A DNA stretch of 64,000 nucleotides, taken from positions 3,530,001-3,594,000 of the forward strand of contig NZ_CP048286.1 of assembly GCF_010365285.1 (NCBI RefSeq), in the 5' to 3' direction. Within the stretch, counting starts at the first letter, position 1, and each line of letters opens with the position of its first letter. Source of the DNA: Paenibacillus rhizovicinus. Its GTDB lineage: Bacteria > Bacillota > Bacilli > Paenibacillales > Paenibacillaceae. A program made the position numbers and the translations under genes. Positions 1 to 64,000 of this stretch are shown piece by piece. The notes under the pieces were generated by a model. That model worked only from the letters and a program-made list of their open reading frames with translations. It was not told the DNA's origin and did no database searches.

Positions 1-302
1 CCGAATTCCAGGTCTTCCACCGTTACGATGGAACCAATGCTGACAGTATCGATGTCGATCTCGTCGTTATTGATGATGCGGGCGTTGCGGAGCATTTTCT
101 CCAACGTAATGATACGGCCTTCGATAAATGCCTGCTCGTTCTTCGCATCTTCGTACTCGGAGTTCTCGCTGATATCGCCATATCCGATCGCCACTTTGAT
201 CCGTTCAGCTACTTCGCGGCGCTTGACGGATTTCAAGTTCTCCAGTTCGTCTTCAAGCTTATTTAGACCGTCCTGTGTAAGAATAATCTCTTTATCGCTC
301 AT
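1..302 (-). CDS. greA: Transcription elongation factor GreA (partial, C-terminus outside window)
   Basis: The first 100 residues of GreA are encoded; the rest lies beyond position 1. GreA enters the RNA polymerase secondary channel and stimulates cleavage of backtracked RNA. The visible part is the N-terminal antiparallel coiled coil, beginning [20 protein letters not shown] and containing the family stretch [13 protein letters not shown], whose acidic tip residues act at the polymerase active site. A ribosome site (CAGGAGAAA) precedes the ATG at 302. The gene has its own strong sigmaA promoter about 150 bases upstream. It follows dusB in the same orientation. Confidence 0.95.
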
Positions 303-331
303 GTGACCATTTCTCCTGTCGTGTGGCTTTT

Positions 332-350
332 ATTCATACGTTGTATGAAT
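332..350. repeat. 19-bp perfect palindrome in the greA leader
   Basis: ATTCATAC-GTT-GTATGAAT, with 8-bp arms and a 3-base centre. It sits between the greA promoter and start codon, 30 bases upstream of the ATG. It could be a repressor operator or a short RNA hairpin. No regulator can be named from the sequence. Confidence 0.6.
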
Positions 351-450
351 TCACTGTTACTTAATATATTACGCTCCATGCCCATGATGACACCGCGCAG
401 TAAGCAGTTCGACATCCCCAAACCCCAGGCAGACGGTTTGTTATTGGAAG

Positions 451-479
451 ATTATATTTCATGTTCATCTATATGTCAA
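451..479 (-). promoter_or_regulatory. sigmaA promoter of greA
   Basis: On the minus strand TTGACA (474-479) and TATAAT (451-456) are separated by exactly 17 bases. Both hexamers are perfect consensus. The site lies about 150 bases upstream of greA and downstream of dusB, so greA can be transcribed independently. Confidence 0.85.
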
Positions 480-553
480 CGAAAGCCAATTCCAAATGTA
501 ATCGCTTAACTTCGCCAATCGCAAAGGACCCGTATGAATCCTTTGCTCTCTTA

Positions 554-1585
554 TTAATGGTATACCGCTTCGTTTCTGGTAGATGTGACTGCAGTTACTG
601 GCGTCTCGCTCGTATCGCCCAGCGACTCGACAAAATCCCCCAAAATTTGCACCATTTTGTCACGTGTCGTTTCTTCCATGATAACGTCCTTCACCTGAGC
701 CGCGCCTGGAATACCCTTCAGGTACCAAGCCAAATGCTTGCGCATTTCGCGGACAGCCGTGAACTCGCCTTTAAGGTTAACGAGCCTGTCCATGTGAAGA
801 ATCGCCACGTCCATTTTCTCGCGGGCCGACGGATCGTTCAGCAGCTCGCCCGTCGTCAAATAATGAATCGTGCGATACAGCATCCAAGGGTTGCCGAGTG
901 CGCCGCGCCCGATCATGACGCCGTCGCAGCCCGTTTGATCAAGCAGCTTCTGCGCATCCTCTGGCGTGAACACGTCGCCGTTTCCAATAACGGGAATGGA
1001 TACCGCTTGCTTAACATCCCTTATAATATCCCAATTGGCCGTACCGGTATACAACTGCTCCCTTGTTCGTCCATGAACGCTGACTGCTTTGCCGCCCGCA
1101 CGTTCGACCGCTTGGGCGTTCTCGACCGCAAAAATGTGCTCGCTGTCCCAGCCGATGCGCATTTTGACCGTTACCGGCTTCTCCACCGCTTCAACGACCG
1201 CCGATACCATTTCATAGATCTTGTTCGGGTCGAGCAGCCAACGGGCGCCCGCGTCGCATTTGGTCACTTTCGGCACGGGGCAACCCATATTGATATCGAT
1301 TATGTCCGCATTCGTTTGTTTGTCGACGACTTTCGCCGCTTCCACCAGCGACTCGCGGTCGCCGCCGAAAATTTGCAGGCTCAGCGGCTTCTCGCGCTCA
1401 TCGACGAAGAGCATTTCCATCGTGCGCTTGTTGCCGTGCAAGATCGCCTTGTCGCTTACCATCTCGGCGCAAACAAGGCCAGTGCCGAACTCTTTGGCAA
1501 TCAGTCGAAAAGCCGGGTTGCACACGCCTGCCATCGGTGCCAGCACGACTCTATTCTTCATCTCGATGTTTCCGATTTTGAGCAT
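554..1585 (-). CDS. dusB: tRNA-dihydrouridine synthase (DusB family)
   Basis: FMN-dependent enzyme reducing uridines of the tRNA D-loop to dihydrouridine, with NADPH as donor. The N-terminal TIM-barrel opening KNRVVLAPMAGVCNPAFR and the Dus catalytic-cysteine motif NMGCPVPKVTKCDAGA (near residue 100) are present, as is the phosphate-binding GNGDVF / VMIGRGALGNPW region. Length (343 aa) is normal. The ATG at 1585 fits the family start (MLKIG). A GTG at 1591 has better Shine-Dalgarno spacing (GGGAG, 5 bases) and is an alternative. It lies downstream of the folate cluster and the Xre gene, as in B. subtilis (yacF). Confidence 0.93.
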   Translation of the reverse strand: MLKIGNIEMKNRVVLAPMAGVCNPAFRLIAKEFGTGLVCAEMVSDKAILHGNKRTMEMLFVDEREKPLSLQIFGGDRESLVEAAKVVDKQTNADIIDINMGCPVPKVTKCDAGARWLLDPNKIYEMVSAVVEAVEKPVTVKMRIGWDSEHIFAVENAQAVERAGGKAVSVHGRTREQLYTGTANWDIIRDVKQAVSIPVIGNGDVFTPEDAQKLLDQTGCDGVMIGRGALGNPWMLYRTIHYLTTGELLNDPSAREKMDVAILHMDRLVNLKGEFTAVREMRKHLAWYLKGIPGAAQVKDVIMEETTRDKMVQILGDFVESLGDTSETPVTAVTSTRNEAVYH

Positions 1586-1652
1586 GGACACCCAGTCTCC
1601 CTTCTGACTCGCGGAGGTATTTTCTTTATTATTTCGTTGCTTTGCCGGTCAA

Positions 1653-1859
1653 TTACGACTCGGCGGTTAAGTCGGAGTAGCTAATCCCGAGCGCGTCCGA
1701 GATGCGTTCCAGCAGCTTCGGGTCGGGCTTGCGCGTTCCCCGCTCCAAGGAGCCGAGCACGGCAACGGATATTTCCAGCTTTGCAGCCAGTTCCTGTTGC
1801 GTGTACCCTTTCAGCTTCCGGAATGCGCGGACGCGCCCTGCCAATTGATCGTATTCCAT
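1653..1859 (-). CDS. Small Xre-type helix-turn-helix regulator (YazB-like)
   Basis: A 68-residue protein that is essentially one HTH_3 domain: residues about 8-62 contain the paired helices (GYTQQELAAKLEISVAVLGSL followed by ERGTRKPDPKLLERIS). It probably binds DNA as a dimer; its target is unknown. The start (ATG 1859) lies inside folK and overlaps it by 49 bases, with GGAAGG 9 bases upstream, so it is likely translationally linked to the folate operon. The position between folK and dusB matches yazB of B. subtilis. Confidence 0.8.
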   Translation of the reverse strand: MEYDQLAGRVRAFRKLKGYTQQELAAKLEISVAVLGSLERGTRKPDPKLLERISDALGISYSDLTAES

Positions 1860-2389
1860 AGCGCGATTCCTTCCCCTCTGTCCTGTAACGCTTGCTGCGC
1901 CAATTCCGTCGCCTGCGCGTAAAGCGGATGCCCATCTTCCAGCACATCAGAGAGCGGCACGAGCACGAATGCCCGTTCCATCATGCGCGGATGGGGCAGC
2001 GTCAGCTCCTCGCCGGACATCGCGACTCCTTCGTAAAGCAGCAAATCCAAATCGATCGTGCGCGGCCCCCAGCGGACATCTCTCGTACGGCCGAGCTGCA
2101 GTTCCATGCCAAGCATGGCACGAAGAAGCTGCAGAGGCGAGAGCGACGTGTCCAGGGCGGCAGCCATATTAAGAAAGGCCGGCTGGTCGGTATAGCCGAC
2201 AGGTTCGGTTTCGTACACGGCCGATACGCGAAGGACCTTGATATCGGGATGCCGCTCCAGCATCAGAAGCGCGTCTTGCAAGAGCTTTGCACGATCCCCG
2301 ACGTTGGAGCCCAGCGCGATATAGGCAACGCCGCCTTCTCCGATCATCCGCTCGTTAGTTCCCGGCGGGTTGTAGTCTTCCATGGTCAT
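1811..2389 (-). CDS. folK: 2-amino-4-hydroxy-6-hydroxymethyldihydropteridine pyrophosphokinase
   Basis: Transfers pyrophosphate from ATP to 6-hydroxymethyl-7,8-dihydropterin, the step before dihydropteroate synthase in folate synthesis. The HPPK signature is present: ALGSNVGDRAKLL near residue 25, YETEPVGYTDQPAFLN (pterin loop), and the metal/ATP motif RWGPRTIDLDLL with the paired aspartates. At 192 aa it is slightly longer than usual because of about 20 extra N-terminal residues. The start overlaps the end of folB by 35 bases and its end overlaps the Xre gene. Confidence 0.94.
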   Translation of the reverse strand: MTMEDYNPPGTNERMIGEGGVAYIALGSNVGDRAKLLQDALLMLERHPDIKVLRVSAVYETEPVGYTDQPAFLNMAAALDTSLSPLQLLRAMLGMELQLGRTRDVRWGPRTIDLDLLLYEGVAMSGEELTLPHPRMMERAFVLVPLSDVLEDGHPLYAQATELAQQALQDRGEGIALWNTINWQGASAHSGS

Positions 2390-2753
2390 CCCGCTTTCTG
2401 CAAAGTTCCACCGTCACGCCGTCAAAATAAATTTCGAACGGCGGATTCGGCTTCGTTACGGATACCGTCACTTCATTTACACTAGTATAAGCGTCGAGCA
2501 CGGTCGATGCAATGTGACCAGCTAAAGCCTCGATCAGTTTGAACGGCGGCCCTTCGACGACCTTCTTCACCAATGTGTGGATTTCGGCATAATTCACGGT
2601 CGCTTCCAGGTTGTCCGTCGCTGCCGCCTCGGATAAATCGAGCCGAATGGTCAGATCGACATAGAACTGCTGGCCTAACTTGTTTTCTTCCGGAAAAACG
2701 CCATGATAACCGAAAAACCGCATGCCTCGCAAAATCATTTTATCCATTGCCAT
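2355..2753 (-). CDS. folB: Dihydroneopterin aldolase
   Basis: Converts 7,8-dihydroneopterin to 6-hydroxymethyl-7,8-dihydropterin and glycolaldehyde. The family pattern is intact: MRFFGYHGVFPEE (active-site tyrosine/histidine and glutamate), VNYAEI, and the catalytic lysine region VTKPNPPF. Length is 132 aa with a short extra tail produced by reading through the folK start. AGGGGA lies 7 bases before the ATG. It lies between folP and folK, so it belongs to the pab/fol cluster. Confidence 0.94.
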   Translation of the reverse strand: MAMDKMILRGMRFFGYHGVFPEENKLGQQFYVDLTIRLDLSEAAATDNLEATVNYAEIHTLVKKVVEGPPFKLIEALAGHIASTVLDAYTSVNEVTVSVTKPNPPFEIYFDGVTVELCRKRDDHGRLQPAGN

Positions 2754-2769
2754 ACTTCATTCCCCTTTT

Positions 2770-3663
2770 CTAGTGACGGCATAAACCGGAATAGACGATT
2801 GCATCGGTCATCAACGCGGTTTCGCGGTTGCTGCGAACGTCATGCACCCGTACGAGCTGGCAGCCTTGCACGATGCCGAGCGCCGTCGTCGCCGCTGTGC
2901 CGAACGCGATCTCGTGCGTCTGCAAGCCCAATGTTTCGCGGATAAATTTCTTGCGCGACGTGCCGAGCAGGACAGGATAGCCTTCTCCCGTCAGCTTATA
3001 GAGCTGATTCATGAGCGCCAGATTGTCTTCATGGGTCTTGGCAAACCCGATGCCGGGATCCAGCCAGATGTTATCATCGGTCACGCCGGCAGCGCGCGCA
3101 ATGGCTACGCTCTCCCGCAGATCGGCCAGCACATCCTCTGCCAAATCGGCATAGTCGCGGTCATGGCGATTATGACTGATGATGACCGGACAACGAAAAG
3201 CTGCCGCAACCTCCGCCATGCGCGGATCGCTCTTCAGCCCCCAAATGTCATTGATGATATGAGCGCCTGCTTCAAGTGCTTGCTTGGCGGTCTCGGCCTT
3301 GTACGTATCGATGGAGATCGGCATGTCCGGAAGCGCCTCCCGAATGGCCCGTATCGCAGGCAAAACCCGCTTCAGCTCTTCCTCCAGCGATACCGCCGCG
3401 AAGCCCGGCCTAGTGGATTCCCCGCCGATATCGATGATATCGGCGCCCTCGGCTGCCAACTGGCGTGCATGGCGTACGGCAGCTTCAACATCGCTATATC
3501 GGCCGCCATCGGAGAACGAGTCCGGCGTCGTGTTCAAGATGCCCATTATAGCGGTTCGACTGCCAAGCTCCAGCTTGGCTCCTCCCGTAAAGGTATAGGT
3601 GCGTTTATACGGCCACTGGTTGTTCATTGGCGTCTGCAATTTGGAAAGCATAGATTCATTCAC
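2770..3663 (-). CDS. folP: Dihydropteroate synthase
   Basis: Condenses p-aminobenzoate with 6-hydroxymethyl-dihydropterin pyrophosphate; this is the sulfonamide target. Signature motifs are IMGILNTTPDSFSDGG, DIGGESTRPG and the later GFAKTHEDNL / GTSRKKFI loop. I placed the start at GTG 3663, whose TGA-overlapping GTGA is shared with the pabC stop and which has GGGAGG 10 bases upstream. ATG 3651 is the alternative. The longer open frame further upstream only shadows pabC. Translational coupling to pabC puts PABA synthesis and its use in one unit. Confidence 0.94.
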   Translation of the reverse strand: MNESMLSKLQTPMNNQWPYKRTYTFTGGAKLELGSRTAIMGILNTTPDSFSDGGRYSDVEAAVRHARQLAAEGADIIDIGGESTRPGFAAVSLEEELKRVLPAIRAIREALPDMPISIDTYKAETAKQALEAGAHIINDIWGLKSDPRMAEVAAAFRCPVIISHNRHDRDYADLAEDVLADLRESVAIARAAGVTDDNIWLDPGIGFAKTHEDNLALMNQLYKLTGEGYPVLLGTSRKKFIRETLGLQTHEIAFGTAATTALGIVQGCQLVRVHDVRSNRETALMTDAIVYSGLCRH

Positions 3664-4532
3664 TTGTTTGTATCCTCCCGATAAAGGGACAACAGTCTGG
3701 CTGTCATCGGTCCGGCCTGTCCGGTACCGACGCTCCGCGTGCGCCCTTCGGTATCTCGCAATGTTGTAACGGGCACAAGTTCCTGTACGGAATTGGTCAC
3801 CCAAATTTCTTCAGCCTGCATGATTTGTTCCCAGGTATAGAAGCCTTCCTCCGCCTCCACGCCTTCCTGCGCAGCCAGTTCGAGCACGCGCGCCCGCGTC
3901 ACGCCCGGCAGAATGCCTGTCGCGATGGACGGCGTATACAGCCTGCCCCCGCGGGCAAAGAACAAGTTGCTGACGATTCCTTCAGACAGCCAGCCTTCCT
4001 TTGTAAGCATAAGTCCTTCCGCGCCCGGCGCAGTCCCTATAGCCGTTAATTCCCGCTTCGCAAGGATATTATTCATGTAGTGCAACGATTTTAAACGAAT
4101 TTCGCCTTCCGGCGTATTGCGGAGCGTCGATAGCCGCACAAGTTCCCTCCCCGACCTGTATAGCTCCGGACTGGCAGCCGGCAGCGGCTTTACGAGCAGC
4201 AAGACGTTGGGCGCTTCATAGTCCCCGGACGGAAGGCCGACAATACCTTCTCCCGCCGTAACGGTTAGCCTGACGTAGGCTTCGATCAGCCCATTCGAGG
4301 CCATCAGCTCGCGAAGCCAGGAACGAATCTGCTGTTCGTCCGGCTCATATCGTATGCCAATAGATCGACAGCCCTCCGAGAGCCTTTCCAAATGGCGATC
4401 CAAGAGATAGGGGATGCCCCCGTAAGTCCGGAACGTCTCGAACAGACCCATTCCATACAAAAAACCGTGATCGTAGACCGAGATCACGGCTTCCTCCTGA
4501 CGCTTGATGCTTCCGTTCCATCCGATATTCAT
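3660..4532 (-). CDS. pabC: 4-amino-4-deoxychorismate lyase
   Basis: PLP-dependent fold-type IV enzyme that releases pyruvate from aminodeoxychorismate to give p-aminobenzoate. The N-terminal [16 protein letters not shown] and the region [14 protein letters not shown], whose lysine is the probable Schiff-base residue, are typical, as is the PLP phosphate-binding segment [11 protein letters not shown]-amino-acid or branched-chain aminotransferases share the fold. The location between pabA and folP settles the assignment. It overlaps pabA by 4 bases (ATGA-type junction). Confidence 0.9.
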
Positions 4533-5110
4533 CGTGCCGCGCCTGCCCGCAAATTAAGAAAGTTACGAAGCAGGGTGAACCCATTCTCGGTAATGATGGA
4601 TTCCGGGTGGAACTGCACGCCTTCAATGGCGTATTCCTTATGGCGAAGTCCCATGATTTCGCCCTCTTCCGTTTCTGCGCTGATCTCCAGGCAGTCCGGC
4701 AGCGTTTCCCGCTTCACGATAAGCGAGTGGTACCTTGTCGCCGTGTAAGGCGACGGGATGCCAGCGAAGACGGTCCGGCCGTCGTGGAAAATCTGCGAGG
4801 TTTTGCCGTGCATCAGCTTCTCCGCGCGCACGACGTCGCCGCCGAATGCTTGTCCAATTGCTTGATGGCCGAGGCAAACGCCGAAGATCGGGATTTCGCC
4901 CTTGAACCGATCGATGAGAGCAAGACTGACGCCTGCCTCATTAGGACTGCACGGTCCAGGTGAAATGAGAATATGATCCGGCTTCAGCGCGGCAATACCA
5001 TCCAAATCGATTTCGTCATTACGTTTGACGACGATCTCCTCACCCAGCTCACCCAGATACTGAACCAAGTTATACGTAAACGAGTCGTAGTTATCAATCA
5101 CCAATATCAT
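4529..5110 (-). CDS. pabA: Aminodeoxychorismate/anthranilate synthase glutamine amidotransferase subunit
   Basis: Class I glutamine amidotransferase supplying ammonia to PabB and, as in B. subtilis, possibly also to TrpE. It opens with [19 protein letters not shown], has the nucleophile in [13 protein letters not shown] (cysteine near residue 79) and the histidine/glutamate pair in GVQFHPESI. At 193 aa it is complete. The dual PabA/TrpG role is known for the B. subtilis homologue; nothing here shows whether a separate trpG exists. Confidence 0.93.
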
Positions 5111-5169
5111 GCGCGTTTCCCCCTTCGGTCACTAAGTAGACGACAGCCGCAATAGGGGCCGGGCTTCGC

Positions 5170-6726
5170 TCAGCCCTGTTCCGACCACTGCTCGCTGTAT
5201 TGTATCGCCTTCCAAAGCGCCTTCGCCTTATTCATCGATTCGAAGTATTCCCGCTCCGGCAAGGAATCGATCACGATACCGGCTCCGGCCTGAATGTGAA
5301 CGACCTCGTCCTTCACAAGCATTGTACGTATAATAATATTAAATTCCATATCTCCGTTGTAGTCAATCCATCCCATGGAACCCGTGTACGGGCCGCGCCT
5401 CGTCGGTTCCAATTCTTCGATGATTTCCATGGTGCGGATTTTGGGCGCGCCGGTAATCGTTCCGCCCGGGAATGTGGCGCCAATCACATCGTAAGCATCC
5501 TTGCCTTGGGCCAGCCGGCCTTCGACTTGAGAGACGAGATGCATGACATGGCTGTAGTATTCGATCACCATTAGTTCCTCTACCTTGACCGACCCGTACG
5601 CCGATATACGGCCAAGATCATTGCGCTCCAGGTCGACGAGCATGATGTGCTCCGCCCGCTCTTTCTCCGTACCGAGCAGCTCTTCGGCCATCTTGCGGTC
5701 CTCATCTTCCGTCCGGCCGCGACGCCGCGTGCCCGCGATCGGCCGCGTTGCCAGCTTCCCGTCGGCCAGCTCCACCAGCAGCTCGGGCGAAGCCGATACC
5801 AGCTGGAAGTCGGGAGCGCTCATGTACCCCATATAAGGCGACGGATTCACCAGGCGCAGCCATTCGTAAAGCTCGCGCGGATCCGCCTTGGACGAACGGT
5901 CCTGTCGCTGAGACAAGTTCACCTGAAAGACGTCGCCCGCCGAGATATAGTCTCGAATCCGCTCTACCGCGATCTGATACGCCGATTGGGTAAACGGGGA
6001 TTGGATCCCGTCGATCGGCTGCGCGTCCACTACAGCCATCCGCGACTCCATGAATCGGACGCGTTCTTCGCGGAGCGCATTTGCCTTCTCCCCGGACTGG
6101 CCGCCAGCGAACGCCTCCCATTGCGCCATCAATTGATCTGCCCGAGCGGACGCGGCCCTGTACAAGGATTCCAGCATGGCCTGCGAAGCGGCAGACGGAA
6201 CTTCGGTATGAACGACAGCATATAACTGCTGTTGTTCATGGTCGATGATCCACAGCTCATCCATCCGCATAAACATATAATCCGGCAAGGCCAGATCATC
6301 CGCCGCCTGTTCGGGAAGGCGCTCGATCGATCGAATGACATCGTAGCTCCAGAAGCCCGCGCAGCCGCCCGTCCATTTCGGCGCCCCAGTCACGCGCGGC
6401 GCCTTGCGTCCGCCCATCCAGCTGCGCACCGCTTCAAGCGGTTTCTGCTCGTATACGGTCACGCTGCCGCTCGCCTGGTCGACCGCCTCCGCGCGCGCGC
6501 CTTTGCCGCGAATAACGGATGACGGTTGCAGCCCTAAGTAGGTGTAACGGCCGACCTTTCCGCTTTCCAATACAAACGCGTAAGGGGCCGCCGCCTTCCA
6601 CGCGGATTCCCATGAGGCAGGACGTCCGCCATCCCCTCCGTCCAGCGGGCGCCTTATTAGCAGCGGCAGCGCCGTGTAGCCCTGCGCCTGCCATTCCAGC
6701 CAGTCTTGAATGGCCGTCCGTTCCAT
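5170..6726 (-). CDS. pabB: Aminodeoxychorismate synthase component I
   Basis: Chorismate-binding enzyme which, with PabA, makes 4-amino-4-deoxychorismate. The C-terminal half carries the family motifs: SPELLVELADGKLATRPIAG (with the PIAGT site of PabB), DLERNDLGRIS, and TFPGGTITGAPKIRTMEII. The start is taken at ATG 6726, giving 518 residues and preceded by AAAGGCGG; the frame extends to a TTG 24 bases earlier. TrpE is the close relative. The first position in a pab/fol operon and the PIAG sequence support PabB. Confidence 0.92.
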   Translation of the reverse strand: MERTAIQDWLEWQAQGYTALPLLIRRPLDGGDGGRPASWESAWKAAAPYAFVLESGKVGRYTYLGLQPSSVIRGKGARAEAVDQASGSVTVYEQKPLEAVRSWMGGRKAPRVTGAPKWTGGCAGFWSYDVIRSIERLPEQAADDLALPDYMFMRMDELWIIDHEQQQLYAVVHTEVPSAASQAMLESLYRAASARADQLMAQWEAFAGGQSGEKANALREERVRFMESRMAVVDAQPIDGIQSPFTQSAYQIAVERIRDYISAGDVFQVNLSQRQDRSSKADPRELYEWLRLVNPSPYMGYMSAPDFQLVSASPELLVELADGKLATRPIAGTRRRGRTEDEDRKMAEELLGTEKERAEHIMLVDLERNDLGRISAYGSVKVEELMVIEYYSHVMHLVSQVEGRLAQGKDAYDVIGATFPGGTITGAPKIRTMEIIEELEPTRRGPYTGSMGWIDYNGDMEFNIIIRTMLVKDEVVHIQAGAGIVIDSLPEREYFESMNKAKALWKAIQYSEQWSEQG

Positions 6727-6789
6727 GATGATTGCCGCCTTTCGCTTCAAGTCCCGTTCTTAAGAGCCCGTCGCTCTTTGTTGGAAGCT

Positions 6790-6818
6790 AGTATACCGAA
6801 ATTGCATGGAAAAGGAAA
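6790..6818 (-). promoter_or_regulatory. Probable sigmaA promoter of the pab/fol operon
   Basis: A good -10 (TATACT, 6790-6795) lies 17 bases from a weak -35 (TTTCCT, 6813-6818), 64 bases upstream of pabB. It is placed just after the cysK terminator, as expected for a new transcription unit. Confidence 0.4.
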
Positions 6819-6861
6819 GCATATCACGAACAGGCTGCTCTTTCCCCGTAGCCCGGATGCA

Positions 6862-6893
6862 AAAGAGGACCTTCGCTAATGAAGGTCCTCTTC
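6862..6893 (-). terminator. Rho-independent terminator after cysK
   Basis: A 12-bp stem (AAGAGGACCTTC with its complement) around a 6-base loop, followed by T-rich sequence, lies 25 bases past the cysK stop. It separates cysK from pabB. Confidence 0.8.
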
Positions 6894-6917
6894 CTGTATG
6901 ATCGGCAATAGCCGGTA

Positions 6918-7856
6918 TTAGTTCTCGAAGTTGAACAGCGGCGTGGACAGGTAACGTTCGCCATTGGACGGAACGACCGCAACAACGCGTTTGCCTTTGC
7001 CAAGTTCTTTCGCCACTTGCAGTGCCGCAAAGATTGCGGCGCCGGAGGAAATACCGCAAAGAATGCCTTCTTCTTTCGCAGCGCGGCGAGCGGTTTCAAA
7101 CGCTTCCTCGTTCTCGATCGTAATGACTTGATCATAGATTTCGCGGTTCAGGATCTCAGGGATGAAGTTAGCGCCGATCCCTTGGATTTTGTGGCCGCCT
7201 GGGCTGCCGCCGGACAGCAGCGGAGATGCCGATGGCTCAACCGCTACGATGCGGATGTTAGGGAAGTTTTGTTTCAATACTTCGCCTGCGCCGGAAATCG
7301 TACCGCCGGTTCCAATCCCTGCCACAAACGCATCGAGCTTGCCGTCAAGCGAGTTGATCGCTTCAACGATTTCCGGACCCGTCGTTTCACGGTGAACCTT
7401 CACGTTCGCTTGGTTCTTGAATTGTTGCGGAATGAAGTATGAAGGGTTCTCGGCTTGCATTTCTTCTGCACGGCGAACCGCACCGTTCATGCCTTCCGAG
7501 CCTGGCGTCAGAACGAGTTCCGCACCGTAAGCACGAAGCAAATTGCGGCGCTCGATACTCATCGTCTCAGGCATAACGAGAATCGCTTTGTAGCCTTTCG
7601 CTGCAGCGACCATCGCCAAGCCAATACCCGTATTGCCACTTGTAGGCTCAACGATCGTATCGCCCGGTTTGATGCGTCCTTCTTGCTCGGCAACTTCGAT
7701 CATGCTGATCGCAATCCGGTCCTTAACGCTTGCACCCGGGTTTTGATATTCAAGTTTAACGTAGATTTCTGCGCTATCCTCAGGCACCAGACGGTTCAAA
7801 CGGACAAGCGGTGTATCTCCGATGAGTTCAGTTACGCTTTGTACAATTTTAGCCAT
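6918..7856 (-). CDS. cysK: Cysteine synthase A (O-acetylserine sulfhydrylase)
   Basis: PLP enzyme forming L-cysteine from O-acetylserine and sulfide. Seen: [11 protein letters not shown], the PLP lysine in [15 protein letters not shown] (about residue 45), the substrate loop [12 protein letters not shown] and the glycine-rich phosphate site [12 protein letters not shown]. The 312-aa length is typical of CysK. GGAGG precedes the ATG. A CymR-like operator overlaps its transcription start, implying repression when cysteine is plentiful. It stands alone between two terminator/promoter boundaries. Confidence 0.95.
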
Positions 7857-7873
7857 GAAAAGTTGCTCCTCCT

Positions 7874-7899
7874 TATTCCGACTAATTCAGTTGGTATTG
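7874..7899 (-). promoter_or_regulatory. CymR-like operator upstream of cysK
   Basis: This 26-bp stretch fits the CymR consensus TAAWNCNNATWNNNNNNATNGGAATT, as I recall it, at most defined positions, including the inverted AATACC...GGAAT ends. It overlaps the predicted transcription start of cysK. CymR is the master repressor of cysteine synthesis in Bacillales. Confidence 0.5.
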
Positions 7900-7904
7900 C
7901 CTAC

Positions 7905-7934
7905 ATCTTATCAATTATGCCCAGTAGTTGTCAA
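7905..7934 (-). promoter_or_regulatory. sigmaA promoter of cysK
   Basis: TTGACA (7929-7934) is perfect; the -10 is TAAGAT (7905-7910) at 18 bases. It lies 50 bases upstream of the cysK start codon and immediately upstream of the CymR-like site. Confidence 0.55.
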
Positions 7935-7971
7935 TAGCCAGTTTCATTGCGATAGGCTGTTGTACCCGGTT

Positions 7972-8937
7972 CTATGGAATGACGACGGCGTTGTATTTCT
8001 TCAGCAAACTGTCTTCGATCGCCTGCTCGCCGTTCAGTTTGCCGATGGCAATTTCCGTGCGCGCCTGTTCGTGAATTTGCTGTTGGTCGAGCCGTTCTTC
8101 CGTCTTCTTCTCCGTCAGTTGGATGATCGCTTGGCCTTGTTCGACCTGGATCGGACCAGTCGACTCGCCGACATTCAACTTCTTCGCTGCCTCGAGCAGA
8201 TTGGGATCCATGATGGGATCATCCGCGTCGACATAGCCAAGATCTCCGCCATCGGATGCCGTATCGGAATCAATCGAATACGTCTGGGCCATTAGCGCAA
8301 AATCCTCGCCGTCTGCCAGTTTATCGAGCACATCGCCGGCCGCCTTCTCGGAACTCGTCACGATCCACGAGAGGCGCAGCTCGGTGTGGGCCGCAAACTC
8401 CTGATCGTTGTCCGCGATGTAGGCGTCCTCTTCGGCTTCGCTCACAACGGCAGTCTTCACTGCGATCTTCTGCAGCAGCAGCCGGTACCTCAAATCCTCG
8501 CGAATGTCGTCCGGCGACATGCCAAGCTGATCCTTCATCGAGTCGTAATAATTCTGTTCGCTCTCGTAGCCTGCCATCATGGCGGCCAGTCCCTTATCCA
8601 TCTCGTCGCTTGTGACTTCCAGTCCGTAAGCGAGCGCTTCCATGCGAATCGCGGCGCGCACCATGAGCGTGCGCAGCACAGTGTCGCCGTATTGCTTCCG
8701 AAGCTGAGCAGTCAACTCGCTAACCGTAATGGACTCGCCGCCAACCTTTGCCGCGATGGGATCGGACGGGTTTACCGAAGGGGGCGCAGCGTGATCGTGA
8801 TCCTGCGTTCCTTTCGGCGGCACCTGCGGGGCAGTCTTCGGCGGCAGCAGCACGCGGTAAACGACGATAAACGCCAATATGATCAAACACAATGCTTGCA
8901 GCAGCACGATGCGCTTCAGCACCCGGTCCTTATTCAT
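7972..8937 (-). CDS. Membrane-anchored PpiC-type peptidyl-prolyl isomerase / SurA-like foldase (YacD-like)
   Basis: A 321-residue extracytoplasmic foldase. An uncleaved-looking membrane segment spans about residues 10-29 and is followed by a Pro/His-rich linker, a SurA-type N-terminal helical domain (about 60-180) and a PpiC rotamase domain (about 185-285). That domain contains FALMAQTYSIDSDTASDGGDLGYVD. No lipobox cysteine is present, so unlike PrsA it is probably anchored by the N-terminal helix. Its place between hslO and cysK corresponds to yacD. Client proteins are unknown. Confidence 0.82.
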   Translation of the reverse strand: MNKDRVLKRIVLLQALCLIILAFIVVYRVLLPPKTAPQVPPKGTQDHDHAAPPSVNPSDPIAAKVGGESITVSELTAQLRKQYGDTVLRTLMVRAAIRMEALAYGLEVTSDEMDKGLAAMMAGYESEQNYYDSMKDQLGMSPDDIREDLRYRLLLQKIAVKTAVVSEAEEDAYIADNDQEFAAHTELRLSWIVTSSEKAAGDVLDKLADGEDFALMAQTYSIDSDTASDGGDLGYVDADDPIMDPNLLEAAKKLNVGESTGPIQVEQGQAIIQLTEKKTEERLDQQQIHEQARTEIAIGKLNGEQAIEDSLLKKYNAVVIP

Positions 8938-8958
8938 AATTGCTTGAGCCTCCGATAA

Positions 8959-9006
8959 TGCATTGTTCCTGCATCGTTATGCATGGTTCATGCATTGTTA
9001 TTGCAT
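8959..9006 (-). repeat. Five imperfect 11-bp repeats with an ATGCA core
   Basis: Between hslO and the foldase gene, ATGCA recurs five times at 10-11 base intervals on the minus strand (pattern ATGCAnnAACA). The first copy covers the last codons of hslO. Function is unknown; replication slippage is the simplest explanation. Confidence 0.6.
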
Positions 9007-9906
9007 CGGTTTCGGCTTTGCCTGTTCGAGCAGCATTTCCAGCTGCGGGCGGTCAAATACGTACTTCTCGTTGCAGAAATGACACTCGACTTCAGCTTGT
9101 CCGTCTTCTTCGATAATCTGTTTAAGGTCATGCTCGCCCATACTGATCATGGTCCGTTCTACTCGTTCTTTGGAGCATTGGCATTTGAAGACGACGCCTA
9201 GCTCGTCCATGAGCTGTACGTCTTCCCCTACCACCCAGCGCAGCAAGCCTTCAGGGGTTTCCCCTTGCTCCATTAACACGGAAATCGGAGGAAGTCCGGC
9301 AATTGCCGCCTCGAGTCTGTCGATTCCTTCCTCGGTCATGCCCGGCATCACTTGGACGATGAAGCCTCCGGCCGTAATGACTTGGCCATACTCATCGACG
9401 AGCACGCTCAAGCCGACGACGGACGGCGTTTGTTCCGAAGTGGCAAAATAGTACGTGAAATCTTCCGCCAGCTCTCCAGAGACAATCGGCGTACTGCCGC
9501 GATACGGCTCCTTGAGCCCGAGGTCTTTAATAATATGGATGTAGCCCGTGCGTCCCACGGCGCCCGCCACGTCAAGCTTGCCCTGTGCATTGCTTGCCAG
9601 CTGTACCTGCGGGTTATCCACGTAACCGCGGACTTCGCCGTTGGCATTGGCATCCACGACGATCTGGCCTACAGGACCGTCGCCTTTAACCTGGATCGTC
9701 AGTTTCTCATTGCCTTTCAACATCGCGCCCATAATCGCGCCGGCCGTAGCCGTGCGTCCCAAGGCAGCCGTTGTTGTCGGCAGCGTGTGATGCCGCTTGC
9801 GCAGCTCCTCGACTAGTTCTGTCGTCTGCACGGCAAGTACGCGAAGCTGGCCATTCCAAGCGGTGCCTCGGACGAGGTAATCGTGTTTCTTCGTTTCTTC
9901 TGCCAT
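8998..9906 (-). CDS. hslO: Redox-regulated chaperone Hsp33
   Basis: Cytosolic holdase activated by disulfide formation. The C-terminal zinc/redox switch is complete: a CxC pair (KCQCSKERVE) followed about 30 residues later by CHFC. The N-terminal domain has the usual RATATAGAIMGAMLKGNE-like segment (here GRTATAGAIMGAMLKGNEK). Length 302 aa. It lies between coaX and the yacD-like foldase, as in B. subtilis. Confidence 0.95.
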   Translation of the reverse strand: MAEETKKHDYLVRGTAWNGQLRVLAVQTTELVEELRKRHHTLPTTTAALGRTATAGAIMGAMLKGNEKLTIQVKGDGPVGQIVVDANANGEVRGYVDNPQVQLASNAQGKLDVAGAVGRTGYIHIIKDLGLKEPYRGSTPIVSGELAEDFTYYFATSEQTPSVVGLSVLVDEYGQVITAGGFIVQVMPGMTEEGIDRLEAAIAGLPPISVLMEQGETPEGLLRWVVGEDVQLMDELGVVFKCQCSKERVERTMISMGEHDLKQIIEEDGQAEVECHFCNEKYVFDRPQLEMLLEQAKPKPMQ

Positions 9907-9972
9907 GTTGATGGTCTCCTAACCGACTTGCTTTTATCTACCTGCGGTGCGCGATGTCCAAGCAGGTTGTGT

Positions 9973-10740
9973 TTAGTCTTGATTTCGCTCGTAAATCATC
10001 CGAAGGCCTTCCAGCGTCAGCAGCGGATCCACCTCTTCGATCGTCTCCGATTCGGCTGCGATGAGATCAGCCAGTCCTCCGGTAGCAATGACGCGCGGGT
10101 TGACGTTAAATTCTTTGCGAATGCGATTCACGATACCGTCCACTTGACCCGCATATCCGAAAATAATACCGGCTTGCATGGAGGTAACGGGGTTCCGGCC
10201 GATGACGCTCTTCGGTCTGACCAGTTCGATTCGAGGCAGCTTCGCGGCGCGCTGATACAGCGCCTCCGTCGAAATCCCAATGCCCGGCACGATCGCGCCG
10301 CCCAAATAGTTGCTGTCCGCATCGATGTAATCGAACGTCGTCGCCGTCCCGAAATCGACTACGATGAGCGGCGCGCCGTACTTCTCGATGCCTGCCACGG
10401 AATTAACGATCCGGTCAGCACCTACTTCGCGCGGATTCTCGTAGCGAATATTCAGGCCAGTCTTAATGCCGGGGCCGACGACGAGCGGGGATTTCCTCAG
10501 ATACTTCAAACTCAATTGTTCCAGCGTACGCATAAGCGGAGGCACTACGGAAGAAATAATGACACCTTGAATTTGATCCAGCTTCACGTTAGCGATCTGG
10601 AACAAGTTGTGGATCATAATGCCGTATTCGTCCACAGTTGCCGAACGGTTCGTGCTGAGGCGCCAATGATAAAGCAGCTTTCGGCCTTCGTAAATGCCGA
10701 GCACGATATTCGTATTGCCTACGTCGACGACAGCGATCAA
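9973..10740 (-). CDS. coaX: Type III pantothenate kinase
   Basis: First step of coenzyme A synthesis; the type III enzyme is insensitive to CoA feedback and needs a monovalent cation. ASKHA fold motifs are visible: [16 protein letters not shown] (phosphate 1), [11 protein letters not shown], and [14 protein letters not shown]. Length 255 aa. The start codon overlaps the nadC stop by 4 bases, so in this organism it is coupled to the NAD operon rather than directly following ftsH. Confidence 0.95.
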
Positions 10741-11639
10741 GCGGTGACGCCTCCCTTCTTACCGTGCAAATCCAGACTGATGTCCAAGGATTGGAACGAA
10801 TAGGTCAGGCCGCCTACCGAAATTACGTCTACGCCGCATTCCGCGATGGCGCGAACCGTATCCAGACGGACGTTACCCGATGCTTCGACGATCACATGCG
10901 GGGCACGGGCTTTAATCATCGCCGTCGCTTGGCGCATCCGATCATGCGGCATATTGTCGAGCATAATAATGTCGGCGCCGCAAGCGAGTGCTTCTTCAAC
11001 CTGCTCCAGCGACTCGGTCTCAACTTCGATTTTCATCGTGTGAGGAATCGCGTGACGCGCGGCGTTTACTGCGCCTGTAATACCGCCCGAACCCTTGATA
11101 TGATTGTCTTTGATCATAACGGCATCGTATAGGCCGAAACGGTGATTGAAACCGCCGCCGACCCGAACCGCATACTTCTCCAGCATACGATGTCCCGGCG
11201 TTGTCTTGCGCGTATCGACTAAACGAGTCGGCAAGCCTTCCAAGACATCCACGAATGCACGGGTCTTGGTCGCAATACCAGACAGCCGCTGCATCAGGTT
11301 CAGCGCAAGCCGCTCCCCGGTGAGAATGCTGTGCGTGCTGCCTTCCACTTCAGCAATGACGTCGCCTTTCGTAACGGCATCCCCGTCAGTCGCGAGCGGA
11401 CGGAATTCAAGCGTCGCATCAACGACTTCAAATACCAAGCGAGCAATCGGAATGCCGGCCATAATGCCGGAATCCTTCATGTGAATAATCGCCTTCGATT
11501 GAGTCCCCGCAGGAATCGTCGCCCAGCTCGTAATATCGCCTGTTCCTATATCCTCAGCAAGCCAAGCCCGAATATGCGCGCGTACTTCGTCTGCGCTAAC
11601 GCCTCCAGCTGCAGCCAACGTTGTTTCAAACATGTTCAA
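10737..11639 (-). CDS. nadC: Nicotinate-nucleotide pyrophosphorylase (quinolinate phosphoribosyltransferase)
   Basis: Makes nicotinate mononucleotide from quinolinate and PRPP. Seen: EDIGTGDIT near residue 30, [21 protein letters not shown] (substrate-binding arginine/lysine cluster), and IMLDNM with the downstream EASGNV site. Length 300 aa. It overlaps nadB by 14 bases and coaX by 4, so it is the third gene of the nadABC unit. Confidence 0.95.
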
Positions 11640-13284
11640 TCCGCTCCTCTGTTAAGCCGTGTTCGCGATTGAGCACGACGTGCTTGCGCCAAACCAAATC
11701 GTCCCGTTCCGGAAAATCCTCGCGGCTATGCGCACCCCGGCTCTCTTCACGGGTAATCGCGCCCTTCGTCGTCAACATCGCGCAGGTGAGCAAATTCGCA
11801 AATTCGTACTCCTCGCGCTTCGAGATGACCGAGCGGAAAATCGAGCTGAGCCGATTAAGCTCTTCGGCTCCTTTAATCAACCCATGCGCATTCCGGTTCA
11901 AGCCGGCGTAACGCACCATGATCTTCTGCAGCTTCAGCCGCTTCTCCACGACCGCTTGAATGGGAGCCTCGCTGCGCGCCAGCGAATCCATATGAAGGTG
12001 AATGTCGCCCTCGTCAAGCGGCGTCAGCGAATTGATCCGTTCGACGATCCGGCGGCCGAAGACGATCGCTTCGGACAACGAATTGCTCGCAAGCCGATTC
12101 GCTCCATGAACGCCCGTCGATGAGCACTCGCCGCAAGCGAACAAGCGGGACAAATTAGTTTCGCCGTTCAAATCGGTTTTGACGCCACCCATCATATAAT
12201 GCGCCGCAGGCGCGACGGGAATCCAGTCTGTCGTTAAATCAAGCCCGAAATTCAAGCAGAACTCATAAATATTCGGAAACCGGTGTCTGACCATATCTGC
12301 CGATTCATGCGTCACGTCCAAGAACACGAACGTCGACTTCGTTGCTTCCATCTCGCTGACGATCGCCCGTGCCACGACATCGCGCGGTGCAAGCTCCAGC
12401 TGCTCATGGTATTTCTCCATGAACCGTTCGCCGCGAATATTGCGCAGCACGGCGCCTTCGCCGCGAACCGCTTCCGAAATAAGAAAGCGCGGAGCGCCCG
12501 GATAACAGAGCGACGTCGGATGGAATTGAACGAATTCCATATCGCGAATATCGGCCCCTGCACGGTAAGCCATCGCGATCCCGTCTCCTGTGGCGACTTC
12601 CGGGTTCGTCGTATAACGATACAACTGCCCCGTACCGCCGGAACATAGAATCGTCGCTTTGCCGCGCACGATAAGACGCTGCCCGTCCGGCTTCTGAACC
12701 AGCGCGCCCACGCATACGTTATCATCCGTAATCAAATCTATGACAAAATGATCGTCCCACACCTCGATGCGGGGGTTGGCCACCGCTTTCTCCGATAGTG
12801 CACGAACGATCTCGAATCCGGTGGCATCGCCGTTGGCATGCAAAATGCGCCGCTGGCTGTGCGCTCCCTCTTTGGTTAGCGCGAATTCGCCATTCTCGAC
12901 ATCGAACTTGGTACCCATCCGCACCAAATCTTCAACGCCCATCGTGCCCTCATGCACAAGCACGTCCACCGCTTCGGCAGAACAAAGTCCGGCCCCTGCG
13001 ATCAGAGTATCTTGGCGATGATAAGCGGGCGAATCGTCCTCCGAGATGACGGCCGCGATACCGCCTTGGGCATATCTGGTGTTGCTGTCGAGCAGCGATT
13101 TCTTCGTAATCATCAATACTTCATTGTCATCGCTTGCTTTAATAGCGGTAAAAAGACCGGCGATGCCGGCCCCGATTACAATAACGTCTTTATAAATAAC
13201 CGGCAGCTCCTCGAGCTGCGCGTCGACAAGGTAACGTGGAATCATAGTCGATGCTTTCCTCTCTTCGGAAAGTAGGCCGCTCAT
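11626..13284 (-). CDS. nadB: L-aspartate oxidase
   Basis: FAD enzyme oxidising aspartate to iminoaspartate for quinolinate synthesis. It has the dinucleotide fold VIVIGAGIAGLFTAI, ARYAQGGIAA-type FAD loop (here TRYAQGGIAAV), EFVQFHPTSL and the conserved GGVKTDLNGET / GECSSTGVHGANRLASNSL region. The start at 13284 has AGGTGA six bases upstream inside the nadA end. ATG 13245 (MIPRYL), the form I recall from related species, is the alternative. Length 552 or 539 aa. Confidence 0.94.
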   Translation of the reverse strand: MSGLLSEERKASTMIPRYLVDAQLEELPVIYKDVIVIGAGIAGLFTAIKASDDNEVLMITKKSLLDSNTRYAQGGIAAVISEDDSPAYHRQDTLIAGAGLCSAEAVDVLVHEGTMGVEDLVRMGTKFDVENGEFALTKEGAHSQRRILHANGDATGFEIVRALSEKAVANPRIEVWDDHFVIDLITDDNVCVGALVQKPDGQRLIVRGKATILCSGGTGQLYRYTTNPEVATGDGIAMAYRAGADIRDMEFVQFHPTSLCYPGAPRFLISEAVRGEGAVLRNIRGERFMEKYHEQLELAPRDVVARAIVSEMEATKSTFVFLDVTHESADMVRHRFPNIYEFCLNFGLDLTTDWIPVAPAAHYMMGGVKTDLNGETNLSRLFACGECSSTGVHGANRLASNSLSEAIVFGRRIVERINSLTPLDEGDIHLHMDSLARSEAPIQAVVEKRLKLQKIMVRYAGLNRNAHGLIKGAEELNRLSSIFRSVISKREEYEFANLLTCAMLTTKGAITREESRGAHSREDFPERDDLVWRKHVVLNREHGLTEERIEHV

Positions 13285-13285
13285 A

Positions 13286-14224
13286 TTACTTCACCTGCAG
13301 CATGCGCTCTAAGGATAGACGAGCTTTGCTGGCGACATCTTCTGGTACGTAAATTTGCGGCTGCATCGTCTCCAGGCATTTCACGAGCTTCTTAAGATTG
13401 TTGACCTTCATGTTCGGGCAAACCAAATATTTCGTTGCAAAATGGAACGTTTTGTTCGGGCTGTCCAGACGAAGCTGATACCCGGTACCGTCTTCCGTGC
13501 CGACGATGAACTCTTGGCAGTCGGACTCTTTGCAATATTTAATAATAGCGGTCGTGCTGCCGACAAAATCGCCAAGCTCCACGACTTCAGGACGGCATTC
13601 CGGATGTACGACGAATTGCGCGTTCGGATACTTCGCCTTCATTTCTTCAACGTCTTTCACCGTCAGCATGTCATGCGTGTTGCAATAGCCTTCCCAAATA
13701 ATCATCTTCTTGTCGGTTTTCTGCTGGACGTAGTGGCCCAGGTTCTTATCCGGCACCCAGATGATTTCATCGGAATCGACGGAGTTCACGACGCGCACAG
13801 CATTGGCCGACGTACAGCAAATATCCGTTTCCGCTTTGATTTCCGCGGAGGAATTGATGTAGGTTACCACTTTCGCGTTCGGATGCTGGGCTTTCAGCTT
13901 ACGCAGGCCATCGACGTTTACCATGTCGGCCATTGGGCAGCCCGCGCGCTCATCGGGAATGATAACGGTCTTGTTCGGTGCCAGGATCTTGGCGCTCTCA
14001 CCCATAAAGTGAACGCCGCAAAATACGATAACATCGGCATCGGTTTCCGCTGCCTTCTGAGCAAGCAGGAACGAGTCCCCCCGAAAATCGGCTACTTCCT
14101 GAATTTCGTCACGCTGATAATAATGGGCAAGTATAATGGCGTTGCGTTCTTTCTTCAGCTGCATCAAACGTTCCCGCAGTTCGCGGTTTTGCTCCGCTTT
14201 CCGCTCGAGAGCTAATGCTTCCAT
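13286..14224 (-). CDS. nadA: Quinolinate synthase A
   Basis: 4Fe-4S enzyme condensing iminoaspartate with dihydroxyacetone phosphate. Motifs: LAHYYQRDEIQEVADFRGDS, FCGVHFMGESAKIL (a cluster cysteine), CCTSANAV (second cysteine region) and VHPECRPEVVELGDFVGST (third). The start is ATG 14224 (MEALALE...), preceded by AGGAG at 8 bases. The open frame continues 59 codons upstream through the leader, but that segment has no protein-like composition. First gene of the nadABC(-coaX) unit. Confidence 0.93.
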   Translation of the reverse strand: MEALALERKAEQNRELRERLMQLKKERNAIILAHYYQRDEIQEVADFRGDSFLLAQKAAETDADVIVFCGVHFMGESAKILAPNKTVIIPDERAGCPMADMVNVDGLRKLKAQHPNAKVVTYINSSAEIKAETDICCTSANAVRVVNSVDSDEIIWVPDKNLGHYVQQKTDKKMIIWEGYCNTHDMLTVKDVEEMKAKYPNAQFVVHPECRPEVVELGDFVGSTTAIIKYCKESDCQEFIVGTEDGTGYQLRLDSPNKTFHFATKYLVCPNMKVNNLKKLVKCLETMQPQIYVPEDVASKARLSLERMLQVK

Positions 14225-14249
14225 GGCTATTTCTCCTCTTTTCACTAAC

Positions 14250-14269
14250 TTTGTGAACAGATGCACAAA
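14250..14269. promoter_or_regulatory. Inverted repeat in the nadA leader
   Basis: TTTGTG-N8-CACAAA lies 26 bases upstream of nadA, with a further TTTGTGC copy nearby. It is a candidate operator for an NAD/niacin regulator. I cannot match it to a known consensus. Confidence 0.35.
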
Positions 14270-14419
14270 CTCTGCCAAAATAAATCGGACAATTCGCCCT
14301 TTTGCCGTTTGTGCAGCTTTATAATCGAGAATTGCGAGTCTGCGTAGGATGGCTACCGTTAGGATGCCCTCTTCTTCAAACCCTTGATTCACAGTCGGCA
14401 TTACAAGTGATTAACATTT

Positions 14420-14448
14420 AATTTACACAAGGTCCGGTATGCTGTCAA
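14420..14448 (-). promoter_or_regulatory. sigmaA promoter of nadABC
   Basis: TTGACA (14443-14448) and TAAATT (14420-14425) are 17 bases apart. The predicted transcript has a leader of about 190 bases before nadA. The rest of the 14.2-14.7 kb gap holds the ftsH terminator and otherwise nothing I can name. Confidence 0.75.
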
Positions 14449-14622
14449 CTCACAAAAGCGGCCGTTTTGGTCGGTATTGGCAGGTTTGTGCGGATTTAAA
14501 ACGCAAGCGTCCCGCAAGCTTGATTCTTCTTGGTTTCAGGCCCATCCGTTACCGATTGCGCTTATAGGCGTTCACAATCGCCGCCGGCTCCCTCTTAGCG
14601 ATGGCAAATGGGTTGCAAAAAA

Positions 14623-14669
14623 GGAAAAAAAGAGCTGTCCGCCGCAGATCACTCTGCGAGGGACAGCCC
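14623..14669 (-). terminator. Rho-independent terminator after ftsH
   Basis: GGCTGTCC plus a GC-rich continuation pairs with GGACAGC across a short loop and is followed by a run of seven Ts on the minus strand, 16 bases past the ftsH stop. Confidence 0.85.
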
Positions 14670-14684
14670 TTCTTGTTTCGTCTA

Positions 14685-16706
<2,022 letters not shown>

Positions 16707-16723
16707 CCCCTACCTCCTCTCAA

Positions 16724-16787
16724 GACGCAAAAAAATAAGTGGACCTTGCATCGGGAAGCTCCCGTAAGCGGGAGCCGTCCTGCAAGG
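16724..16787 (-). terminator. Two-tier hairpin between hpt and ftsH
   Basis: An outer CCTTGCA/TGCAAGG stem encloses a strong inner GCTCCCG/CGGGAGC hairpin, and a T-rich tail follows at 16724-16735 just before the ftsH ribosome site. It could terminate or attenuate transcription from hpt into ftsH. Confidence 0.5.
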
Positions 16788-16812
16788 CGAATTGCATCCT
16801 CGCTAGCTTCGT

Positions 16813-17352
16813 TTACTTCTCGTAAACCTCGGGCTTCAAGATGCCGATGATCGGCAAATTGCGGTATTGCTCCGCGTAATCGAGCCCATACCCGACGACG
16901 AAGGCGTCAGGGAGCACAAAACCTTTATAGTCCGCTTCCAACTCCACCTTGCGTCCCGCCGGTTTATCAAACAGCGTGACAAGCGTGATGGACTTGGCGT
17001 TGCGGCGCTCAAGCACGTCAATGAGGTAGCTGAGCGTAAGCCCGCTGTCGATGATATCTTCAACAATGAGCACGTCGCGTCCCTGCACCGAAGCGTCAAG
17101 GTCCTTGATGATTTTGACAACGCCGCTGGTCTTGGTCGATTGTCCGTAGCTGGATACAGCCATGAAATCGATCTCGAGCGGAATCGTAATGGTCTTCACC
17201 AAATCCGCCATAAAAATAAACGCGCCCTTGAGCACGCAGATAACAAGCGGATTGCGTCCCTCAAACTCACGGCTGATGGTGTCGCCAAGCTCTTGTACCT
17301 TCTGCTGAATTTGGTTTGCGTCGTAAAGCACCTCTTGAATGTCGTTCAGCAA
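16813..17352 (-). CDS. hpt: Hypoxanthine phosphoribosyltransferase
   Basis: Purine salvage enzyme converting hypoxanthine/guanine plus PRPP to IMP/GMP; in B. subtilis it also participates with TilS in regulating ftsH. The PRPP motif [17 protein letters not shown] and the base-contact region [17 protein letters not shown] are present. The start is a TTG at 17352 (LLNDIQEVL...), with AGGAGG 7 bases upstream. The longer open frame is not supported. Length 179 aa. Confidence 0.93.
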
Positions 17353-17420
17353 TACGGGCCCTCCTAATGTTTCTTGCCTATACTTATGAATGGTTCCATG
17401 CACCTTATTCGGACAATTGG

Positions 17421-18848
17421 TCAGCCGGTAAAATCCGACGCAAACTGCGCTTTCATGCGAATGACGCGTTTTGTCGAATCGGCGACTGTGGCCACGTTCG
17501 ATCTCCGAATGCCCGGAATCCATAACACAAATCCATTGGCGTCGACAACAATCGGCAGCACCTCGCGGCGCGAGGGAGCAACACGATCATCAACGAACAT
17601 ATCTTGTACTTTTTTGGTGCCGTTTAAACCAAGCACCGCCATACGGTCCCCGGGTCGTCGGTTTCGTATCGTGAGCGGGTATTGAATGACGTCGGCGTCG
17701 AACAGCGCTTCAAGCCGGTTTCCCGGTCTCCGCACGGATGCAGCCGAAGTTTCTTCGAACGTCAAAATTCCTTCTGCCTCGGGCAGCCGCAAGGCCGTTG
17801 CGCCTTCCATCACCGCGTAAGCATATCCTTCCGATGATCTCTCTTCCCGATCGGAACGGACGAAAAGCAAATTGTCGTACTCGCGCACGAATCGGATTCC
17901 GCCGCCTGCATCGAAGTTCCACGTCGCGGCTCCGCGTTCGGAAGCTGCGTGCCGTATCGTTTCAATGCTGTCGAAAGAAGTGGATTCCGTTTCCAAGCCA
18001 ATATAGTTCAATATTAGTTTAATCAATCTCCTTTGTAAAGCGACGTGCAGACCGAGCAGCGCTTTGCGGTTCAATTGGCATCCCTCGCGGTGCGGCAGGA
18101 CATGGCGTTCGTAAACCGCCTTCGTTTCTTGCGCCAGCCAGTCGTCCTCGGCCGCTGCAAGCTCCGCCAATCGGACGAGCGACTGCGGGAGCTGCGGGTT
18201 AAACGCCGACAAGTAAGGCAGGATATCCAATCGGACAAGGTTGCGAAAATAATGCCGTTGTCCATTGCTGCTATCTTGGCTGTACGGGATGGCCCACAAA
18301 TCGCAGTAGCGCAGGATGTCTGCCTTGTATTTACGCAAAAGCGGCCGAATAAGTTCCACGTTTTTTTCGAATCTTGAAATCGGGATGCCGGCAAGCCCGC
18401 CGAGACCGGTTCCGCGCACGACGCGCATGAGCACCGTCTCCGCTTGATCGTCGGCATGATGGGCAAGCGCAATGCGCGCTGCGCCGTATGTATGGGCGAC
18501 GCCATGAAGGAATGCATACCGTTTCTCGCGCGAAGCGGCCTGGCTGTTCATACGCGATTCTTCTATATAAGCAGGCATATCGATATAGGTAGATTCGCAA
18601 GGAATGCCAAGCGCGGCGGAGAACTGCCTGACCGACTCGGCTTCGCGCGCCGATTCCTCCCCGCGAAATCCGTGATCGACATGGGCGGCAACCAAGCTCA
18701 GGCGCTCCCGCCCGGAAAGACGGTGAAGCAGATGGAGCAGCGCCATGGAATCCGGACCGCCAGAGACGGCCACCACCACCGTATCCCCCGGCGTCCAGAG
18801 ACCTTCTTCCCTGGCAAGCTCCTCGAGCTCGCCCAACCATTCATCCAC
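17421..18848 (-). CDS. tilS: tRNA(Ile)-lysidine synthetase
   Basis: ATP-dependent enzyme modifying C34 of the CAU-anticodon tRNA(Ile) to lysidine. The PP-loop SGGPDS lies near residue 30, followed by [18 protein letters not shown] and [19 protein letters not shown]. The C-terminal TilS domain (about 390-475) is present. I chose GTG 18848 because the TTG at 18857 sits only one base from GGAAGG; either is possible. The gene precedes hpt and ftsH as in all Bacillales. Confidence 0.92.
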
Positions 18849-18940
18849 TTCCTTCAATCCTTCCTGTAAATCTAGTTTCGGTGATTGCTTCTAAACCAAT
18901 CTGCTAGGGCTCGCCCGCAAACGCCCGGCATCCATTGCCA

Positions 18941-19879
18941 TTACAGCCCCGAACGCAGCAACCAATACACCGTCGTTGCCAGCACGATCGCCGATAACGC
19001 GAACAGTCCCTTCATCCAGCGCGGGGCGGGCGCGCCGGAATCGCTGCGCTCGCGGCTCGGCCGGTGCATCCACTGCTGCCAGGCGGCGGCCGCTTCGCGC
19101 GCATTGCCGAACTCGCCGTAGAGCGCCTTGCGCAGCCAGCCGCTCATGGGTCTAAGCTGCGGGCTCGTCGCCGCGAGCTTCGCCAGCTCCTCCTGCGTCC
19201 GCGTCTGCGGAAGCAGACCGGCCGTCAGCTGCGCCAGCCTGCGGCCTTCATGCAGCTGCACGCAAAGAACGGCGAACGAGAACAGATCATAGTCCGCATT
19301 CGCCGTGCGCGAGCCCGCATTCCAATAGCCGCGGTCGTAGATCTCGGTAAACTGCCGAACGCCTTTGCCGAAGGCGGTGGCGCCGCCGTAATCGACGAGC
19401 TCCGGCCGCCCGTAATCGGCGACGATGACGTTCTCGACCTTCAAGTCGCCGAAGGCCCAGCCCGCTTCGTGCAGTTCCGCCAGTTTGCCTAGCAGATGAA
19501 ATCCGACGACGGGGAACCATTCCTTGCCCTGGCGTTGCAAATAATCGCCCAGCGTCATGCCTTTAATATATCGCATGACATAGAAGGGATAGTCCTTCCC
19601 GTCCGTTGCCTGATAGTCGTCCACGTCGACAAGAAACGCGCCGGACCTGCCCTGCTTTTGCTTCTGCTTGGCGATGGATTGGAGCACGTTCACTTCGGAT
19701 TGCAGGTCAGCGGCATCGGCGCCGATCTTCAAAGCATATAAATACCGCTGCCGTTCTACCAAAAACACCTTGCCGTTGGCGCCTTCGCCGAGCGGCCTCT
19801 CAACCCGGTAGGCGCCCTGCTTCCATTTGCCCCGGATCAGCGTGCCGCGGGGGAGGCTCCAATCAAACGACGTAGTCAC
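18941..19879 (-). CDS. Membrane-anchored serine/threonine kinase (YabT-like)
   Basis: A Hanks-type kinase of 312 aa. It has a glycine loop LGEGANGKVF (30-39), the ATP lysine in YALKIG (51), the catalytic loop FGDLKVEN with aspartate 145 but no preceding histidine/arginine (FGD instead of HRD), and DYG in place of DFG (163-165). A single C-terminal membrane segment spans about 291-309. The locus and topology match YabT, a DNA-activated sporulation kinase that phosphorylates RecA in B. subtilis. It starts with GTG and overlaps the VWA gene by 17 bases. Confidence 0.85.
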   Translation of the reverse strand: MTTSFDWSLPRGTLIRGKWKQGAYRVERPLGEGANGKVFLVERQRYLYALKIGADAADLQSEVNVLQSIAKQKQKQGRSGAFLVDVDDYQATDGKDYPFYVMRYIKGMTLGDYLQRQGKEWFPVVGFHLLGKLAELHEAGWAFGDLKVENVIVADYGRPELVDYGGATAFGKGVRQFTEIYDRGYWNAGSRTANADYDLFSFAVLCVQLHEGRRLAQLTAGLLPQTRTQEELAKLAATSPQLRPMSGWLRKALYGEFGNAREAAAAWQQWMHRPSRERSDSGAPAPRWMKGLFALSAIVLATTVYWLLRSGL

Positions 19880-20588
19880 TCATCATCCCGTCCGTTTCAT
19901 CATTCTTCCTACTACCATAATCGGCTTTATGGTAAAAATCAATGACATGCAAAATCGCCGGCCCCGTCGGCGTCGTGCCGCGCATCTGCAAACGCGGGAA
20001 GATCGCGTTCACGCCGCTGATGTCCGTCGTCCAATCCAGATCCATCCTGCAGTCCTCGCCGTAGGAGGAACCGGGGAAATGGAATACCGACAGTTCGCTG
20101 CCGCCCTGCCGCGATTTCAAACTGATGGCCAAATCCCGAATCGCTTCTTCGACGGCATGCAGCTTCGGCTTCATGCTGGCGCTGGCGTCGATCAGAAGCG
20201 CCACGCTCAGCTTGCTCGTCTCGCTAAGCTCGTCGATGACGCGTACGACTTCGCCGCGTTTCTCCGGCGGAAGCTCTTCGATGGAAGAGGCGCCAAGCAC
20301 TTGTTTCAGCTCGCGATGCACCGCATGCTGGATGGTTTGCACGACGGTTTTGCGCGTCAGCATCTGCACCGTCTGGGACAGCTGGCGCGTATGCGAAAGC
20401 CTGCTTAGGCCGCCGCCGGCTTTGGCGATTTCCTCGATCTCCGCCGTACCGAATTCGACAAGGTCGCCTTGATCGACGACACCAACGACATTGACCGTAA
20501 TGCCGGCGGCATAAGCTTGAGCTGCCGCAATAACAGGACTGACACCGACATTGGAACACCCGTCGGTCACTAATAGAATCTGCTTCAT
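19863..20588 (-). CDS. VWA-domain protein (YabS-like)
   Basis: 241 residues. The C-terminal half is a von Willebrand A domain with an intact MIDAS start DASAS (134-138) and the later threonine/aspartate loops. The N-terminal part (ILLVTDGCSNVG...) resembles the closing half of another VWA fold. It probably binds a divalent metal and protein partners. It sits between spoIIE and the kinase, as yabS does, and overlaps the kinase start. GGGGGA lies 7 bases before the ATG. The molecular role of YabS is not known to me. Confidence 0.8.
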   Translation of the reverse strand: MKQILLVTDGCSNVGVSPVIAAAQAYAAGITVNVVGVVDQGDLVEFGTAEIEEIAKAGGGLSRLSHTRQLSQTVQMLTRKTVVQTIQHAVHRELKQVLGASSIEELPPEKRGEVVRVIDELSETSKLSVALLIDASASMKPKLHAVEEAIRDLAISLKSRQGGSELSVFHFPGSSYGEDCRMDLDWTTDISGVNAIFPRLQMRGTTPTGPAILHVIDFYHKADYGSRKNDETDGMMSDYVV

Positions 20589-20868
20589 AGTTCATTCCCC
20601 CAACTGCTTGAGATTCAAACGCTGGCGCTGGCTAGCACTCGTTCTATCAGCATTGCCATATTTAAGAGAGAATAACCTTATTTCAGGCAGCAAGTGCACG
20701 CAGACGGCGAACCTTGAGACAGTTAAACGCTCCGTTTGAGTTTGCTAGTCATAGAGTCTGTTTGATCAAGCCACACCGAACGGGTATGGAACTGCGTGCA
20801 CGCTAAAAGCCTGCCAATGGGGCAGGCTTCTCCGTCCAGGGGCCGCTTACGACAGTGGCCCCCTGCTC
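20589..20868. other. Intergenic region with two hairpins
   Basis: This 280-base gap holds the terminator of the upstream gene (20805-20829), a second strong hairpin (arms 20837-20844 and 20857-20865) and, towards yabS, an AT-richer stretch that may carry a promoter. No gene was found. Confidence 0.5.
20804..20830 (-). terminator. Rho-independent terminator after the 184-aa orphan gene
   Basis: AAGCCTGCC pairs with GGCAGGCTT around a short loop and is followed by TTTT on the minus strand. Confidence 0.7.
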
Positions 20869-21423
20869 TTATTGATCCCGAAGAATGGCCGGAGCACGCT
20901 CCGGATGCTGGGCGTTATCGGTCGCTCGTTTGCGATGCCGGGCGTCGGACATCTGTTTAGGCTGCTGGACGTCGGACATCTGTTTAGGCCGCAAGGCGTC
21001 GGGAATAGGGATATTCTGCGGTTTGTCGGCTATATGCTTATGGTGCGGCGGGTCGGCTGCGAGTTTGAGACGATAGATCCCCGTCATCTCCTGCCGCTTC
21101 CCTAACACGGGTTCACGCTTGGGGGCCTCGGACGCTCGCGGCTTGTGTTTATCGGCGTTCGCCATCTGCTCGCGCTCCGCTTGATTCGCCGGCACCGTCG
21201 CGCGCAAACCCTCATCCAGCTTGCGCTGCTGGACATCCCGTTCCCGGCGCTGGCGGAGTTTCCTCCGATCCAACTGAATGACTTGCCCCATTGGCGCCGC
21301 CGGTACGGTCCCGCGTTCCACCGCTGGTACAGCCCCGCGTTCCACCGCCGCTCCGTTATTTTTCGCAGCTGTTTTCTTGCTTCTATTAGTAAATGCGTTT
21401 CGCATTAATTGAATAAGTATCAT
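20869..21423 (-). CDS. Hypothetical basic, repeat-rich protein following spoIIE
   Basis: 184 residues, not recognised. The start ATG lies one base after the spoIIE stop and GGTGA lies 7 bases upstream, so translation would be coupled to spoIIE. A short amphipathic start (MILIQLMRNAF) is followed by a strongly charged, low-complexity body rich in Lys, Arg, Gln, Ala and Pro. It includes degenerate repeats: VERGAVP/VERGTVP near residue 30 and PKQMSDVQQ/PKQMSDARH near 145. It looks disordered. A terminator follows it. It may be a lineage-specific sporulation-associated protein, but coding status is not certain. Confidence 0.5.
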   Translation of the reverse strand: MILIQLMRNAFTNRSKKTAAKNNGAAVERGAVPAVERGTVPAAPMGQVIQLDRRKLRQRRERDVQQRKLDEGLRATVPANQAEREQMANADKHKPRASEAPKREPVLGKRQEMTGIYRLKLAADPPHHKHIADKPQNIPIPDALRPKQMSDVQQPKQMSDARHRKRATDNAQHPERAPAILRDQ

Positions 21424-21424
21424 T

Positions 21425-23923
21425 TCAGCTCACCGTCCTTGGACGCTCGACCTTGGTCATGCCAGGCCAGCGGAATGTCGCCCACTCGGGCTGATGCTTG
21501 TCTACTCTTGCGACGACAACCGTCATATCATCCACAATGTCGCCTTTGTGGTGCCGCACGACCGTATCCAGAAGCGTATCGGCGATTTCCTGCGGATTAT
21601 CGGTCTTGATCTCGTGAATGATGCGCTTCATCCACAATTCTTTGTTCACCGCGTATCCGGGCGCGTCGTAGATGCCGTCGGTCATCATAATGAGCGTGTC
21701 TCCCGGCTGCAATTGTACTCGAATCAGATCTATGTCAATGTCCTGCAAAATCCCTACCGGCAAATTGTTGGCCGAGATCGGAATCACTTCGTTCCCGCGC
21801 TTGATGAAGCTGGGTGTTGATCCGATTTTCATGAAGGTCGTCTTCGCCGAATACATGTCGATGAGTGCGACATCGACCGTCGCGAACACCTCGTCCGAGG
21901 AGCGAAGCAGCAATACGGAATTGACCGATTTAATGGCCAGCTTCTCGTCCATGCCGGATTGCAGCAGCTGCTGCAAAATCGAGAGCGCCGTACTGCTCTC
22001 CTGCTTCGCCCGCTCTCCATTGCCCATGCCATCGCTGATGGCTACGGCAAACTTGCCGTTGCCAAGCTCGACGGTACTGAAGCTGTCTCCCGACAGCAAG
22101 TCCCCGCCCTTGGCGAGTCCGGCTACGCCGGTCTCGATCTCGAATGCCTTTGCCGTGCCGAAGACGACCAGCGAAGCCCCGCCGTCCTTCTCCGGAAGCC
22201 TCTCCGACATCACGGCGATCGGTTCGCCTAGAATATCGGATAGCAGCGGCGCAATGATTTTGCGGCACTCGTCGTAGCCTTGTCCGAAGGTGTGGTACAC
22301 CTCGATTTCAACATTCCCCTCCTCCAAATTAATGACTTCGATGCCCTGTATCGATAAACCGAGCCCCTCCAGCGCTTCTCGGATTTGTTCTTCCTGTAAG
22401 TGCAGCTGCTGTCCTTCCCGTTGGATCTCCTTCGCCAAGTCTTCCATGACTTGCGAGACGCCGGAAAGCTGCTCCGCCACGAGCTGACGCGATTCGTTCA
22501 ACTGTTTCCGCCATTTGAGATCATGTTGATACAGTTCATACTGCTGCTGCATCACCGTAAGCACTTCGTGCGACTTGATGCAGTGCACGCTCCACTCCTT
22601 CGGCACCTCCTTCGGTCTTACGCGTCGTCCCTCCTCTACCGTAGTCATCATGCTCGTCATCATGCGGTACGTGTCATAGAATTTCCCCTCCCAACATTGA
22701 TCTTTCCGGTGGCACGAGCTGCATGTCCGCTCCGCGGCTGCATTCATGAAGTGGCCGACGGTTTCTTCCCTTCTGTCCTTCTCTTCCGTTGTGCCGCCGA
22801 ATTGCCCGAAACTTCGGGACAGCTGGCGAAACACTTCCGAGAATTGCGCAACTCGCTGCGCCGTCACGTCCCGTACGCGCTTGGCGTACTCATGCTGTGA
22901 TTTGACATGTTCCTGCGTGCCTGGCACGTATTTGGATATGACACGTGTAATCGATTTGGGGGTGAGCAGCAGCAGCGCTGCCGCAATGACGGACTCCCAA
23001 GTGGAGTTCATCACATCTGCCTGATTGCCGATATAGATCGAGAGGATCGAGGCACCGAGCAGCATACCGAAGGCTACGGCCATTTTGCCGCCTTCTCGAA
23101 GCAGTCCGGCGAGCAGCCCGGCAAAGGCGAGCAGGCTCATCTGCACGATCGCGTTGGCATCCGCCAAGCTTAGGATCAAGCCGGCCACGACGCCGACCGA
23201 TGCGCCAAGCGGCGCGCCGCCGACTAAGGCGAACAGCAACAGCATATAACGCGACATGATGTGCTCGATCGACAAGCCTTGGACAGCCCAGCCGACGGCG
23301 CCTGTCATGATAGATGCCATCATGATCATGAGGCAGATGATTTCCTCGTTCTTCAGCGCCGAAGTCTTCTTCGTAAAAGTCAATACCGGTATAGCCTGTA
23401 CGAATACGAGGGTGAGCACGAATCCGAGCGAGGCCTCCACGCCGACCATCATCAACTCATACCAGCCGAGCGTGCTCTGGATGACGACGTCGAAGAGCCG
23501 GACAAGCAGGGTTGCCATGAAAACGAGCAGCGGCGCGTAAGAGAGCTCGGCTCGCTCGTAGGCTTCCAGTCCCTTCATCAACAAGTAGACGACGGCGAGC
23601 TCCATTGCGATCCACATCGGCTCCGGCGTGACGGCGAACCAGCTGCCGGCAATAATCGAAACGGCTACCGGCAAGTACAAATCCCGTCTTAGAAAGTAGA
23701 TGACTGTGAAGTAAGCTACCGCAAACGGGGTCAATGACTCCAGGATAACGGCTCGTCCTAGCAAAAATCCGACGGCCATTAGAATAAACGTCCATTTGCG
23801 CGAGTCGATCAAGCTGGCTAATCGAAGGGCACCGGTGCGGTCCAGCCCTCTATGAAGAGCTGACTGAACAAAACTTGTCTTTTGCACGCCGGGAAACATC
23901 ACGACTTTCGGTTTGACTGCCAT
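21425..23923 (-). CDS. spoIIE: Stage II sporulation protein E (PP2C phosphatase)
   Basis: Membrane serine phosphatase that dephosphorylates SpoIIAA and so activates sigmaF in the forespore; it also associates with FtsZ at the polar septum. About ten membrane segments occupy roughly residues 40-330, followed by a regulatory region with a cysteine pair (CSSCHRKDQC). The PP2C domain lies at about 590-815, with AISDGMGNGERA and MMTDGIYDAPG supplying metal aspartates. I placed the start at ATG 23923 (832 aa); GTG codons up to 23938 are possible. The upstream region has a Spo0A-type promoter. Confidence 0.96.
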   Translation of the reverse strand: MAVKPKVVMFPGVQKTSFVQSALHRGLDRTGALRLASLIDSRKWTFILMAVGFLLGRAVILESLTPFAVAYFTVIYFLRRDLYLPVAVSIIAGSWFAVTPEPMWIAMELAVVYLLMKGLEAYERAELSYAPLLVFMATLLVRLFDVVIQSTLGWYELMMVGVEASLGFVLTLVFVQAIPVLTFTKKTSALKNEEIICLMIMMASIMTGAVGWAVQGLSIEHIMSRYMLLLFALVGGAPLGASVGVVAGLILSLADANAIVQMSLLAFAGLLAGLLREGGKMAVAFGMLLGASILSIYIGNQADVMNSTWESVIAAALLLLTPKSITRVISKYVPGTQEHVKSQHEYAKRVRDVTAQRVAQFSEVFRQLSRSFGQFGGTTEEKDRREETVGHFMNAAAERTCSSCHRKDQCWEGKFYDTYRMMTSMMTTVEEGRRVRPKEVPKEWSVHCIKSHEVLTVMQQQYELYQHDLKWRKQLNESRQLVAEQLSGVSQVMEDLAKEIQREGQQLHLQEEQIREALEGLGLSIQGIEVINLEEGNVEIEVYHTFGQGYDECRKIIAPLLSDILGEPIAVMSERLPEKDGGASLVVFGTAKAFEIETGVAGLAKGGDLLSGDSFSTVELGNGKFAVAISDGMGNGERAKQESSTALSILQQLLQSGMDEKLAIKSVNSVLLLRSSDEVFATVDVALIDMYSAKTTFMKIGSTPSFIKRGNEVIPISANNLPVGILQDIDIDLIRVQLQPGDTLIMMTDGIYDAPGYAVNKELWMKRIIHEIKTDNPQEIADTLLDTVVRHHKGDIVDDMTVVVARVDKHQPEWATFRWPGMTKVERPRTVS

Positions 23924-23961
23924 GGTGAGAAGCACCACCCTTTTCGCAATATTGTATCGCC

Positions 23962-24028
23962 ATTATAGAACCGCCGAATCAAGAAAGTTTGTCAGAAAGC
24001 GTTGTCAATGCAAAAGTTTTTTCCGACA
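23962..24028 (-). promoter_or_regulatory. Spo0A-dependent style promoter of spoIIE
   Basis: TATAAT (23962-23967) lies 22 bases from CTGACA (23990-23995), an unusually long spacer like that known for B. subtilis spoIIE. Spo0A-box-like elements lie at 23990-23996 (TGTCAGA), 24003-24008 (TGTCAA) and 24021-24028 (TGTCGGAA on the minus strand). From 24030 to 24340 I see no gene or named element. Confidence 0.5.
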
Positions 24029-24340
24029 ATTTCGCCGCGGCGGGCGGCGGCGTGTCGCTTGCGCCTTTTCCTACGGCCCTCTTGGTCTAAGCCTCGGGCT
24101 GTGCGGTCCGGCCATCTTGGATTTCAACAAAATTAGCGGCCGATTTCAGCGCCAAAGTCGGCAGTTCGCCGTCCGAACCTGTCGGGATACCGTGAGAACA
24201 AGAGAAAAGTTTTTGCCGTGGGCGGGTATATTTCGTGAATGGACCGCATAATAGCGGCTGCATGGGGGCATTAGGGGACGGAAATGACGAGACACGATCG
24301 CGCGCATGGCAGAGAAACGAGCGTGCGCATGGCGGAAATC

Positions 24341-24373
24341 AAAAAAGGCAGTGCCCGAGGGCACTGCCTTAAA
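24341..24373 (-). terminator. Rho-independent terminator after yabR
   Basis: AAGGCAGTGCC and its complement flank a 4-base loop, with TTTTTT on the minus-strand side, 14 bases past the stop. Confidence 0.85.
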
Positions 24374-24386
24374 AGATGCTATGCAA

Positions 24387-24959
24387 TTAAACGCGCTTCG
24401 CTCCGCGTCCGCCGCGTTTGGATTCTGTGTTCTTCTTCAGGGAGGACATACGCTCTTCGCTGTCTTTCAGGAAGCGCGACACCTTATCCTCGAATGAAGG
24501 TTTACCATAGGCAGGCTTGCCGCCACCGGCTTTATTAAATGGACGACCGCCGCCACCGCCGCCGCTTGGACGATTAAATCCGCCGCCGCCTGGTCCGCGA
24601 TCTCCCCCGCCGCCCGGTGCGCCTGTACGGTTGAACCCGCCACCGCCGCCGCCGCTTGGACGATTGAAGCCGCCTGGCCGATCTCCGGTGCGCTCACGCT
24701 GAGGTGGTACAGAACCTTCTGGCCGGTCGATTGCTTGTTTGATGGAAAGCCCGATTTTTCCGTCTTTGTCTACATTAATGACCTTCACTGTCACGACATC
24801 TTCCAGCTTCAAATGGTCCTTAACATCCTTGACGTAGTTATCGGCAATCTCTGAGATGTGAACTAGCCCTGTGACACCTCCCGACAAATCGACGAATGCT
24901 CCGAAATGCGTAATGCCTGTCACCTTGCCTTCTAACTTGGCGCCCACTTCAATTGCCAT
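24387..24959 (-). CDS. S1-domain RNA-binding protein (YabR-like)
   Basis: Residues 1-73 form an S1 RNA-binding domain (GAKLEGKVTGITHFGAFVDL, GLVHISEIAD). Residues about 80-155 are a Gly/Arg/Phe-rich disordered linker with repeated FNRPSGGGGGG-type blocks, and a basic tail follows. It is longer than the roughly 130-aa B. subtilis YabR because of the glycine-rich insert. General stress protein 13 is a paralogue, but the divIC-yabR-spoIIE order favours YabR. Confidence 0.85.
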   Translation of the reverse strand: MAIEVGAKLEGKVTGITHFGAFVDLSGGVTGLVHISEIADNYVKDVKDHLKLEDVVTVKVINVDKDGKIGLSIKQAIDRPEGSVPPQRERTGDRPGGFNRPSGGGGGGFNRTGAPGGGGDRGPGGGGFNRPSGGGGGGRPFNKAGGGKPAYGKPSFEDKVSRFLKDSEERMSSLKKNTESKRGGRGAKRV

Positions 24960-25134
24960 AGGTAAAAATGTTCCTCCCTAACCGTTATGCGAAGCTTCAA
25001 GCTTCGTGAGCCGCAGTCCGTTAGGGCCGCGGAGTAAAAAGAATAAGGTAAGCCGAAAAATGCGGTCTACTTAAGGTGATTATACCCGAATGGCAGAAGC
25101 AAGGCAACAGACGGATACCCGATTCCATGCCTAT

Positions 25135-25452
25135 CTACGGCTGTTGCAAAACCTCGATCGGCCGTTCGCCCTTCTTGACCATGCCTAGCTCCTGCGTCGC
25201 TTTAAGACCAATATATTCCGGGTCGTTCAGCCGCTTCACTTCAAGCTTCAAGTCCTCGGACTGCTGGGTAGCTTCATTGATCTTCAATTTCGCTGCGGCC
25301 AGCTTCTGCTCGGCCTTTCCTTGATGTTGCAGCTGCGTTACAAATGTATAAAGCGCCCAGCCCATGAAAAGCGTGACGAATATCAGCCAAATCTTCAATC
25401 TGCGTTTCGTTCCCGTGCGTGCAGACGATGGGTTCGCGTTTGCCATTGCCAT
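25135..25452 (-). CDS. divIC: Cell-division protein DivIC / FtsB-like septum initiator
   Basis: 105-residue bitopic protein of the division complex with DivIB/FtsQ and FtsL. A basic N-terminus precedes a membrane segment (about 19-38, LKIWLIFVTLFMGWALYTFV) and an extracytoplasmic coiled coil (about 45-80), ending with a short conserved YIGLKATQELGMVKKGE block. The start is ATG 25452 with AGGAGG 8 bases upstream. It sits between yabQ and yabR, exactly as in B. subtilis. Confidence 0.9.
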   Translation of the reverse strand: MAMANANPSSARTGTKRRLKIWLIFVTLFMGWALYTFVTQLQHQGKAEQKLAAAKLKINEATQQSEDLKLEVKRLNDPEYIGLKATQELGMVKKGERPIEVLQQP

Positions 25453-25477
25453 TTCATGGACCTCCTGACGTAAATGA

Positions 25478-26125
25478 CTACTCTTCCTTATTCGAATCCT
25501 TGCGATTCTTCCAACGCTGCCACAGTCCTGCGGCGGCACTTGCGCCGGCCTTGAGCCTGTCCGCAACCCGCCACTTCGTGATAATAGGATTTACCCGCTT
25601 ATCCCACCAGCGAAACGCCGGTTTCCAAATCGGTTTCGTCATCCATGATAGCAAAAGCCAGAACGGACGAACCAATTGTACCACAATTTTGAAGAGGAAC
25701 ATAGTAAACGCCCGGAAAAAGGCCACTAGAAGCTTTGCCAGCCGATAGAATAGAATAAGCGGTTTAATGATCAGCAGCTCGAAGGTTTTGATCACGAACC
25801 CCGTAATCGCACGGACGGTCCGAATAAGCAGCTTCACGAGCGAGACGGTGATTCTGCTGAACAGCCAGTAGTAACACCCGATACCGAGGATAAGCCCCAG
25901 AAACACATAGAACCGCACTTCGCCGTGATTGCTGGAAGACAGCACTTGGAAGACCGCGATCGTGGCGGCGATCCAGTACAGCAGGTCGAAGACCGGCACC
26001 CAGATGCGGCTGATTCGCAGCTCGTCCGACACGACGCGATAACCGTCGAAAACGATGCCCATCCCGATCCCAGAGAGAAGCATCGTCATCATGGTCCACC
26101 ATTGAACGCTTAAGCTTACGCTCAC
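25478..26125 (-). CDS. yabQ: Spore cortex biosynthesis protein YabQ
   Basis: 215-residue membrane protein with four or five hydrophobic segments in the first 170 residues and a basic C-terminus. In B. subtilis YabQ is made in the mother cell under sigmaE and is required for cortex formation. The opening with GMGIVFDGYRVVSDELRISR is typical of the family. It overlaps yabP by 4 bases, so the two are co-translated. Confidence 0.88.
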   Translation of the reverse strand: MSVSLSVQWWTMMTMLLSGIGMGIVFDGYRVVSDELRISRIWVPVFDLLYWIAATIAVFQVLSSSNHGEVRFYVFLGLILGIGCYYWLFSRITVSLVKLLIRTVRAITGFVIKTFELLIIKPLILFYRLAKLLVAFFRAFTMFLFKIVVQLVRPFWLLLSWMTKPIWKPAFRWWDKRVNPIITKWRVADRLKAGASAAAGLWQRWKNRKDSNKEE

Positions 26126-26409
26126 TTGAAGATCTTCCCGAACAGGCCCTTGGATTTCGAGGCCGTATTGCCGTCCAAATACGTAAGCGAATGGACAAGT
26201 CCTTCAATGGCGACAAGCCCCTGCTCCAGGCTTAAATGCTTCATATGCAGATTCTGTCCGCGAATCGCCAGGAAGCCCAGCTCCGTCTCCAGCAGAAACT
26301 CTTCCACATCGAAGCTCTCCACGTTCATCACGCCGGTAATCTCAAGGATCTTGCGATTAAGCATTTTGATTTCCTGGCGCTTCTGTCCTTTGTTTCCTTG
26401 CTCCGTCAT
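26122..26409 (-). CDS. yabP: Sporulation protein YabP
   Basis: 95-residue YabP-family protein (NRKILEITGVMNVESFDVEE, FLLETELGFLAIRGQNLHM). It is required for spore cortex formation together with YabQ in B. subtilis and is expressed from the sigmaE regulon. It is soluble-looking, with no membrane segment. It is separated from rqcP by a terminator, which fits a sporulation-specific transcription unit yabP-yabQ(-divIC). Confidence 0.9.
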   Translation of the reverse strand: MTEQGNKGQKRQEIKMLNRKILEITGVMNVESFDVEEFLLETELGFLAIRGQNLHMKHLSLEQGLVAIEGLVHSLTYLDGNTASKSKGLFGKIFK

Positions 26410-26508
26410 TGCCCCGTCCCCCTCCTACGAGCGTACTGGTAACTGAGACTAGCCTATGATTAGGAGGCAGGGTTTAGAACCTGTCCGCATATACGGGTCG
26501 TCAACGAA

Positions 26509-26548
26509 AAAGCCTCCAGTGCCGCTGTCGCAGCGGGCTGGAGGCTTC
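26509..26548 (-). terminator. Rho-independent terminator after rqcP
   Basis: AAGCCTCCAG and its complement enclose a further GC-rich hairpin and are followed by TTTTT, just past the rqcP stop. Confidence 0.8.
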
Positions 26549-26553
26549 CTGTA

Positions 26554-26835
26554 TTACTGCCAATCCATCTTGTTCTCGGACTGGCGCGATTCTTCTTTCA
26601 ACAAGGTATACATCCCGCTAGCCTCGTCCTTCTTGGTCGTCTCCGCAATCCGCTCGATGCGGACGGTGACGATCTTCTGGCCGTATTGAATCTTGAGCTC
26701 GTCGCCGGCTTTGACGGTGCTGCTCGCCTTGGCTTCACGGTCGTTGATCCAGACGCGCCCTTGGTCGGACACGTCCTTCGCGACGGTACGCCGCTTGATC
26801 AAACGCGATACCTTGAGAAATTTATCAAGACGCAC
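26554..26835 (-). CDS. rqcP: S4-domain ribosome quality-control factor RqcP (YabO)
   Basis: 93 residues with an N-terminal S4 RNA-binding domain (MRLDKFLKVSRLIKRRTVAK, then VWINDREAKASSTVKAGDEL). RqcP assists RqcH in C-terminal alanine tailing on obstructed 50S subunits. The heat-shock protein Hsp15 is a relative. The yabO position upstream of yabP supports RqcP. It immediately follows the HU gene with no gap, so the two may be co-transcribed. Confidence 0.88.
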   Translation of the reverse strand: MRLDKFLKVSRLIKRRTVAKDVSDQGRVWINDREAKASSTVKAGDELKIQYGQKIVTVRIERIAETTKKDEASGMYTLLKEESRQSENKMDWQ

Positions 26836-27108
26836 TTACTTAATAGCGTCCTTCAGTTTATTGCCGGCTTTGAATGCAGGAACTTTGGATTCCGCAATTG
26901 TGATCGGGTTGCCGGTTTGCGGGTTGCGACCCGTACGGCCGGAGCGTTTGCGCGTTTCGAACGTGCCGAAACCGATCAATTGCACTTTATCGCCGCCTGC
27001 GAGGGCGTCAGTTACTTCACCGAGGAAGCCGTTCAGAACAGCTTCAACGTCGCGTTTCGTCAAACCGCTTTTTGCCGCAATGTTGTTCACCAAATCCGTT
27101 TTGTTCAT
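26836..27108 (-). CDS. hbs: DNA-binding protein HU
   Basis: 90-residue histone-like protein: MNKTDLVNNIAAKSGLTKRD, the GFGTFETRKRSGRTGRNPQT arm with the intercalating proline (in NPQTG) and the C-terminal PAFKAGNKLKDAI. The start is ATG 27108 with TAGGAGG upstream; the frame extending to 27168 is not coding. In B. subtilis hbs lies elsewhere, so its place between mazG and rqcP is a feature of this lineage. Confidence 0.95.
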   Translation of the reverse strand: MNKTDLVNNIAAKSGLTKRDVEAVLNGFLGEVTDALAGGDKVQLIGFGTFETRKRSGRTGRNPQTGNPITIAESKVPAFKAGNKLKDAIK

Positions 27109-27287
27109 CGTGAAAAATCCTCCTAATAGTTCAAATATAGTTGTAGGCAGCTTGAAAGCCCGCCGCATAGCTTGATTTCCTCAAACGTACTATTCTGCTC
27201 GCTAGCAAATAAATCCTGCCTGACTGGAAAATATTTTTGTGTTTTATGAGGAAATTAGCCGAATTTTGACGAATCTTCTGCGTTGTT

Positions 27288-28766
27288 CTATGGAAGACGC
27301 TTCGCTTCCTCCCAGAAACGATCCATCTCTGTTAAATCAGTTTGGTCAAAGGTGCGGCCGCTTATACGAAGCTGCTCCTCAATATATGAAAATCTCTTCT
27401 TGAATTTCATATTCGTGCGGGCAAGCGCTTCTTCCGGGTCGGCATGGATGAATCTCGCAGCGTTGACCGCCGCGAACAACAGATCGCCTAATTCGCTGGC
27501 CTGCTCGTCGGCATCCTTGGCTTCAATGGCTTCGCGGAGCTCGGCGAGCTCTTCGGCGATTTTGTCCAGTACCGGCTCGATGTCGTCCCAGTCGAAGCCG
27601 ACTTTGGCCGCCTTCTTCTGAATCTTGTAGGCCTTCATCAATGCAGGCAGGTCAGGCGGAATCCCATCCAGCTGCGAGGCATTGGTAGGATCGATGCCTT
27701 TGCGGCGCTTCTCCTCGGCTTTCATCTGCTCCCAATTCTGCAGCGCCTCCCGGGAATCCCCGGCTGCGGCATCGCCAAACACATGCGGATGGCGGAACAA
27801 CAGCTTCTCGTTAAGCGTCTGGATGACGTCGTAAACCGAGAACGCGCCGACCTCTTCTTCCATCTGACTGTGGAGCATCACCTGCAAAATCACGTCGCCG
27901 AACTCTTCGCGCATGCCGTCGGGATCATCGTTGTCGAGCGCTTCGATGGCTTCGTACGTCTCTTCGATGAAATTCTTGCGGATGGATTGGTGCGTCTGTT
28001 CCTTGTCCCACGGGCAGCCTTCGGGACTGCGGAGGATCGCCACGATCTCGTGCAACCGTTCAAAGCTGCGATTGCGCAGCCGATCATCCGCGGAGCGCGG
28101 CAGCCATATGAGTGATAGGTTGCCGTAGCCCGGCGTCCGGTCCAATTCGTAAAGCGGCACCGTCAGAATCTGTTCTTCCCCGGGAACGCCCAACGCATGG
28201 CCGATGGTCACGGGGTAGTCGTCCGGCAGCAGCTCCATGAGCGTCAGCTTGACATCGGATGCCGTGAAGGCGTCATACACTTGGCCGATGACGGTATGCA
28301 GCTCGGTACGGATCAAGGATGGTTTCAACTCGGCGGCGTCCAGCAGCTGGAAGCCCTCGATCGGGTCGAAACCCAGACGCGTGAACGCTTGGTCCAAGAA
28401 GCTCTCGCCGCCGAGAATGTTCAGCGTGATTCCGTGCTGCGGGCAGCGCTCGCGCAGCAGCTGCACCGCGCGCTCCGCGACCATCGGATGGCCGGGAACG
28501 GCGTAGATCAGGGATTGCTTGGCCTTCGCCTGCTCAATAAGCGCATTGGTGATTGCCTCGTATACATCCGGAAAGGAATCCAGCTGCTCGTAAAGCGAAT
28601 CGAACGAATCGTATGTAAGGTTATGCTCGCTGAACAGCCGCATCATCGGATGCTTGTCCGTCCGCACGAAGCGGTGCTCGGTTTCCTGCAGCTTGCGCCA
28701 CACGCCGAGCGTGAGCTGGTCGGCGTCGCCGGAACCTAGGCCGACGACGGTAATAGTCGGTTGCAT
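27288..28766 (-). CDS. mazG: Tetrapyrrole-methylase-like / MazG nucleotide pyrophosphohydrolase fusion
   Basis: 492 residues. The N-terminal half (1-about 225) is a SAM-dependent methylase fold of the TP_methylase family (TVVGLGSGDADQLTLG, VPGHPMVAERAVQLL). The C-terminal half has two MazG modules with the EExxE metal motifs, seen in CPWDKEQTHQSIRKNFIEET and EELAELREAIE. MazG hydrolyses non-canonical NTPs. The two-domain architecture is the normal YabN arrangement. AAAGGAGG precedes the ATG. Confidence 0.93.
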   Translation of the reverse strand: MQPTITVVGLGSGDADQLTLGVWRKLQETEHRFVRTDKHPMMRLFSEHNLTYDSFDSLYEQLDSFPDVYEAITNALIEQAKAKQSLIYAVPGHPMVAERAVQLLRERCPQHGITLNILGGESFLDQAFTRLGFDPIEGFQLLDAAELKPSLIRTELHTVIGQVYDAFTASDVKLTLMELLPDDYPVTIGHALGVPGEEQILTVPLYELDRTPGYGNLSLIWLPRSADDRLRNRSFERLHEIVAILRSPEGCPWDKEQTHQSIRKNFIEETYEAIEALDNDDPDGMREEFGDVILQVMLHSQMEEEVGAFSVYDVIQTLNEKLLFRHPHVFGDAAAGDSREALQNWEQMKAEEKRRKGIDPTNASQLDGIPPDLPALMKAYKIQKKAAKVGFDWDDIEPVLDKIAEELAELREAIEAKDADEQASELGDLLFAAVNAARFIHADPEEALARTNMKFKKRFSYIEEQLRISGRTFDQTDLTEMDRFWEEAKRLP

Positions 28767-28851
28767 GTTTATTCCTCCTTTGTTTGGGCGGCCCGGGTTA
28801 GGGGGCCGATGGTGGCGCGTGGTGCGTGCGGGTGCGCCTGCGGCACGAGGG

Positions 28852-31071
28852 CTAGGCGCCTTTGGGCAGCAGGCGCCAGCGGCTCAAGCGGGCGGCGAGC
28901 GCATCGCCGCCCGGCAGCGCGCGCAGCTCGCGCGCGGTAACGCCGCCGAAGCGCAGCACGGCGGCGGCGAAGAGCGCTCCGCCGAGAGCGGTGCCGCCGA
29001 GCGCGAGCGCAGCGGCTGCCGCCCGCGGCGGCAGCACAAGGCCGAGCAGCGGGGCCCCGCCGCGCTCGGCCAGGACAAGCGCCGCGGCCATGATCGCGAG
29101 CGCGAGTCCCATGCCCGCGGCGCTCCTCGCGGGCACTGCCGCGCCGGCGGCGCGGCGGACGGCCGCCGAGCCCAGCAGGGCGGCCGCCGTGAGCGCAGCG
29201 ATGCCGGCGCAGGCTGCGCCGGCCGTGCCGAACGCCGGCACGAAGGCGGCATTGAACGCCGCCTTCAACACCGCCGCGGCAAGCATAAGCAGGGCGGGGG
29301 TACGCACCGCCCCCAGCCCTTGGAGCACGGCCGCGGCAAGCGCGCTGACGGTTCCCGCAAGCGCCGTGCACCCGACCAGGGCAAATGTGCGCGAGCCGGC
29401 GTCGTCCGCGTACAACATCACATTAATGGGCTCGGCCAGCAGCGCGAGCCCGAAAGCAGCGGCTGCGCCGATGCCCCACGCGGCGCGCATGACGAGGGCC
29501 GCCTGCTGCCGGACGGCGGCCGCATTTCCGCTCGCGCGGGAGCCCGCCAGCGCGGGAACGAGCGCCCCGCCCATCGCGCCGGCAACCATGACGACCAGCT
29601 GCACAAGCGGCTGCCCACGGCTGTACAGACCGAAGAGCGACATTGCCTCGTCCTGGCCCAGTCCGGTTCCGCGCAGCAAGCGCGGAACCGTAAACGCGTC
29701 CACGACATTCAGCACGGGTACAGCGAGCGCGCCCAGCGTCACGGGAATGGCCAACAGCGCGAGTCGGCGCATCAAGGGGAGCAGGCCTCTCTCTTGTTCA
29801 ACGGCATGCGGCTCATTGAACGGCCCTCGATCCTGCCCCGGAATCTGCTCTTGCCTCTGCCACTGGTCCAGCTCTTGTCCCTGACTCTTCACTTGTCCCT
29901 GCGACTGATCCCGCTCTTGTCCTTGACCCTTCACTTGTCCCTGCAACTGGCCCCGCTCTTGTCCTTGACCTTTCTCTTGTCCATGCGTTTGGCCAGACTC
30001 TTGTCCCTGCCACTGACCGTACTTTTGTCCCGCTGGTCCTACCCTTTGTCCCTCTGCCCCCCGCTCCCGCAGCCAATAAGCCGCAATCACGATCAGTCCG
30101 GCCATTCCGCCGATCGCCGAACCTGCCGTTGCGCCGGCCGCGAGCCGCTCATCCGACCAGCCGAGCTGCCAGCCCAACAGCAGCAGCGTCAGCATCCCGG
30201 CAACGCGCACGGTCTGTTCGGACAGCTGCGAGACGGCGGACGGCAGCATCTGTCCGCGGCCTTGGTAATAGCCGCGGAACGCCGCCATGGCCGGCGCCAC
30301 CCAGAACGCCAGCGCGGAAGCTCTTACCGCAGATGCCGCAGCGTCATCGCCGAGCCATGCCGCCACCTGTTCGGAGCAGGTCCACAAGAGCAGGAAGCTC
30401 GCCGCGCCTCCGGCTGTCAGCAGCCAAACGCTTGCCGTCAGCACGCGCCTCGACCCATCCCCGTCGCCGGCTGCCTCCCGCTCCGCAACAAGCAGGGAAA
30501 CCGCCACGGGGAAGCCAGCCGTCACCATGACGAGCAGCAGTTGATACAGGGGATAAACCGCGTTATAAATTCCGAACACGCGGTCGCCGGCAATGTTCTG
30601 GAGCGGAATCTTCTGCAGCGTGCCGAGCGTCTTGCTGATCAGCATCGCGATGCCCATCAGAGCGGCGCCCTTCATCATCCGCGGACCGCGGCCGCCATCC
30701 CGATTGCCGGTAACGCTTCGGCTTGCCTCCGTCTCCGCGATCCGAACTACCGCGCCGCTGGACTCCGCGAATTCATCCGCTATTCCGTTCACTCCCGTCC
30801 CCGCCGTCCGCTCGTTCACTCCCGTCTCCGGCACCCGCTCGCTCACTCCGCCGCCGGACTCCGGCCGCCTGCCTTCCGGCGCCTTCCCGTTAACGGCCGA
30901 CGCAGCCCGCTCTTCCGCTGCGTTGCCGAACTTGTCCGAATGACCGCTTTCCCCTGTGAACCCGGCAGTCATTCCGTCCGCCGCAGCATTCCGTTCCGCC
31001 TTGCCACCAAACTCCGAACGCCCGCTTCCCCCCGCGAACCCCCCGCGCTCCTCTGGCTTTTGTTTCAACAT
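28852..31071 (-). CDS. SpoVB/MurJ-type polysaccharide flippase (YabM-like) with unusual inserts
   Basis: A MATE-superfamily (MOP) lipid-linked oligosaccharide exporter with about fourteen membrane segments. The conserved core starts at about residue 132 (MMKGAALMGIAMLISKTLGT). Two additions are unusual. One is a low-complexity polar N-terminal extension of about 130 residues. The other is a Gln/Gly-rich cytoplasmic insert (about residues 348-415) with three 14-residue tandem repeats of the form GQxKGQGQExxQxQ. At 739 aa it is some 200 residues longer than the usual 520-550. ATG 31071 has GGCAGG upstream; ATG 30678 would remove the extension. The C-terminal third is very GC-rich. Confidence 0.85.
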   Translation of the reverse strand: MLKQKPEERGGFAGGSGRSEFGGKAERNAAADGMTAGFTGESGHSDKFGNAAEERAASAVNGKAPEGRRPESGGGVSERVPETGVNERTAGTGVNGIADEFAESSGAVVRIAETEASRSVTGNRDGGRGPRMMKGAALMGIAMLISKTLGTLQKIPLQNIAGDRVFGIYNAVYPLYQLLLVMVTAGFPVAVSLLVAEREAAGDGDGSRRVLTASVWLLTAGGAASFLLLWTCSEQVAAWLGDDAAASAVRASALAFWVAPAMAAFRGYYQGRGQMLPSAVSQLSEQTVRVAGMLTLLLLGWQLGWSDERLAAGATAGSAIGGMAGLIVIAAYWLRERGAEGQRVGPAGQKYGQWQGQESGQTHGQEKGQGQERGQLQGQVKGQGQERDQSQGQVKSQGQELDQWQRQEQIPGQDRGPFNEPHAVEQERGLLPLMRRLALLAIPVTLGALAVPVLNVVDAFTVPRLLRGTGLGQDEAMSLFGLYSRGQPLVQLVVMVAGAMGGALVPALAGSRASGNAAAVRQQAALVMRAAWGIGAAAAFGLALLAEPINVMLYADDAGSRTFALVGCTALAGTVSALAAAVLQGLGAVRTPALLMLAAAVLKAAFNAAFVPAFGTAGAACAGIAALTAAALLGSAAVRRAAGAAVPARSAAGMGLALAIMAAALVLAERGGAPLLGLVLPPRAAAAALALGGTALGGALFAAAVLRFGGVTARELRALPGGDALAARLSRWRLLPKGA
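29850..30045. repeat. 42-bp tandem repeats encoding the Gln-rich insert
   Basis: About three imperfect 42-base units, with shorter derived copies on either side sharing a CTTGTCCYTG core on the plus strand. They encode the GQVKGQGQERDQSQ-type repeat of the flippase insert and keep frame. Confidence 0.7.
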
Positions 31072-31077
31072 CCGCAC

Positions 31078-31388
31078 CTGCCTGTCTCTTCTCCTGCTCC
31101 CATTATACCCTAAACGCAGTTGCTATGAGTCCGCGCGGCTTCAAGAAATGACGGCCTTCCTCTTCTCGCGCGGCCCACCTTTGCCGCAAACAAGAAAAAG
31201 CTTCCCCAAAGGCATGTCCCTCAAGGAAGCTTGTATATGCTTGTTAATCCATATGGTCACGGCTCATATCAACTGCATGACCTGACCATCGTTACACCTG
31301 TTTGTTTCCAGTTTCCGCTCCGTCTGAACACTGTTTTACCCAGCTCGCTCAAGCTCTCGCTCCATCTGCTCACTGCCGAAATTCCCGG
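31078..31388. other. Intergenic region between spoVT and the flippase gene
   Basis: Apart from the spoVT terminator at 31192-31232 I see no gene or named element in this 311-base stretch. Confidence 0.6.
31192..31232 (-). terminator. Rho-independent terminator downstream of spoVT
   Basis: AAGCTTCC and GGAAGCTT pair around a 19-base loop and are followed by TTTTCTTG. It lies about 155 bases past the stop, leaving a long 3' untranslated region. Confidence 0.65.
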
Positions 31389-31931
31389 CTACTGCTCCAT
31401 TTGTTTAGCCAAGAACCCGGCCGCGGTTTCCGCCATCTTCGTTTCCATTTGCGACATCTTAACCGCTTCGTCTTTGCTCAGCAGCACGACCGTCCCGATC
31501 GGATCTCCCCCGGCAACGATCGGAGCAGCTACGAAGGAAGTGAACGATTCGCCGATGTCCTTGACGACCTCGAACGAGCCGCCGCCGGATTCCACGACCG
31601 TTTTGCGGTTATCCATGCAGCTTTCGAGCATAGCGCCGATCTGCTTCTCCAAGTATTCCTTCTTAGGCGCTCCGGCAACGGCAATAATATTGTCGCGGTC
31701 CGTAATGAGCGTTATATGATTGGTGCTCTCCGAAAGGGACTCCGCATATTCCTTCGCGAAATCGCCCAGCTCACCGATTGGGGAATACTTTTTAAGAATA
31801 ACCTCGCCATCGCGATCGACGAAAATTTCAAGCGGGTCGCCCTCGCGTATACGCAGCGTACGGCGGATTTCCTTGGGAATGACGACCCTGCCGAGATCAT
31901 CGATACGACGGACAATTCCAGTTGCTTTCAT
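31389..31931 (-). CDS. spoVT: Stage V sporulation regulator SpoVT
   Basis: 180-residue forespore regulator that modulates sigmaG-dependent genes. Residues 1-50 are an AbrB/SpoVT swapped-hairpin DNA-binding domain (KATGIVRRIDDLGRVVIPKE). Residues about 56-180 form the GAF-like sensor domain specific to SpoVT (NIIAVAGAPKKEYL, FTSFVAAPIVAGGDPIGTVV). Length equals the B. subtilis protein. A sigmaG-like promoter lies about 115 bases upstream. Confidence 0.95.
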   Translation of the reverse strand: MKATGIVRRIDDLGRVVIPKEIRRTLRIREGDPLEIFVDRDGEVILKKYSPIGELGDFAKEYAESLSESTNHITLITDRDNIIAVAGAPKKEYLEKQIGAMLESCMDNRKTVVESGGGSFEVVKDIGESFTSFVAAPIVAGGDPIGTVVLLSKDEAVKMSQMETKMAETAAGFLAKQMEQ

Positions 31932-32052
31932 GTTCTAGTTGCCCCACTTTCCTTGGAAGGTTTTGAATTGGACTGGACAATTTGTGCTGCTGGCAAAGCT
32001 TTATTATTCAAGAGGAGAGCATCCTTGAAAGAGGTGTTTATCGAACTGACCA

Positions 32053-32082
32053 TAGTATTCATCCCCTCCCATTTTCTTATGC
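32053..32082 (-). promoter_or_regulatory. sigmaG-like promoter of spoVT
   Basis: GCATA (32078-32082, fits GHATR) and AATACTA (32053-32059, one mismatch to CATxHTA) are 18 bases apart on the minus strand. sigmaG expression of spoVT is known in B. subtilis. Confidence 0.45.
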
Positions 32083-32152
32083 ATTGCGCGGACGCCCGCA
32101 AACCGTCATCCGGCAGTATAGCAGGCATTGCCTGAGAAAGCCAAGAAATCCG

Positions 32153-32186
32153 CGCAAAAAAAAACCGCCGCTCATTGCCGAGCGGC
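32153..32186 (-). terminator. Rho-independent terminator of the NitT transporter operon
   Basis: A perfect 9-bp stem (CCGCCGCTC/GAGCGGCGG) with a 6-base loop, followed by nine Ts on the minus strand. The last codons of the 34-aa gene lie inside its stem. Confidence 0.9.
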
Positions 32187-32276
32187 GGGATGACGAAAGA
32201 ACATCAAGGTGACCACGAAACCAATTACAGCCAATAACCGCCCCTGCCAGCGCCTTGCGCTTCCATTGCGTTCCAT
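32172..32276 (-). CDS. Candidate 34-residue single-span membrane microprotein
   Basis: A short frame directly after the transporter ATPase gene (30-base gap) with a very strong ribosome site, GAGGAGTGATC, 3-8 bases before the ATG. The peptide has a basic start (MERNGSARRWQGR), a hydrophobic run of about 14 residues (LLAVIGFVVTLMFF) and a polar end. This is the pattern of an inner-membrane microprotein. Its stop codon falls within the operon terminator stem. It could be an accessory subunit of the ABC transporter, but no function is known. Confidence 0.5.
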   Translation of the reverse strand: MERNGSARRWQGRLLAVIGFVVTLMFFRHPAARQ

Positions 32277-32306
32277 ATCGATCACTCCTCGGGTCCACAG
32301 GTGATA

Positions 32307-33143
32307 TTAATGCTTCAACAACTGTCCCAGCTCGCGCCGCAGCGCCAGGAATGCCGGCATTTCCCGAACTTCGGGCGTTCGCTGCGCCGGAAGTTTCACG
32401 TGGAACGTTTTTAGAATTCGGCCTGGATTCGCGCCCATAACGACGATCCGCTGGGAGAGGAAGATCGCTTCCTCGATATCGTGGGTGATGAACAGCACGG
32501 TCGTCTTCTCCTTCTCCCATACCTCGAGCAGCATCTCCTGCATTTCCAGCTTCGTCTGCGCATCCAACGCCCCGAACGGTTCATCCATGAGCAGCACTTT
32601 CGGCCGGTTGGCGAGCGCCCTTGCGATTGCGACCCGCTGCTTCATTCCCCCGGAAAGCTGCTTCGGATAGGCGCTGGCGAACTTCTCCAGCTTGATCACT
32701 TTCAGAAAATGATTGCTGATCGTCCGCCGCTCCAGCGTAGAAATCCCCTTCAGCTTCGGCCCGTACTCGATGTTCTCGCGCACGGTCAGCCAAGGAAACA
32801 GCGTATAGCCTTGGAACACCATGCCCCGTTCCGCGCCCGGCCCGACGACCTCATCGCCGTCCAGCGTGACGGAGCCGTCCGTCAGCTCATCCAGTCCGGC
32901 CACGATGCGCAGCAGCGTCGATTTGCCGCAGCCCGACGGTCCGACGATCGTTACGAACTCGTTAGACCCGATACGCAGATCGATGTCGGCAAGCGCCTCG
33001 AACCTGCTTTTCTTCGACGCATACACTTTCCCCAGGCCGGAAATGACGATTTCGCCCGAATTTGTCGTCCCTGCGCGAAATGCGCCGATTGCGGAGTCAC
33101 TAGGTTCCGTATATACGGCTTCTTGCTTCTTGGCTGTTTCCAT
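32307..33143 (-). CDS. NitT/TauT-type ABC transporter, ATP-binding protein
   Basis: 278-residue ABC ATPase of the nitrate/sulfonate/bicarbonate class. Walker A GPSGCGKST, Q-loop QGYTLFPWL, signature LSGGMKQR, Walker B VLLMDEPFGALD and the switch histidine in LFITHDIEEA are all intact. GGGGAG lies 8 bases before ATG 33143. A roughly 30-residue N-terminal extension precedes the domain. It belongs with the permease and lipoprotein upstream. The riboswitch of this operon suggests guanidine or a related compound as substrate rather than nitrate or sulfonate. Confidence 0.9.
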   Translation of the reverse strand: METAKKQEAVYTEPSDSAIGAFRAGTTNSGEIVISGLGKVYASKKSRFEALADIDLRIGSNEFVTIVGPSGCGKSTLLRIVAGLDELTDGSVTLDGDEVVGPGAERGMVFQGYTLFPWLTVRENIEYGPKLKGISTLERRTISNHFLKVIKLEKFASAYPKQLSGGMKQRVAIARALANRPKVLLMDEPFGALDAQTKLEMQEMLLEVWEKEKTTVLFITHDIEEAIFLSQRIVVMGANPGRILKTFHVKLPAQRTPEVREMPAFLALRRELGQLLKH

Positions 33144-33206
33144 GCCCTTCACTCCCCGTTTCTTCTCCCATGGCGGGAGTTGTTTCCGTCGTCTTCCGGC
33201 GGACGG

Positions 33207-34007
33207 CTATGCCCAAGGGAACAGTCTGCGGTTCAAGAGCGCGAAGATGCGATCGCTGATCAAGCCGAGAAGTCCGATGACGATGATGCCGACGAAAATC
33301 TGATCCGTATTGAGGAAGCGCTGCGCCTTCATGATCGCATACCCGAGGCCGCTGTTGACCGCGACGAGCTCTGCCACGACGAGATACGTCCAAGCCCAGC
33401 CTAGAATCAGCCGGAGCGTGTTCATAAGCTGCGGCTGAATAGCCGGAATAAGCACGGTTTCAATCGCTTTCCAGCGTCCCGCCCCGAGCGTGAACGACGC
33501 TTGGAGCAGATCCGCCGAGACGCGGCGCGTATTATCGGCCACCATCAGCACAAGCTGGAAGAAGCAGCCGAGGAAGATGAGCAGCACTTTCGCCCATTCG
33601 CCGATTCCCGCCCACACCATAATGAGCGGAATGAATGCCACGGCCGGCATATAGCGGATGAATTCCATGGGAGGCTCCACGAACGCCTCTCCGTATTTGA
33701 ACGTGCCGGCGAAGATGCCGAGCGGAATGCCGATGATGCAAGCGAGGACAAAGCCCGCGGATACCCGGAAAACGCTGATGCCGATGTGATGCCAATATTC
33801 GCTCGTGCCGAGCAGCTTGATCATCTCCGTCAGCACCTGATCCGGCGTCGGCAGGAAGACGGGATTGACCGCCTTCGTATAGCTCAGCGCCGACCAGAAG
33901 ACGAGCAGCAGCAGGAATGAGAATCCGGCCGTGAAGGCAAACGGCCTCCCGCCGATATCCTTGAAGATTTGAAACCGATGGGGCTTTCGGCGTTTGGACA
34001 CGTTCAT
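33207..34007 (-). CDS. NitT/TauT-type ABC transporter, permease
   Basis: 266-residue BPD_transp_1 permease with about six membrane segments. The ATPase-coupling EAA-like loop is visible as ASFTLGAGRWKAIETVLIPAIQPQ. ATG 34007 is chosen because AAGGAG, partly overlapping the preceding stop, lies 8 bases upstream; the GTG at 34016 is less likely. It sits between the solute-binding lipoprotein and the ATPase. Confidence 0.92.
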   Translation of the reverse strand: MNVSKRRKPHRFQIFKDIGGRPFAFTAGFSFLLLLVFWSALSYTKAVNPVFLPTPDQVLTEMIKLLGTSEYWHHIGISVFRVSAGFVLACIIGIPLGIFAGTFKYGEAFVEPPMEFIRYMPAVAFIPLIMVWAGIGEWAKVLLIFLGCFFQLVLMVADNTRRVSADLLQASFTLGAGRWKAIETVLIPAIQPQLMNTLRLILGWAWTYLVVAELVAVNSGLGYAIMKAQRFLNTDQIFVGIIVIGLLGLISDRIFALLNRRLFPWA

Positions 34008-34012
34008 GAGGA

Positions 34013-35023
34013 TCACTCCTTGGCGGCTTTTTCTACGAAACGGGAATCGAACAGGGCATCGAAGTCTTTGATTTCGCCGACCATGTCGAGTTTCTTCAAG
34101 AAATCGGCTGTCGTCTTGGCGGTGTAGGTCAGCGACGAATAATCTTCGCCCTTGCTGAATGCCTTCACGTTGTCATCCGGCGTGAACAGCTTGATGCTCG
34201 AGAGCCCCAGCTTGAAGTCCTCCGGCGTCGTCTCCGCGTGCTTCGCCATCAATTCGATCGCTTCGTCCTGATGGTCCTTGAAATAGTTCAGCGCATCGAA
34301 CCAGGCGTCCACGATCTTCTGAATGTCGTCCGGACGCTTCTTCACGACGGAGTCGCGGAAGACGAGCAGATCCGGAATGAGGCCCGGCGTATCTTTGGAG
34401 GAGAAGAGAATCTTGCCTTTGCCCTCTTTGACCGCCGTCGTTTGGAACGGCTCCCACAGCACGGAAGCATCCGTCTTGCCGGAGATGAAAGCAGGGCCCG
34501 CATCGTTCACGGTCATGTTGACGTAGTTGACATCCTTCTCGGACATCCCGTTCTGCGCCAACGCCGTCAGCAGCAGCAGGTGATCGACCGTGCCGAGCTC
34601 CGTTGCAACGGTCTTGCCCTTCAATTCTTTAATGGAACCGATGCCGGGCTTGCTTACGATGGCGTCGCCGCCGAAGGAATTGTCGTTGACGAGAACGGCC
34701 TTCAGGCCGATGCCTTTGGAAGCCGGCGCGAGCGTGTCGCTGAGCGTTTGGCTGTTCGCGTCCACTTTGCCAGTCGCCAGCGCCTGGAGGGAATCGCTGT
34801 AGACGGGGAACCATTTCAAGTCGACGTTTACGCCATGCTTGTCGAAGAAGCCTTTCTCATCGACCAAATACCAGAAGAACCAGCCCGGCCAAGCGCTGAG
34901 CGCAATCGTAATCGGGTCGTCCGAGGAGCTCGTCGAGGCCTCCTTGGAACTTCCGCAGCCAGCAAGCACCGTGAGCATCGCAATCAACATAAGCAGCGCA
35001 ACCGATCGTTTCATCACTTTCAT
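34013..35023 (-). CDS. NitT/TauT-type ABC transporter, substrate-binding lipoprotein
   Basis: 336-residue lipoprotein: lipobox LAGC near residue 23, then the periplasmic-binding fold of the SsuA/ThiY class (ITIALSAWPGWFFWYLVDEKGFF, VDANSQTLSDTLAPASKG, LWEPFQTTAV). ATG 35023 has GGGGAG 3-7 bases upstream. The longer open frame only runs through the riboswitch leader. Its transcript begins with a ykkC-type riboswitch and terminator, so expression is ligand-controlled. Guanidine is the best guess for the substrate; this is inference from the riboswitch class. Confidence 0.9.
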   Translation of the reverse strand: MKVMKRSVALLMLIAMLTVLAGCGSSKEASTSSSDDPITIALSAWPGWFFWYLVDEKGFFDKHGVNVDLKWFPVYSDSLQALATGKVDANSQTLSDTLAPASKGIGLKAVLVNDNSFGGDAIVSKPGIGSIKELKGKTVATELGTVDHLLLLTALAQNGMSEKDVNYVNMTVNDAGPAFISGKTDASVLWEPFQTTAVKEGKGKILFSSKDTPGLIPDLLVFRDSVVKKRPDDIQKIVDAWFDALNYFKDHQDEAIELMAKHAETTPEDFKLGLSSIKLFTPDDNVKAFSKGEDYSSLTYTAKTTADFLKKLDMVGEIKDFDALFDSRFVEKAAKE

Positions 35024-35108
35024 GTTCTCCCCACTCCCATTCTCTTTGTAGAAGAAGAAACGCTTTACCGCGCCTTGCGGCAAGCCGGCCTCTTCCCCAT
35101 CATGCAGA

Positions 35109-35145
35109 AAAAGAAAAAGCCTAAGGAGAGATCTCCCAGGCTTTT
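35109..35145 (-). terminator. Riboswitch-controlled terminator in the NitT leader
   Basis: AAAAGCCT pairs with AGGCTTTTT around AGATCTCT and is followed by CTTTTTC. The 5' arm contains part of the conserved AAAAGCC of the aptamer, so ligand binding and terminator formation are mutually exclusive. Confidence 0.75.
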
Positions 35146-35262
35146 GTCCTTCCGTGTTATATGGCGCCGCCGAACCGCATAATCGCGGAGCTGCCTGCCA
35201 TACGCCGCCTCTTGGACCAGTCTGACCGCAATCGGTCACGGAACCCTAGACAGCATGGTGTT
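35131..35262 (-). ncRNA. ykkC-class riboswitch, guanidine-I type
   Basis: On the minus strand the conserved blocks occur in order: CTAGGGTTCCG (35239-35249), a TGACC/GGTCA hairpin, CTGGTCCAAGAG, a long P2 arm, then ACACGG-AAGGACAAAAGCC and TGGGAGA. These match the ykkC consensus. Subtype 1 senses guanidine; relatives of the class sense ppGpp, PRPP or nucleotides. The NitT-type transporter downstream is a typical guanidine-I neighbour. The aptamer flows directly into the terminator, implying ligand-induced antitermination. Confidence 0.85.
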
Positions 35263-35327
35263 CCCAAGAAAGTGTTGCGATGCCGGGAACCGCTATTCGA
35301 TTGTTAGATAACCTTACATTTGTCTCT

Positions 35328-35357
35328 ATTGTAAAAGCACACTAGGTAATGTGTCAA
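35328..35357 (-). promoter_or_regulatory. sigmaA promoter of the riboswitch-NitT operon
   Basis: TTGACA (35352-35357) and TACAAT (35328-35333) are 18 bases apart, about 65 bases upstream of the first conserved aptamer block. Confidence 0.7.
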
Positions 35358-35395
35358 TATACGTGTTAGGTTTTATTACATCATTTACAACTTAT

Positions 35396-36091
35396 TTAAA
35401 CAGTCAAGTAGTGCCGAATCACTTCATCGTTCAAATCGCCAAGGCCGCCCTCCCATGCAACGGTCCCTTTCTCCAAGATATAGAAGTAGTCGCCGACGCT
35501 CTTCACGAACTCCAAACTTTGCTCGACGAGCAGGATCGACGTCTTCCCGTCCGCCTTGATCGCACGAATGACATCGCGGATATCGTCGACGATGGAGGGC
35601 TGAATCCCTTCGCACGGCTCGTCGAGCAGCAGCAGATCGGGCTCCGACGCCAGCGCCCTCGCGAACGCCAGCTGCTGCTGTTGTCCGCCGCTGAGGTCGC
35701 CGCCCCTGCGATCGTACATCGTCGGCAGCACCGGGAATTTCTCGATTGCCGATTCCGGGATGACCCGTTTCTTCGTTCCGGAAGCCTCCAGCCCGAGCAG
35801 CACGTTCTCGAACACGGTCAGCTGCGCGAACACCTCGCGTCCCTGAGGCACGTAGCCGATGCCTTTCTTCGCCCGCTGCCCCGGAGCGCGTTTGGTCAGA
35901 TCGTTGCCTTTGTAGGACACCGTCCCTTTGCGCGCCTTCAGCACGCCCATGATGCTTTTCATCAGCGTCGTCTTGCCGACGCCATTGCGCCCGAGCAGGC
36001 AGACGACCTGCCCCGGCCTCACCTGCAGCGTAACGCCGCGCAGCACGACGCTCTCCCCATACCCCGCCTCAAGCTGTTGAACGGCTAGCAT
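35396..36091 (-). CDS. urtE: Urea ABC transporter, ATP-binding protein UrtE
   Basis: 231-residue ATPase of the branched-chain-amino-acid/urea class (LivF-like). Walker A LGRNGVGKTT, signature LSGGQQQQ, Walker B LLLDEPCEGIQP. ATG 36091 has AAAGGCGG 7 bases upstream. It overlaps urtD by 23 bases. It is the last gene of urtABCDE and lies just upstream of the NitT promoter. LivF is the alternative, but the complete urt order and UrtA features favour urea. Confidence 0.88.
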   Translation of the reverse strand: MLAVQQLEAGYGESVVLRGVTLQVRPGQVVCLLGRNGVGKTTLMKSIMGVLKARKGTVSYKGNDLTKRAPGQRAKKGIGYVPQGREVFAQLTVFENVLLGLEASGTKKRVIPESAIEKFPVLPTMYDRRGGDLSGGQQQQLAFARALASEPDLLLLDEPCEGIQPSIVDDIRDVIRAIKADGKTSILLVEQSLEFVKSVGDYFYILEKGTVAWEGGLGDLNDEVIRHYLTV

Positions 36092-36857
36092 CGGCATCCC
36101 GCCTTTTCCCCAAATACACTTCCGCTACCCGGTCATCGCGCTGTACGTCTTCCATCGATCCTTCCTTGAGCAGCTTCCCTTCGTGCATGACGGTAACGAA
36201 GCTCGCGAAATTGCGGACGAATTCCATATCATGCTCTACCACGACGACAGACTGCGTCTTGCGAATTTCCTGCAGCAGCTCGCCCGTCTTCTCCGTTTCG
36301 TTGTCGGTCATGCCCGCCACAGGCTCGTCGAGCAGCAAGATTTCCGGCTCCTGCAGCAGCATCATGCCGATCTCCAGCCACTGCTTCTCGCCGTGCGACA
36401 GTCCGCCCGCCCGCCGATGCGCCTTCTCCGCAAGCCCCACCATCTCCAGCTGCGCCGCGATGCGGTCGCTGTCCTCCGCCCGCATCTTCGCACGCATGGC
36501 GGCGAACACGCCCCGGTTCTGCTTCATGGCGATTTCGAAATTCTCGCTGACGGTCAGCGATGCGAAGATCGACGGCGTTTGGAATTTGCGTCCGATGCCG
36601 AGCTCCGCGATCTGATGCTCTTTCTTCCGCGTAATATCGACGCTTCCCCCGCCGAACGTCACTTTTCCTGACGCCGGTTTCGTCTTGCCGCAGATGACGT
36701 CAAGCATCGTCGTCTTGCCCGCGCCGTTCGGCCCGATCAGGAAACGCAGCTCTCCCTTCACCAGCGTCAAGTTCATGCCCTGCACGGCTTTGAACCCGTC
36801 GAAATCGACGGTCACCTCGTCACACCGCAGGATAACGGACTCCATCTGCTCCTTCAT
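36069..36857 (-). CDS. urtD: Urea ABC transporter, ATP-binding protein UrtD
   Basis: 262-residue LivG-class ATPase: [19 protein letters not shown], signature [11 protein letters not shown] (the SHGEKQ form is characteristic of UrtD), Walker [16 protein letters not shown]. The start is ATG 36857 with GGAGG 9 bases upstream, overlapping the end of urtC by 38 bases. The upstream part of the open frame is only a shadow of urtC. Confidence 0.92.
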
Positions 36858-37908
36858 CGGCCGCCTTCCTCCTTCTAAGCCATTTGAATTGACCAAACAG
36901 ACCTGCCGCCCCCTTCGGTAGGAAGACGACGACGACAACGAACAATGCGCCCATGAACACGATCCAAATGTTCGGGTAAGATTCGCTGAAGGTGCTCTTC
37001 GCGTAATTGAGCAGCACCGCGCCAAGCACCGCTCCGACCAGCGTGCCGCGGCCGCCGATCGCGACCCACAGCACCATTTCAATCGAAGGAACGATGCCCA
37101 TCATGGACGGAGAAATAATGCCGACATGAAGCACGAACAGCATGCCGGCCAGGCCGGCGAGCCCCGCCGAGAAGCCGAACGCGACCATTTGGTAGAGCGC
37201 CGGATCATAGCCGATGAACCGGACCCGGTTCTCGCCGTCGCGGATCGCCCGCAGCACTTTGCCGAATCGGCTTTTCACAAGAACCCTACATAATAAGTAG
37301 GCGCCGATGAGAAGCATGACCGTCACCCAATACAGCCATTTCTTCGTTTCGGGCGAGCCGAGCGAATAACCGAACAGCTTGCTGTATCCGGTGAGCCCAT
37401 TCGTGCCGCCCGTATAGGCCTGCTGTCCAATGAAGAGCGTCGTCGTAATGATGACAAGCGCCTGCGTCAGAATCGTGAAGTATACGCCTCGGATCCGATT
37501 GCGGAACGTGACGTAACCGAGGATGAGCGCAAGCATCGCGGGCACTAATATGCCGGCGGCGATCGCGAATGGCAGCGATGCGAACGGTTTCCAGAACCAA
37601 GGCAGCTTCGTGAGCCCGCTCCAGTCCATGAAGTCCGGGAGCTTGCCGCCGCTGGCGTCCAGCTTCAAATACATCGCCATCGCATAACCGCCGAGACCGA
37701 AGAATACGCCGTGCCCCAAGCTGAGAATGCCGGTGTAGCCCCATATCAGATCAAGCCCCAGCGCCACGATGGCATAGGCCAGGAATTTGGCCAGCAGGTT
37801 AAGCCGAAAATCGCTCAGCACGAGCGGCGCGCAGAACAGCGCGGCCGCGGCCGCCGCATAGGCGGCCAACAGCCAGAGCCGCTGCGCCGATAATTTGCGA
37901 ATGGGCAT
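36820..37908 (-). CDS. urtC: Urea ABC transporter, permease UrtC
   Basis: 362-residue LivM-type permease with eight or nine membrane segments ([29 protein letters not shown] is typical, given here only as a region near residues 55-85). It also has the EAA-like [15 protein letters not shown] segment. ATG 37908 follows GGTGGAG by 6 bases. It lies between urtB and urtD and overlaps urtD. Confidence 0.92.
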
Positions 37909-37987
37909 GAGGTTCTCCACCTTTCAAGGGCGCCTTCGCCCCGATGCATCCGTATCAAGCCAGATTAAATCAGTTGAAGCAGTGGCA

Positions 37988-38893
37988 TCAGTTATCCAGC
38001 GAACGCGAGCGCAGCGCCACGAACCCGCTCGGCTTCCACTGCAGGAAGGCAACGATGCACGCGAACACCAGCACCTTGCCGAGCGATGCCGTCGTCCAAT
38101 ACTCGAACAGCGTGTTGGAGAGCCCGATCCCAAGCGCCCCGAATACAGTGCCGACCAGCTTCCCGACGCCGCCGAGCACCACGACCATGAACGCGTCGAC
38201 GATGTAATACGTCCCGATCGCCGGTCCGATCGGACCGATGAGCGTAAGGGCGCAGCCTGCGATACCGGCAATGCCTGAGCCGATCGCGAATGTCATGGCG
38301 TCCACCCGGCGCGTCGAAATGCCGAGACAGGCGGCCATTTCGCGATTTTGCATGACCGCCCGCATGCGGCGGCCGGAATGGCTCTTGTAAATGTACACGT
38401 ACATGGCAAGCAGGCAGATGAGCACCAGACCGATAATGAACAGCCTTTTGTACGGGAATACGTTGTCGCCTACGGTCATGCCGCCATCCAGCCAAGCCGG
38501 ACTCTTCACGCCGACGTTCGGCGCGCCGAAGATGCTGCGCGCCAGCTGCTGAAGCATCAGTCCGACGCCCCAGGTAGCAAGCAGGCTGTCGAGCGGACGG
38601 CCGTAGAGAAACCGGATCAGCCCCATCTCCAGCACAAGCCCGAAGACGAATGCAACGATGAAGCTGACCGGAATAGCCAGCGCGAAATACCAGCCGAACA
38701 TGGAATCCGGCAGGTAGTCGGCAAATAGATTTTGCACGACGTAGGCGGTATAGGCCCCGATCATAATCAGCTCGCCATGCGCCATGTTGATGACTTTCAT
38801 GAGCCCGAACGTTATGGAGAGCCCGAGCGCGATCAGCAGCAGAATCGAGCTGACGCTGATGCCGTTGAATAGCTGGAGGACGATCACATCCAT
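37988..38893 (-). CDS. urtB: Urea ABC transporter, permease UrtB
   Basis: 301-residue LivH-type permease with about eight membrane segments. It opens [20 protein letters not shown] and has the family stretch [16 protein letters not shown] and [20 protein letters not shown] 38893 follows GAGAGGTGA. An intergenic gap of 231 bases with a hairpin separates it from urtA, which may give extra copies of the binding protein. Confidence 0.92.
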
Positions 38894-39009
38894 AAATTCA
38901 CCTCTCAAACAGCAGTTTGGACGACAACAATCGATTGCGAAGGAGTAATGCGGAGGAACGGAAAGCCTAGCGAGGACTGAACGACTTACCGTACCCAAAG
39001 CGCGGGCAA

Positions 39010-39045
39010 GGGAAGCATTCGAAGCATAAGCCGACGAATACTTCC
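39010..39045 (-). other. Hairpin between urtA and urtB
   Basis: GGGAAG-ATTCG arms pair across about 13 bases without a T-run. It may stabilise the urtA message or partly attenuate transcription into urtBCDE. Confidence 0.4.
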
Positions 39046-39124
39046 CCTTTCCTGCCGCAATGACAGTTATGGCGTTAGCTATTATGGAGTCGCGCTAGCG
39101 CTGCCGCGCGGCTTCTCAACTTGC

Positions 39125-40405
39125 TTATTTGCCTTCGCTCAGGCTCTTCGCCCAGTCGTAGCCTTTCAGGAACGGATCCGGCTTCACCGGGGAGCCGGAG
39201 TTCCACACCTCTTTGAACTGGCCGTCCGTTTGGACTTCGCCGATTCGAACGGTTTTGTAGAGATGCTGCGTTTCGCCGTCGATTTTCACTTTGCCTTCCG
39301 GCGCATCCCACTCCAAGTCCTTCGCCGCGGCTTTCACTTTGTCGACATCCGTGGAATCGGCTTTCTCAACCGCGGCCGCCCACAGGTAGACTGCATCATA
39401 GCCTGCTTCGATCGGATCCGCCGTTACCCGGTCATCGCCGTATTTCTTTTTATAAGCGGCGACGAACGTTTTATTTTCCGGCGTATCCGTCGTTTCATAG
39501 TAGTTCCAAGCCGCATACGTACCAGCCAGCACGTCCGCGCCGATTCCGCGGATCTCTTCTTCCGCTACCGATACGGACAATGTCGTTAGAGCCGAGGAGG
39601 AAATGCCGGCATCCTTCAATTGCTTGAAGAAGGCGACGTTGCTGTCGCCGTTCAGCGTGTTGAACACGACATCCGGCTTCGCTTCCTTGATCTTCGAAAT
39701 GATCGTCGTATAGTCGGTATGGCCAAGCGGCGTGTACTCTTCGCCCGCCAGCTCGCCGCCTTCGACCTTCAGCTGCTCTTTGATAATCTTGTTCGCCGTA
39801 CGCGGGAACACGTAGTCGGAACCGAGCAGGAAGAACTTCTTGCCTTTATTCTGAAGCAGCCACGTTACCGCCGGCACGATCTGTTGGTTCGTCGTAGCGC
39901 CCGTATACATGATGTTCGGCGATTGTTCCAGTCCTTCGTATTGCACCGGATACCAGAGGAGTCCGTTCAGTTCCTCGAATACCGGCAGCATCGCTTTCCG
40001 GCTGGAGGACGTCCATCCGCCGAATACCGTCGCGACTTTATCTTCGGAGATCAGCTTCCGCGCTTTCTCCGCGAATGTCGGCCAATCCGAGGCGCCATCC
40101 TCGACGACCGGCACGATTTTCTTGCCCATGACCCCGCCCTTTGCATTGATCTCGTCAATGGCCATCATTTCCGAATCCTTAACCGACACTTCGGAGATCG
40201 CCATGGTACCGCTTAGAGAATGAAGAATGCCGACTTTAATTTCCCCGCCGCTGCTAGTCTCGCTGCCGCTTCCGCTGTCGTCCGTTTTGGCGCCATCCGC
40301 ATTTGTCGTTGTTGAAGCCGCGTTATCATTCTTCCCGCAGCCTGCCAGCACCATCATCAGTGCCAGTAATACAAATACCCCGCTTTTCCAAAACTTTCTC
40401 TTCAT
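39125..40405 (-). CDS. urtA: Urea ABC transporter, substrate-binding lipoprotein UrtA
   Basis: 426-residue lipoprotein (lipobox LAGC near residue 23) with the Peripla_BP_5 fold: [58 protein letters not shown]. The YPVQYEG and TSSSRK segments are typical of UrtA/FmdD rather than Liv proteins. ATG 40405 has GGGAG 7 bases upstream. A GlnR/TnrA-like box overlaps the promoter, so nitrogen limitation probably controls the operon. No urease genes are in the window. Confidence 0.92.
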
Positions 40406-40482
40406 TCTCCCACTCCCCATCCATGTCCTGTTCTCTTTTTCCGAACGTTCTACTGGATATCCTTTCCATCGTTCGTGGGTTC

Positions 40483-40512
40483 ATTATAAAATCATGTTAG
40501 CTTGTATGTCAA
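40483..40512 (-). promoter_or_regulatory. sigmaA promoter of urtABCDE
   Basis: TTGACA (40507-40512) and TATAAT (40483-40488), both perfect, with an 18-base spacer. The predicted leader is about 70 bases. Confidence 0.8.
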
Positions 40513-40523
40513 TAAAGTTTACA
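40507..40523 (-). promoter_or_regulatory. GlnR/TnrA-like nitrogen box
   Basis: TGTAA-N7-TGACA, a perfect match to TGTNAN7TNACA, overlaps the -35 of urtA. A site in this position would normally repress (GlnR type). Confidence 0.65.
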
Positions 40524-40704
40524 CGTAAATTCAAAATCGAAATTTAAAGATAGATACCGAGCTATATTCTGCTAAATATTCGACATTCATTTGTCGTTTA
40601 AGTCAATATAAATATCATATATATGACATATAAAAGATGGGCCTTTAAAAATGGAAGACCGACGATTACGATCCCTGACCTCAATCTAGCCGACCTCTCA
40701 AAAA

Positions 40705-40752
40705 CAAAAAGCCTTCCTGATCGCCATAAAGACGATAGGAAAGGCTTTTTTG
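40705..40752. terminator. Rho-independent terminator after the helical-repeat gene
   Basis: AAAAAGCCTT-C-CTGATCG pairs with its near-complement; T/A runs on both sides allow it to act in either direction. Confidence 0.8.
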
Positions 40753-40761
40753 CGAGAAATA

Positions 40762-42396
40762 CTATTGAACCTTATAAGTTATTGTGATGCCGTAATAAGT
40801 TGCCCATGCTGCCAATTTAGTTTTGGAGCCCGCGCTTATTGACGTTTGCTGATTGTAATCCAGAGCATTGAAGTCATTTACATATCCTTGAACAGTAGAC
40901 TTACTGTAAAGGAACTCTAGACCTTTGCTTGGTTTTGCAGCCAGCAAATTATACTTCAAGTCCAGCATTTGCACTTCCGCATTCTCCAGCTTGGCCAAAC
41001 GCTCTCCACCAACTAAAGTTTTTCCATGGTCGCTCAGCGCATTATAAGCTGGTCTTGCAGCAATAATGCTAGCAATACTCGCAAGGTCAGACAACTTAAC
41101 CGGGGTATGAATACCGTCGATTAATGCATTAACCGCATTTACGGCAGTTGTTTCTGCGTTGACCAAAATATCAAGAATTTGATTATCACCTAAATAGTCA
41201 AGTCCACCGTTATTGACCATTTCATTGTAAGCAGCCCACAGATTGTTCAAAGTTTGCTGCGGGTTGTCCTTCAGATCAGCAAGGAATCCTCCAAGCAGAT
41301 CTTCGAATGCTCTCGCCGATTGAATGCCGTGCGCGACAGCTTCAAGCGCGTTCAATGCATTCAGTACATTCTGGTCCGGCGTGATATGAATCGTGTTCAT
41401 GATCGAGAGGTACAGATCCTCCAAGCTGGATAGGGACTCCAGACTCGTCTCAATTTCTGCAGGCGTCAGCGACAATGGATCAGTAGCCAGCCTTTGCAGC
41501 AATTGGACCATGTGAATCGTGTCTCTTACATGATTGAGCAGCGTATTAAACCCGTCGTTCTCATCGATTGTAATACCCAGATCGATAGCGATATTGTTAT
41601 AGGCCGTTTGCACTTGATCAACAACATCTTCAGCCGTGTCGATATTGAATGTTCCTACGTTCTTCAAGTTGTTGATCAGTTGCTGCAACTCATTAAATGC
41701 AGCCTGATATCCAGCTACCTTCGCCAGCACGTCGTTGATCTCATCGCTGTATTGGCTTTGCAGGCCGGACAAAGTCGCGTTCAATGCCGCTTTGATTTCG
41801 TCCACGCGGGACTGTAGAACAGTCCAGTCAATCGAGGACGGATTCTGAATCAGAATCGCCAATTGCTGTAACCCGTTAATCAGCGCTTCGGCTTGGTCGA
41901 ATTTCGCCAAGACGTTAGGGTCAGCAACACTTCCGAATTGAGCTGCGATTGCCGTGTAAATCTCTTTGGCACTTAGAATAATAGCATGTACGGATTCGGA
42001 ATTGATTTGGTCGTAAGTGGAAGCTTCTGCAATGAATGCTTTGATCTCGTTGATTGCCGCTGCCAGCTTAATTACGTTATCGATCGTCTTCAGCTGCGTG
42101 AGCGTACCTTCGCCGATTCGATCCTTGATCGCTTGAGACAGGCCCGCATACGAACCTTGAACACCGCCGATCAATCCGGAGATGTCGATGGTAACCACGT
42201 CCGGCGCGTTCTGAATCGCCGTGTACGCAGCAAGGATTTGATTAATGATGGCGTCAATCTGCTGCAAGGCTTGAACTCTTTGCAGCAATGCGGGATCAAC
42301 GGATTGGTGAATCGCCGCCAGTTGATCGACGATGTTTGCGTATTGGCTCAGAATGCTCTTGATGCCTTGCGTATGGAAATCGATTGTCGTCGGCAA
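40762..42396 (-). CDS. Helical-repeat protein, possibly a truncated surface-protein remnant
   Basis: 544 residues, not recognised. It is almost entirely alpha-helical, built of degenerate 70-80-residue repeats recognisable by LxxLxxAExxI-type blocks (VLAKFDQAEALINGL, NVLNALNALEAVAHGI, LAKLENAEVQMLDL). The near-C-terminal AARPAYNALSDHGKTLVGG resembles the small helical repeat found in Paenibacillus S-layer-like proteins. There is no signal peptide, membrane segment or sorting signal. The only start is a TTG (42396) without a close ribosome site, and stops occur upstream. GC is visibly lower than its neighbours. It is likely either a 5'-truncated relic or an acquired orphan. Confidence 0.6.
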   Translation of the reverse strand: MPTTIDFHTQGIKSILSQYANIVDQLAAIHQSVDPALLQRVQALQQIDAIINQILAAYTAIQNAPDVVTIDISGLIGGVQGSYAGLSQAIKDRIGEGTLTQLKTIDNVIKLAAAINEIKAFIAEASTYDQINSESVHAIILSAKEIYTAIAAQFGSVADPNVLAKFDQAEALINGLQQLAILIQNPSSIDWTVLQSRVDEIKAALNATLSGLQSQYSDEINDVLAKVAGYQAAFNELQQLINNLKNVGTFNIDTAEDVVDQVQTAYNNIAIDLGITIDENDGFNTLLNHVRDTIHMVQLLQRLATDPLSLTPAEIETSLESLSSLEDLYLSIMNTIHITPDQNVLNALNALEAVAHGIQSARAFEDLLGGFLADLKDNPQQTLNNLWAAYNEMVNNGGLDYLGDNQILDILVNAETTAVNAVNALIDGIHTPVKLSDLASIASIIAARPAYNALSDHGKTLVGGERLAKLENAEVQMLDLKYNLLAAKPSKGLEFLYSKSTVQGYVNDFNALDYNQQTSISAGSKTKLAAWATYYGITITYKVQ

Positions 42397-42481
42397 GTTG
42401 TCAATCGAATTCTCCAGGTCTAATCAAGCGATGGAGCCGCTTTACGGCACCAATTTACCAGTCCAATCGCCAGCGCCAGAA

Positions 42482-42526
42482 TAAAAATAGCTTCCCTCAC
42501 GTCGGCTAGGACGCTATGGGAAGCTT
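42482..42526 (-). terminator. Rho-independent terminator after the lactonase gene
   Basis: AGCTTCCC and GGGAAGCT pair around about 20 bases and are followed by ATTTTTATT on the minus strand. Confidence 0.7.
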
Positions 42527-42564
42527 ATTAAGTTGCAACCTTCTGATTCGAATTTCGAATATCC

Positions 42565-43611
42565 CTATTGAAAAACAATGCACACCGGCTTCACTGTCTC
42601 GAACGACTCGCCGGTCGCATGCAAACGTCCGGTTGCAGCATCGATCCGGAACGCAATGATCGTGTCGCTGTCTTGATTGGCGGCGAGCAAGAACTGCCCA
42701 TCTGGAGAAATGGCGAAATTTCGCGGCGTCCGGCCACCGCTGGATACGATTTCGACCCGATCGAGCTGACCGTCCTGAAGGATGCGATAAACGGCGATAC
42801 TGTCATGTCCCCGATTGGAGGCGTACAAGTACCGGCCGTCCTTCGTAACATGAATATCCGCGCATGTATTCTCCCCGGCGAACCCCTCCGGCAGCGTCGA
42901 GACGCTCTGCAGCAAGGCCGCCTCGGATGTCTCACCATCATAGCTGTACACGGCAACGTTACAATCCAGTTCGTGCACTACATACAGCCTGTCTCCTGCA
43001 GAATTGAAGGCCATGTGGCGCGGACCCGCTCCGGCAGCCGTCTTGGTCGCATGGTGGCGGACAAGCTTCTGCGCCTCGTGATCGATCCGGTAATGGACCA
43101 TTTCATCGGTCCCGAGATCGGCAACCAGCGCGAATCGATTGGCCGCGTCGATAATCGATGAATGCGGATGAGGCGCTTCCTGCCTGTCGTCACGCGGTCC
43201 GCGTCCCTCGTGGGCCTTATGGTCCGCCAATGCAAGCGAACCGTCCTCCTGAATCGCATACAGGCTGACCGTGCCGCCCGTATAATTCGTCACGATCAGC
43301 AGCCGCTCCGTCGCATCCATCGTCACGTGACACGGCGATCCGCCCAATGTCGACGCTTCATTAATAAGCGTCAGCGCGCCATCCTCGGGATGAATGGCAT
43401 AGCCAAGCACGCTGCCCGGCTCCGCTCCCGTCTCGCTGACAACGTAAAGCCGCGTGCCTGCCGCATTAACGGTCAAATAAGAGGGATGATGAATGCCAGC
43501 CAGCCCTGAACGCTCGGTCAATCCCCCGTCATGTCCCTGCAGCCGCATCGCCTTAACGCCTTCTTGCTCCCGCGACGCATATGATCCCGTATACAAAAGT
43601 CCCTGTCCCAT
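42565..43611 (-). CDS. Lactonase family protein (6-phosphogluconolactonase-like beta-propeller)
   Basis: 348 residues forming a seven-bladed beta-propeller of the YkgB/Pgl lactonase family. Blade repeats include HHPSYLTVNAAGTRLYVVSE, DGRYLYASNRGHDSIAVY and SPDGQFLLAANQDSDTI. The E. coli enzyme of this family hydrolyses 6-phosphogluconolactone in the pentose phosphate pathway; the substrate here is unproven. GGAGG lies 7 bases before the ATG. It is a single-gene unit between two terminators, with no functional link to urt apparent. Confidence 0.85.
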   Translation of the reverse strand: MGQGLLYTGSYASREQEGVKAMRLQGHDGGLTERSGLAGIHHPSYLTVNAAGTRLYVVSETGAEPGSVLGYAIHPEDGALTLINEASTLGGSPCHVTMDATERLLIVTNYTGGTVSLYAIQEDGSLALADHKAHEGRGPRDDRQEAPHPHSSIIDAANRFALVADLGTDEMVHYRIDHEAQKLVRHHATKTAAGAGPRHMAFNSAGDRLYVVHELDCNVAVYSYDGETSEAALLQSVSTLPEGFAGENTCADIHVTKDGRYLYASNRGHDSIAVYRILQDGQLDRVEIVSSGGRTPRNFAISPDGQFLLAANQDSDTIIAFRIDAATGRLHATGESFETVKPVCIVFQ

Positions 43612-43642
43612 GATCGTTCCTCCCCGTTATCGCATCATAAAC

Positions 43643-43679
43643 ACGAACAAGCCCAGCCGTTTCGGGCTGGGCTTGTTCG
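43643..43679. terminator. Rho-independent terminator after prsA
   Basis: A near-perfect 14-bp stem (GAACAAGCCCAGCC) with a 6-base loop lies 37 bases past the prsA stop. Confidence 0.75.
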
Positions 43680-43715
43680 CAAGAAATGCTGCCCTTACCC
43701 GACAATCACCGATCG

Positions 43716-44837
43716 TTACTTGCTTTCGGTTTTGCTATCGTTCGTGGCTGTATCGTCTTTCTTGTCGGCATTGTTCGTGCCAGTATTGGTCTTGCCTGTG
43801 TTGGTTGTACCTGCGTTCGTGCCCGTGCCTGCACCATCCGTCGTTGCCGCTTTCGGCAGATCGATCTTCGTAATCAGTTTCGGCAGCTCGTCCGTCATGT
43901 AAGCCTGCAGCTTGGCCGAAGACGCTTCCTGCTTAAGGGACTCTTTGTCCGCGGCAGTAAGTTTGTCAAACGCCGTTGGCGTGCGTTTCTCGACCTTCAT
44001 GACGTGGTAACCAAACTGCGATTGAACGGGATCGCCGACTTTGCCGATCTCTTGTTTATTCGCCGCGTCCTTGAACTCCTGCACCCAGCCTTTTGCCTGC
44101 TGGTCCGCATACAGACCGCCTTTGTCCTTGGAGCCGTCATCTTCGGAGTATTTCTTCGCCAGGACATTCCAATCGCCGCCCGCATCCAGCTGGGCTTTGA
44201 CATCCTTGGCGATTTTGAGCGCTTCCTCGCCCGTGCGTTTCTCAGCGCCCGTTGTCGGATCTACCGTCGAGATCAGAATATGGCGAACGCTGATTATATT
44301 GTAGTCGTCTTTCGTCGACTCGTATTGTTTCTGAACATCGGCATCGGTCACTTTGCTTTCTTCGTCTTTCATGATGCTCGTGATCATGGTGTAGAAATAA
44401 CGGATGTCCGCTTCGGTCAAGCCGGCATCGTCCGCCTTCTTCTTGATCGTTGCATCGGCATCGAACTGCTGCTTCACTTGCGAGTAGAACGTATCGATAG
44501 CCTTCTGGTCCTCATCGCTCAGCTTCTTGTCCGAGAGGGGCTTGTACAAAATTTTATACCCGATGTATTCGCGCAGGAACTGCTCTTGCAGCTGCGGAAT
44601 GCTCAGGTAAGCTTCTGTTTGCGGCTGCACGATGCCGAAGAACGTGGAATACTTCTTGAACTCGTTGTCTGTTACCGTGCCGTCCTTGTACGTCGCAATG
44701 GTTTTGCCTTCCGCCGTGCCTGGTGCTGCCGAGGATGCCTCCTCCTTCTTACTACCGCAGCCCGCCGCAAGCACGACGACCAATACGGCGACAATCGCCA
44801 GCAGGATCGTTCTTCTTGCCCGTTTAGTGCGTAACAT
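43716..44837 (-). CDS. prsA: PrsA-type foldase lipoprotein (PpiC peptidyl-prolyl isomerase)
   Basis: 373-residue lipoprotein chaperone for secreted proteins. The signal peptide ends with LAAGC (cysteine near residue 27). A SurA-like helical domain spans about 45-190 and the rotamase domain about 195-300 (VRHILIST, KKYSEDDGSKDKGGLYAD, VQSQFGYHVMKVEKR). A low-complexity Thr/Asn/Asp/Lys tail follows. The start overlaps the mfd stop by 14 bases with GGGGA 8 bases upstream, so it is coupled to mfd. This is not its usual B. subtilis location. Confidence 0.9.
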   Translation of the reverse strand: MLRTKRARRTILLAIVAVLVVVLAAGCGSKKEEASSAAPGTAEGKTIATYKDGTVTDNEFKKYSTFFGIVQPQTEAYLSIPQLQEQFLREYIGYKILYKPLSDKKLSDEDQKAIDTFYSQVKQQFDADATIKKKADDAGLTEADIRYFYTMITSIMKDEESKVTDADVQKQYESTKDDYNIISVRHILISTVDPTTGAEKRTGEEALKIAKDVKAQLDAGGDWNVLAKKYSEDDGSKDKGGLYADQQAKGWVQEFKDAANKQEIGKVGDPVQSQFGYHVMKVEKRTPTAFDKLTAADKESLKQEASSAKLQAYMTDELPKLITKIDLPKAATTDGAGTGTNAGTTNTGKTNTGTNNADKKDDTATNDSKTESK

Positions 44838-47800
44838 CCTGTAGTTCCCCTTTCGATTGAATGGTATCCTTGTACTGCGTCAAAAACCGCTCCAACAGTT
44901 CAAGCTTCTGCTCCACGGCCAACCCTTTGCCGCGCAGCTGCACGACCGGATAAGGCTCTTGTCCTGAAGGACGCGCGAACCGGTTCTCCAGCTGGAGGCA
45001 GATACGGTCCACCTTCTTCGCGTCAAACCGCTTCTTCTCGCGCTCCGCGAACTTGAGCGTAAAATCCTCGCCTTTGCCGCCGATTTGTTCGATTCCGCAA
45101 ATGGCGCCGAATACTTTAAGCCGGGCTACGGAAAGCAGATTATCTACCGACTGCGGCAAATCGCCGAACCGGTCGACAAGCTCGTCGCGCAGGTCATCCC
45201 CTTCTTCGAAGGTACGGACCGCGGCGACTTTCTTATAAATCTCTATCTTCTGTATGCTATCGTAAATATAGGAAGAGGGCAAGTAGGCATCGATGCTCAT
45301 GTCGATAACCGTGCTCACTTCCTTCACCTGCTCTTCGACTTCGCCGCCCATTTCCGCTTTCCGCTTGGCGATTTCGTCGGCCAGCATTTGCGAATACAAG
45401 TCAAAGCCGACGGACGCGATGAAGCCGTGCTGTTCCGCCCCGAGCAGGTTGCCCGCGCCCCGAATGGACAAGTCGCGCATCGCGATCTTGAACCCCGAGC
45501 CGAGCTCCGTAAATTCCTTAATCGACTGCAGCCGCTTCTCGGCGACTTCCGTCAGCACTTTATCCCGCTGATACGTGAAATACGCATATGCGATCCGATT
45601 GGACCGTCCGACGCGGCCCCGCAGCTGATACAACTGCGACAAGCCCATTTTATCCGCATCGTGCACGATCAGCGTGTTAACGTTCGGAATATCGACGCCC
45701 GTCTCGATGATGCTGGTGCTGACGAGCACGTCGGACTCCCCGTCGAGGAAGTCGAGGATCGTCTTCTCCAGCTCCTGCTCGGACATTTGCCCGTGACCGA
45801 CCGCCACCTTCGCATCCGGCACCAAGGCGTTGATCTGCTCGGCCATTTGATAGATGCCTTGCACCCGGTTGTATAAGTAATACACCTGTCCGCCGCGCGC
45901 CAGCTCGCGCTCGATCGATTCGCGGACAAGCGACGGGCTGTACTCCACCACGTAGGTTTGAACCGGGAACCGGTTCTCCGGCGGCGTCTCGATGACGGAC
46001 AAGTCGCGTACGCCGAGCATGGACATGTGGAGCGTCCGCGGAATCGGCGTTGCCGTCAGCGTCAAAACGTCAACGTTGGTTTTCAACCGCTTCAGCTTCT
46101 CCTTATGCGACACGCCGAAACGCTGCTCCTCATCGACGATAAGCAGTCCCAAGTCCTTGAATATCACGTCCTGCGACAGCAGGCGGTGCGTCCCGATCAC
46201 GACGTCCACCGTCCCGGCCTTCAGCCCTTTCATCGTTGCCGACTGCTCCTTCTTGGAGCGGAACCGGCTCAGCACCTGAACGTTGAACGGGAAGCCCGAG
46301 AACCGTTCGCGGAACGTCTCGTAATGCTGCTGGGCCAGAATCGTCGTCGGCACCAGAATCGCGACCTGCTTGCCTTCGATCGCCGATTTGAACGCGGCGC
46401 GCACCGCGACTTCCGTCTTGCCGTAACCGACGTCGCCGCACAGCAGGCGGTCCATCGGACGAGGCGTCTGCATATCTTTTTTGATCTCCGATATCGCGCG
46501 CAGCTGATCGACCGTTTCGTCGTAAGGGAACATCGCTTCGAATTCCTGCTGATACGACGTATCCGGACCGAATCCGAACCCGGTCGTCGCCTGCCGCTCG
46601 GCGTACAGCTTGATCAATTCGTCGGCGATATCCTTGACGGACGATTGCGCCTTACTCTTGACGCGCGTCCATTCGCTGCCGCCAAGCTTGTATACCTTAG
46701 GCTCTTTCTCTTCGTTGCCCACATATTTCTGAATGAGGTCGATCTGCTCGATCGGCACGGACAGCTTGTCGCCGCCCGCGTACATAATATGCATGTAGTC
46801 CTTATGGATACCGGCAATCTCCAGCGTGCCGATGCCCATGTACTTGCCGATGCCGTGGTTCTGATGCACGACATAGTCGCCGACCTTAAGTTCCGTATAG
46901 CTCTTGATTCGCTCTGCATTGTCCATCTTCTTGTCGAGACGGCGCGCCTTGCGCTGTTTCTGCGAGAACATCTCGCCCTCGGTAATGACGATGAGATGCA
47001 CGGACGGCAGCTCAAACCCGCTTTGCAGGTTGCCCTCGATCAGAATCGGCGGCTCGATGCCGTAATCCTGCAGCACCCGCCGCATGCGGTCCATCCGCTC
47101 CGCACTGCCGGCAAGCATCATGACGGTAGCGCCTGCTTTGCGCCAGCGCTCCATCTCGGCTTTGAGCACGTTCATTTGACCGTGGAAATTTTGCATCGCG
47201 CGGCTCACGACATTGAGGATGTTTTGCGGCTGCGTATGCGGAATCTGACGGAGGAACAGGGACAAGAACAGCGTCGGGAAGGGACGGTGGAATAGAACGT
47301 CGTCCGATGGGCGCGCCAAAGCAAGCGCCGGCAGCGCTTTGCCGTTCGTCATCAGATGCGTCGACCATTCCGCTTCATCCCGCTCCAGCTGGCGCCCGGT
47401 CTCGATCAGACGCGTCGGCTCGTCGTAGATCAACAGCGTATCGCTCGGTACATAATCGAATAAGGTCTGCCGCTCAGGGTAGAGCAGTGAAATATATTTA
47501 TAGATTTCCGGAAAATAATGATGCTCCCGCAGCTTCTCGATCTCGGAGCCGATCTCCGAACGCAACCGATCCTTGGCCGTGCGGTCGGTCATCTTCAGCA
47601 GCTGCTGCTCCAGCAGATCCGATGCATGCTGCGCCGCGTTCTGGAACCGGCGTTTATCCGCCGTCAGCTCCTGGCAAGGCGGCACGCTGTACTCGTTCAG
47701 CTTCTCGATGGAGCGCTGGTCGGAGGAATCGAACGTCCGGATCGAGTCGATTTCGTCATCGAACCATTCCACGCGGTACGGATGCGGGGACGTGAGCGGG

Positions 47801-48351
47801 AAGAAGTCGACGATTCCGCCACGTACGCTCATCTCGCCTTTGCCTTCTACCTTATCCACGCGCTCGTAGCCAAGCTCTACCATTTGGCGTAAAAACGCTT
47901 CCAACGCGAGCGTTTCGCCCACCTTGAGCGAGATGCGCGCGTTCGCCATCACGGTGTTCAGCGGCAGAAAGCGGCGAACGCCGGAGAACGGCACGACAAC
48001 AATCCCGCGAAACCCTTGCGACAGCCGGATAAGCACATCCATCCGCTGGGCTAGCGTTTCCGGGCTCGATATCGCCGCTTCGGCGGCGACAAGCTCGTTG
48101 GCGGGGAAGAGCAGCACCTCGTCGGCGGACAAGCACTCCACGAGATCCTCGGCAATCTTCTGCGCCGCAAACATGTTGTGGGTAACGACGAGTATCGGGC
48201 GATCGAATTCCTGCTTCAGCGCAGCGATCATAACCTGCCGCGATGAGCCGGCCAGCCCCGATATGAGCTGCTCGCGCATCCCTTTCTTGATTCCGGATAC
48301 GATGGAGACAAAATCCGTATCCGCGGCATAAGCTTCCAATAATGCTTTCAA
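44824..48351 (-). CDS. mfd: Transcription-repair coupling factor Mfd
   Basis: 1175-residue DNA translocase that removes stalled RNA polymerase and recruits UvrA. Order: UvrB-like module (about 20-340), RNA-polymerase-interaction domain (about 490-560, [14 protein letters not shown]), and a RecG-like motor with Walker A [16 protein letters not shown] (about 655) and DEEQRFG. Further motor motifs are [20 protein letters not shown] and QLRGRVGRS. The start is TTG 48351 with GAGGTG 8 bases upstream. In B. subtilis mfd is followed by spoVT; here prsA and the transporter island intervene. Confidence 0.96.
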   Translation of the reverse strand: [1175 protein letters not shown]

Positions 48352-48417
48352 GTTAGCGGCACCTCGTTTCTTTCCAAACCAAACCGTACAGTTCCCACAG
48401 GCTTTTTTACTATAGAT

Positions 48418-48450
48418 CAAAAAAGAAGCCTCAGCCGTTCGCCAAGGCTC
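48418..48450 (-). terminator. Terminator-like hairpin after fin
   Basis: AGAGCCT with TTGGC pairs imperfectly with GGCTG-AGGCTTCT and is followed by TTTTTT on the minus strand. Confidence 0.6.
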
Positions 48451-48462
48451 TTCTATCGCTGG

Positions 48463-48693
48463 CTACTGCAGCGGGTTCACCACAAGCAGCAGCTCGGGAT
48501 TGCTCTCTATCGCTTCGCGACAATAATCGCAAACCACGTTGACCGTAACGTCTCCGTTCGAGTTATACGCTATTATATCGCTGCGTTCTTCGGGGGTCAA
48601 GAAATGGAAACCGAGCTGCGCCTCCGAAATCTGCGTGTTGTCGATAGAGCCCATGGACGTTTTACAATGCCGGCAAACATAATTCACAGCCAT
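48463..48693 (-). CDS. fin: Anti-sigmaF factor Fin (YabK)
   Basis: 76-residue zinc-binding protein that inhibits sigmaF and helps the switch to sigmaG in the forespore. Two CxxC pairs are present (YVCRHCKTSMG and VVCDYCREAIE), along with the family core LGFHFLTPEERSDIIAYN. ATG 48693 has AGGAGG upstream; the frame continuing through the adjacent repeats is not coding. It lies between pth and mfd as in B. subtilis. Confidence 0.93.
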   Translation of the reverse strand: MAVNYVCRHCKTSMGSIDNTQISEAQLGFHFLTPEERSDIIAYNSNGDVTVNVVCDYCREAIESNPELLLVVNPLQ

Positions 48694-48718
48694 ATTTATG
48701 CCTCCTGAGTGGTCGTTA

Positions 48719-48875
48719 TACCCTGGCCGCGAACTTTCTCTGATCCGTGAGCCTCTCACCGTTCAGTCGTAAAGTTCGCCGCCCAGGTATGCATCCTACC
48801 CTGGTCGCGAACTTCTCTGATCCGTGAGCCTCTCTCACGGTTCAGTCGTAAAGTTCGCTGCTCGGGTATGCATCC
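48719..48875. repeat. Two tandem copies of a 78-79-bp palindromic element
   Basis: Copy 1 spans 48719-48796 and copy 2 spans 48797-48875, with about 90% identity. Each copy runs from TACCCTGG-CGCGAACTT to AAGTTCGC-GGTATGCATCC. The ends are inverted complements (GCGAACTT/AAGTTCGC), and an inner hairpin (CCGTGAG/CTCACGG in copy 2) lies in the middle. A partial third start (TACCCTCAGTATGC) follows at 48876. It lies between pth and fin and is probably transcribed. Function is unknown. Confidence 0.85.
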
Positions 48876-48905
48876 TACCCTCAGTATGCCCGCGCCCGCC
48901 GAAAT

Positions 48906-49466
48906 TTAACGGTTATATTTGGCCATGGTACGCTCGAACGGATTGGTGAGCGCAAACTCTATCGCGTCGCAGCTCTCTTCCACCATCAGCTTCAATAGCT
49001 CGCCCTCGCTCTTGGGAAAATTAGAAAGTACGTAGTCCGAGATGATCATTCCGTTCTGCGGCCGCGAAATGCCCAGCCGAATCCGGTTAAAAGTCTGCGT
49101 GCCGGTATGTTGAATAATGGACTTAATCCCGTTGTGCCCTCCTGCGCTGCCTTGATAGCGGAGCCGAATGCGGCCGGTTTCCGTATCGAGATCGTCATAG
49201 ACGACGATGGCATCCTCCAGATCGGCTTTGAAATAATCCATAAACCCGCGTACCGTCTCGCCCGACAAGTTCATATACGTCATCGGCTTGATTAGCGCTA
49301 CCTTCGTTCCTGCAACGTTTCCTTCGCCAATCAGCGCCTTGCATTTGCTTTGCGTAACCGAGATGCCCCACCGTTTGGCGAGGACGTCCACGACCATGAA
49401 CCCGACATTATGCCTTGTCCCTTGATAAGCGGTACCGGGGTTGCCGAGACCTACGATCCATTTCAT
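48906..49466 (-). CDS. pth: Peptidyl-tRNA hydrolase
   Basis: 186-residue enzyme that releases tRNA from prematurely dropped peptidyl-tRNA; in B. subtilis the gene is also known as spoVC. Family motifs: VGLGNPGTAYQGTRHNVGF with the catalytic histidine near residue 20, and LIKPMTYMNLSGETV, YDDLDTETGRIRLRYQGSAG. It lies upstream of fin and downstream of rplY, with one small plus-strand gene between it and rplY. Confidence 0.96.
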   Translation of the reverse strand: MKWIVGLGNPGTAYQGTRHNVGFMVVDVLAKRWGISVTQSKCKALIGEGNVAGTKVALIKPMTYMNLSGETVRGFMDYFKADLEDAIVVYDDLDTETGRIRLRYQGSAGGHNGIKSIIQHTGTQTFNRIRLGISRPQNGMIISDYVLSNFPKSEGELLKLMVEESCDAIEFALTNPFERTMAKYNR

Positions 49467-49651
49467 GCTGCTATCGTCAACTCCTGTTCAAAATGAATAC
49501 GGCTGTTGCCATCCGGGATCCGAGAATCTTCTGGCATCTTGGACCCTTTTAAAAAATAGTTCCCGCCCATGCAACGAATGTTCGTTCCAAATGGTCATAT
49601 GTATAGTGGCGGCGGACTGCCGAACTTCGTATGCAAAGGGGCGTTTATTCG

Positions 49652-49852
49652 ATGTATGAAAACGGACAACTGATCTTCGACGATTGCCATTTTCAAGATC
49701 ACTTTGATTGCCAAGTGCCCGTGCAGGTCTATTGGGGCAAAGAGCATCATGACATCGGCTTCGTCGATGAGGTCAGTTCATCGTACATCAAGATGAATAA
49801 TATTTTCTACAGCCGCAAGCGATTTACCTTCGTCTCCAGGCCCGGCTACTGA
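49652..49852 (+). CDS. Small conserved-looking protein of unknown function
   Basis: 66 residues, opposite to nearly all neighbours. AAAGGGGCG lies 8 bases before the ATG and a strong terminator follows. The product is soluble, rich in aromatic and acidic residues (QVPVQVYWGKEHHDIGFVDE near residue 25) and ends KRFTFVSRPGY. The composition is that of a real folded protein. I do not recognise a domain. It lies in the rplY-pth interval where B. subtilis has no gene. Confidence 0.7.
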   Translation: MYENGQLIFDDCHFQDHFDCQVPVQVYWGKEHHDIGFVDEVSSSYIKMNNIFYSRKRFTFVSRPGY

Positions 49853-49854
49853 AA

Positions 49855-49892
49855 AAAAGTAAAGGGGCTGCGCCGGCAGCCCCGTTTTGTTG
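49855..49892 (+). terminator. Rho-independent terminator after the 66-aa gene
   Basis: GGGGCTGC and GCAGCCCC pair around GCCG and are followed by GTTTTGTT. Confidence 0.85.
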
Positions 49893-49938
49893 CTCTAAAG
49901 TAAAGCAGGAACGATATCGTTCGTTCTTTTCATCTCGC

Positions 49939-50589
49939 TTACGTCGATGTATGGACTTCCATCTTCGCTTCATGCGACCGCTCTGCGGCTGCTTCGGCCT
50001 CTCCGTCTGCCTCTGCCGCTTCTTCGGCGGTCAGGTCTTTCTGCGGCATGAGGATCGTCACGATGACCTGATCGGCATCCAGCCGGGTCGTCACGCCCGA
50101 AGGCAGCTTCAAATCCCCGACCAGCAAGTTCTCCCCGATGCCCAAGCTCGAGACATCGACTTCGATCGACTCCGGAATTCCGCCCGGCAAGCAATGAATT
50201 TCCAGCTCATGCAGCATCGCTTGCAGGATACCGCCCTCGCGTACGCCCGTAGAGTCGCCAACCATATCCAAACGGACCATCGTTTTAACTTCTTGATTCA
50301 TATTCACTTGATGGAAATCGACATGGAGCACGGTTCGTGACAGCGGCTCGCGTTGTACCTCCGTCAGCATGACGGGCTGTTTGCCCGCGCCGGGGATATC
50401 GAGCTCCAGCAAGGCATGCGGATGGGAGCGAAGCAGCGAGGACAGCTCCTTCTCGTTCACCGCCACATTCAGCGGCTTGCTAAGCTGTGTTCCATATACA
50501 ACGCCGGGCACTCTGCCCTTCATCCTCATGTTCCGCAATTCGCCCTGTGTGCCAGTCTTCCGTTCTTCAGCTTGAAACGGGATTGCCAT
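49939..50589 (-). CDS. rplY: 50S ribosomal protein L25 (general stress protein Ctc)
   Basis: 216-residue TL5/Ctc-type L25: the N-terminal 5S-rRNA-binding beta-barrel (LRNMRMKGRVPGVVYG, near residues 20-40) and the C-terminal TL5 domain (about 95-185, IHCLPGGIPESIEVDVSSL). An acidic Ala/Glu-rich tail follows. ATG 50589 has AAGGAGG 8 bases upstream. A sigmaB-consensus promoter lies directly upstream, as for ctc of B. subtilis. Confidence 0.94.
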   Translation of the reverse strand: MAIPFQAEERKTGTQGELRNMRMKGRVPGVVYGTQLSKPLNVAVNEKELSSLLRSHPHALLELDIPGAGKQPVMLTEVQREPLSRTVLHVDFHQVNMNQEVKTMVRLDMVGDSTGVREGGILQAMLHELEIHCLPGGIPESIEVDVSSLGIGENLLVGDLKLPSGVTTRLDADQVIVTILMPQKDLTAEEAAEADGEAEAAAERSHEAKMEVHTST

Positions 50590-50628
50590 TGTGGAAACCT
50601 CCTTGTACAATTCGATTTCCATATATTC

Positions 50629-50654
50629 ATACCCAATCCGCCCCGGAATTAAAC
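50629..50654 (-). promoter_or_regulatory. sigmaB-type promoter of rplY/ctc
   Basis: GTTTAA (50649-50654) and GGGTAT (50629-50634) with a 14-base spacer match the general-stress sigmaB consensus exactly. The -10 lies 40 bases before the start codon. Confidence 0.7.
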
Positions 50655-50779
50655 GAATACGCGATCATGACGGCCTGCCATTCGGCTGCATGGAACGAGC
50701 TGCGACCATATTCAGACCAGGTCGGCAAGCCCCGGCTGCTTCCCTCTCAGCCCATGTCCACACAAGCAGATGCAGATGC

Positions 50780-50815
50780 AAAAAGAACCCCGGGTTATTG
50801 GAACGCCCCGGGGCC
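50780..50815 (-). terminator. Rho-independent terminator after glmU
   Basis: CCCCGGGG and CCCGGGG-type arms around an 11-base loop are followed by TTCTTTTTGC on the minus strand. It separates glmU from rplY. Confidence 0.8.
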
Positions 50816-50854
50816 CTCGAACTAGAACTTAAATGATTCGGCTATAGCAGCCGA

Positions 50855-52255
50855 TTAGTTTTGGGATTTCGCATCTTTCTTCACTTTAGCCCGTCCGCGC
50901 AGCTTCTCGGCATACCCCGGCTTATTGACCTGGCGCTCGCGCGCAATGGCCACATCGTTCTCCGGCACGTCATGCGTAATCGTGGAGCCCGCCACGACAT
51001 AAGCGCCGTCGCCGATCTTGACCGGTGCGATCAGGTTTACGTTGCTGCCGACAAACGCGTTGTCGCCGATTTCCGTGAGCGACTTGTTATAGCCGTCGTA
51101 ATTGACCGTAATAGCGCCACAACCGATGTTGACGTCTTTGCCGACCTTCGCGTCGCCGACATAGCTCAAATGCGATACTTTCGTCCCGTTGCCCAGCTCC
51201 GCGTTTTTGATCTCGACGAAATCGCCGATCTTAACGCCGATGCCGAGCTTAGAGCCTGGACGGAGATACGCGTACGGTCCGACGGAACACTCGTCGCCAA
51301 TCTCGGCTTCCGCAGAAACGGCATGCTTCACTGTGACGCCGTTGCCGATTGTCGTATCGGCAATATCCGCATTCGGGCCGATAACGCAATCTTCCCCGAT
51401 CACCGTCGCGCCCCGCAGCACCGTACCCGGATAGATAACGGTATCCGACCCGATCACAACGTCCGCTTCAATATATGTCGCTGCCGGATCGATAATCGTA
51501 ACGCCGCCGATTTGATGCTTGCGCACGATGCGTGCGCGCATCAGCGCTTCTGCTTCGCCAAGACCGACGCGGTCGTTGACGCCAATGCCTTCGGCAAAGT
51601 CAGGCGTGCAATAGGCGCCTACGGTTTCTCCGGCGTTCTTCAGGATTTCCATGACGTCCGTCAAATAGAATTCGCCCTGCGCGTTATGGTTCGTTACTTT
51701 AGCGAGCGCCTGGAACAGCTTCTTATTATCGAAACAGTACATGCCCGTATTGATTTCCGTAATCTCCGCCTGCTCCGGCGTGCAATCCTTCTGCTCGACG
51801 ATGCGCAGCACGTTGCCGGCATCATCGCGAATGATGCGGCCAAGGCCCTGCGGATTCGGCACGACTGCCGTCAGTACGGTTGCTGCCGAACGCGTTCCCG
51901 TATGAATGCTCAGCAGTGACTGAATCGTCTCCGAAGTCACAAGCGGCGTATCGCCGTACAGGATGACCGTCGTGCCTTCTTCTTCGCCTAGCAGCGGCTC
52001 CGCTTGCTGAACCGCATGCCCGGTGCCCAGCTGTTGTTCCTGGAGTACGATCTCTACGCCGGCTCCAAGATAGGAACGAACCGTCTCTGCGCCATGCCCG
52101 ACAACGACGACCGTGCGCTCGCAAGCGGCATCCTTCACCGTTTGAAGCACATGCGCCACCATCGGTTTACCGCACACGGGATGCAATACTTTATATAGTT
52201 TGGATTTCATGCGTTTTCCTTGACCTGCCGCAAGGACGATAGCCATTACTTTCAC
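50855..52255 (-). CDS. glmU: Bifunctional GlcNAc-1-phosphate uridyltransferase / GlcN-1-phosphate acetyltransferase
   Basis: Makes UDP-GlcNAc for peptidoglycan and teichoic acid synthesis. The N-terminal pyrophosphorylase domain has VLAAGQGKRMKSKLYKVLHP and ILYGDTPLV. The C-terminal left-handed beta-helix (about 255-455) has hexapeptide repeats and the acetyltransferase segment NYDGYNKSLTEIGDNAFVGS. The start is GTG 52255 with GGAGGG 6 bases upstream. 466 aa. prs, which normally follows, is absent here. Confidence 0.95.
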   Translation of the reverse strand: MKVMAIVLAAGQGKRMKSKLYKVLHPVCGKPMVAHVLQTVKDAACERTVVVVGHGAETVRSYLGAGVEIVLQEQQLGTGHAVQQAEPLLGEEEGTTVILYGDTPLVTSETIQSLLSIHTGTRSAATVLTAVVPNPQGLGRIIRDDAGNVLRIVEQKDCTPEQAEITEINTGMYCFDNKKLFQALAKVTNHNAQGEFYLTDVMEILKNAGETVGAYCTPDFAEGIGVNDRVGLGEAEALMRARIVRKHQIGGVTIIDPAATYIEADVVIGSDTVIYPGTVLRGATVIGEDCVIGPNADIADTTIGNGVTVKHAVSAEAEIGDECSVGPYAYLRPGSKLGIGVKIGDFVEIKNAELGNGTKVSHLSYVGDAKVGKDVNIGCGAITVNYDGYNKSLTEIGDNAFVGSNVNLIAPVKIGDGAYVVAGSTITHDVPENDVAIARERQVNKPGYAEKLRGRAKVKKDAKSQN

Positions 52256-52327
52256 GAATGTCCCTCCACCCTGAGCCAATCTACGGCTCATATTAATGCT
52301 CTACTGAATATAGCGTATCACAGGGCA

Positions 52328-52356
52328 AAAGAAAAGAGAGCCAAATGGCTCTCTTC
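52328..52356 (-). terminator. Rho-independent terminator after spoVG
   Basis: AAGAGAGCC and GGCTCTCTT pair around a short AAAT loop, followed by TTCTTTTG on the minus strand. Confidence 0.8.
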
Positions 52357-52377
52357 CTTACTACCCCAATATTCCCA

Positions 52378-52662
52378 TTAAGCGCCTTCTTCAATAACTT
52401 CTTCTTCCGTGGCCGCACGCTCGTACTCAGCGAGTACGGCAGCTTGAATCTTCTCCCGTGTCGTCGAAGAGATCGGATGTGCGATATCCCGGAACTCTCC
52501 ATCCGGCGTACGCTTGCTTGGCATTGCCACGAACATACCATTGTTTCCGTCTATCACACGAATATCGTGAACGACAAACTCATTGTCAATGGTAATGGAG
52601 GCGATGGCCTTCATGCGACCTTCGGAATTTACTCGGCGGAGTCTAACATCGGTAATTTGCAT
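52378..52662 (-). CDS. spoVG: Septation regulator SpoVG
   Basis: 94-residue RNA/DNA-binding regulator: [20 protein letters not shown], then [20 protein letters not shown] and the [15 protein letters not shown] core. In Bacillales it affects asymmetric septation and, more widely, gene expression through nucleic-acid binding. A sigmaH-like promoter and an AT-rich upstream stretch, like that bound by AbrB in B. subtilis, precede it. Confidence 0.96.
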
Positions 52663-52702
52663 CTGTGTTCACCACCTTTGCCTATCGAAGACTTGGTGTA
52701 TA

Positions 52703-52727
52703 CTTCCACATTACGATGCGAATTCCT
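52703..52727 (-). promoter_or_regulatory. sigmaH-like promoter of spoVG
   Basis: AGGAATT (52721-52727) and GTGGAAG (52703-52709), 11 bases apart, resemble AGGAWWT and RNNGAAT. Upstream, 52735-52795 is very AT-rich. Confidence 0.55.
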
Positions 52728-52800
52728 TCATGATTCTGGAAAATACATGGTTAGTTTTTAAATATTTTTTCAAATGAAAGATTATTCTATTTTATTCGAC

Positions 52801-53187
52801 TTATATCGATACGATAAGCTCAATTTCGACAAGCACGTCCTTCGGAAGCCGCGCCACTTCTACGGTTGAGCGTGCAGGCTTATGGTCGCCGAAATAAGAA
52901 GCGTAAATGGCATTCAATGCTGCGAACTGGTTCATGTCTTTAATGAAAACGGTCGCTTTGACCGTATCGGAGAGCGTTGCTCCCGCTTCTGCCAGAACTG
53001 CCTCAAGATTACGGAACACTTGATGCGTTTGTTCCTCGATGCCGCCCTCAATCAGCGTGCCGTCGGCATTCAATGGAATTTGACCGGACGTAAAGAGCAG
53101 GTTGCCCAGCTTAATCGCTTGCGAATAGGGCCCGATCGCCGCAGGCGCGTTCGTTGTCGAGATCATTTGCGGTTGTTGTTTCGTCAT
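52801..53187 (-). CDS. ridA: RidA family enamine/imine deaminase (YabJ)
   Basis: 128-residue trimeric enzyme that hydrolyses reactive 2-aminoacrylate-type imines. Motifs: [29 protein letters not shown], and the C-terminal [20 protein letters not shown] with the substrate-binding arginine. ATG 53187 has GGAGG 8 bases upstream; an ATG six bases earlier is too close. It directly follows purR, as yabJ does. Confidence 0.94.
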
Positions 53188-53201
53188 GTACATAGCCTCC
53201 G

Positions 53202-54038
53202 TTATTTCTCTAGTCGATTGAAATAGTTGCCTGGAATGACCGTAGTCTGCTTCGTCTTCAAATCCACGGCCGTCAGACTAGCAAGTGAGACGTAGTCCTC
53301 TAGCAGCCGCTCCTCGGTATCGAGCTCGCCGGATTCCACGAATACGCCAACGCCGGCGACCTTCGCATTGAATTCATAGAGCAAATCCATCATGCCCTGA
53401 ATCGTACCGCCCGCTTTCATGAAATCATCCACGATCAGCACGCGCGCTCCTTCTTTGAGCGCGCGGCGGGCCAGCGACATCGTTTGGATGCGCTTATTGG
53501 AGCCCGAGACGTAGTTGATGCTGACGGCGGAGCCTTCCGTTACCTTATTATCCCTGCGAACGATGACGACCGGCAAATTCATGCACGCAGCCGTTGCATA
53601 GGCCAGCGGAATGCCTTTGGTCTCCACGGTCATGATTACATCGATCTCCGCGTGCGCGAAAGCCGTCGCGAACATGCGGCCAACGTCCGCGAGCAGTCCC
53701 GGCTGCCCCAGCATATCCGTCATATATAAATAACCGCCGGCAAGCACGCGCTCTGGCTGCTCCAGCTGGCGGCAAATGCCGTTCATTATTGTGAGCGCCT
53801 CTGCGTCAGCCATCTTCGGCGTATATTTCACGCCGCCGGCCGCGCCTGCAAGCGTATGAAGCTCGCCAAGCCCTTCCTCTTCGAACACTTCTTTAATAAT
53901 CGCCAAATCTTCACTGATGGACGACTTGGCAGATTGATAGCGATCTGCAAATGCTGTTAGAGAAATTAACGTATGGGGGCGCGTAAGTAAGTACTGCGTC
54001 ATCTCAACTAACCTTGCACTGCGTTTTAATTTCTTCAA
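53202..54038 (-). CDS. purR: Purine operon repressor PurR
   Basis: 278-residue regulator with an N-terminal winged helix (about 5-75, [17 protein letters not shown]) and a phosphoribosyltransferase-like domain carrying the PRPP motif [17 protein letters not shown] binding releases it from DNA in B. subtilis. The start is TTG 54038, with GGGGGGAG 6 bases upstream. A pair of PurBox-like elements lies just upstream, suggesting autoregulation. Confidence 0.95.
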
Positions 54039-54057
54039 ACCGTACTCCCCCCATGCT

Positions 54058-54102
54058 AAATCCGAATAATATAAAGTCAATATACCATTTTCATACGGAT
54101 TT
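54058..54102. promoter_or_regulatory. Inverted pair of PurBox-like elements upstream of purR
   Basis: AAATCCGAATAAT (54058-54070, plus strand) matches AWWWCCGAACWWT at 12 of 13 positions. A weaker inverted copy spans 54090-54102, with 19 bases between. TTGATT-N18-TATATT lies across the same region as a possible promoter. The normal spacing of PurBoxes is 16-17. Confidence 0.45.
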
Positions 54103-54122
54103 AATCAAGGTTTACGTCGGCT

Positions 54123-54977
54123 TTATGTCAGCATTCTTACCACGTAAACTTCTTTGCAAAATCCGCGCAGTCCATTATAAATCCTGGACACCTTCGCTTC
54201 CTTACTCACAAGTCCGAAAACGGTCGGCCCGCTGCCTGACATGAGCACGCCGTCCGCGCCCAGCCGCTGCATGATCTCCTTCATTTGCAAGACTTCCGGA
54301 TACAGCTGCAGCGTAACGGTCTCCAGCACATTGCCGAGATGCGAGCACACGTCCATGAACGATCCGTTTGCAATCGCTTCCACCATGTCTTTCGTCGAAG
54401 GATGCTTTTTCAGCTCGGAAGCCCGCAATTTTCCGTAAACATCGGCCGTCGAGACATTGATCGGCGGCTTCGCAAGAATGACCCAGCATTGCGGCGGATT
54501 CGGAATGCGTTCCAGCTTCTCCCCGCGTCCGCGCGCTATGGCCGTACCCCCTGTCACGCAGAACGGCACATCGGAGCCGAGTTCCGCGCCAAGCGTGCAG
54601 AGCTCGTCCTCAGAGATGCCGAGCTGCCACAACCGGTTTAATCCGCGCAGCGTAGCGGCTGCATCGCTGCTGCCGCCCGCTAAGCCCGCCGCTACCGGGA
54701 TATTTTTGTCCAAATGAATATATACGCCCTTACGAACGTTATAACGATCCTTAATAAGCCTGGCTGCTTGGAAAGCCAGGTTCTTCTCGTCCAACGGTAT
54801 GTATCCTGCCTGGCTTGATATAAAGATGGAATCGCTTTGCAGCTCCTCCATTTCAAGACGGTCGGCCAAATCGACCATGGTCATGATCATTTCGACTTCG
54901 TGAAAACCGTCCTCGCGCTTGCGCATCACATCCAAGAGCAAATTGATCTTGGCCGGCGCCTTCTCATAGATCTTCAT
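54123..54977 (-). CDS. ispE: 4-diphosphocytidyl-2-C-methyl-D-erythritol kinase
   Basis: GHMP kinase of the non-mevalonate isoprenoid pathway. Opening [18 protein letters not shown] with substrate contacts, the ATP-binding glycine loop [20 protein letters not shown] and the C-terminal [13 protein letters not shown] are all present. 284 aa. GGTGA lies 7-8 bases before the ATG. It lies between sspF and purR, the conserved order. Confidence 0.95.
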
Positions 54978-55035
54978 GTTCGATTCACCCGTCCATTATC
55001 ATTAAACTTCACATATTATAACAAAAGGTCATAAG

Positions 55036-55085
55036 AAAAGCTAAGATGTCGGCGAGTTTGCTGCTGCATCCTCTCCATCTTAGCT
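55036..55085 (-). terminator. Rho-independent terminator after sspF
   Basis: AGCTAAGATG and CATCTTAGCT form a perfect 10-bp stem around about 27 bases, followed by TTTCTTA. Confidence 0.7.
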
Positions 55086-55109
55086 GATTGATCCCGTCAT
55101 TATACGTCA

Positions 55110-55484
55110 TTATTGAACCATGTGAGGTGAATGGTGCTGCGCGTTGGCAATGGCTTGCTGCATATATGGCGGAATGGTCGATGCGGCCGATCCTGAATTA
55201 GGCTGTGCGGCAGCGGCATAGGAGCGCCCTGCGTTATTGTTATTGCCCGGCATCGGTGCCCGGTAGCTCTGCGCCGGCGGCTGTGCTTGCGCTGCCTGCT
55301 GCGCCTGATGCTGCTTCGCTGCGGCCTGCTCTGCGATCTGGATCGCGCGTTTCACCATATTGCCGGCATCCTTCGCTTTAATGCCGCCCCAGCCCTCTTT
55401 CTGAACCGTGTCATAGAACCCAAGATCCTTGGCCAACTCGTTCTTTAACTGCTCGCTCATCGTACCGCGTCGTCTTCGGGACAT
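55110..55484 (-). CDS. sspF: Alpha/beta-type small acid-soluble spore protein SspF with a long C-terminal tail
   Basis: Residues 1-55 match SspF closely ([37 protein letters not shown]), including the GWG and DAGNMVK DNA-binding positions. Such proteins coat spore DNA. Residues about 58-124 form an Ala/Gln/Pro/Asn-rich tail not found in the roughly 61-aa B. subtilis protein. AGGAGG lies 9-10 bases before the ATG. A sigmaG promoter with consensus -35 and -10 lies upstream. The tail is unexplained. Confidence 0.88.
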
Positions 55485-55520
55485 GTTGTCGTCTCCTCCT
55501 AGGAATCGTCATGGTACTGT

Positions 55521-55549
55521 TAGTATGGTTGTTTTCCCCGATCTCATTC
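55521..55549 (-). promoter_or_regulatory. sigmaG promoter of sspF
   Basis: GAATG (55545-55549) and CATACTA (55521-55527) with a 17-base spacer match the forespore sigmaG consensus (GHATR, CATxHTA) at every position. Confidence 0.75.
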
Positions 55550-55583
55550 GAGTCAGGCCGTTAGACGACTACCGTTACCCGCG

Positions 55584-55622
55584 CAAAAAAAATGCAAGCA
55601 ACCCAAACGCCTTCGCGCTTGC
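55584..55622 (-). terminator. Rho-independent terminator after veg
   Basis: GCAAGC and GCTTGC arms around a 17-base loop, followed by ATTTTTTTTG on the minus strand. Confidence 0.65.
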
Positions 55623-55665
55623 TGTTGCCCGCATCTTACAAGAAATCAAACATTTTGTTTGTTTG

Positions 55666-55938
55666 TTACTGTATATAGGTAATGCGTACCTGACCATCGT
55701 CGCTGTCAACCATCACTTCAACGGATGCCGTCAAAATATCGGCGTAGCTGTAGGACACACGCTTGAATGCATGCTGCTCCTGATCAAGTCTGACAATAAA
55801 TACAGAAGGGTAGATTTCTTCTAATACACCGGTCCGTTCAATAGTCTTTCGACGACCACCGTTTGCACGAAGACGTATTTTGGAGCCGACATGGGTTTCC
55901 AAACTGCGTTTAATCTCCAATAGCGCATTTTTAGCCAT
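55666..55938 (-). CDS. veg: Veg family protein
   Basis: 90-residue member of the Veg family (DUF1021): [20 protein letters not shown], then [20 protein letters not shown] and [10 protein letters not shown]. In B. subtilis Veg is highly expressed and promotes biofilm matrix gene expression through SinR. Two strong sigmaA promoters precede it here as well. Confidence 0.95.
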
Positions 55939-55965
55939 TGTGCACTACCACCTCTTTCCTTGTCC

Positions 55966-55994
55966 ATTATAACCAAGGTCAGGTGATTTGTCAA
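55966..55994 (-). promoter_or_regulatory. veg promoter, proximal (sigmaA)
   Basis: TTGACA (55989-55994), 17 bases, TATAAT (55966-55971): perfect consensus. Confidence 0.9.
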
Positions 55995-56003
55995 AAAAAT
56001 TTA

Positions 56004-56033
56004 ATTATAACAGCGGTTTTAATAAATTGTCAA
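56004..56033 (-). promoter_or_regulatory. veg promoter, distal (sigmaA)
   Basis: TTGACA (56028-56033), 18 bases, TATAAT (56004-56009). It lies in an A/T-tract-rich region like an UP element. Confidence 0.85.
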
Positions 56034-56089
56034 TAAAAAAAATCTTTATTTTTTCGATCCCATGTCTATTTTATCCCGGCTGCAACAAC

Positions 56090-56965
56090 TTATACCGTCG
56101 CCTTCACGCCCGTCAATGTACGGGGTTTCGGAAGGCCTACCCGATATTTGCCTAGTGTCTCGATACCGCCGACTCCGTCGATGCCGCTGATCGTCCCATG
56201 AATCACGTCCGTCAAGTTGATCGTTTCGCGAATCGGCGTGTAGCTTGCTTTAATCGCCACGTATACGGGGTCTAGCGCGTGAATGAGCACGCGGCCAGGA
56301 GAACTCGCGAAATTCGATCCGGACTGCAGCAGCGCCTCGTAATGCGACTGGCAAGCGCCCGCTACAATAATAAGACCGTCCCGGTTCCGCTCGTAATCCC
56401 GCGCAATTCGAACCGCATCCACGAAATTTTGCGAATTTTTGTAGGATGCCAAATTGCTCAGATCGTTCTGCTCGCGGTTCTTCAGCACGCCGTCATGACC
56501 GGTAATCACGATCACGTCCGGTTGGATCTGCGGAAGCAGCCGATATACGGCATCGGCCATTTGTGACTCATGCACGAATAAGCCATGGGCAGGAACGCGC
56601 ATTTGCGTGTACAGCTGCATGCTCTTCTTCATATAATTACTGTCGCCATCCAAATGCAGCACTCTGCCAGGCACCTCGAAGAAAGGCTGGTTCTGGTTTT
56701 GCGCCCGCAGCAGCTCCCGCTGAATGATTTGCTGCTCGCGCTCCTCCTGCATCCGCTGCGTCGATTCTCCGGCCTTGAGCCGAGCTTGCCGGATGGCAAC
56801 CGGCAAATCGCCGTCCTTAACGACCGATAAATCGACTATGGGTGCATCTGCAAGCAGACGATAGTCCGTACCCTTCAGAATAGCTGTTTGCTGATCGATT
56901 GTCGCAACACGAAAAAGGACGTCCCCGCCGTAGGATTTGCGGACGACCAGGTCCCCTTGCATCAT
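56090..56965 (-). CDS. yabG: Sporulation-specific protease YabG
   Basis: 291-residue cysteine-type protease that processes spore coat proteins late in sporulation. The family stretches MQGDLVVRKSYGGDVLFRV, LHLDGDSNYMKKSMQLY, VITGHDGVLKN and GACQSHYEALLQSGSNFASS are present; the histidine and cysteine in the latter two are probable catalytic residues. ATG 56965 has GAGGTGAT 6 bases upstream. A sigmaK-type promoter lies immediately before it. Confidence 0.94.
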   Translation of the reverse strand: MMQGDLVVRKSYGGDVLFRVATIDQQTAILKGTDYRLLADAPIVDLSVVKDGDLPVAIRQARLKAGESTQRMQEEREQQIIQRELLRAQNQNQPFFEVPGRVLHLDGDSNYMKKSMQLYTQMRVPAHGLFVHESQMADAVYRLLPQIQPDVIVITGHDGVLKNREQNDLSNLASYKNSQNFVDAVRIARDYERNRDGLIIVAGACQSHYEALLQSGSNFASSPGRVLIHALDPVYVAIKASYTPIRETINLTDVIHGTISGIDGVGGIETLGKYRVGLPKPRTLTGVKATV

Positions 56966-56985
56966 GGGCAAATCACCTCTTCGTC

Positions 56986-57013
56986 TATCCTATGGGGAGA
57001 CGCCCCTGATGGT
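56986..57013 (-). promoter_or_regulatory. sigmaK promoter of yabG
   Basis: CATAGGATA (56986-56994) fits CATANNNTA exactly, and AC (57012-57013) lies 17 bases upstream. sigmaK control of yabG is established in B. subtilis. The transcript would start about 14 bases before the ATG. Confidence 0.65.
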
Positions 57014-57120
57014 GCGCTTCTTTATCATGTTTTGCGGAGGAAGAAGAAACGACTGCTCGCCCTTTAAACAACGCATTAGCCTCTTCCTTCGCCTTCCCTG
57101 CTGATCTCAAGCCTCTAGGC

Positions 57121-58577
<1,457 letters not shown>

Positions 58578-58627
58578 GGACGCCCATACCTTCCTTTCAA
58601 ACCAAACATTCGAATCAGACAAACATG

Positions 58628-58652
58628 CAAAAAGAAGAGGCAGCGCCTCTCC
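58628..58652 (-). terminator. Rho-independent terminator after yabE
   Basis: GAGAGGC and GCCTCTTC arms around GCT, followed by TTTTTGC on the minus strand, in the 200-base gap between yabE and rnmV. Confidence 0.65.
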
Positions 58653-58779
58653 TTATCATGGCATATTTAAGCATGAATTACGATATGAATGAAGAAGAAA
58701 CGGTTATCGCTGCCTTTGCATACAGCGCAGCCTGTTCCTTCCTCACAGAGCTAATCAAATGACTGCACGAACCGGGTTT

Positions 58780-59925
58780 CTATAGAGACTCCGGCTTTTT
58801 CGGTCCCAGCACGTATACCGTGTAGCCCCGTTTCCGTCCGAAGCGATTCGCATAAGACTCGCTCTCGAAATACACGTCGATCTTATTGCCTTTGACGGCA
58901 CTGCCCGTATCTTCAGCCCGGCGGAAGCCTATGCCTTCAATATAGACCCACCAGCCGATAGGAATGATCTTCGGATCGACTGCAATCGTACGACCTTCCG
59001 TAACATACGTACCCGATGCGGTAATGCCGTATTCCGGATGGCCCTTCGCTTTGCCCGTCGATGCAACGCCGGCAGAGTAAGCCGTCAGCGTGACGTTCTT
59101 AATCACTCTCTTCGCGCTGAACGTAACGCCCCGCTTCGTCATCGTGGACGATTGGGACTTGGCGGACAGCACAGCTACTTTCGGCTCGGGTTTCTTCGTT
59201 CCGACCGAGACCACCTGATTCACCGCCGGCTGCGGCGTCAGTTTCTCGACGAGCGATTGCGAAACGAGTACGCCGTCGGCAAAGACCGTCTCGTAACGTT
59301 TGACGACTTTACCTTGCTTGCCCGGCTGGACAAGCTTTTGTTTTCCGAGCTCGAGTTTCTCGTCGTTCTTCTTCACGACCGTGAATGGAACGTCGTAAGT
59401 CGTCTCGGAGTATTTTTTGTCGATCCGCGTGACCGTGATGGTCATATTGGGTTCTAGCGCAGCCGTTAGCGAAGGGAATACCTTATCTTGACCGCGAACC
59501 TCTATATCAGCCTGATCGATCGCCGCCTGTACAGTTCTCTCTGTCGTGTACAACGTCTTTGCTTTGCCATCAGCCTTAACAACAAGCGGTACCGCCTGAT
59601 CGATGATGATCCGGTCGCCGTCGCTTATTCCGCCATCCAGCGGCATCGACACCTTATCGTGCGTGCCAATAGTTATGGCTTGTTCATCCAGTAGGCGTTG
59701 AAGGACCCATTGTTTCGTGGAGACAATGGTTTCTCGTCCATTCAATACTACGGAGACATGCTTGTCAGCCGTTCCGTACAACAACACCAAAAACATGAAA
59801 GTCATAGCGATTGAGATCATGGCGCTTAGCACAATTAAACGCACGTTCTCATGCTTCCATCGCAATGCGAAAGACATGCTGGATGATCGTTTCCCATGGG
59901 TGTCCTTAAGCTGGAGTGCTCCCAC
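58780..59925 (-). CDS. yabE: YabE-like cell-wall protein (DUF348, G5 and 3D domains)
   Basis: 381 residues. One membrane segment spans about 30-50. Three ubiquitin-like DUF348 repeats follow (VSVVLNGRETIVSTKQWVL, PLVVKADGKAKTL), then a G5 domain (about 200-250, with YETVFADGVLVSQSLVEK) and a C-terminal 3D domain. Its three acidic sites are seen in IAVDPKIIP, RAEDTGSAVKG and KIDVYF, as in the Stl/Rpf-like muralytic fold. It probably remodels peptidoglycan. GTG start with AGGAGG 9 bases upstream. A c-di-AMP riboswitch lies in its leader. Confidence 0.92.
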   Translation of the reverse strand: MGALQLKDTHGKRSSSMSFALRWKHENVRLIVLSAMISIAMTFMFLVLLYGTADKHVSVVLNGRETIVSTKQWVLQRLLDEQAITIGTHDKVSMPLDGGISDGDRIIIDQAVPLVVKADGKAKTLYTTERTVQAAIDQADIEVRGQDKVFPSLTAALEPNMTITVTRIDKKYSETTYDVPFTVVKKNDEKLELGKQKLVQPGKQGKVVKRYETVFADGVLVSQSLVEKLTPQPAVNQVVSVGTKKPEPKVAVLSAKSQSSTMTKRGVTFSAKRVIKNVTLTAYSAGVASTGKAKGHPEYGITASGTYVTEGRTIAVDPKIIPIGWWVYIEGIGFRRAEDTGSAVKGNKIDVYFESESYANRFGRKRGYTVYVLGPKKPESL

Positions 59926-60082
59926 TTCTTCGGTCCTCCTTACATAGCCCCGCCGCCTTGTTATGCATGATAATAGACGCGACTATAAAGTATTAGCGTG
60001 CTTAGCACGCATTTTCCATATTCCTCCCCGGCTTGCGACCTCCACGATACACCCTATGTCGTCAGTTTACGCATTATTCAAA

Positions 60083-60124
60083 CAAAAAGAAGCCCGACGA
60101 CAGAGGATCTGTTTCGTGGCTTCC
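60083..60124 (-). terminator. Riboswitch-controlled terminator upstream of yabE
   Basis: GAAGCC-CGA-ACAGA and TCTGT-GTCG-GCTTC form a long stem with a 3-base loop followed by TTTTTG. It lies directly downstream of the c-di-AMP aptamer. Confidence 0.8.
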
Positions 60125-60154
60125 ATTAGAAAATGGGAGCATGGATTGCATGCA

Positions 60155-60366
60155 CGAGGTTGATCTCTCTTATAGACGCTTGCGAGGTTAGCTGTCGGAT
60201 TCGGGCGTGAGAGTCGCCCTATTCGCTCGGGAAGCGAAAACTTCATGCATCCCACTGCGAAATTCACCCCAAGAAGATTTTCAATGTCTCTGCTGTCCGC
60301 TATGATACGAACAGTTTCAACAATTGGTTCCCCCGCTCTCCGTTTGCCGGAGATTAAGCGATTAAT
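60155..60366 (-). ncRNA. Cyclic di-AMP riboswitch (ydaO/yuaA class)
   Basis: On the minus strand the characteristic blocks occur in order: AATCGCTTAATCTCC, GAGAGCGGGGGAACCAAT, TTGGGGTGAATT, then AGGGCGACTCTCACGCCCG, AATCCGACAGCTAACCTCG and CAAGCGTCTATAAGAGAG. These match the ydaO-class aptamer. c-di-AMP binding by this class usually turns genes off through the downstream terminator. The controlled gene is a cell-wall remodelling protein, a typical target. Confidence 0.9.
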
Positions 60367-60402
60367 TGGAAAACGAATACATCTTTTGTAGCTCTGAAAT
60401 GA

Positions 60403-60432
60403 ATGATACAGTCTAGCGCTGCACATTGTAAA
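60403..60432 (-). promoter_or_regulatory. Promoter of the c-di-AMP riboswitch transcript
   Basis: TTTACA (60427-60432) and TATCAT (60403-60408) with an 18-base spacer, about 40 bases before the first aptamer block. The remainder of the yabE-tatD gap (60433-60554) shows no further element. Confidence 0.55.
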
Positions 60433-60554
60433 GAACTGATTAATGACGATTTTAGTGAATTCCAAGGAAAAATCCGTGAAAATCAAGCGATTTTCTGATC
60501 AAAAATCATTTTTATCACCGGATTTCTCCTAAATGCTTACTTTCAGTCTCGTTT

Positions 60555-61322
60555 TCATGAGATTCCAAAACATCTCTTTGCATTTTCGCTCGTAATTTCC
60601 CCAATTTCTTCTAAAGATTTGCTTAAAATATCCGCCATCGTATTTGCTACAAGACGGACGAAAGCCGATTCATTTCGCTTTCCGCGATGGGGATGAGGAG
60701 CCAGATAAGGGGCATCGGTTTCGATCAGCAGCCGGTCCAGCGGCACCTTAGCCATGACCTCTTTCGGTACCCTCGCATTCTGAAATGTAAGCGGTCCCCC
60801 GAAGGAAATATAGAAGTTCATATCGAGGCATTGTTTCGCCGTTTCCCAGCTGCCGGAATAGCAATGCATCACCCCGCCAACTTCGCTGGCTCCCTCCTCC
60901 CGGAGAATCCGCACGACATCTTCATGCGCGTCGCGGTTATGAATGACGATTGGCTTGCGTTTCTCTTTGGCAAGAGCGATCTGCTGCCGGAAAACGCGCT
61001 GCTGAACGTCCTTCGGCGACGTATCCCAATGATAATCGAGACCGATTTCACCGATGGCCACGACCTTGGGATGATCGCATAATGAAGCGATCCAGTCCAG
61101 ATCCTCCGGCTGCATATCAATGCTGTCGACGGGATGCCAACCGATGGCTGCATAGATGAATGGATACTTCTCGGCAAGCGCGATCGTCGTAGGGATGGTC
61201 TCCCGGTTAAAGCCGACATTGATCAGCTTCTGTACGCCGTCTGCTAATGCTCTTTCAATAACCTCTTCGCGATCTTCGTCGAATTTATGCGAGTCTAAAT
61301 GCGTATGCGTGTCGATTAACAT
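60555..61322 (-). CDS. TatD family metal-dependent hydrolase (YabD-like)
   Basis: 255-residue amidohydrolase-fold DNase. Metal ligands are visible in MLIDTHTHLDSHKF, IGEIGLDYHWDTSP (glutamate), PIVIHNRDAHEDVV (histidine), VMHCYSGS and LIETDAPYLAP (aspartate). TatD proteins have 3'-5' exonuclease activity; the physiological role in Gram-positives is unclear. The gene lies upstream of yabE. The ribosome site is weak. Confidence 0.92.
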   Translation of the reverse strand: MLIDTHTHLDSHKFDEDREEVIERALADGVQKLINVGFNRETIPTTIALAEKYPFIYAAIGWHPVDSIDMQPEDLDWIASLCDHPKVVAIGEIGLDYHWDTSPKDVQQRVFRQQIALAKEKRKPIVIHNRDAHEDVVRILREEGASEVGGVMHCYSGSWETAKQCLDMNFYISFGGPLTFQNARVPKEVMAKVPLDRLLIETDAPYLAPHPHRGKRNESAFVRLVANTMADILSKSLEEIGEITSENAKRCFGIS

Positions 61323-61343
61323 AACGTTGAACGTAACCCCTTT

Positions 61344-62660
61344 CTACATTAAAGCAAATAATTCGCGTATATTCGCGGGCAGCCGGTGCGCTGATTCAAG
61401 CAGCGGCTCTTCCGGGTAATACAAGTGATACTTCCCTTGATGGATGCCTGTAATGGAGCGGACAATATCGGAACGTCGAGAGATTTCCGACAAATGGTCC
61501 TCTCCCGACAGCAGCAGAATCGGCGGTTTTTCTTCTTTATCCGCACGCTTCGTCGAGCCCGGACGATAAACATGGTAGGGCATGTCATACGGAAAGTCAA
61601 TTTCCAGGTGATATTCCGGATGGAGGCCAATGGCGCTGAACTGGTTTCGGATTTCCTGCCACAGCTTCTCGTCCGGCTGATCCATCGTAATGTACTTGTA
61701 GAGCCTGCGGTCTAAGAAGCGATGGCATAAGTCAGACAGCACGGCGTCCGCTTCGTTTGCCCATGCGGAGAAGGCGGTCTGAACAAGCGCTTCGTCAAGC
61801 GCCAGGTAATCTCTAATATCGATTGTCCCGGAAATCAGCTTCTCGAGCGGTGACATCATCCATTTGAAGGTATAGCCACCCCCGTGAAGTTCCTTGGCCC
61901 TGCGAAATATTTGCCTGAGGATAATTTCCGAGCTTCGCGTCACCGGGTGAAAATAAACCTGCCAATACATTTGATAACGAGACATGAGATAGTCCTCGAC
62001 GGCGTGCATCCCGCTTTCCTTGACGACGATCCGTCCCTGATGCGGCCTTAGAACCCGCAATATCCGCTCCAAATCAAAGGTACCGTAATTAACCCCCGTG
62101 AAATAAGCATCCCGAAGCAAATAATCCATGCGGTCCGCATCCATTTGACTCGATACTAAGGAGACTACGATCGGTTCATGATAGGTTTTGCAGATCACCG
62201 CAGCGACCCGTTCGGGGTACGAAGGATCGAATTGACGAAGGACTTGATTGATCTCGGTATCTTCGAGTAGAATACGGCAGGTCCAAGATTCATGGTGCGC
62301 GTCAAACACGTCTTCAATAGAATGGGAGAACGGGCCATGTCCGATATCATGAAGCAGCGAGGCGCATAGGGCGACGAGCTTTTCTTCTTTCGGCCAGCCG
62401 GCGTAACCGCTTCGCTCGAATTGGGAAATAATTTTTCGGGTTATTTCGTAAACGCCGAGAGAATGAGAGAATCGGCTGTGCTCGGCTCCGTGAAAAGTCA
62501 GATACGAAGTTCCCAATTGCCGGATACGGCGCAAGCGTTGGAATTCACGCGTATTGATTAAATCCCAGATCAACTGATCTTGCACATAAATGTATTTGTG
62601 AACCGGATCCTTGAATACTTTTTCTTCGGGAAGACGTTCCTTGGATTGTCCATCAGCCAT
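61344..62660 (-). CDS. HD-domain phosphohydrolase (YwfO-like)
   Basis: 438 residues. The HD metal site is spread over HSRFSHSLGVYEI, CASLLHDIGHGPFSH and MDADRMDYLLRD. SAMHD1/dGTPase-like relatives hydrolyse dNTPs; B. subtilis YwfO is unassigned to my knowledge. ATG 62660 has GGGAGA about 9 bases upstream. It takes the place held by metS in B. subtilis and faces abrB across an intergenic region with several Spo0A boxes. Confidence 0.85.
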   Translation of the reverse strand: MADGQSKERLPEEKVFKDPVHKYIYVQDQLIWDLINTREFQRLRRIRQLGTSYLTFHGAEHSRFSHSLGVYEITRKIISQFERSGYAGWPKEEKLVALCASLLHDIGHGPFSHSIEDVFDAHHESWTCRILLEDTEINQVLRQFDPSYPERVAAVICKTYHEPIVVSLVSSQMDADRMDYLLRDAYFTGVNYGTFDLERILRVLRPHQGRIVVKESGMHAVEDYLMSRYQMYWQVYFHPVTRSSEIILRQIFRRAKELHGGGYTFKWMMSPLEKLISGTIDIRDYLALDEALVQTAFSAWANEADAVLSDLCHRFLDRRLYKYITMDQPDEKLWQEIRNQFSAIGLHPEYHLEIDFPYDMPYHVYRPGSTKRADKEEKPPILLLSGEDHLSEISRRSDIVRSITGIHQGKYHLYYPEEPLLESAHRLPANIRELFALM

Positions 62661-62687
62661 TTTACACACTCTCCCATCGTTCGTTAT

Positions 62688-62716
62688 TTCGACATAATTG
62701 TCGAACAATTGTCGAA
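62688..62716. promoter_or_regulatory. Cluster of three Spo0A boxes
   Basis: TGTCGAA occurs at 62699-62705 and 62710-62716 (plus strand, 11 bases apart), and its complement TTCGACA at 62688-62694. The cluster lies 28-56 bases upstream of the HD-hydrolase start and within the divergent region shared with abrB. Confidence 0.7.
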
Positions 62717-62835
62717 TTGTGTCACATTTCTATTTCCAATATGTACGGCGTTGTTGTACTATATTAAGTATATTTGAATGCTTTACTGTAGAGAAATTGT
62801 GGCTGTTACTGCTCTTGTTCGCCATGGAGAGCGTG

Positions 62836-62864
62836 TTGACTATTATGGGAAACGTTGGTATTAT
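62836..62864 (+). promoter_or_regulatory. sigmaA promoter of abrB
   Basis: TTGACT (62836-62841) and TATTAT (62859-62864) with a 17-base spacer, about 70 bases upstream of abrB. Confidence 0.7.
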
Positions 62865-62887
62865 TAAGACATAAATTGATAGAATTT

Positions 62888-62894
62888 TGTCGAA
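62888..62894 (+). promoter_or_regulatory. Spo0A box downstream of the abrB promoter
   Basis: TGTCGAA within TTTTGTCGAAT, about 20 bases after the predicted transcription start. The same arrangement mediates repression of abrB by Spo0A-P in B. subtilis. Confidence 0.65.
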
Positions 62895-62932
62895 TCGTGG
62901 CGACTGAACAATATGAAAGGGGAATGATAGTT

Positions 62933-63187
62933 ATGATGAAATCTACTGGTATCGTTCGCAAAGTTGATGAGCTCGGTCGCGTCGTTATTCCAATTGAATT
63001 GCGCCGCACGTTGGGCATCGGAGAGAAGGATGCACTGGAAATTTACGTAGACGGCGAACGGATCATGCTGAAGAAATACGAGCCTGCTTGTATCTTCTGC
63101 GGAAACGCCGAAAACGTCGCTTATTTTAAAGGAAAAATCGTCTGCAATGTTTGTTTGACGGAAATGCCAACTCCTATTACAAAATAA
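62933..63187 (+). CDS. abrB: Transition-state regulator AbrB with a zinc-ribbon-like C-terminus
   Basis: 84-residue global repressor of post-exponential genes. The N-terminal swapped-hairpin DNA-binding domain KSTGIVRKVDELGRVVIPIE is nearly identical to B. subtilis AbrB. The C-terminal 30 residues differ: CIFC and CNVC, 14 residues apart, make a probable zinc-binding site in place of the B. subtilis multimerisation domain. The start is ATG 62933 or the adjacent ATG 62936, after AAAGGGG. It is on the plus strand, divergent from the HD-hydrolase gene. Confidence 0.93.
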   Translation: MMKSTGIVRKVDELGRVVIPIELRRTLGIGEKDALEIYVDGERIMLKKYEPACIFCGNAENVAYFKGKIVCNVCLTEMPTPITK

Positions 63188-63262
63188 GAGACAAAACGAA
63201 TTTTATAGGTTATAATGATATTATCCAATTTGTTAATTCTAACCTTTTTCATACTCCTTGAT

Positions 63263-63300
63263 GCCTCCCTGGGCCAATATGGCCAGGGGGGTCTTTTTTT
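63263..63300 (+). terminator. Rho-independent terminator after abrB
   Basis: CCCTGGGCC and GGCCAGGG pair around AATAT and are followed by GTCTTTTTTT. It ends at the rsmI stop on the opposite strand. Confidence 0.85.
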
Positions 63301-64000
63301 ATTTCTTCATGACTTCATTATAAACATCCCGCTTCTGAAGCCCTCGATCTACGGCCGTCCTTTTAATCGCGTCCTTACGGTCATCGTTTTGCGCCTCATA
63401 ATGAGCCACATGCTCTTCCACGCTGAGCGAAGTCCACCATGAACCCTCTTCCTGCTGCGCAGCTGCTGCTTCAAGGGCGCTGATCCCTGCAATAACCAGG
63501 CAGTACTCGCCAATGGGTGGATGCTCCTCTAACCAAGCCATGCACTCCGTGATTGTACCGCGGACGATTTCTTCATGCCGTTTGGTCAGCTCGCGGACCA
63601 TCGCGATTCTCCTATCTCCCCATAATTCCAGCATCACGGGCAGCGTCTTGGCAATGCGATGCGGCGACTCATAGCAGATCAGGGTCTCTTCCTGCCGCTG
63701 CAGCTTATTCAACCAAGCGGTAAGCGGCTTGCGATCGCGCGGCGGGAAACCCGCGAAGAGAAACCGCTCCGTCGGCAGGCCGGAGACGATGAGCGCCGAT
63801 AATGCCGCATTCGCGCCCGGAATCGGCACGACGGCCAGCCCCCGCTCTGCTGCCGCGGCTGCCAAGTCCGCCCCCGGATCCGAAATCGCCGGCAGTCCCG
63901 CATCGCTTACGAGCGCAATAGACTGACCGGACTCCAGTAATCGAATCAGCTCCGGCCCGCTTGCATCCTTATTATGCTCATGATAACTGACAAGCCGAGC
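63299..64000 (-). CDS. rsmI: 16S rRNA (cytidine-2'-O)-methyltransferase RsmI (partial, N-terminus outside window)
   Basis: The frame is open to the end of the window. It encodes the C-terminal 233 residues of the tetrapyrrole-methylase-fold enzyme that modifies C1402 of 16S rRNA. Visible motifs: SYHEHNK, ALVSDAGLPAISDPGADL (SAM loop), VPIPGANAALSALIVSGLPT, CYESPHRI and the RELTKRHEEIVRGT segment. It is convergent with abrB and corresponds to yabC-neighbouring rsmI in B. subtilis. Confidence 0.94.
   Translation of the reverse strand, partial: ARLVSYHEHNKDASGPELIRLLESGQSIALVSDAGLPAISDPGADLAAAAAERGLAVVPIPGANAALSALIVSGLPTERFLFAGFPPRDRKPLTAWLNKLQRQEETLICYESPHRIAKTLPVMLELWGDRRIAMVRELTKRHEEIVRGTITECMAWLEEHPPIGEYCLVIAGISALEAAAAQQEEGSWWTSLSVEEHVAHYEAQNDDRKDAIKRTAVDRGLQKRDVYNEVMKK

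Follow-up and report, generated by a model that had tools for sequence, protein, structure and literature searches.

The leader in front of an ABC importer of Paenibacillus rhizovicinus is very likely a two-input switch for guanidine uptake, in which GlnR boxes at the promoter are combined with a guanidine-I RNA. The leader is located in a window of 64,000 nucleotides, which is the whole stretch of DNA that was analysed. Sequence and comparison with relatives revealed the aptamer, its overlap with a terminator, two boxes and the conservation of these boxes, which accompany genes for uptake and breakdown but are lacking at exporters. The part worth following is the proposed joint control by GlnR and guanidine, which is missing at the exporters. 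The features of the locus are:

32307..33152, minus strand: ABC transporter ATPase, nitrate/taurine-transporter-like (profile matches)
33207..34016, minus strand: ABC transporter permease (PF00528)
34013..35023, minus strand: NMT1/SsuA-type lipoprotein substrate-binding protein, probable guanidine-binding component (TIGR01728, TIGR03427, PF09084)
35108..35145, minus strand: intrinsic terminator, predicted by folding and kept in orthologues, with the hairpin AAAAGCCTGGGAG-ATCT-CTCCTTAGGCTTTTT at about 35145-35113
35131..35260, minus strand: guanidine-I riboswitch aptamer with a long P2 arm (RF00442)
35302..35318, minus strand: GlnR/TnrA box II, TGTAAGGTTATCTAACA, perfect, just below the -10 and near the transcription start; predicted repression site by analogy
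35328..35357, minus strand: sigma-A promoter TTGACA-18-TACAAT, 11 of 12 consensus bases, conserved in orthologues
35364..35380, minus strand: GlnR/TnrA box I, TGTAATAAAACCTAACA, perfect, immediately above the -35, with activation predicted by analogy
35396..40420, minus strand: urtABCDE urea ABC transporter, directly upstream of the leader and on the same strand
40507..40523, minus strand: third GlnR/TnrA box of the window, perfect, upstream of urtA

The gene order is urtABCDE, guanidine-I switch, and then binding protein, permease and ATPase of the ABC importer. UrtA, B, C, D and E each exceed their NCBIfam cut-offs. The order is kept in about a dozen related (congeneric) genomes, in most of which spoVT comes next, and a guanidine-I riboswitch is present in 20 of 22 congeneric genomes. 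The relatives named for the binding protein belong mostly to Paenibacillus and Cohnella species.

The element at 35131-35260 is, by its sequence, a guanidine-I (ykkC subtype 1) aptamer, an element of known kind and ordinary for its class, and its RNA would bind guanidine. The first-pass annotation had assigned the leader to this class and proposed a covariance-model search, which bore the assignment out: RF00442 (Rfam Guanidine-I) matched over the full model length with 78.4 bits (gathering cut-off 63) and no non-standard pair marked. It was the sole scoring family, and a permissive Rfam search of the leader stretch gave no other credible family; no ppGpp/PRPP subtype was preferred, with no subtype-2 model among the scoring families, and Rfam 15 may hold none. 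The hallmark blocks CTAGGGTTCCG, CTGGTCCAAGAG, ACACGGAAGGACAAAAGCC and TGGGAGA were all found in the order given earlier, in the aptamer (35260-35131) on the minus strand of 35109-35357, a span that had been placed correctly. Plain folding of the aptamer alone resulted in a z of -0.6, which is not significant; support for the aptamer thus comes from the covariance model and not from plain folding.

One base of the aptamer deviates from the Rfam consensus, with CCAAGAG instead of CCGAGAG (A for G), possibly touching the pocket, and the nearest named families of the importer are those for nitrate, sulfonate and taurine. Both observations would fit a ykkC subtype 2 riboswitch (for ppGpp, PRPP or NDP) controlling a nitrate/sulfonate importer, but we rejected this reading as highly improbable, given that RF00442 scored alone and that the marker base is kept. 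Guanidine-I and ppGpp/PRPP aptamers are told apart by a marker adenosine (A46 equivalent), which is a pyrimidine in subtype 2 (PMC6031431). In the CCAAGAG segment every adenosine is present and there is no pyrimidine, so that the subtype-1 marker is retained, the residue being placed by motif. Among 13 orthologous leaders the deviating position is A in nine and G in four, and in a wider set the A variant is also seen in 5 of 47 leaders of guanidine carboxylase operons and in 11 of 40 leaders of SMR exporters. With G and A interchanging within the orthologues of this operon as well as in leaders of carboxylase and exporter genes, CCAAGAG is ordinary variation and not a subtype-2 signature. For the same reason we rejected the idea that it marks a new specificity class. 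Furthermore, the gene context is nitrogen-compound import and guanidine breakdown, not purine or amino-acid synthesis.

The first-pass annotation had also placed the aptamer between a clear sigmaA promoter and an intrinsic terminator sharing bases with the aptamer 3´ end, and both elements were recovered. Two promoter-like sites were found in the searched stretch, with 0.3 expected. The terminator had a z of -3.9 against shuffles, and none of 200 shuffles was equally stable. The conserved 3´ end of the aptamer doubles as the 5´ arm of the terminator (AAAAGCCUGGGAG, 35145-35133), and by computation the two elements overlap at 35131-35145, which is about 15 bases at the end of the aptamer. When transcripts of increasing length were folded, the terminator appeared as soon as its 3´ arm was included. 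Because the terminator reuses the aptamer 3´ end for its 5´ arm, a ligand-ON antitermination switch is expected, and the aptamer with its overlapping terminator has the usual layout of such a ligand-ON transcription switch. The earlier term antiterminator is apt in so far as the ligand-bound aptamer itself would block the overlapping terminator; a separate antiterminator hairpin is not evident in the leader.

A 5´ stem-loop, GUUCCCGG...UUGGGAAC, was predicted by folding at 35263..35292 (minus strand), outside the Rfam model. Such a GUUCYC...GRGAAC stem-loop precedes the aptamer in 29 of 53 importer leaders and 32 of 47 carboxylase leaders (3 and 7 in shuffles, by a simple score), and its arms show compensatory changes in importer and carboxylase leaders (GUCCCC/GGGGAC, GCUCUC/GAGAGC). 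The arm sequence was not seen in SMR leaders. Compared with RF00442, the leader shares the sequence blocks, the pairing, the marker adenosine, the ligand-ON terminator design and the nitrate/sulfonate-type transporter context, and adds a longer P2 arm, the conserved 5´ stem-loop and the GlnR boxes around the promoter.

The GlnR boxes were absent from the first-pass annotation, one lying outside the span that it described (35364-35380) and the other inside (35302-35318); the neighbouring urt operon was not mentioned either. For the box search we used the GlnR/TnrA consensus TGTNA-N7-TNACA with its 8 fixed bases, and only exact matches were called perfect. The window contains three perfect boxes, with 0.28 expected. 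In an alignment of 13 orthologous leaders, TGTAATAAAACCTAACA and TGTAAGGTTATCTAACA were the two conserved blocks outside the aptamer. The third box, upstream of urtA, suggests nitrogen control of the urea transporter.

An arrangement of this kind is known from the nif promoter of P. polymyxa, which is flanked by two GlnR sites, the upstream one activating and the downstream one repressing (PMC6191146). As in that promoter, two GlnR/TnrA-type sites flank the -35 and -10 here, the first upstream and the second close to the transcription start. In nif, site I is located 58 bp above the -35, whereas the upstream box of the window is close to it; unlike in nif, the two sites lie nearer to the promoter and match the strict consensus, a riboswitch follows, and the boxes are known from sequence. 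GlnR is predicted to bind boxes I and II; the activating role proposed for box I is drawn from its position by analogy with nif.

The leader might instead be a guanidine-I riboswitch only, with boxes that are unused or have arisen by chance, so that control would be by guanidine alone. The boxes are predictions from sequence, the consensus has just 8 fixed bases, and genome-wide 69 perfect boxes were found in 7.5 Mb compared with 34 for a reversed-pattern control, so that half of these matches could be chance. However, all 13 congeneric leaders have both perfect boxes, in constant positions relative to the promoter, while the neighbouring bases vary, and none of 52 exporter leaders has a perfect box; we regard control by guanidine alone as quite unlikely. 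As positive controls, a perfect box was found in the region before ureABC and upstream of a gene for a 136-aa MerR protein (GlnR-type), which lies directly upstream of glnA. This protein matches the NCBIfam TnrA-type model NF053740 below its cut-off. All four guanidine-I leaders of this genome have at least one perfect box.

Whether guanidine is a nutrient or a toxin for bacteria is still debated. We sorted 191 guanidine-I contexts from Paenibacillus, its family and its order by the first downstream gene, with importer, permease, CgdA/carboxylase, hydrolase or chemoreceptor genes forming the uptake/breakdown class. Two pseudomonads, two false or doubtful pattern matches and one locus in front of a protein of unclear kind were left out of the final count, and a box was counted if perfect and within about 220 bases upstream. 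With the final aptamer pattern, which includes exporter aptamers with CCGAGGG, 124 of 134 uptake/breakdown leaders had a perfect box, whereas none of the 52 SMR exporter leaders did. A narrower pattern resulted in 124 of 134 against 0 of 40 (Fisher p about 3e-30), a value that treats related sequences as independent and is not to be taken literally, since the leaders share ancestry and it overstates the independent evidence. The best partial box matches of exporter leaders resemble those of shuffled sequence. The contrast is also seen within single genomes, four of which were sampled for both classes. Of the ten exceptions among the non-pseudomonad uptake/breakdown leaders, five (L159, L099, L104, L119 and L101) carry a box that deviates at a single base. 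In the remaining five, the promoter pattern recognised no promoter belonging to the leader itself, and these may lie inside a longer operon. Importers of the type found in the window often have both box sites and congeneric carboxylase operons usually the upstream site only, and in APC permease leaders the box site lies over the -10.

The guanidine-I regulon of Paenibacillus and its relatives is thus probably split by promoter type: uptake and breakdown genes, and in some genomes a chemoreceptor, would be under GlnR and the riboswitch, SMR exporters under the riboswitch alone, and guanidine would be treated as nitrogen source or as poison according to nitrogen status. The genome appears to answer the question of nutrient or toxin, in that the genes for using guanidine carry nitrogen-control boxes and those for expelling it do not. 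The split also offers a way to sort transporters annotated as nitrate/sulfonate/taurine behind guanidine riboswitches. No paper joining GlnR and guanidine riboswitches or describing such a split was found in the open-licence literature, a restriction that makes this weak evidence, and the paper on GlnR ChIP in P. polymyxa does not mention guanidine in its main text.

Several further arrangements were seen in the survey. In three order-level genomes (L226, L229, L236) a guanidine-I aptamer with a GlnR box precedes a methyl-accepting chemotaxis protein, with 4HB, HAMP and MCPsignal domains in L226, making a guanidine-induced chemoreceptor possible. At L041 and L050 aptamer and box are followed by an amidohydrolase-family enzyme and an ABC ATPase ~45% identical to that of the window. 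At L056, the locus of unclear kind, the guanidine-I aptamer lacks a GlnR box and is followed by a membrane-like protein of 107 aa, for which Pfam gave no match. At L036, L160, L165 and others, two guanidine-I riboswitches point in opposite directions, one to the APC permease and one to the CgdA/carboxylase operon, and the upstream stretch that they share contains several GlnR boxes.

For the two-input switch we propose the following course. GlnR would read nitrogen status via feedback-inhibited glutamine synthetase. Under nitrogen limitation, it would sit on box I, upstream of the -35, and activate; with plentiful nitrogen, it would occupy box II, at the transcription start, and repress. Without guanidine, the aptamer 3´ end would be drawn into the overlapping terminator and transcription would stop near 35110. 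With guanidine, the aptamer would keep these bases, allowing RNA polymerase to read into the importer genes. Both inputs would have to agree, and the importer would be made only if guanidine is present and nitrogen is scarce, with the caveat that transcripts from urtE could also enter the leader. The SMR exporters would guard against guanidine at any nitrogen status, with guanidine as the only signal and the GlnR input absent.

The host genome holds four guanidine-I copies. Besides the importer of the window, one precedes an APC-type permease and another CgdA-/CgdB-like UAAP1/UAAP2, urea carboxylase (1737 bits) and allophanate hydrolase. The remaining copy is followed by genes for another NMT1-type binding protein and a hydrolase of the isochorismatase family. 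The genome has urease as well, and with the carboxylase pathway it thus encodes a complete path from guanidine to ammonia.

The importer behind the switch is likely a guanidine importer, judged by gene association. Binding proteins with ~32% identity in Stutzerimonas and Pseudomonas likewise follow a guanidine-I aptamer, which supports guanidine as substrate. The same homologues, together with the carboxylase-pathway copy, back the earlier proposal that guanidine is the likely ligand for a transporter that automatic annotation would call nitrate/sulfonate/taurine. The binding protein exceeds the cut-off for TIGR01728 (210 bits) and stays below that for TIGR03427, the family linked to urea carboxylase (139 bits, cut-off 334). 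A PDB search with this protein returned only sulfonate, nitrate, taurine and THI5 relatives and no guanidine-bound template. Guanidine might also serve merely as a signal, with the importer carrying a different nitrogen compound, for example guanylurea, urea or a substituted guanidine. The distance of the binding protein from the carboxylase-linked family and the adjoining urea transport genes would agree with this, and guanidine riboswitches also govern methylguanidine breakdown in halophiles (PMC12508155). We nevertheless consider another substrate unlikely, since homologous binding proteins stand behind guanidine-I aptamers in two phyla and ABC transporters of this kind have been placed as guanidine importers in a review (PMC12186494).

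With the guanidine assimilation operons of Raoultella, Klebsiella and Synechocystis (PMC12186494), the host shares a riboswitch-controlled ABC importer and a carboxylase or guanidinase route. Unlike in these bacteria, a separate guanidine-I copy with a GlnR box stands before each of the importer, the APC permease and the carboxylase operon, and the importer of the window follows urtABCDE.

In the survey, guanidine-I aptamers at L007 (8932-10737), L044, L049 and L055 precede another NMT1-type binding protein, a hydrolase of the isochorismatase family, or both. The hydrolase weakly matches biuret hydrolase BiuH and RutB and could act on a guanidine-related compound. Elsewhere in the window, a c-di-AMP (ydaO/yuaA) riboswitch was detected at 60162-60370 on the minus strand with 93.4 bits.
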